Shown here: positions 1-23,167 of the stretch, in pieces
Layout: each line of letters opens with the position of its first letter
Position numbering within the stretch: position 1 is the stretch's first letter
IMG/VR virus record: IMGVR_UViG_3300035698_003947
Location: 1 to 23,167 of that record
DNA length: 23,167 nt
Source: a virus
Reading direction: 5' to 3' (one strand)
Translations under genes and position numbers: made by a program
The notes under the pieces: generated by a model
The model's input: the letters and a program-made list of their open reading frames with translations, nothing else
Told to the model about the DNA's origin: nothing
Database searches by the model: none

Positions 1-1723
1 CTAAAGCTAGACTATCTTGTACTCCACTATCTAATTTAAGAACATCAATAGAACCTGTTTTAATATCTGCTTGAATATCTTGTCCTGTTAATGTTAGGTC
101 AATTTCTGCTGTGTCTGTAACTGTAACATCTCCTGAGTTAGCTCCTGATGTGTTTCCTATAACTACCTTTTCTGCATCTGTTACATAATTCTTATCTGTT
201 GCTTCTGTAAAGTTTGTATTTGTAAATGTAGGGGCTGCTCCTGATACAACACTTTGGTCTATGTATGTATGGTCTGAACCATTACTTATTCTATGTGCAT
301 TATTAAGAACAACATCAGAGTGGTTTTTACCATCTGAACCTCTATGTGTATTATTTAAAACTACATCACTATGTGATTTACCATCTGCTGAAACATGACT
401 ATATCCTGCATCATAATTACTCTTTAATGTTGAATCTAATCCTACTGTAATAAAATTACCTCCATCTGTATAGTCAAGTGTTGAATCAACTCTTAGTACT
501 CCATCACTTGAAGCTGCACCCATAAAGCCTGGTACTGCTGCAACATCAACTCCTACTTTAGCGTCTGTATCAGGAATAACTGTATCGTCTACATATTTCT
601 TTGTTGCTGCTTCTTGGTCGGCTGTAGGGTCAAGTAAGTTTATAATCTTCTTACTTTGCATATCAATTTCATCTGCAATAATAAGTTGTGTTTCTGTTCC
701 ATCTACTTCCCACTTAGAAGTTATCTTAGCTGTATTGGCTGTAACTGCTGATATATTAATTCCACTATCTTGTATTAGTTTTCCTGTTGTTGTATTAAAG
801 GTAGCGATATTATCGTCTACTGCAACTGCTGGTCCTACTACATCACCACCACTAGCTGCAACTGTTTCCCATGTTGCATTAGTTCCATCAGTTTTTAAAT
901 ATTTACCATTATTACCTGTTTGGCTAGGACTTAAATCATCTACAGAAGTTGGTACTGTTACATCGCTTCCTTTGTCTGTGTTAGTTACTACAAGTTTATT
1001 TTCACTAGCTCCTGTACCTTCTGCTACTGATATTCCTGTACCTGCTATAACTTTAGCTGCTAGATAGCCACCTGTTGGGTCTCCACTATCATATTTAACT
1101 GTAAAGGCATTTGCAACTGAAGTAGCAGTCAATGGACTAGAGTCTGTTCCAGCTCCCACAATCGTAACTCCATCTACCTTTATTGTTTTATTTATTAAAA
1201 ATTGACTTCTTTGGTCTAAAATAGAAATTGCTGTATCAAGGTTTTCTTGAGTTGAATATTTATCCAATCCCTCAATTTGTTCGGCTTCTATTTTTAAATC
1301 TTTCTTTTTGCCTTTGTTTATTTTCTTTACTATGTCTTTTCTGTCGTCTGGTGATCCGTCTGCTCCGTCAGTTCCATCTTTACCATCTGATCCATCAAAT
1401 CCATCTCTAACCTCAATTTTCTTAATTTCATCTAAAGCATTGAGAGCCATTTTAAGCATATCTTTAGTTTTTTGTTCTAAATCACCCACTATAGCCTTAT
1501 TTTCGCTTGTAATGTTAGTTTTAAGCCTTGTATGCTCTGTTTTAAGGTAGGTTAGAGCCTCTTTCAGCGTGTTTTGTGTTTCTTGTGATACATTTTTGGT
1601 TTTATCTACAGCTTCCTTAACTATTCCTACAACTAACTTAACAAAAGCCCTCATATCATTAGCTACAAGGCTTTTTGTTTGTACTTCTTCTATTTTCTTC
1701 TTTAAGATTTCTAATTTGTCCAT
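1..1723 (-). CDS. Tail fibre protein, C-terminus cut by window edge
   Basis: I translated this frame by hand. It is open from the ATG at 1723 to the left edge (574 complete codons) with no stop. Residues 1-105 are charged and helical, likely a coiled-coil stalk or virion-attachment region. Six collagen-like G-x-y triplets follow at about 108-124 (GFD GSD GKD GTD GAD GSP). The remainder is Thr/Ser/Asp/Gly-rich, as in beta-structured fibre shafts. It includes the fibre motif DPTADQEAATKKYVDD at about 365-380 and a 17-residue tandem repeat from about 446. It probably forms a trimeric host-recognition fibre. It starts 30 nt after the stop of the previous gene with no Shine-Dalgarno. The C-terminal tip, which would hold the receptor-binding or chaperone domain, lies outside the window. 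Confidence 0.85.
   Translation of the reverse strand, partial: MDKLEILKKKIEEVQTKSLVANDMRAFVKLVVGIVKEAVDKTKNVSQETQNTLKEALTYLKTEHTRLKTNITSENKAIVGDLEQKTKDMLKMALNALDEIKKIEVRDGFDGSDGKDGTDGADGSPDDRKDIVKKINKGKKKDLKIEAEQIEGLDKYSTQENLDTAISILDQRSQFLINKTIKVDGVTIVGAGTDSSPLTATSVANAFTVKYDSGDPTGGYLAAKVIAGTGISVAEGTGASENKLVVTNTDKGSDVTVPTSVDDLSPSQTGNNGKYLKTDGTNATWETVAASGGDVVGPAVAVDDNIATFNTTTGKLIQDSGINISAVTANTAKITSKWEVDGTETQLIIADEIDMQSKKIINLLDPTADQEAATKKYVDDTVIPDTDAKVGVDVAAVPGFMGAASSDGVLRVDSTLDYTDGGNFITVGLDSTLKSNYDAGYSHVSADGKSHSDVVLNNTHRGSDGKNHSDVVLNNAHRISNGSDHTYIDQSVVSGAAPTFTNTNFTEATDKNYVTDAEKVVIGNTSGANSGDVTVTDTAEIDLTLTGQDIQADIKTGSIDVLKLDSGVQDSLAL
235..388 (-). repeat. 17-residue tandem repeat in the tail fibre
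   Basis: Three in-frame 51-nt units begin at 388, 337 and 286. The first two read ADGKSHSDVVLNNTHRG and SDGKNHSDVVLNNAHRI. The third diverges after S-N-G-S-D-H-T-Y-I-D. The DNA of the first two differs mostly at silent positions, so this is a protein-level repeat of some age rather than a recent duplication. It probably forms successive turns of the fibre shaft. Confidence 0.75.
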
Positions 1724-1753
1724 GTGGATAAGTTTGTTGATATTTTTGTTAAT

Positions 1754-3388
1754 TTATTTTTTGTTTGCTTTCTTTTTTTTCTTTGATATACTTTTAGATA
1801 TGGAATTACTTTGGTTAGCTTGTATAGCTGTTGTATCTTGGTTTGAATGACCAATCTTTTTAGCTTGTGGCTCTATGGTTGATTTACCCCTAGCCTTAAT
1901 AGGTACTAAGTTTTGAGATGTGGTACTCTTACCCTCTGGTAATGCTTTAAATCCTTGTGGATTTACTTGCCTATTTATAGTTTCTGCTGTTGTAGTTGTT
2001 TTTGGTGTTACTTTTACTTTAGGTTCACTACCTTTCGAAAGAAACTCTGCTATCTTTGATTGAATTACTTTACTTCCAAAGAATTTCTTTATTAAGAGTC
2101 CTGCTACTGCGGTTGGACTACCACCTCCTAAGATTATATAATCAGTTAGATTAATTCCGTTTAATCCAGTTTTACCAATTATTTGGTCTCCTAGTTTATC
2201 AATAACAAATCTTGACTTTCTTATTTGCGTATTAATTTCTGGTAGGTTTTCAAATCCTAATTCTTTAGCGATATTATCTTGCCATTTAGTTAAAGCCTTA
2301 TCAACATTTGTTGCTTGTTCAACTTTAGCTCCATCTATTAATTTATTAAATCCAAGTTTAACATTTCTTTCATACAGTTTCTTTAGTCTATTAATTTCAG
2401 CCATAGTCAATCCTTGTTTCTCAAACTTTCCAGCTAATTCTAGTACTTCATTATAATAAGAAGGTCTAACATTTTCAGAAGATACACTTCTTGCTCTTTC
2501 AAGTAATCCAGTTATTGTATCTTTAATAGAACCATCTTTAAATAATCCTGGTAATTTAACTAGGGTAGCTTCTTTTCGAGCTAATGTTTCCGCAAATTTA
2601 GTAGCTTCTGTATTTATAATTTTATCTGGTGAACCAAAGTTTCCACTTTCTGAAAGATATTTACCATGTGATTGTTTGAATGATTTTTCAAACTTAGTTG
2701 CGTCTGTTGGTTTCAGCCTAGCAACTTTATTCATAATAGCTTCTGGTGCTTTTGCTGTAGATGCCCCAATCTTAGTTGAAATTTCATCTAATACAGGAGC
2801 TGTTTTTGTTGCAAAATCTTTAACTCCAGTTTGTAGTTTATTTGTTACATTTTTTGTAAAGTTTACTGCGTCTTTAGCTAGAACAACATCACCACCTAGT
2901 CTAACTATATTTGCAACCGCATCAACACTATCTTGAAAGTTTTGGTCTGTATCATATAATTGAGTAGCATTTTGTAGTGCTTTGCTTTCTCCAATAACAT
3001 CTCCTAGTTGTTTAATAGGTGAACTTTCTGATGTAGCTAACCAGTTTATACCACTACCAATAGCTCCAAATACTTGTTTAACACCTGGTACTTGTTCTAT
3101 TGTTTTTTCTATAACGTTTGAAGCTAACCCAGCACCTTGACCAAATGTTTGAACTCCTTTTTGAAGTGGAGTTGTATCTTCCCTTTGTTTTATTTCTCCA
3201 ACTCTTTCAACTCTAGTATTTAAATCTTGTTTCAATCCTTGTAAAAATGTTGGTTCTTTTACTTCTTCTACTCTACTTGGTTGTACTCCTAAGCGAAAAT
3301 TAGCAAGAGCAGTCTGAACTTCTTGTTTAGTCTTTCCATTATCTACTCCGAATTTTATTATTTCTTGTTCCTGTTGATTAAATGCCAT
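1754..3388 (-). CDS. Large virion protein, probable ejection/internal protein
   Basis: A 544-residue protein with no clear enzyme motif. The N-terminus is Gln/Glu-rich and helical. Residues ~75-125 are Gly/Ala-rich and mildly hydrophobic. A long helical middle follows, then a second Gly/Ile-rich segment near 415-440. The C-terminus ends in a very basic tail (SISKKKKKANKK). It lies between another large helical Gly/Ala-rich protein and the tail fibre, where podoviruses encode internal or ejection proteins delivered with the DNA. The ATG is 5 nt after the upstream stop and has no ribosome binding site. The role is inferred from position, size and composition only. A minor structural or polyvalent protein is an alternative. 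Confidence 0.6.
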   Translation of the reverse strand: MAFNQQEQEIIKFGVDNGKTKQEVQTALANFRLGVQPSRVEEVKEPTFLQGLKQDLNTRVERVGEIKQREDTTPLQKGVQTFGQGAGLASNVIEKTIEQVPGVKQVFGAIGSGINWLATSESSPIKQLGDVIGESKALQNATQLYDTDQNFQDSVDAVANIVRLGGDVVLAKDAVNFTKNVTNKLQTGVKDFATKTAPVLDEISTKIGASTAKAPEAIMNKVARLKPTDATKFEKSFKQSHGKYLSESGNFGSPDKIINTEATKFAETLARKEATLVKLPGLFKDGSIKDTITGLLERARSVSSENVRPSYYNEVLELAGKFEKQGLTMAEINRLKKLYERNVKLGFNKLIDGAKVEQATNVDKALTKWQDNIAKELGFENLPEINTQIRKSRFVIDKLGDQIIGKTGLNGINLTDYIILGGGSPTAVAGLLIKKFFGSKVIQSKIAEFLSKGSEPKVKVTPKTTTTAETINRQVNPQGFKALPEGKSTTSQNLVPIKARGKSTIEPQAKKIGHSNQDTTAIQANQSNSISKSISKKKKKANKK

Positions 3389-3393
3389 AATAT

Positions 3394-5172
3394 TTATTCA
3401 AAAAAGTTACCAGGAGAAACTTGTAATGCCGACCCATCTGGTGAGAATTGTGCATCTAGTTCTGCCTGTTCATCTGGTAATAGTATCTTTCCAGTTGCTC
3501 TTTCGTATGTAAGTCTTGTTAAATCTTGGATATTTTGTAGTTCAGTTTTAAAGTCTTTTTCTGACATATCATATCCAATAACATTTGACCCTTCTGTACA
3601 TCTGCCATCTTTACCATCACAGATTCTTCTTTGTCCTATAAATGTAGCAGAAGCTGTAAGAGCATCTTGTTCTGCTTTCTGCAAAGCTCCAAATGTAGCT
3701 CCTTGTGCTTTAACATCAATTAAATTCTGTAAGAACTCTTTAGATATAAACTGTTCTGTTTGTCCCACAAGTTTATCTGCACTTCCTGATAGTGAGTCTC
3801 CTAATCCTTGTGCTGATAATCCTAATCCTGTTACTAATCCAGCTCCAGCTCCTACAATAGCTCCTGGGATTGCTCCAACTCCACCTGCTAAAGCTCCTAC
3901 TCCAGCTCCTGCTAAAGCTCCTGCTCCTACTGGTGCTAATACTCTACCTATCCCTTTACCTTTAGTTGGTTTTCTACTTAATGCTGTTGTACCTACAATA
4001 GAATTTATAGCTGAACTTTCTAATACAGAATCTAATAAAATTATTTTATTATCTATCGCTTGTGCTTGTAATAATGCTTGTTCAGATTCTGTTTTTGCAT
4101 CTGATATTTCTTTCTTTTCTTCTTTCAGTTTACTTGCATATTGAGATGGAGTTAAACCATTAAATTCATTTAATAAATCTAATTGTTTCTGAGCTCTTTG
4201 TGTTTCTATCCGTATTTTATTTAATTCTGCTCTAGCTCTAGGGTCTTGAAGTTTAGCTCCTGCCATTTGTATAGCTTCCATTACACTTCTTGCTCCTTTA
4301 ACAACACTTGGGTCTCCTCCAAAACTTGCTACTTTATTTGCAATTCCCTCAATATCTTTTTCTATTTGTTTTTGTTCTGAAAGTCTTTCTTGTTCTCTAT
4401 TTAATGCAAACTGTAAAGCATCACCTCTTTTCTTTTCAGAAGCGGTAAGTCTATCTTTAATAATATTATATTGAAGTTGTTTTGTTACGAACTCTGCTTC
4501 TTTATCTTTATACTTTAAGTCTATAGCCCTATTAACAACAGATTGAGCAGAGTCTATTTTTCCTTGTAATGCTAGTGATTGTGCTTGTAATAAACCAATC
4601 TCTGAAGCTGACTGTTGTCTTAATGCTAATTGTTGTCCAGTTAGTACTCCTTGTCTAGTTACTCCACCTGCTCCTGCTTGTGCTGTTAAATCTGCTTTAG
4701 CTTTTTCAAATTCAGCTATTCTAGTTCCTATTTGTCCTTCTAAACTAGCTTGTTCTTGTGTAAATTGTGGAATACCAGATTGTTGCTCTGCTTGTAATTG
4801 GTCAGCTCCTTGTCCTTCTAGTGGGCTTACTCCTAATCCTTGTAATAACTGGTCTGCTAATTGGTTATCATTTGTTTGTGGTGTATCTTGTAAATCTTGA
4901 AACCTTTGAAAGTCTGTATTAAATTGTGCATTACTTGCTGTTGCACCAGCTACAATACCATCCCCTGTATCTTGCTCAGGAGTTATTCCAGTTAAATCTA
5001 AAGATTCAGTTGGTGTAATATCTGCAACTGGTACATTAGTATTTGTATTCGGAACTAAAGCACTAGCATTTGAAATAGCTTGTGTTTGTTCTGATGTGGT
5101 AGGTTGAAAAGCCTCTGTTAAAGTTTTTTCTGCTTCTATTGGGTTTTTAAATCCTGTATTATTTGTTGCCAT
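3394..5172 (-). CDS. Probable internal/ejection protein with glycine-zipper segment
   Basis: A 592-residue protein. Residues 1-140 are low-complexity, rich in Thr, Asn, Gln and Ala. Residues ~140-380 are strongly helical and rich in Gln, Lys, Glu and Ala, probably coiled coil. Residues ~412-458 are an almost pure Gly/Ala/Val stretch with GxxxG-type spacing, suited to inserting into or crossing a membrane. After it comes NLIDVKAQGATFGALQKAEQ (483-502), a block I associate with phage ejection or tape-measure-like proteins. Two cysteines (518, 525) lie close together in a short Gly-rich loop. No lytic transglycosylase motif is evident. The position after tail genes supports a role in genome delivery through the cell envelope. 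The start is 3 nt after the upstream stop. Confidence 0.65.
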   Translation of the reverse strand: MATNNTGFKNPIEAEKTLTEAFQPTTSEQTQAISNASALVPNTNTNVPVADITPTESLDLTGITPEQDTGDGIVAGATASNAQFNTDFQRFQDLQDTPQTNDNQLADQLLQGLGVSPLEGQGADQLQAEQQSGIPQFTQEQASLEGQIGTRIAEFEKAKADLTAQAGAGGVTRQGVLTGQQLALRQQSASEIGLLQAQSLALQGKIDSAQSVVNRAIDLKYKDKEAEFVTKQLQYNIIKDRLTASEKKRGDALQFALNREQERLSEQKQIEKDIEGIANKVASFGGDPSVVKGARSVMEAIQMAGAKLQDPRARAELNKIRIETQRAQKQLDLLNEFNGLTPSQYASKLKEEKKEISDAKTESEQALLQAQAIDNKIILLDSVLESSAINSIVGTTALSRKPTKGKGIGRVLAPVGAGALAGAGVGALAGGVGAIPGAIVGAGAGLVTGLGLSAQGLGDSLSGSADKLVGQTEQFISKEFLQNLIDVKAQGATFGALQKAEQDALTASATFIGQRRICDGKDGRCTEGSNVIGYDMSEKDFKTELQNIQDLTRLTYERATGKILLPDEQAELDAQFSPDGSALQVSPGNFFE

Positions 5173-5175
5173 ATA

Positions 5176-5382
5176 TTATTTTAATAATCCTAATAATTGT
5201 AATTTAGTTAATAAATCGGCGATAGAGGCTCTTGCTTCGGTATCCACTGTAGCACCTCCTGTGGGGGCTGTTACAGCCTCCTGTGGGGCATGATATATCT
5301 CTGTACCAAGAATTTCACTGAGTTGATTTACATCACTTTCTATTGTTTGTACTTTTGGTGTTATTGGTTCTTTTTTAGCCAT
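5176..5382 (-). CDS. Small hypothetical virion-operon protein (68 aa)
   Basis: I do not recognise this family. The N-terminus is basic (MAKKEPITPK), a charged helix follows, then an Ala/Thr/Gly-rich linker. The C-terminus (ASIADLLTKLQLLGLLK) is a short amphipathic Leu-rich helix. The ATG lies 2 nt after the stop of the propeller-like gene and 3 nt separate its stop from the next ATG. It is therefore a cotranscribed member of the tail operon. Small proteins here may be minor structural parts or chaperones for the following large protein, but nothing in the sequence decides this. Confidence 0.55.
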   Translation of the reverse strand: MAKKEPITPKVQTIESDVNQLSEILGTEIYHAPQEAVTAPTGGATVDTEARASIADLLTKLQLLGLLK

Positions 5383-5384
5383 AA

Positions 5385-6851
5385 TTATATTAATTGAGAA
5401 TTATCATCTTGTGGTATTCCGTACAAAACGACTCTCTGTACTATTGCACCTCCAACTGAATTTATTAATAAAGAAATATCTTCAAATGTTTTGAAAGCTC
5501 CTGCTGTTGATTTTGCTCTGTATATAAATGTTTGTTTTGCTCCATCTACTGCGTAAGTTTTTGAGTTTGTATCCATTATAACAGCACTGTTTCCATTAAA
5601 GGCACTCATGTTTATTTCTTGCCCTGAAGATAGTGGTCTATCTAATACAACTTTAATAAAGGACAGTTGAAATGGTAGAGCTAAGGGCATATTAGCAGTT
5701 AGAACAGTTACACTACTTCTTGTAGTTCCTGAATTGAAAAGATAAGCGGCTGGTTCAATATCAGTTCCTACAAAAAATGTACCTGCTGAAACTAAAGCTG
5801 TTGCTGTATTTGCACTTGCAGATAAAAACATGGGACTATATAAAATTGGTTTTCCAACTTCTGAACCATAGGCATAGACTTTGTTAGCCAGTGAATTTTG
5901 AAACCAGTATAAAATTCCATTTTTTTCTGTTATTTGACTTGCGGTAGTAGGTAATCTTTCTGGGTCTAAAGGAAATACTAATTTTGGTGGAGTTATTGAA
6001 TTACAAACCCATATACCAGAAGCTCCTAAAATAACTATCTTGCCATCAACATATCTTCCACCTATTAAATAACTATCAGGAATATCATAAGTTACTACTG
6101 GTAAAACATTTGTTGAACTATCTAAATCATAAAATCTTACTTGACAAGTAGTTGTAGCATCTGTTGATTTATTATCATTATCATCATTCATACAAACTAA
6201 ATATCTACCATCAAAAGTTAAATCTCTTGGTATCATTCCAGTCCCTAAAGCATAAACACTATTTGTGTTTCCTGATGTTCCAGTAACATCTGTTATTTTA
6301 CCAATAGAAGCTCCATTGTTTGCTGTATAATACAAATTTGTATCTGAACCAAGTACAAATCTAATTGGTGATGTTGTACCACCTGTACTAGCAGTTGTTA
6401 AAATGTTTGTGTCGTTACCTGAAGCTGGAATTAGAGAATTTGACCTTAGTGAACCAGCTTGTTCATAAATAATTTTTGATTTATAAGTTGTTATTCCATT
6501 ATGTGTAATTCCTGAACCTGTGTTTTGGTCTATTTGGTCTTGGTATTCTAATACTGAATTATCTGACATATCTGTAATATAAAGACACTTCCCTGTAGCT
6601 CCTGTTCTGTCTCCTATTCCTGCTACAAATCCACCACCATTATCAAATGATACTAAATGGTTCATTTGAGTTGTTATTGTTGTGTCGTCTAATTTTACTG
6701 GTGATAGTGGTGGTTGAACATATCCTATTTTTTCAAAAGGGTCAAAACTAGCTGACTGGAAAAGACCACCATAGGGGTAAGTAGCTTGGATTGATAATCC
6801 TTTCATCCAGTCATCTCCTTTTAGTTCTAAAATTTTTATTGGTGTACTCAT
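5385..6851 (-). CDS. Beta-propeller-like tail protein (tail nozzle/tube candidate)
   Basis: A 488-residue, beta-rich protein with repeated short strands and turns typical of beta-propeller blades, such as GKCLYITDMSDNSVLEYQ, GRYLVCMNDDND and GKIVILGASGIWVC. The C-terminal ~150 residues look like a beta-sandwich. The N-terminus (LKGDDWMKGLSIQATYPYGG) is distinctive and could be a docking segment. There is no signal peptide or membrane helix. In podoviruses, proteins of this type between adaptor/fibre and ejection genes form the distal tail tube or nozzle (T7 gp12, P22 gp10), which are propeller-based. That assignment is by position and fold impression. A receptor-binding tail protein is possible. 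It starts 4 nt after the fibre gene stop. Confidence 0.55.
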   Translation of the reverse strand: MSTPIKILELKGDDWMKGLSIQATYPYGGLFQSASFDPFEKIGYVQPPLSPVKLDDTTITTQMNHLVSFDNGGGFVAGIGDRTGATGKCLYITDMSDNSVLEYQDQIDQNTGSGITHNGITTYKSKIIYEQAGSLRSNSLIPASGNDTNILTTASTGGTTSPIRFVLGSDTNLYYTANNGASIGKITDVTGTSGNTNSVYALGTGMIPRDLTFDGRYLVCMNDDNDNKSTDATTTCQVRFYDLDSSTNVLPVVTYDIPDSYLIGGRYVDGKIVILGASGIWVCNSITPPKLVFPLDPERLPTTASQITEKNGILYWFQNSLANKVYAYGSEVGKPILYSPMFLSASANTATALVSAGTFFVGTDIEPAAYLFNSGTTRSSVTVLTANMPLALPFQLSFIKVVLDRPLSSGQEINMSAFNGNSAVIMDTNSKTYAVDGAKQTFIYRAKSTAGAFKTFEDISLLINSVGGAIVQRVVLYGIPQDDNSQLI

Positions 6852-6855
6852 AATT

Positions 6856-8085
6856 TTATTTTTCTACTGCTATATTTGGTTCTGTTACACTGGTTTCTCC
6901 ACTTGAACTTGTGCTTCCACTAGCACCCCATCCGAATAAAATATCTTCTGTGCTCCCTGGCAAATTGGTAGTATTGGTTGCTTCTAATACTCCATTGACA
7001 TAAAACTTGACATTTACTCCAGGGTCAAATTCTATTCTGTAAGTATTTACATCTGTTAAGGTTATTCCTGTTATTTCAGTTTCAGTATGAGCTACACCTC
7101 CAGCACCAGCAGAAGTGTGTCCATATAAAGCACCAGCACCATCTATTGTAAAACAAGCGGCATCTCTGGTTGCGTCATCATAATCTGTAAAAGGTGTGTT
7201 TGTTTCTGCTAACCCCCATCCAAGCTGTTCAGAACCAACAGTTCTAGTTCTTGCACCAAATTCTACTATTACGTTTTTTGTAGTATCAAATTGTAATTCA
7301 GATTCAGCACTTCCAAAACTTGAGAAAATTGCTTTAGTTGTCATTACTGAATTAGTAGCATCACTACTCGGTGTTGATTGAAACGCCCCATACAACATAT
7401 ATGGCACAGCATTTACAACTGTCCAAAAATTACCTGTAGGAACATCAGTAGAAAATATAAATGGTATTGTAAAATTCCAATATGTTTTAGTTGAAGTGGC
7501 AGAGCCTACACCCATAATTAAACTTTGGTCTATTTCTGCTGGTGCTGAACTTGCCCAGTCTGTACCATCGGAAGTTAGAACGTTGCCTGAAGCCCCTGGG
7601 GCAACCGTAGAGACGTTAGAAGTTCCTTCTCCTATCATTACTCCATTTTCTGTTATTGTTGCTAATCCTGTACCTCCTTGTGCAACTGTTACTACATCAT
7701 TATCTGTAAGAATTGTTGCACTTGCGTCTGGTAAAGTGTAGGTTTTTTCTGTTGAAGTTGCTCCTGTAAGTTTACTGAATCCGTTACCAGTACCACCATT
7801 TGCACTTGTTAGTATTCCAGTTACTCCAGTTGTCAAAGGAAGTCCTGTGCAGTTTGTTAAAACACCTGCACTTGGTGTTCCTAGAGCTGGGATTGTTAGA
7901 ATTGGAGCTGTTAAAGTTTTATTGGTTAAAGTTTTAGTGGTTGCTGAAAGATAATCATCAAAAGTGTCTGCTGTGAACTTTTTAGCTCGGTTTGAATCTG
8001 TAATATCTCCACCAACAAGTAAATCACCACTTGCGATTGTAAGTGTTTCTAATCCACCTATTGTTTTGTCTGAAGTATACGCCAT
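6856..8085 (-). CDS. Tail fibre/appendage protein with C-terminal lectin-like domain
   Basis: A 409-residue protein. The N-terminal ~50 residues look like an attachment domain (DLLVGGDITDSNRAKKFT). Residues ~50-180 hold shaft repeats typical of phage fibres: LTNKTLTAPIL, ALGTPSAGVLTNCTGLPL, ANGGTGNG and AQGGTGLATITENG. Residues ~195-409 form a beta-rich module with the pattern of a concanavalin/LamG-type jelly roll, including NTYRIEFDPGVNVKFYVNGVLEATN. Such modules often bind glycans, so this is a candidate receptor-binding protein. It is encoded in the middle of the tail operon, 1 nt after a 63-aa gene, and is separate from the terminal fibre at 1-1723. The phage may therefore carry two fibre types. 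Confidence 0.75.
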   Translation of the reverse strand: MAYTSDKTIGGLETLTIASGDLLVGGDITDSNRAKKFTADTFDDYLSATTKTLTNKTLTAPILTIPALGTPSAGVLTNCTGLPLTTGVTGILTSANGGTGNGFSKLTGATSTEKTYTLPDASATILTDNDVVTVAQGGTGLATITENGVMIGEGTSNVSTVAPGASGNVLTSDGTDWASSAPAEIDQSLIMGVGSATSTKTYWNFTIPFIFSTDVPTGNFWTVVNAVPYMLYGAFQSTPSSDATNSVMTTKAIFSSFGSAESELQFDTTKNVIVEFGARTRTVGSEQLGWGLAETNTPFTDYDDATRDAACFTIDGAGALYGHTSAGAGGVAHTETEITGITLTDVNTYRIEFDPGVNVKFYVNGVLEATNTTNLPGSTEDILFGWGASGSTSSSGETSVTEPNIAVEK

Positions 8086-8086
8086 A

Positions 8087-8278
8087 TTATGATTTTGAAC
8101 TGTATGACCAGTCCGATGTATTATTTTCTAATAATAATCTATTGTCTGTGTCTACTAAAAGGAAAAAAGTAGAATCTATAAGCAATCTGTTTAGTCCTGA
8201 AATATCTGGTAGAGTACCAGTTGAAGAGTTCTTTGTAGGTGCTGTATATATACTTGTGTTTTTACTTGGGTATGCCAT
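8087..8278 (-). CDS. Small tail-operon protein (63 aa)
   Basis: A short beta-prone protein with no enzyme motif. It is rich in Ser, Thr and Asn (MAYPSKNTSIYTAPTKNSST) and ends in SDWSYSSKS. Its first residues (MAYPSKNT) loosely resemble those of the next protein (MAYTSDKT), which could reflect a shared docking element or chance. The start is 1 nt after the adaptor gene stop and 1 nt separates its stop from the fibre gene ATG. Tight coupling between structural genes suggests a minor virion protein. The function is unknown. Confidence 0.55.
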   Translation of the reverse strand: MAYPSKNTSIYTAPTKNSSTGTLPDISGLNRLLIDSTFFLLVDTDNRLLLENNTSDWSYSSKS

Positions 8279-8279
8279 G

Positions 8280-9020
8280 TTATCGTGAGCTTCTATGTTT
8301 GGTTACAATTTGATTAGGAACATCGTCATTACGATTATTCCAATCCTGTTCTAATAATTCTAATCTCTGGTTGAATATATTTGTGTAAGTTATTGCTAGG
8401 TCTGTGTTTATCGGCATTAAATAAGAAGAAGAAGCGTCATAGGCTAGTAAATCATGGTAGGTGTTGGGGATTCCAGGTTGTGTTGTAGTTGAAGCAGTTG
8501 TAAAATCTACTCCTGACCTTTGGAATGTTACTTCTAGTCCACTGATTAATGTTACACTCGCTGTATTTGGAATAGGACTTAATCTTATACTGTTTCCTAT
8601 AAGTTTATAGTAAATAGGACTTCCTTGATAACCTTCTGCTGGGTGTGTTTCTTGCCAAGTAGCTGGAAGTGGTATTATCTTGAAATATAAGCCATCTGTA
8701 CCTAATATACGAACATCATTTATCTTCCATAGAGTTGAAGCATCCCCTCCTGAAGTTGAAGCTGGTAAAGTATAATCTCTTTGCCCTGTTACTAGGTCTA
8801 TGGTAGCTATTGGGAAGTCTGTGTAGTTTGTATCGTCCCATTTCCAATGTTTATCTACTCTTAAAAGAGCAGTTGCTACCTTTTTATAGGCTTGATTAAG
8901 GTAAGATGTCATTTGCTTGAATAAGGTGGCATCATTTGTAATACCACCATCACCTAATTTACACAGGCTCTCTGTAAATTGTACTATTCCATCTTTATTT
9001 GTTGTGTCTGAGAATTTCAT
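8280..9020 (-). CDS. Head-tail adaptor/connector protein
   Basis: A 246-residue protein. Residues ~30-90 are mainly helical, with a bundle (FKQMTSYLNQAYKKVATALL) followed by WKWDDTNYTDFPIATIDLV and a short beta stretch ending RDYTLPA. The middle is beta-rich (KINDVRILGTDGLYFKIIPL). The C-terminus is again helical (NIFNQRLELLEQDW). This helix-beta-helix pattern, with conserved-looking NDVRIL and LPLPATW-like segments, is common to podovirus adaptor or tail-tube A proteins that join the portal ring to the tail (T7 gp11 and P22 gp4 play this role). Position between capsid and tail genes agrees. The ATG directly abuts the upstream TAG with no spacer. I am fairly sure it is a connector-class protein and less sure which one. 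Confidence 0.6.
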   Translation of the reverse strand: MKFSDTTNKDGIVQFTESLCKLGDGGITNDATLFKQMTSYLNQAYKKVATALLRVDKHWKWDDTNYTDFPIATIDLVTGQRDYTLPASTSGGDASTLWKINDVRILGTDGLYFKIIPLPATWQETHPAEGYQGSPIYYKLIGNSIRLSPIPNTASVTLISGLEVTFQRSGVDFTTASTTTQPGIPNTYHDLLAYDASSSYLMPINTDLAITYTNIFNQRLELLEQDWNNRNDDVPNQIVTKHRSSR

Positions 9021-9551
9021 CTATTTTTTCTTAAAGTTAATTTTAAAGTCGTTAATGTGGCTAAAGATAGTTGCTATTATTTCTCCATCTTCAATATAAA
9101 GTGAATCATAATCTTCATAAACATCTTTTAGAAATGGTTTCATCATTTCTCTGCTAATTGGAATGATTTTATCGTTATACTTTTGAGCTTTTAAAGCTAT
9201 TTTGTTTCTTTCTGTTTCTTTATCTTCCTTTGATTTTTTAAGTTCTTCATATTTTGTACGAAATTCAGGAGGTGTCTGTTCTTTCATTCGGTTGTAAATT
9301 TCTTCCTTAATTTTATTCATTTCCTTAATAGCTTCGTCTACTCTTAATGAAATTTCTTTTTCTTTATCTGCAAAGTCAGAAATATCAACTTTCTTTTCTT
9401 CTTCTTGTATCTTTCCATCAATTATCTCCATTTCTTTCTCTACATCTTCAATCTCTTCTGATTTTGCTCTACCTTTAGTAATCAATTCTCCTTTTTTAGT
9501 AAGTAGGCTTCTTAACTTATCATTTTCTATTGTTATTGTTTTAGGATACAT
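9021..9551 (-). CDS. Charged coiled-coil protein in structural operon (176 aa)
   Basis: A Lys/Glu-rich protein. Residues ~10-155 are almost continuous amphipathic helix with a heptad feel (EEIEDVEKEMEIIDGKIQEE, KEEIYNRMKEQTPPEFRTKY), broken near the proline pair. The C-terminal ~35 residues (DYDSLYIEDGEIIATIFSHI) are more beta-like, then a basic end (NFKINFKKK). There are no catalytic motifs. It lies between a glycosyltransferase gene and the head-tail adaptor, 2 nt after the former. It might be a second scaffold-like factor, a minor tail component or a non-structural protein. The sequence does not say which. Confidence 0.55.
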   Translation of the reverse strand: MYPKTITIENDKLRSLLTKKGELITKGRAKSEEIEDVEKEMEIIDGKIQEEEKKVDISDFADKEKEISLRVDEAIKEMNKIKEEIYNRMKEQTPPEFRTKYEELKKSKEDKETERNKIALKAQKYNDKIIPISREMMKPFLKDVYEDYDSLYIEDGEIIATIFSHINDFKINFKKK

Positions 9552-9553
9552 AA

Positions 9554-10633
9554 TTATTTGTTATTAGTGAATAAAGTTTTATAAGCGTCTTTCCATAAAT
9601 GACCTTTGTTTTCAATGCTATAGTTTTCTTCTACATATTCCTTAGCATCTTTACCCATACTTCTTCGTAGTTCCTTATCTTTTATAAGTTTCTCAATCTG
9701 TTCTATCCAACTATTAGTATCTGTGGCTAGTAATAGATGTTTAGTATCTTCTGGGTTTACTTCATAAGGACTGTCTCCTGTTGGAAAGGATTGACCTATA
9801 GTAGGAATTTCTAACATAGAATTTTCTAGGAATTTAAGATTAGACTTACAGCGATTAAATAGTGAATCAAAGCGTGGAATAATAACCATATCTAATTTAA
9901 GTCCGTTTAGGTACTCATAATACTCGTCTGACGGAGCATAAGAATGCCATTCAATATTTACTTTATTCCAAAAAGCATATTCTTCTACATAGAGTTTCTT
10001 GTATAGTTCATTATCTCCTTCTGGTGGAAGTGATAATAACACTAAACGAACTCTAGGGTCTTTTTCATACTTTTCTATAATAGGTTTTAATACTTCTACA
10101 TCATTTGTTACTCCAACTGAACCAGTAATTCCTATTCTGATTATATCTGTTTCATTTCTTAAAGGTTCTGGGTAATAGAATGGGTCTACAGTATTTGGCA
10201 ATACAATTACATTTTTATTTAATGGTGTATATTCTTTCTTTAGAAACTCCGTTGAACAAGTAATTAGGTCAGCTTCTTTAACAAAGGTATCTATATTCTT
10301 ATTGATTTTACCTAATCCTTTCTTTACTCGTTCTTCATTCATAAATTCAGTAAATTTAAAACCATTTGTATCTTTGTAAGTATCATCATTATCAAAGACA
10401 ATCTTTTTGCCTTGTGCTTTTAAAGCTCTTGCAATAGCTAGTAATTCGTCTGATTCTGGTCGGTGGAAAACTATCACATCAGCGTCTACCACTGCCTGTG
10501 CCTTAGCATCTGCTGTTATTTGTTTAAGTGTTAAAGATGTTCTGTCTCCATCCCAGCCATTTTCTTGTAAAGGGAAAAGACATCTTACGTTATAACATCC
10601 TTCTAATTTTGTGTGTATGTAATATACTTTCAT
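9554..10633 (-). CDS. GT-B fold glycosyltransferase (GT4-like) in virion operon
   Basis: A 359-residue protein with two Rossmann-like halves. Residues 1-~160 end in CSTEFLKKEY and VIVLPNTVDPFYY, the usual acceptor-domain end of GT4 enzymes. The C-terminal half starts at IRIGITGSVGVTNDVEVL and includes DMVIIPRFDSLFNRCKSNLK followed by FLENSMLEIPTIGQ, which matches the E-x7-E donor-binding region in position and character. Family members move a sugar from a nucleotide donor to a glycan or protein in the cytoplasm. It is cotranscribed with capsid genes, 2 nt before the next ATG and 2 nt after the Pro-rich gene, far from the other sugar genes at 16900-22037. This suggests glycosylation of a virion protein, though host-surface modification is possible. 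Confidence 0.8.
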   Translation of the reverse strand: MKVYYIHTKLEGCYNVRCLFPLQENGWDGDRTSLTLKQITADAKAQAVVDADVIVFHRPESDELLAIARALKAQGKKIVFDNDDTYKDTNGFKFTEFMNEERVKKGLGKINKNIDTFVKEADLITCSTEFLKKEYTPLNKNVIVLPNTVDPFYYPEPLRNETDIIRIGITGSVGVTNDVEVLKPIIEKYEKDPRVRLVLLSLPPEGDNELYKKLYVEEYAFWNKVNIEWHSYAPSDEYYEYLNGLKLDMVIIPRFDSLFNRCKSNLKFLENSMLEIPTIGQSFPTGDSPYEVNPEDTKHLLLATDTNSWIEQIEKLIKDKELRRSMGKDAKEYVEENYSIENKGHLWKDAYKTLFTNNK

Positions 10634-10635
10634 AA

Positions 10636-10992
10636 TTATAATTTGTTTAGAGCTTCCTCTACTTTACGATTAATAATTTCTTCAATCTTACTATTAACTT
10701 TGTTACTTACCATCTCATCTATCTTTGAAGTTTTAGCTGGTTCTACTGGTTTTACTTCTGGTGCTACTGGTACTGGTGCTTGTACTGGTGGTGGAGTTAC
10801 TGTAGTTACTGGTGGTACATAAGGTTTTTCTACTTGTTTGATTATCTGTTTTGTTCTAGCGTCTATAATATTCCCTGCTGGGTCTATTCTATCGCTTTCT
10901 TTTCTTATATTTGGTGCTATTACTACTTTTCCCATAAAATTGTTGGCAAATTCGGCTAAGATATTTTGATTTGCCTCTAATATCCTAGCCAA
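10636..10992 (-). CDS. Small protein with Pro/Val linker and C-terminal coiled coil; TTG start
   Basis: 118 residues if started at the TTG at 10992. Residues 1-50 are mixed (ILAEFANNFMGKVVIAPNIR). Residues ~57-85 are a Pro/Val/Thr linker (PPVTTVTPPPVQAPVPVAPE). The last ~35 residues form a charged helix (EEIINRKVEEALNKL). No ATG lies upstream in frame before the capsid gene stop. The first internal ATG is at codon 20 and has an AATTTT context like other starts here, so the true protein may be 99 aa. It immediately follows the major capsid gene, a slot often used for head decoration or head-completion proteins. I do not recognise the family. Confidence 0.5.
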   Translation of the reverse strand: MARILEANQNILAEFANNFMGKVVIAPNIRKESDRIDPAGNIIDARTKQIIKQVEKPYVPPVTTVTPPPVQAPVPVAPEVKPVEPAKTSKIDEMVSNKVNSKIEEIINRKVEEALNKL

Positions 10993-11011
10993 ACAATTAA
11001 TTAATAATTGA

Positions 11012-11920
11012 CTAATTCTCTGTCCAAATCGTTACACCTGATGTATCTCTATTTTCAACAGAACCATACAGCAAGTCTGCTGTTGTTAGTGTTGATAGAT
11101 ACTCGGGGGTGTAATTAGATTGGAGGCGAACGCCATACTTACCTGTCATTGAGCCTCCTGATAGAGAACCACCTGAACCTAGTGGTGAAGTTGCCCAATG
11201 TAGAGCGTCTCTTTCCGCTAGACAGTTTGAACGTCCAACTGTTCCTGAAATATATTGAATATTTGTAGAAACATAAACTGGGATTCCATACAAGGTTGCC
11301 TTTGGTCGTTTACCTGCTGGATCGTTAACTGGAGAGTTAACTGCTAGGCTAAACTTGTCAAGGTCTTGTATTTGTTTCCAGAATACATTTGGATGAACAA
11401 AGAATGCTACATCAGAAGTAGTATCAATGTTTGCTCCTTCTAATGTTGCAATAGCTTCACGGATTTCACTATCTGCAAGGCTAGATGTAGATGCTCCAAC
11501 TGTTGAACTGAAATTGTCAAACAGTGATGCAAGTGCTACTTCTAGTTTCTTAGCCATAGTGTAACCTGAACTTTTAGCATATCTTTCCATTAAGTAGTAA
11601 GAATGCTTTACTTGTGCCGCTTCACGGTCTTCTATTGCGAATGATACTTCGTACCATTGGTCTACAGAAAGTGTAATCCTAGTGTCTGTTGGAGCATTAA
11701 GAGTAACTGCTGTAGCATTTGTCTTCTCATTTGCAGAAAATTCTTGCAAATTAGGAGTATAAAGGTCTTGACCTCCACCTGCTAATTCACTTGAACGGTC
11801 TACAAAGAACTCCGCAATCAAGAGTTTACTTTTGTAATACTCATTGATTTTTTCCCCCCAAATAATCGGAATGTTTACCGCTAAAGTGGTGGAACTCATT
11901 GATGTTGTTGGAAATGCCAT
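11012..11920 (-). CDS. Major capsid protein, HK97-like fold
   Basis: A 302-residue protein. The N-arm (MAFPTTSMSSTTLAVNIPII) is followed by WGEKINEYYKSKLLIAEFFV and an E-loop-like, Gly-rich segment (ELAGGGQDLYTPNL). A spine helix covers AIEDREAAQVKHSYYLMERY. The A-domain-like C-terminal half includes FFVHPNVFWKQIQDLDKF and GKRPKATLYGIPVYVSTNIQ, the standard peptide-plus-beta order of HK97-type coat proteins in P22/T7-like phages. It sits directly after the acidic scaffold gene and before the small Pro-rich gene. A 41-nt AT-only spacer precedes the ATG with no Shine-Dalgarno, although this should be the most expressed protein. Identification is from order, length and fold-like patterns. Confidence 0.85.
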   Translation of the reverse strand: MAFPTTSMSSTTLAVNIPIIWGEKINEYYKSKLLIAEFFVDRSSELAGGGQDLYTPNLQEFSANEKTNATAVTLNAPTDTRITLSVDQWYEVSFAIEDREAAQVKHSYYLMERYAKSSGYTMAKKLEVALASLFDNFSSTVGASTSSLADSEIREAIATLEGANIDTTSDVAFFVHPNVFWKQIQDLDKFSLAVNSPVNDPAGKRPKATLYGIPVYVSTNIQYISGTVGRSNCLAERDALHWATSPLGSGGSLSGGSMTGKYGVRLQSNYTPEYLSTLTTADLLYGSVENRDTSGVTIWTEN

Positions 11921-11961
11921 TATAATTAACTAATAAAATTATTGTTTTTAATATTAGGTTG

Positions 11962-12486
11962 TTATTTGCCCATTGCTTTATTGAAGGCTTTTTCATGCTC
12001 TTCGCGTGTCATATCTGGTTTGAATTCAGTTTCTTCTTGCGAATCACCTGAACCTTTTGAAGCACCGAGTTTAGCTTTTTCCTTTCTTTCCTTTTCTTTC
12101 AAATCACTTTGAAATATTGTAAAGAGAGGGTCTTTAATCGCTTCAGTAAGGATTATTCCCTTACCTTTAGCAACTACTTTAGCTTGCTCAATTTCTTCAT
12201 CTGATAATCCACGAGCAATCAGTTTAAGCTCTTCTGAAAGTTGTGGGTCTTGGTTAGTAATGTCTTGAGATTTAGCTTTGGATCCCTTCAATTTCTTGAG
12301 TTCTTCCTCTGCTTTTTTAGCCCTAACAGTAATTTGAGATTTTGCTTTACGCTCTTTCTCTAATTCTTCTGATAAGTCTACAGTGTCCTCTTCTTGAGTT
12401 TCCTCAACACTGTCTTCGTTGCTGTTTGTAGCTTCCTCAACATCTACATTTGTGTCTGTAGCGACATCTTTGGTTTCTTCTTCCAT
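11962..12486 (-). CDS. Capsid scaffolding protein
   Basis: A 174-residue, very charged protein. The first ~45 residues are extremely acidic (EEETKDVATDTNVDVEEATN). A coiled coil follows (SEELEKERKAKSQITVRAKK), then a short ordered region (LIARGLSDEEIEQAKVVAKG), and a C-terminus with a basic patch and helix (REEHEKAFNKAMGK). This composition and the position directly upstream of the major capsid gene are classic for a podovirus scaffold, which guides procapsid assembly and then leaves. The basic C-terminal helix may be the coat-binding end, as in P22. No protease motif is seen. A 94-nt non-coding gap precedes the start, longer than most junctions here. Confidence 0.8.
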   Translation of the reverse strand: MEEETKDVATDTNVDVEEATNSNEDSVEETQEEDTVDLSEELEKERKAKSQITVRAKKAEEELKKLKGSKAKSQDITNQDPQLSEELKLIARGLSDEEIEQAKVVAKGKGIILTEAIKDPLFTIFQSDLKEKERKEKAKLGASKGSGDSQEETEFKPDMTREEHEKAFNKAMGK

Positions 12487-12580
12487 AAGATATTGATAGA
12501 TTGTGCTTTTAAACTATCATGCGTTAAGTTGGTTTATGGATAGCCAACATCCTAGTTTAGAGACATCTCGGTCATAGTAT

Positions 12581-12802
12581 TTATCTTGAGCTTGGTTGTT
12601 CTTTACTCTTTACCTTTGGAGTAAATAATAGTTCCATGTTTTCAAATGCTTTATCTAACAATTCTACAGCATCAGCTAAGGCAACTGTATCTTCTCTTTC
12701 CATTAACATTTTTACTGCTTCATCTTTGTAAAACTCTAAAAGATATTCGTGAACATTATCCTTAGTATCTGTATCGTTGTAAAATTCTTGTAGTGATTTC
12801 AT
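12581..12802 (-). CDS. Small acidic helical protein between portal and scaffold (73 aa)
   Basis: 73 residues, rich in Asp, Glu, Leu and Lys, and predicted helical throughout (EYLLEFYKDEAVKMLMERED, ALADAVELLDKAFENMELLF). There is no transmembrane segment or metal motif. The gene starts 1 nt after the portal gene stop, so translation is probably coupled to portal. Podoviruses often keep a small gene between portal and scaffold. Its role is unknown; a portal or scaffold cofactor is an inference only. Confidence 0.6.
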   Translation of the reverse strand: MKSLQEFYNDTDTKDNVHEYLLEFYKDEAVKMLMEREDTVALADAVELLDKAFENMELLFTPKVKSKEQPSSR

Positions 12803-12803
12803 A

Positions 12804-14621
12804 TTATGCTACTGGTGCTTTAGCTTCTAAACTCAATGGACTAGGTTGAGTTTGTTCTTGTACTTGTTGTTGCTGTAACTGTTCTTGCTCCTTATTCTTT
12901 TCACTAATTGCACTTGAAATATTAATAGGACTTATTCCTGCTCCTGATAATTCAAGTATCTTCATTAATACTTGTGATAATACTGGGTCTTGTGTAAGAG
13001 CTGGGTTACTTGATACTGTAGTTAAGATATTAGTTAGACTTTCAAGAGTTGCCGCTTTATTTCTTTGTTCTCCTGTTACATTAACTGTAACTTTAGCCTT
13101 TAAATCTTTATAGTAGTTTTTAGGAATTTCTATAAAACGAGTTGCTTTTGTTTGTTTGATAAAGTCATCTCCTTCATTTAACCAAATATCAAATTCTTCT
13201 GATGTAACAATAGCTCCACTTAATATCTTTTCTACAGCTTTCTTGTTTGCTTTTCTTGTTGAGAAGTTTTTATCTATTTCTTTAAGTTCTTCTGGTCTAA
13301 ACTCATAAGCTAGGATATGTTCTTTGTTTAATTTTGTTCTTAAATAAGGCATAACCCAATCTTCAAAGATTTCTGTTATAAAGATTCCCATTTCTTGTTG
13401 TAGTGTTTTAAATACACTAGATGATTGCTGTAATACTGTTGCTTGTAATCTAAATGGAGTACCAGATGGAGGATTATCACCTCTTTGTGCTGAATAAGCA
13501 CTTGTAGTCTTTTCTAATTGGTCATTCCATTGAGTAATAAGATTGTTATATTGTGCAAGTCCACCACTTGGAAGTAAGTTAATTGCTGTAATTGGTTTAT
13601 TATCTTCATGTTCAAGAATTACTCCATCATCTGTTTCAGTAAGTAAGTTTCTTCCTTTTAGTTTCTTTGAAGCTGACTGAGCAACTACTTTTGTAGTGTA
13701 CTCCATAGCCCTAAATTGCTTCAATACGGCGTCATTTGTCCATATTTGGGCTTCTTCCCCTTCTTCAAATACTCCTACTCCAAAACTTCTTCCTGCTTTA
13801 GGTTTACGAGCTAAATATTTATATACTCTTTCAGTATTATCTTCACTATAAAGAGTTACGAAAGCATCAGAAGTTTCTAATGTTCCACTCTCTACAGGAT
13901 TACCAGCTATATAATATAATTGATAGCTAAATTCTTTCTTATTTTTTTGAGAATAATTTTCATTATTGGAATCTTTGTAAGTTGCTTGGCTAAACTCACC
14001 TCTAACTTCATAAACAGGAACTCTTTTACTTGCTCCACTATCCTTTAACTTTTCAAGCACTTTATCAATGTTTTTCCATTCAGTCATCTTAGATAATTCA
14101 ACGCCTGTCATCCAGTGAGTTTCAACAATAGCTCCTTGTATTATATTTACTTGGTCTGTAAGTGTGTTCTTCCATTCAGGAATTTCTAATTTAAGTAGTT
14201 TCTCTCCTGTGTCCTCATCTCTTTCTATTACTTTCTTGACAAGCAAAGAACCATCACGAGTATGTTGGTCTCGCATATCATTTAAAGTTTTAGCAAAGTC
14301 TGCTTCTTTCATCCATACTTGTATATCCTTTGAAAGGAAAAAAGACTCCATATAATGGTTGCCATCATCTGAAGTTATAGCTATATCTTTTGTATCTAAA
14401 TCTTTGGCAGTATTCTCTACATCGCAAATAGCATTAAGTATTTGCATAAAAGGTTTCTCTCTACCTAATTCATCTAACTGTCCTTTTAAATATTTACTAT
14501 TTGAATAAAACTCTATTGTATTTATTTGGTTTTTTTGAGAGAAAGGTAAACCATCAACTAAGTCAATAGTTTTATCGTAGTTTATTTTTATATTTTCTAA
14601 CTCTTGGACTATTTTTAACAT
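12804..14621 (-). CDS. Portal protein
   Basis: A 605-residue protein that would form the dodecameric DNA channel at the capsid vertex. Its size, its place between large terminase and scaffold, and its internal pattern fit: a helical N-terminus, an early segment with FMQILNAICDVENTAKDLDT, a beta-rich stem/wing (YEVRGEFSQATYKDSNNENY), then a long helical region (SSSVFKTLQQEMGIFITEIF; EFDIWLNEGDDFIKQTKATR). The C-terminus is Gln-rich (KEQEQLQQQQVQEQTQPSPL), like the barrel or tail of many podovirus portals. The start is set by a ~58-nt leader from a consensus promoter, and a hairpin ends 1 nt before the ATG. No normally spaced Shine-Dalgarno is present. A poly-G run lies ~25 nt upstream. Confidence 0.85.
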   Translation of the reverse strand: MLKIVQELENIKINYDKTIDLVDGLPFSQKNQINTIEFYSNSKYLKGQLDELGREKPFMQILNAICDVENTAKDLDTKDIAITSDDGNHYMESFFLSKDIQVWMKEADFAKTLNDMRDQHTRDGSLLVKKVIERDEDTGEKLLKLEIPEWKNTLTDQVNIIQGAIVETHWMTGVELSKMTEWKNIDKVLEKLKDSGASKRVPVYEVRGEFSQATYKDSNNENYSQKNKKEFSYQLYYIAGNPVESGTLETSDAFVTLYSEDNTERVYKYLARKPKAGRSFGVGVFEEGEEAQIWTNDAVLKQFRAMEYTTKVVAQSASKKLKGRNLLTETDDGVILEHEDNKPITAINLLPSGGLAQYNNLITQWNDQLEKTTSAYSAQRGDNPPSGTPFRLQATVLQQSSSVFKTLQQEMGIFITEIFEDWVMPYLRTKLNKEHILAYEFRPEELKEIDKNFSTRKANKKAVEKILSGAIVTSEEFDIWLNEGDDFIKQTKATRFIEIPKNYYKDLKAKVTVNVTGEQRNKAATLESLTNILTTVSSNPALTQDPVLSQVLMKILELSGAGISPINISSAISEKNKEQEQLQQQQVQEQTQPSPLSLEAKAPVA

Positions 14622-14622
14622 A

Positions 14623-14649
14623 GGGTAGCTTTTTTATTATTTGCTTCCC
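14623..14649 (-). promoter_or_regulatory. Hairpin abutting the portal start codon
   Basis: On the transcribed strand GGGAAGC (14649-14643) can pair with GCTACCC (14629-14623), leaving one A-A mismatch and a 13-nt A-rich loop. The stem ends one base before the portal ATG at 14621. Such a structure could limit or time ribosome access to the start. This comes from sequence complementarity only. Confidence 0.4.
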
Positions 14650-14685
14650 CCAGTTTTCCTGCTGAGAAATTATTAAGTTAAATCA

Positions 14686-14714
14686 ATTATAATTTATTTT
14701 AATTTACTTGTCAA
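14686..14714 (-). promoter_or_regulatory. Consensus sigma70 promoter for portal-capsid operon
   Basis: Reading leftward, TTGACA occupies 14714-14709 and TATAAT 14691-14686, separated by exactly 17 nt. Both hexamers match the sigma70 consensus fully. Transcription would start near 14679, giving a leader of about 58 nt before the portal ATG. The -35 box lies in codons near the end of the upstream 53-aa gene. This should uncouple late structural expression from the terminase transcript. Confidence 0.8.
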
Positions 14715-14855
14715 ATATTTCTTCTGTTCTCTTTTCATTATATAATAATCTGGCTTCCCGTTAGCATCTTTTTGAACTGTAATTGCTTCGTAAGGTTTAG
14801 CTTCTCTTAACCATTCAATTATTTCTTTTTCGTTATTTGTTAAAGTTTCAATCAT
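14694..14855 (-). CDS. Small helical protein (53 aa) after terminase
   Basis: I read this ORF directly. It starts at the ATG at 14855, which overlaps the previous stop as ATGA, and ends at the TAA at 14696-14694. The protein is MIETLTNNEKEIIEWLREAK, then PYEAITVQKDANGKPDYYIM and a basic end (KREQKKYLTSKLK). It looks like a short helix, a beta hairpin around NGKPDYY, and a second helix, so it is probably folded. The 4-nt overlap is good evidence that it is translated. Its last codons contain the -35 box of the portal promoter. The function is unknown. Confidence 0.65.
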   Translation of the reverse strand: MIETLTNNEKEIIEWLREAKPYEAITVQKDANGKPDYYIMKREQKKYLTSKLK

Positions 14856-15013
14856 CTTGAACTTTTATTATTATTTCTATGTTTACACTCCATCCTTTCG
14901 TTTTCTTCTATTGGGTCTAGTTTATTATAATGTCTTTCAGGTTCTTTAAAGTATATACTTTTGATTAAAGCATACTCAGCTGGGTCTGAAAGTGTTGGTC
15001 TAGGTTTCTTCAT
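14852..15013 (-). CDS. Small basic protein (53 aa) coupled to large terminase
   Basis: I read this ORF directly from ATG 15013 to TGA 14854-14852. Its ATG overlaps the TerL stop as ATGA, and its own stop overlaps the next ATG in the same way. The sequence begins MKKPRPTLSDPAEYALIKSI and continues YFKEPERHYNKLDPIEENER, then MECKHRNNNKSSR. It is polar and probably only partly ordered, with no zinc motif or membrane helix. The paired overlaps put it in the packaging transcription unit. The role is unknown; an accessory packaging factor is possible. Confidence 0.65.
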   Translation of the reverse strand: MKKPRPTLSDPAEYALIKSIYFKEPERHYNKLDPIEENERMECKHRNNNKSSR

Positions 15014-16242
15014 CTTGTTTGATTGTCTAAGTTCCTTAATCTTGATAACATTCTATCAGCATTCTCACCTTCCATATCTCCAGTACCATCTTTAACAAGT
15101 GAGGCAAGACCATAACGAGTTGCATCCATGCCATCACTCCAAGTGTGTTCTGGTTTATTTATTATAACACCATCCCTGTCTATTTCCCATAAATAATTCC
15201 TATAACCTTTATTCAAATTTATACTTCTTCTTGTTACTGAAATTCTCTGTGCTTGAACTAATGCTATACCATGATTTACACTATCCTTTCCTTTCTCTGC
15301 ACCAACAATAGAAACTCCATAGCTTGCTATCTCATCTATACTTTTAGGTTCTGCACTATCAGCAATAACTAATGATGTATCATGGTTCTTTAATATGTCA
15401 GCTATTTGTTTATTGCTTAATCCTTTTTGATAAGTTATCTCATCTAATATATATCCTCCATTGTAATAATAAATAGCAACTATTGCAGTTGGGTCTACTG
15501 AATACCCAAAATCTAATCCATATCTTTCTAGTCTAGCTTCATGTGGTATTTCATCAATTATTACCCAGTCTTTATAAATCTTCCTTCCAAGTGAATAGGG
15601 TTCTCCTAACCATTTATGTTTATACAATGCTGGTCTGTTTGCTTTATCATCTTCTATCTCTTTTCTTATAACTTCTGGCATCCATCCATACTTTAAAGCA
15701 ATATCATAATTAGCATTGATTACTAAAGTATCTGGTCTACCTACTAAAACTAATCTTGTATGAACAGGGTCTTCTTCTAAAAGTCTGTTGTATGTATATA
15801 TAATTTGTGAACCTTCTTTTCTAATTGTTGGGGTTAATACTTCTATACTTTTCTCTGAAACAGTTTGTGCTTCTTCTACCCAAGCTACATCTATTCCCTC
15901 AATAGATTTAATACTCTGCTCATTATTCCATAATCCTTTAAAGAGAAAGTCTGAACCATTTATCCTATTGACTATAGAGTTCTTAGTTAGTTCAAAATCT
16001 GTAAGTCCATATAGTTTTATTAAATCAGCTAATAATTGATAGGAACTATCTGCAATAGAGTTTTGAAACTCTCTAAAACAAGCTACTCTAGTTTTCTTTT
16101 GCCTAGCTCTTATAAGTAATACTCTTGCAACTGTATGAGACTTTAAAGAATATCTACCTCCATAGATAGCAGACTCTCTCCAGTCTTTATCAAATAATCT
16201 TTTATACTCCTTCGGTATTTGTATTATCGTCTGTTTTTTCAT
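15010..16242 (-). CDS. terL: Terminase large subunit (PBSX/XtmB-type)
   Basis: A 410-residue packaging motor and nuclease. The ATPase half has a P-loop-like GGRYSLKS at 28-35, a variant of the usual GGRGSGKS, and a Walker B region VAWVEEAQ at ~119-126 with the catalytic acidic pair. A coupling/adenine-side segment (ITYTYNRLLEEDP-like) is near 150. The C-terminal RNase H-like nuclease has YGLDFGYSVDPTA with its first Asp, LVIADSAEP with the second acidic site, and HTWSDGMDATRYGL with the last, as in Terminase_3/PBSX-type proteins. It cuts concatemeric DNA and pumps it through the portal encoded next. The ATG overlaps the preceding putative small subunit gene by 41 nt. Length is typical for the family. 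Confidence 0.93.
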   Translation of the reverse strand: MKKQTIIQIPKEYKRLFDKDWRESAIYGGRYSLKSHTVARVLLIRARQKKTRVACFREFQNSIADSSYQLLADLIKLYGLTDFELTKNSIVNRINGSDFLFKGLWNNEQSIKSIEGIDVAWVEEAQTVSEKSIEVLTPTIRKEGSQIIYTYNRLLEEDPVHTRLVLVGRPDTLVINANYDIALKYGWMPEVIRKEIEDDKANRPALYKHKWLGEPYSLGRKIYKDWVIIDEIPHEARLERYGLDFGYSVDPTAIVAIYYYNGGYILDEITYQKGLSNKQIADILKNHDTSLVIADSAEPKSIDEIASYGVSIVGAEKGKDSVNHGIALVQAQRISVTRRSINLNKGYRNYLWEIDRDGVIINKPEHTWSDGMDATRYGLASLVKDGTGDMEGENADRMLSRLRNLDNQTR

Positions 16243-16540
16243 TTATAAATTGAACTAATACTTGTTGTAAAGGTTCTCCACCACTTGTTACATCGGTATC
16301 TTGTCTGGCTTTTCCTTCACCAAATTCTATCTGTTCTTTACCAGTAACTCTGTTTTCTTTTAAAAAAGATTCTTTATCTTCATCAGGCATTGCTCTAAAC
16401 TTCCTTCCTAGATAATCTTTCATAGTTCCTTTAGGACGTCCAGAAGGATTACCAGATACACCTGGTATAAAACCCTTACCAGTACACCCACCTAATTTCT
16501 TTTCAGAGTTGTTTATTTCGTTGTTAGCAACATCTTCCAT
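16202..16540 (-). CDS. DUF5681-type protein, putative small terminase
   Basis: A 112-residue protein with the motif GFIPGVSGNPSGRPKGT at ~23-39, the hallmark of DUF5681, a short domain common next to large terminases in phages and prophages. A charged helical middle (PDEDKESFLKENRVTGKEQI) follows, then TSGGEPLQQVLVQFINEK, which also recurs in such proteins. It immediately precedes TerL and overlaps it by 41 nt, the usual place for the DNA-recognition subunit. No classic helix-turn-helix is obvious, so the small-terminase role is inferred from context. The gene has its own promoter with almost no leader, so the ATG may be at or next to the transcript 5' end. Confidence 0.6.
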   Translation of the reverse strand: MEDVANNEINNSEKKLGGCTGKGFIPGVSGNPSGRPKGTMKDYLGRKFRAMPDEDKESFLKENRVTGKEQIEFGEGKARQDTDVTSGGEPLQQVLVQFINEKTDDNTNTEGV

Positions 16541-16548
16541 ATTCTATT

Positions 16549-16577
16549 ATTATAACTTACATTCTTATTTATTTCAA
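16549..16577 (-). promoter_or_regulatory. Promoter giving a near-leaderless terminase transcript
   Basis: TTGAAA (16577-16572) and TATAAT (16554-16549) are spaced by 17 nt, one mismatch from the full sigma70 consensus. Only 8 nt separate the -10 box from the ATG at 16540, so transcription starting 6-8 nt downstream of the -10 would begin at or just before the start codon. This predicts leaderless translation of the DUF5681 gene. Confidence 0.7.
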
Positions 16578-16586
16578 CCCTTCCTT

Positions 16587-16640
16587 AAAAACCAAACAAG
16601 AAAGAAAAGGAAAAAAGTCCCTGTGGAAAAAAGAAAAAAC
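16587..16640. other. A-tract/polypurine stretch upstream of the terminase genes
   Basis: The plus strand is almost pure purine with several A-tracts, including A5 at 16587-16591 and A6 runs near 16611, 16627 and 16634, broken mainly by GTCCCTGTGG. It is non-coding on both strands as far as I can tell. It could be curved DNA, a promoter UP-like element or a terminase recognition region. None of these is shown by the sequence alone. Confidence 0.4.
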
Positions 16641-16690
16641 ATTACTCAATTTAGAGCCATCCTTTTTTAAAGTGAACCAGTATTTAGTTA

Positions 16691-16730
16691 AAACAAAAAT
16701 CACCCACCTAGTACAGGTAAGTGAGTGATT
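16691..16730 (-). terminator. Intrinsic terminator or attenuator hairpin
   Basis: On the leftward transcript AATCACTCAC (16730-16721) pairs with GTGGGTGATT (16707-16698): ten pairs with one G-U and a 13-nt loop. It is followed by a T-rich run TTTGTTTT. This fits a rho-independent terminator for the glycan cassette. It lies only ~43 nt after the predicted start of the 16808-16780 promoter. A loop segment CCTGTAC can instead pair with upstream TACAGG (16750-16745) or GTACAG (16737-16732), so alternative folds are possible. Confidence 0.65.
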
Positions 16731-16779
16731 ACTGTACACAACTCCCTGTAAAAGTCTATGATATTTAGTTGTTATTATT

Positions 16780-16808
16780 ATAATAATCTATTCCAAATTA
16801 TTTGTCAA
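16780..16808 (-). promoter_or_regulatory. Sigma70 promoter upstream of attenuator-like hairpin
   Basis: TTGACA (16808-16803) and TATTAT (16785-16780) are 17 nt apart; only one -10 base departs from consensus. Its start would be near 16773. The -35 begins 2 nt after the stop of the 30-aa membrane ORF. The following hairpin would make an ~80-nt RNA unless transcription reads through into the terminase genes. Confidence 0.65.
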
Positions 16809-16810
16809 AT

Positions 16811-16903
16811 CTATTCTCCACTTCCATATATTATATAAGTAAATAACCAAATTCCAAACCCACAAACTAAAACTATGATTGCTAATCCTTTTAATATAAT
16901 CAC
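16811..16903 (-). CDS. 30-aa single-pass membrane peptide (GTG start)
   Basis: I read this ORF directly. The GTG at 16903 overlaps the upstream gene's TGA as GTGA, and the frame ends at the TAG at 16813-16811. Almost the whole peptide is one hydrophobic helix (ILKGLAIIVLVCGFGIWLFT, then YIIYGSGE), with one Lys near the N-terminus and a Glu at the C-terminus. The 4-nt overlap and clean membrane profile argue for a real gene despite its size. Tiny membrane proteins like this occur as holin-like, spanin-like or host-takeover peptides in phages. No lysis enzyme is nearby, so I do not assign a role. Confidence 0.5.
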   Translation of the reverse strand: MIILKGLAIIVLVCGFGIWLFTYIIYGSGE

Positions 16904-17487
16904 TTCTTGTATTTATTGTTAATTGTTTCTTCTAATTCTTTTAATTGTTCAGGACTTACCCAAGCAGTACCCTTCCATTTTATCATATATTTATTCTCAA
17001 GTCTCATTCTTTTCTGTTCATGTATTACTTCCCAAACATCTGTATGTACTGGTAAGTCAGGATTGAACTCTGTATATTTAAAACCATCTAACCATCTAAC
17101 CTCTAACATTATTGCAGTTGTCTTATCTCTTACAATAGGTAGGTTTGGTAATTCCTTAGTTACAAACTTACCCATGTAATGATAATTGCCTTTTGTCAAG
17201 ACTACATTTCCTTTCTTTTCAAATAATTTATCAAATAATGTTATGTTCTTTATAAGAGTAGTGTCCATTATGTGGACAAACTCATCAAAGTTTTCTTTTC
17301 CTTTTTGTATAACTGCTATTTCCCAACCATTCCAGTCATTTATAATAAGATTATCTATTGGAAAGGTTGGTTTATATCCTCCATTGCTTACCACTAATAC
17401 TTTGTAAGAAGTGTCCTTAATAGAATCTAATAAAGGTCCTAAAAAGTCCTTTGTGTATTCACTTGTACCTATTACTATTCCTTTCAT
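16900..17487 (-). CDS. Short glycosyltransferase-like protein (195 aa)
   Basis: The N-terminus alternates beta strands and helices as in the nucleotide-binding half of a GT-A fold: GIVIGTSEYTKDFLGPLLDS, then YKVLVVSNGG, then WNGWEIAVIQKGKENFDEFV. HIMDTTLIKN follows where GT-A enzymes carry their metal-binding DxD-type motif (here M-D-T-T, so incomplete). The rest includes WLDGFKYTEFNPDLPVHTDV and a charged C-terminal helix. At 195 residues it is short for an active family-2 enzyme, and the weak DxD leaves activity uncertain. It is the last large gene of the cassette. Its ATG overlaps the FkbM gene stop by 4 nt, which ties it to glycan modification. Confidence 0.55.
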   Translation of the reverse strand: MKGIVIGTSEYTKDFLGPLLDSIKDTSYKVLVVSNGGYKPTFPIDNLIINDWNGWEIAVIQKGKENFDEFVHIMDTTLIKNITLFDKLFEKKGNVVLTKGNYHYMGKFVTKELPNLPIVRDKTTAIMLEVRWLDGFKYTEFNPDLPVHTDVWEVIHEQKRMRLENKYMIKWKGTAWVSPEQLKELEETINNKYKK

Positions 17488-18227
17488 AGCTTCTGTATCT
17501 TATCTGGTAATCCTATTCTATTTGTAATTTTCCAACCATTCTTTATCTCTTCAGTTACTTCATAATTTTTGTTTAAAGCAAATACATCTCCATGAGTTGG
17601 TTGTTGCCTACCAAAGAAGAAACCGTGTGTATCTTTTAAAGCGTCTTTGATTATAGGTATTTCTCTATCTCCATGCCATTCACCTCGTATGTGCTTTACT
17701 AAATTCATATAAGGTTTAAATTTCTGCAATATTTGTCCTTCCATTCCTTCTGTATCAACTTTAAGTAAATCTATTCTAGGGAAGTTGTACTTATCCATTA
17801 TCTCTTTAAGAGTTGAAGCCGGAACTTGAATCTGTCCTACCTTTTTTGAACCCATTGGCTTGAATAAATCCCATCGGAAGTTTCCATCAACATGACAATT
17901 ACCCTTCCAATTACAAACATTAAAGGTTACTTCTTTTCTATCATCTCCAACGATAGCCTCTTCTACATAGGTTAGTTTGTTTCCTGTGTTTAGTTTATTG
18001 TATTTCATACATTCTGGTTCTGGTTCACAGGAAAGTATTTTAGCATTAGGAAATAAATTTTGTGCGTGCATTGAAAACATACCAACATTAGCTCCTAAGT
18101 CTACAATGTATTTTATTTCTTTATCACCTTCGGCAATTTCTTTTAATCTGTATTCATCTTCTTCCACTACTGCTGTGTAGTGTCCTTCAACACATTCTTT
18201 TAATTCTGGGGAATAATGTAGTTTCAT
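17484..18227 (-). CDS. FkbM-family SAM-dependent methyltransferase
   Basis: A 247-residue Rossmann methyltransferase. Motif I is YIVDLGANVGMFSMHA (40-55), the SAM-binding loop. The acidic end of strand 2 is ILSCEPEPECMKYN. The FkbM signature RIDLLKVDTEGMEGQIL is at 151-167. The C-terminal part (HGFFFGRQQPTHGDVFALNK) resembles the end of the family's substrate region. FkbM enzymes O-methylate sugars or other hydroxyls, so methyl capping or decoration of a phage- or host-made glycan is the natural reading in this cassette. It shares ATGA overlaps with the gene on each side. The family call is firm; the substrate is unknown. Confidence 0.85.
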   Translation of the reverse strand: MKLHYSPELKECVEGHYTAVVEEDEYRLKEIAEGDKEIKYIVDLGANVGMFSMHAQNLFPNAKILSCEPEPECMKYNKLNTGNKLTYVEEAIVGDDRKEVTFNVCNWKGNCHVDGNFRWDLFKPMGSKKVGQIQVPASTLKEIMDKYNFPRIDLLKVDTEGMEGQILQKFKPYMNLVKHIRGEWHGDREIPIIKDALKDTHGFFFGRQQPTHGDVFALNKNYEVTEEIKNGWKITNRIGLPDKIQKL

Positions 18228-18772
18228 AATATTTTGTTATAAAATTCTAAATATTTATCTCCTAATGCTTCTAAATAAGGTCGTTGTGTATGATAAGCAT
18301 AATGAACTAATAGTGCATCACCTGCAAAGTAGTTAGGTCTGTTATATTTCAAAGGTAATTCCCATGCAATTTGTGGTTCTTCAATATATCCTAAACTAAT
18401 TTTATCTTTACCAAACCAACAAACACTACAAATTGAAAACCTTTCAAAATCATTAAAACTTCTACTTGGTAGGTAATAATTCTCTAAAGTTTTTGCTTCA
18501 TAGTTTTTCTTAAAAGTATTATGTATATGTTCACAGAGTTTAGGGTCTGAGTAATTAAATTCATCTAAATAAGCATAGTTTGGGTCATTCAATGTATATT
18601 TTTTCACAACTCCAGCTTCTTCACTTAAAACTCCTTTTTCTTGATGCCAAGAATTACAGATAGTTGAATTTACTACATTTGGAGTAATAACAAAAGCATT
18701 TGGATTATCTATTCTAGCCTTACAAATCTTTTCAATAGCGTCATCTGCTCCCCAGATTATGTCGTCATCCAT
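18224..18772 (-). pseudogene. Glycosyltransferase, C-terminal part after frameshift
   Basis: The ORF opens with MDDDIIWGADDAIEKICKAR, whose DDD is the metal-binding motif of a GT-A glycosyltransferase. The same frame extends upstream without a stop: THLFFANAQDSDTIYIR precedes the Met, so the true frame continues from the 104-aa ORF at 18775-19089 after a -1 shift at the AAAA run 18826-18823. Joined, the protein is 288 residues, a normal GT-A size. The C-terminal part has NSTICNSWHQE, FERFSICSVCWFGKDKISLG and ALLVHYAYHTQRPYLEALGD. The Met at 18772 is therefore probably not a real start. It overlaps the FkbM gene by ATGA. It may be a mutation, a sequencing or assembly indel, or slippage. Confidence 0.75.
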
Positions 18773-18774
18773 TC

Positions 18775-19089
18775 TTATATAAATTGTATCGCTATCTTGT
18801 GCATTGGCAAAGAATAAATGTGTTTTAATGGATTGAATGTATCATAAAATCCTACATCATTTATTGGATCTCCTATTCTACAAATCTTTACTTTAGGATT
18901 TTCAGCTTCCATACTATTAAGGTAAGCTATATCACTAGGGTCTATAGTATTTTGCCAAAGTTGCCAACTATCAATTAAACCTTCATCCATTTTACGATAA
19001 ATAAACTTCTTAAAAACAGAAAGATATTTCTCTCTTCCTGCTGGAGTACATATTGCTACTTTATATTCTTCGTTGTTATGTTTTATCAT
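18775..19089 (-). pseudogene. Glycosyltransferase, N-terminal part before frameshift
   Basis: A 104-residue ORF with the start of a GT-A fold: YKVAICTPAGREKYLSVFKK, YRKMDEGLIDSWQLWQNTID and DIAYLNSMEAENPKVKICRI. Residues 1-89 make sense up to FNPLK. The remaining residues (HIYSLPMHKIAIQFI) are out-of-frame read-through ending at a TAA. The -1 frame from the AAAA run restores an open frame into the 18224-18772 ORF carrying the DDD motif. Its ATG overlaps the GT75-like gene stop by ATGA, so translation does start here. Alone it would lack the metal-binding and acceptor regions and is unlikely to be active. Confidence 0.75.
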
Positions 19090-19970
19090 TTTGTTAAATT
19101 ATACCATTTTTTTGTATTTTCACGAAATTTGCTGAAAAATGGGTCTCCATTATATTCTTGTGGATTTTTCCAAAAATCCTCGTTATGTCGCAGTCCGACA
19201 GCTTCTTTTTCTAGGGAATTAAAAACATTACTGGCACGATTATGAAGAACCTCTGCATAACCACTAACAATTCCATAATTTAATTCTGCTAATTTGGGAA
19301 TCAATAATACTCCTAAAAATATATCATCAAATCTCTCAGCACCCTTAAAATCCCCAACGGGCGAAAAATAGATAAATTTTAAAATTTCTCTACGAAAGGA
19401 AAGATTCATCCCACAAATAGGAGTAAATATTCCTTTTGGAATTACTCCTTTGTAATAATCAGGTTTAAACTTTGGGTCTGTTAGTAACTGAGTTGGTGCA
19501 TCATAATCAGGAACTCCCCTCCAAATACCATGACTCATCATCACTGGTGCTTCTGTTCTAACTCCATAGGGAAATCCTCTAAAATATGTATCTATCCCTG
19601 TTGAAAGCCAAGATATAGGAACTTTCCTTTGTAATTGGTCTATGTGGTCTTGGATAGGGTCTCCTATTGGCTCTGTATCTGTATCAAAAGTTAAAATGTA
19701 TTCTACATCTGGTAAGTGTTTTGCTATGTAAAGAAATCCTAGTTGTCTTACTCCTGCACACTTGTTTGAAACTAAATCACTTTTTAAATCAATCTTCTTT
19801 CCATCCCAACCAAAATAATACCCAGTATGTTCTATATGCGGGATATTACCACTATCATTTACTAAAATGAAATCTACATTATGTTTATAGAATAATGTTT
19901 GCCATTTACTTAAAAATAAATCGGTTAGTTCTTGTTTATGAGATGGTACAACTATGGCTATGTTTTTCAT
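19086..19970 (-). CDS. RGP/GT75-family protein (UDP-arabinopyranose mutase-like)
   Basis: A 294-residue protein whose core matches the reversibly glycosylated polypeptide (GT75) family. A GT-A nucleotide site YILTFDTDTEPIGDP (91-105) replaces the family's DDD with DTD. RGFPYGVRTEAPVMMSHGIW (131-150) is followed by RGVPDYDAPTQLL, then IPKGIFTPICGMNLSFRREI (177-196), ERFDDIFLG (212-220) and LHNRASNVFNSLEKEA near 252. In plants the family interconverts UDP-arabinopyranose and furanose and self-glycosylates on an Arg in the RGYPFSLR-like segment; the equivalent Arg131 and Arg138 are both present here. A bacterial homologue could use another UDP-sugar. It sits 1 nt after the dehydratase/epimerase gene, supporting a nucleotide-sugar role. 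Confidence 0.75.
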   Translation of the reverse strand: MKNIAIVVPSHKQELTDLFLSKWQTLFYKHNVDFILVNDSGNIPHIEHTGYYFGWDGKKIDLKSDLVSNKCAGVRQLGFLYIAKHLPDVEYILTFDTDTEPIGDPIQDHIDQLQRKVPISWLSTGIDTYFRGFPYGVRTEAPVMMSHGIWRGVPDYDAPTQLLTDPKFKPDYYKGVIPKGIFTPICGMNLSFRREILKFIYFSPVGDFKGAERFDDIFLGVLLIPKLAELNYGIVSGYAEVLHNRASNVFNSLEKEAVGLRHNEDFWKNPQEYNGDPFFSKFRENTKKWYNLTK

Positions 19971-19971
19971 A

Positions 19972-20985
19972 TTAGTTGAGCCATTGCTTATTATCCAGCG
20001 ACCATTTTATATACTTTGATAAAGATTCTTTAAACTTAAAAGGCATAACCCACCCTGTTAATGCTAACTTTTTCCCAGAAAGTGCATAACGTCTATCGTG
20101 ACCTTTTCTTTCTACGTGAAAATCAACTAATTTATATTTAAGTTCTTTATTCATTAATTCAGCTACTAATAATGCTACTTCACGATTATCTAATTCATCA
20201 TCAGAGGTTACATTAAATCTTAAAGGTCTATCCTGTTCTTCTTCATACATTTTTACTGGAATATTCTTTAAGATGTGCATAATTGCGTCTGCATGATTAT
20301 CTACATAAATATAATATCTACCACCTATAAAATTATCATTTCCATGAATAGTTACAGTCTCATTATTGTTTATTTGTTTTATTAGTTTTGAAAGATACTT
20401 TTCACTATCTTGATTTTCACCAAAATTATTAACTGTATTAGTTATTACAATTGGTACATCATAGGTTCTCCAGTAAGACACTGCTATAGCCTCCTGGGAA
20501 GCCTTAGAAGAAGCGTAGGGGTTAGACGGAAGTATTGTATCCCATTCTTTATACCTTGTACCTATTGGGGCAGAACCATAAACTTCATCAGTTGATACTT
20601 GTAAAAATACTTTTGGTTTAACTATTCTAGCTAACTCCAACATTGTTAAAATTAAATCAACATTGTTTTTAATAAATGGTACTGGGTCTTCTATTGAACG
20701 ATATACATGAGAATCACTAGCAACATTAATTATATAATCTATCTGTGGAAAAGTTGAAATTGTATGTTCTGTAAATGGTGAAGTTAAGTCATGGATTATA
20801 ACTCTTACTCTATCTCTATATTCTGGTGTTCTATCAAATATTTCAGTTATTCTTTCTGGTGTGCCTTTATGTTTAAAACTTACAGGACAAATCATATTCC
20901 AGTCTGTATTTTTTAATAAATATTCTAAAGTGTGTGAACCTATAAATCCAGAAACTCCGCTGATTATACAATTTCTTTTATACAT
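19972..20985 (-). CDS. NAD-dependent sugar-nucleotide 4,6-dehydratase/epimerase (extended SDR)
   Basis: A 337-residue extended short-chain dehydrogenase. The cofactor motif GVSGFIG (10-16, GxxGxxG) is near the N-terminus. STDEVYG (131-137), the RmlB-type dehydratase signature with Thr-Asp-Glu, precedes the catalytic pair Tyr157/Lys161 in NPYASSKASQEA. GRYYIYVDNHADAIMHIL later matches the family's substrate-side segment, and the C-terminus (SGKKLALTGWVMPFKFKESL) is typical of dTDP-glucose 4,6-dehydratase-like enzymes. It likely makes a 4-keto-6-deoxy or epimerised nucleotide sugar in the cytoplasm. The exact donor (dTDP, GDP, UDP or CDP) cannot be read from the sequence. It overlaps the HAD gene by 8 nt. 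Confidence 0.85.
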   Translation of the reverse strand: MYKRNCIISGVSGFIGSHTLEYLLKNTDWNMICPVSFKHKGTPERITEIFDRTPEYRDRVRVIIHDLTSPFTEHTISTFPQIDYIINVASDSHVYRSIEDPVPFIKNNVDLILTMLELARIVKPKVFLQVSTDEVYGSAPIGTRYKEWDTILPSNPYASSKASQEAIAVSYWRTYDVPIVITNTVNNFGENQDSEKYLSKLIKQINNNETVTIHGNDNFIGGRYYIYVDNHADAIMHILKNIPVKMYEEEQDRPLRFNVTSDDELDNREVALLVAELMNKELKYKLVDFHVERKGHDRRYALSGKKLALTGWVMPFKFKESLSKYIKWSLDNKQWLN

Positions 20986-21619
20986 ATTTTTTAAGTTTAA
21001 CTAATAAATTTTGTGGATTAACTACTCCCACAGTTTTAATAATACCTACTACACTAAAATCATTTCCACCTTTGAATAAAGCATCTCCAAAATACACACA
21101 ATCTTTTTTCTTGAGTTTGGTTTCTTTTATCCATCTCTTTAAATTATCTCCTTTAGTTCCTTTCTTATTTGTATAATCAAAGCAAGTAGTTCCTGCTATT
21201 CTACAAGTTAGTGTTTTACTTTTAAAAGGATGTTGTTTTAATATTGCTTTTCTTATTATTTGTTTAGGGTCAAAGTTTTTCTTTAAAATAGGATAATTAT
21301 TATGACCAATACAGCTATATGATATTTGACAGCCTCTATCGTCTGTTAATCCTTTTGTTTGCAATCCGTATGTGTCTATATGTAAATAAATTTCTCTTTT
21401 TTCTTTTACAGTAAGTCCATTCCACCAAAGTATTGTATCATTCCCACTTTGAGCCATGATTTCACATTTTAAACCATCTAGTTGATACTTCATTTGTTTC
21501 AATGAAGCTCCAGATATTACTATTAAATTAGGTATCTTAGAAAGAAAATTCTTTATCTTTTTAGAGAGTTTCTGTTTACTTTCGCAGGTTGTATTATCTA
21601 AATCGCAGATTATATACAT
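20978..21619 (-). CDS. HAD-superfamily phosphomannomutase-like protein
   Basis: A 213-residue HAD type IIB protein. The nucleophile motif is ICDLDNTTCESK (Asp6, Asp8), followed by the second motif IVISGASLKQMKYQL. A cap region has RGCQISYSCIGHNNY (95-109), reminiscent of the substrate cap of eukaryote-type phosphomannomutases. GTTCFDYTNKKGTKGDNL (143-160) provides the conserved Lys, and VYFGDALFKGGNDFSV (175-190) the metal-binding acidic end. It could isomerise mannose- or glucose-6-phosphate to the 1-phosphate, feeding the nucleotidyltransferase 1 nt upstream, or act as a sugar-phosphate phosphatase. It is a little shorter than typical eukaryotic phosphomannomutases. Confidence 0.75.
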   Translation of the reverse strand: MYIICDLDNTTCESKQKLSKKIKNFLSKIPNLIVISGASLKQMKYQLDGLKCEIMAQSGNDTILWWNGLTVKEKREIYLHIDTYGLQTKGLTDDRGCQISYSCIGHNNYPILKKNFDPKQIIRKAILKQHPFKSKTLTCRIAGTTCFDYTNKKGTKGDNLKRWIKETKLKKKDCVYFGDALFKGGNDFSVVGIIKTVGVVNPQNLLVKLKKYV

Positions 21620-21620
21620 T

Positions 21621-22037
21621 TTATGATTTCTTTATTCTTTTAATTAAATTTGAACTTGAATAATTATGGTTTCTACTATTATAAATAACTTTTATATTGG
21701 GTAGTAAATCTCTTGCTTCATTTGGTTTATCTCTCCAATCTTCTCCCATAAATCTTATATCTGGTTTTAATTCTTTAAGTAAATTATATAAATCTATTTC
21801 TGTATCGTATGTGATTGTCCTATCAACATATTTACATGCTTCTAACCTTATATATCTTTCTTCAACTGTTTCTATAGGCTTATTCTTTTCTTTTCGGTCT
21901 ATAGTTGGGTCTGTGTGGAGTCCTACTATTAAGTAATCACATTGTGCTTTTACTTCTTTAAGCATTATACAATGCCCCGCATGAAGTAAATCCATAGAAC
22001 CTGCAGTGAATCCTATGATTTTATTAGTTTGTTTCAT
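21621..22037 (-). CDS. Cytidylyltransferase-like nucleotidyltransferase (TagD/HldE-C type)
   Basis: A 138-residue protein covering one complete nucleotidyltransferase domain. The N-terminal signature FTAGSMDLLHAGHCIMLKEV carries the HxGH catalytic motif (19-22). It is followed by DYLIVGLHTD, PIETVEERYIRLEACKYVD, a conserved substrate-side block, and YSSSNLIKRIKKS, equivalent to the C-terminal S-S/T-T motif that binds the nucleotide phosphates. The length matches glycerol-3-phosphate cytidylyltransferase (TagD), and the adenylyltransferase domain of HldE is also similar. It would activate a sugar or polyol phosphate for the downstream enzymes. No Shine-Dalgarno is visible; a TATAAT lies 7 nt before the ATG but lacks a good -35 box. 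Confidence 0.85.
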   Translation of the reverse strand: MKQTNKIIGFTAGSMDLLHAGHCIMLKEVKAQCDYLIVGLHTDPTIDRKEKNKPIETVEERYIRLEACKYVDRTITYDTEIDLYNLLKELKPDIRFMGEDWRDKPNEARDLLPNIKVIYNSRNHNYSSSNLIKRIKKS

Positions 22038-22073
22038 TATTTATATTATATATCATTTATTAATCTTTATCTA

Positions 22074-22227
22074 CTATGATACTCCCCTAAAATAAACCCG
22101 TCTACAATCCTCACACCTAGCATTCTTAATATTATTCTTAGTTCTCCCTTTCTCTAATAACTGTCCACAATGATTGCAATACTGTGGCTGTCCATAATTT
22201 ATTCTTTTTCCATTCTTCTAGGTTCAT
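22074..22227 (-). pseudogene. Zinc-ribbon small protein, probably frameshifted
   Basis: The ATG at 22227 overlaps the preceding stop as ATGA and starts MNLEEWKKNK. In its own frame it reaches a TAA after 29 codons with an unconvincing tail (LWTATVLQSLWTVIREREN). One frame over, the stretch 22217-22074 is open and encodes YGQPQYCNHCGQLLEKGRTK followed by NNIKNARCEDCRRVYFRGVS, a clear two-CxxC zinc ribbon, but that frame has no ATG, GTG or TTG start. A +1 shift around the AAATTAT at 22200-22194 would join the two into a 50-aa protein. A mutation, a sequence error or programmed shifting could explain this. Confidence 0.5.
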
Positions 22228-22418
22228 TTTGTAGAAAACTCTTTAATCTTTTGCCAAAAACTCTTTTTATAAACTTTGTATTCTTCTACTAATCTAACAA
22301 CTATTTCTTCTAATGCTACTTTCTCAATATGATTTAATTTATTTATAGCAATAGCTTGATGAAATTCAGCCAACTCTGAGTAAATCCTTCCATAACATTT
22401 TTTGTTTTCTTTTTCCAT
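22224..22418 (-). CDS. Small helical hypothetical protein (64 aa)
   Basis: 64 residues. The N-terminus is basic (MEKENKKCYGRIY), a long amphipathic helix follows (ELAEFHQAIAINKLNHIEKV), then VRLVEEYKVYKKSFWQKIKE. It has one cysteine and no membrane helix. It ends in a TGA that overlaps the ATG of the zinc-ribbon reading frame, indicating coupled translation. It lies in the group of small genes before the glycan cassette. I do not recognise it. Confidence 0.55.
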   Translation of the reverse strand: MEKENKKCYGRIYSELAEFHQAIAINKLNHIEKVALEEIVVRLVEEYKVYKKSFWQKIKEFSTK

Positions 22419-22429
22419 AATATTATTTA

Positions 22430-22627
22430 TTAATTATTAATAATCCTCTCAAACTGACCACTATCATGACCATGTATAAATTCACAATACAATCCACCAA
22501 ATCTTCTACAATTCATACAAACTAATTTCCCACAAACCTTACACTTTAAAACTGCCTTAGTCTTTTTACTTTCCATGTCTCTACAGTTTTCACAGTATTT
22601 AATTCTTTTTTTGGTTGGTGGTTGCAT
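22430..22627 (-). CDS. Small zinc-finger protein with multiple CxxC pairs (65 aa)
   Basis: 65 residues with two clear CxxC knuckles, YCENC (11-15) and KCKVCGKLVC (29-38), then MNCRRFGGLYCEFIHGHDSG, which adds further Cys and His ligands. The spacing suggests two bound zinc ions in a cross-brace or treble-clef-like arrangement. Basic residues at the N-terminus (PPTKKRIK) and between the knuckles (ESKKTKAVLK) could contact nucleic acid. It may act as a small phage regulator or host-factor binder, but no known family is clear to me. The ATG lies 4 nt after the upstream gene stop. Confidence 0.6.
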   Translation of the reverse strand: MQPPTKKRIKYCENCRDMESKKTKAVLKCKVCGKLVCMNCRRFGGLYCEFIHGHDSGQFERIINN

Positions 22628-22631
22628 GGTG

Positions 22632-22982
22632 TTATATACCTAAAGCTCTATGTATTTGAGCTAATCCTTCTTTATTGTTTTCTTTTTTCTTTCTAAATTC
22701 AATTCTATTTTTTTCAGTTGAATCTAAAACATCTATTAAATTAAAAAGTGCTTTTGCTCTATCTCTTTCTAAATTTGTTTTCATTTCAGCTTCTTCCCAA
22801 TCACTACCAAACGCTCCAAGTACAGGAGCTAGGGATAAAGCGTCTGAACTTCTTTTTGTTGAATTATCAGCAATTTCTTTTAATATTTCTTTATCAGGTA
22901 TTAAATTAGCACAAAAACCAAACAATAATTTAACTTTTTCTGCTACCTCTATTATTTTTTCTTTCTTTTCTTCTTCATTCAT
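22632..22982 (-). CDS. Hypothetical helical protein (116 aa)
   Basis: 116 residues, Lys/Glu-rich at both ends (MNEEEKKEKIIEVAEKVK and RIEFRKKKENNKEGLAQIHR), with a less charged middle (SSDALSLAPVLGAFGSDWEE). It is predicted mostly helical. There are no membrane segments, metal sites or enzyme motifs. The ATG follows an 89-nt AT-rich spacer from the partial gene at the right edge, and no Shine-Dalgarno is visible. The function is unknown. Confidence 0.55.
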   Translation of the reverse strand: MNEEEKKEKIIEVAEKVKLLFGFCANLIPDKEILKEIADNSTKRSSDALSLAPVLGAFGSDWEEAEMKTNLERDRAKALFNLIDVLDSTEKNRIEFRKKKENNKEGLAQIHRALGI

Positions 22983-23071
22983 AACATTTATATTTAATTA
23001 ATTAATATTTTATTCTTCATTGTCATTTTCTTTATTCATGGTTTTTGTTTATATGGTGGGTTGGGTTAAAA

Positions 23072-23167
23072 TTATAATTTAGCTTCTAAATCAGGAACTC
23101 TTTTATTTGTTCCTCTAAAAAAATAACAAAGTAAAATTTCATTCCATTCATATTTTCTTTCAAATTC
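23072..23167 (-). CDS. C-terminal end of an unidentified gene (partial)
   Basis: An open frame enters from the right edge and ends at the TAA at 23074-23072, giving 31 residues: EFERKYEWNEILLCYFFRGT then NKRVPDLEAKL. Only the C-terminus is in the window, so the family cannot be named. The 89 nt between it and the next gene hold only AT-rich sequence and a 9-codon ORF. Confidence 0.5.
   Translation of the reverse strand, partial: EFERKYEWNEILLCYFFRGTNKRVPDLEAKL

Follow-up and report, generated by a model that had tools for sequence, protein, structure and literature searches.

Phage-encoded glycosyltransferases that modify virion proteins are exemplified by the mycobacteriophages Che8 and Corndog, for which PMC12363180 cites experimental evidence of virion glycosylation. 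In phages of the Patescibacteriota, nucleotide-sugar genes of the rmlB, gmd, and manA types have been described as single genes, with no GT75 or HxGH–HAD module named in the accessible part of that report (PMC12911398). Close parallels for sugar activation are provided by the Rml deoxysugar route (PGM, RmlA, and RmlB) and the ManA/ManB/ManC route to GDP-mannose. Among the GT75 mutases, which include MtdL and plant UAM/RGP, R159 of MtdL is the autoglycosylated arginine and H287 binds the metal, with R257 and D260 also being key residues of the family (PMC9937993).

The window analysed here is a 23,167-nt IMG/VR record (IMGVR_UViG_3300035698_003947) from an uncultured phage of small size. Its relatives seem to have ultra-small Patescibacteria as hosts, the same host phylum as in PMC12911398. 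Unlike in Che8 and Corndog, glycosylation of the virion is proposed here from genes, and the phage carries sugar-activation genes of its own. Region 16900–22037 is filled exactly by eight minus-strand ORFs, i.e., seven genes, one of them split, and all junctions are 4- or 8-base overlaps or 1–2-base gaps, in full agreement with the original prediction of a consecutive, tightly packed row. Downstream lie a terminator-like hairpin (16698..16730, minus strand, a 13-pair stem with a T tail), then TerS (16202..16540, minus strand), a small ORF assigned by position and conservation beside TerL, and the terminase large subunit TerL itself (15010..16242, minus strand, PF04466, 1.7e-34). The hairpin was seen in the window only, and a simple scan of the relatives found no conserved terminator at this place. 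A further glycosyltransferase, GT359 (9554..10633, minus strand, PHROG 7162, 6e-36), is situated inside the structural block and is kept also in relatives devoid of the cassette. What is observed here is which genes are present and in what order, how their products fold, which active-site residues are conserved, and where the block recurs; the substrates, the nucleotide, the direction, the acceptor, and all enzyme activities are inferred.

Proposed hexose-phosphate activation by the NT and HAD proteins

The cassette begins with an HxGH nucleotidyltransferase (NT, 138 aa, 21621..22037, minus strand), a proposed hexose-1-phosphate nucleotidyltransferase. It belongs to PF01467 (1.5e-18) of the HxGH superfamily and falls outside the GT-A-fold NTP_transferase type of ManC and RmlA, of which it may be at most a functional analogue. 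Residues H19-G21-H22 are invariant in 8 homologues. Among NCBIfam models, the top match of NT is named heptose-1-phosphate adenylyltransferase (TIGR02199, 4.9e-23), with a score of 81.6 bits lying far below the cut-off of 181.5, and the closest PDB relatives are cytidylyltransferases for ethanolamine-phosphate and glycerol-3-phosphate.

The next gene encodes a HAD-IIB phosphohexomutase-like protein of the PMM/alpha-PGM type (213 aa, 20978..21619, minus strand), matching PF08282 (1.8e-8) and the PMM family PF03332 (4.4e-5). Its profile aligns over the full length with alpha-phosphoglucomutase 4bnd (3.1e-56; best other HAD in the PDB, 2.4e-10), and its AlphaFold model gives Z 23.3 to 4bnd, 14.8–19.2 to PMMs, and at most 15.9 to other HADs. 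The DxDxT nucleophile and GDxxxxGGND motifs are kept, the GG positions varying in a few of a wider set of 14 sequences. By profile and model, this is a predicted PMM/alpha-PGM-type mutase rather than a GmhB-type phosphatase. It has the fold and motifs of the Lactococcus alpha-phosphoglucomutase and eukaryotic PMM, although it is smaller and its activity is a predicted one.

NT and HAD genes are adjacent in five other phage contigs (L156, L158, L159, L161, and L163) and in Acinetobacter phage Ab1-TPeters, with SDR joining the pair in L156 and L159, while Synechococcus phage RB11-B has the same type of NT alongside epimerases, RmlC, FkbM, and a glycosyltransferase. In Patescibacteria genomes, the neighbour of the same HAD is a ManC-type pyrophosphorylase at 5 loci and an HxGH enzyme at 4. 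In addition, the HxGH enzyme is fused to HAD in L184 and to a mannose-6-phosphate-isomerase (PMI) domain in L203 and phage L158. Since the HAD partner is either ManC-type or HxGH, and since the HxGH enzyme is fused to both HAD and PMI domains, it probably activates hexose-1-phosphate in ManC's place; the window NT shares only ~27–33% identity with the bacterial HxGH enzymes bearing the decisive fusions. The likeness to the ManA/ManB/ManC route thus lies in HAD neighbours and PMI-domain fusions in related phages and Patescibacteria, the differences being that the ManC slot is taken by an HxGH enzyme and that the window cassette has no PMI gene. A literature search found no published HxGH hexose-1-phosphate enzyme, which is weak evidence of absence.

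Dehydratase-like SDR, GT75 protein, and putative transferases

The third gene codes for an extended SDR (337 aa, 19972..20985, minus strand) with the signature of an RmlB-type NDP-hexose 4,6-dehydratase. It matches TIGR01181 at 4.7e-61, with 206.6 bits against an equivalog cut-off of 365.1, and its PDB matches are dTDP-glucose 4,6-dehydratases. The TDE signature, YxxxK, and GxxGxxG are present, and T132-D133-E134, Y157, and K161 are invariant in 16 homologues. The HldD model TIGR02197 scores just 32.7 of the 274.6 bits of its cut-off (4.3e-8), so the protein is, as judged by profiles, RmlB-like but not filed as RmlB, and not HldD-like. The Rml-type logic envisaged originally is supported by the predicted mutase, nucleotidyltransferase, and 4,6-dehydratase; unlike in the Rml route, the nucleotidyltransferase is HxGH and not GT-A in fold, and RmlC and RmlD are missing from the cassette.

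The following protein (294 aa, 19086..19970, minus strand) belongs to the GT75/reversibly glycosylated polypeptide family (PF03214, 2e-27, 96.7 bits against a cut-off of 23.8) and finds UDP-arabinopyranose mutase 8cid (7e-27) and MtdL in profile searches. D96-T-D98 (DXD), R131, R213, D216, and H243 are invariant in 18 sequences. With MtdL and plant UAM/RGP, it shares the family profile, the DXD motif, and equivalents of R159, R257, D260, H287, and R289 (PMC9937993), but it is ~80 residues shorter than MtdL, lacks the latter's proposed helper residue Asp87, and is phage-borne within a compact cassette. Its catalytic residues are present, and it is a proposed NDP-pyranose/furanose mutase. GT75 matched 1 of 50,697 phage records but occurs at 76 IMG/VR loci; a literature search for a phage NDP-furanose mutase found none, itself weak evidence of absence.

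A GT-A-like glycosyltransferase comes next, its N-terminal half (18775..19089, minus strand; PHROG 4447 glycosyltransferase, 0.0017) and its C-terminal half (18224..18772, minus strand), which begins at a DDD motif, being separated by a frameshift into different frames. In ~15 relatives, this gene is one open frame of 271–337 aa with the DDD motif (a single ORF in 11 of 11 relatives listed); the split is therefore real in this sequence and the gene intact in relatives. A sequence search of this protein against the PDB gave no match. The FkbM-family methyltransferase (247 aa, 17484..18227, minus strand) matches TIGR01444 (1.3e-21, 77.6 bits against a cut-off of 37.7) and PF05050 (5.7e-14). The last protein, X195 (195 aa, 16900..17487, minus strand), has no sequence match, and its AlphaFold model (pLDDT 89) is GT-A in fold (best VIA Z 12.3, rmsd 2.7, 145 aligned), with WrtF (Z 12.3), a Leptospira glycosyltransferase (12.2), and glycogenin (12.0) as structural matches; we regard it as a small glycosyltransferase-like protein.

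Recurrence of the block in related phages

The block was found in ~15 related phage contigs, immediately before the terminase genes. Its gene order is repeated in independent contigs at 40–85% identity, so the cassette is not a chance grouping. The core comprises SDR, GT75, GT, FkbM, and X195, in the order SDR-GT75-GT-FkbM-GT, and NT and HAD are optional add-ons: HAD was seen only together with NT, and NT only together with SDR. Neither NT nor HAD occurs in G006 (35.9 kb) or G008 (40.9 kb), two related contigs that are whole or nearly so. FkbM and X195 are fused in four contigs (L048, L080, L084, and L122). Around GT75 genes at 62 diverse loci, methyltransferases and glycosyltransferases are enriched over far control ORFs, with Methyltransf_24 at 18/126 versus at most 1/114 (p 5e-5), GT2 at 15 versus 2 (p 0.0016), Methyltransf_11 at 12 versus 2 (p 0.009), and Epimerase at 7 versus 1 (p 0.045).

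The joint pathway of the original prediction is supported by the conserved block, by the FkbM–GT-A fusions, and by the retention of catalytic residues in HAD, SDR, and GT75. Homologues in relatives are linked and not scattered singly, and active sites are intact except for the one frameshifted glycosyltransferase. "Full route" is nevertheless too strong a term, given that the cassette yielded no 4-ketoreductase, two nearly whole relatives have neither NT nor HAD, and one glycosyltransferase is broken here. A further point against the pathway is that ring contraction by GT75 needs a C4-OH, a group that the product of a 4,6-dehydratase lacks.

Proposed pathway and its alternatives

On balance, it is somewhat more likely than not that the cassette is an operon of the late region with which the phage builds a modified sugar and attaches it. 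HAD would convert hexose-6-phosphate to hexose-1-phosphate, to which the HxGH enzyme would add the nucleotide, replacing a ManC/RmlA pyrophosphorylase, and SDR would yield an NDP-4-keto-6-deoxyhexose. The two GT-A enzymes would transfer sugars to an acceptor that is soluble, a virion protein being the likeliest candidate, and FkbM would O-methylate the glycan. The cassette proteins have no clear membrane segments, and X195 directly abuts TerS in contig L046, both of which fit a cytoplasmic, late acceptor; decoration of the virion seems the most likely outcome.

The sugars might instead go to lipid carriers or envelope polymers of the host, altering the cell surface for superinfection exclusion or adhesion. 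Nucleotide-sugar genes of Patescibacteriota phages are interpreted in this way in PMC12911398, and the phage group has prophage relatives (L074 and L147 with an integrase, L075 in a Saccharimonadales genome). However, flippases, polymerases, ligases, and membrane-bound glycosyltransferases are all missing from the cassette, and it occupies a late region beside the terminase, with another glycosyltransferase within the structural block, making such a role rather unlikely. Less probable still is a separate purpose for NT and HAD, such as CDP-alcohol synthesis, in genes merely preceding those for the glycan. The cytidylyltransferases nearest to NT and the relatives without the pair speak for it; the recurrent NT–HAD pairing, twice with SDR, the PMI and HAD fusions in hosts and phages, and the company of NT in RB11-B speak against.

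We see little chance of DNA hypermodification similar to the arabinosylated DNA of RB69, where the transferases would glycosylate a modified base. Pentose-modified DNA does occur in phages (PMC6024577, PMC12838424) and GT75 includes arabinose mutases, but the RB69 proteins named for arabinosylation belong to other families (PMC6024577), no base hydroxymethylase or thymidylate-synthase-like enzyme was present among 31 non-structural ORFs scanned from relatives, and the cassette adjoins packaging and head genes; this candidate was rejected. The same applies to the heptose route (GmhB/HldE/HldD) drawn as an analogy in the original prediction, in which NT would form ADP-heptose, HAD would be a bisphosphate phosphatase, and SDR an epimerase. 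Apart from the NCBIfam name of NT, it is contradicted by the mutase type of HAD, by an SDR fitting RmlB far better than HldD, by the ManC or HxGH partners of HAD in hosts, and by the lack of any heptose kinase or isomerase seen, and is highly improbable.

Going beyond the operon itself, we tentatively suggest, as a possibility short of a probability, that the PMM/alpha-PGM-type HAD and the HxGH NT may constitute a previously unnamed NDP-hexose route common to Patescibacteria and phages, with HxGH replacing ManC, and that these phages may channel its products through a 4,6-dehydratase and then a GT75 mutase, so as to cover the virion with a glycan of methylated furanose. If true, this would represent a second, non-homologous means of activating hexose phosphates and would account for why some phage genes are annotated as "heptose adenylyltransferase" or "TagD". 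It would also bring furanose-forming GT75 enzymes into phages and mean that small phages of very reduced bacteria carry a glycan pathway of their own.

Layout and enzymes of the cassette

The tight packing of the original prediction is borne out: eight minus-strand ORFs exactly fill positions 16900–22037 of the window, a 23,167-bp IMG/VR virus record, and their junctions overlap or leave a gap of 1–2 bases. In transcription order, an HxGH nucleotidyltransferase (NT, 22037–21621), whose nearest solved structures are cytidylyltransferases, is followed by a HAD protein of the phosphomannomutase (PMM)/α-phosphoglucomutase type (21619–20978), an RmlB-like SDR protein (20985–19972), GT75 (19970–19086), a glycosyltransferase in two pieces (19089–18775 and 18772–18224), FkbM (18227–17484), and the 195-aa ORF X195 (17487–16900), after which come TerS and TerL (16540–15010). 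The two glycosyltransferase halves sit in different frames, which may reflect a genuine mutation or an assembly error; every relative examined has a single 271–337 aa frame with DDD, and unbroken copies exist in other contigs.

The HAD profile matches Lactococcus α-phosphoglucomutase 4bnd over its full length (3.1e-56), with PMMs ranking next, and the AlphaFold model (pLDDT 89) gives Z 23.3 against 4bnd (rmsd 2.4, 207 aligned), 14.8–19.2 against PMMs, and at most 15.9 against other HADs. In the SDR, which scores below the RmlB equivalog cut-off, T132-D133-E134, Y157, and K161 are invariant in 16 homologues. The GT75 ORF is above the PF03214 cut-off, and its profile search recovers UDP-arabinopyranose mutase 8cid and the characterised mutase MtdL. 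When mapped onto MtdL numbering (PMC9937993), the DXD, R159, R257, D260, H287, and R289 of MtdL correspond to D96/D98, R131, R213, D216, H243, and R245, all invariant in 18 members except R245. Asp87 of MtdL is not conserved in the window protein. X195 had no match in sequence searches and models as a GT-A fold by predicted structure.

Recurrence in related phages and their likely hosts

The order SDR-GT75-GT-FkbM-X195 lies directly ahead of the terminase genes in about 15 contigs, some with inserted HNH genes or additional methyltransferases, and FkbM and X195 form a single protein in L048, L080, L084, and L122. HNH-type genes also split the major capsid gene in two relatives (L065:12311–12838, L046:6037–6687). 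Among 13 related records searched, NT is present in six and HAD in four, each time with NT; G006 (35.9 kb) and G008 (40.9 kb) have neither. A wider scan found 76 GT75 loci in IMG/VR, compared with a single match among 50,697 named phage records. ORFs at most two genes from GT75 in diverse loci (n = 126) were compared with 114 ORFs more than 6 kb away in the same loci; the same protein may match more than one model. Enriched were Methyltransf_24 (18 vs. at most 1, Fisher p 5e-5), GT2 (15 vs. 2, p 0.0016), Methyltransf_11 (12 vs. 2, p 0.009), and Epimerase (7 vs. 1, p 0.045).

Compared with window 15010–16242, TerL is mosaic or replaced in L061, L063, L064, and L046 (26% identity, or only half conserved), although portal and cassette are 60–75% identical between the phages. 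In the 39.35-kb contig L062 (IMGVR_UViG_3300018072_000002), the HAD gene runs across the contig ends, and the contig is therefore probably a complete, circularly closed genome.

Relatives whose GT75 is 44% identical were located in a genome of Saccharimonadales and, next to an integrase, in one of 1.1 Mb; terminase relatives occur in 3 of 380 Patescibacteria genomes. Patescibacteria are the likely hosts of the phage group, and we infer such a host for the window phage itself. The phage region L074/L147 of MAG BP8.bin62 (1.1 Mb) carries GT75 and a tyrosine integrase; it lies close to one end of a 528-kb contig and is probably a prophage. Nucleotide-sugar genes are already among those published for Patescibacteriota phages (PMC12911398), and virion glycosylation has been demonstrated for mycobacteriophages (cited in PMC12363180); neither the GT75-centred cassette nor an HxGH-for-ManC swap was described in the literature searched.

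Proposed pathway and glycan target

In the likely order, HAD would convert hexose-6-P to hexose-1-P, NT would form NDP-hexose, SDR would yield a 4-keto-6-deoxy sugar, GT75 would change the sugar ring form, two GT-A enzymes would transfer the sugar, and FkbM would O-methylate it. Phages without NT and HAD presumably take NDP-hexose from the host. The weak point is that the cassette contains no ketoreductase; since ring contraction requires a C4-OH, either a host reductase would act or GT75 would take a different sugar.

As to the acceptor, a virion protein is favoured: the cassette proteins have no clear membrane segments, the cassette adjoins packaging and head genes (X195 abuts TerS in L046), and a further glycosyltransferase, GT359 (9554–10633), lies within the structural block and is kept even in cassette-less relatives. 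A change to the host surface is a less probable alternative. Action on DNA is unlikely: 31 non-structural ORFs taken from relatives included no base hydroxymethylase or thymidylate-synthase-like enzyme.

The NT–HAD pair and the ManC slot

The HxGH gene adjoins a HAD relative in phages L156 and L159 (both with SDR), L158, L161, and L163, as well as in Acinetobacter phage Ab1-TPeters, and lies near one in L169. NT is fused with a PF01050 mannose-6-phosphate-isomerase (PMI) domain in L158 and with a cupin in Acinetobacter phage vB_AbaM_3098; Synechococcus phage RB11-B encodes this NT type with an annotated mannose-6-phosphate isomerase nearby, and epimerases, RmlC, FkbM, and a GT come after the NT.

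HAD occurs in 57 of 380 Patescibacteria genomes. Across 40 neighbourhoods, the adjacent gene is ManC-type in four (plus L180), HxGH in four, and both in none, most loci having neither partner. L186 and L189 have a divergent Rml-type cluster in common and differ in carrying HxGH or ManC. Patescibacteria loci also encode an HxGH domain and HAD in one 415-aa protein (L184:3511–4758, plus strand), an HxGH-PMI fusion adjoining HAD (L203:3096–3908, minus strand), and consecutive PMI, HxGH, and HAD beside a GH130 mannooligosaccharide phosphorylase (L197:3987–5573, minus strand). The simplest reading of these gene contexts is that the HxGH enzyme takes the ManC slot, with the caveat that the window NT is just 27–33% identical to bacterial HxGH enzymes. 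The fusions and the gene row represent a candidate alternative route of hexose activation outside phages.
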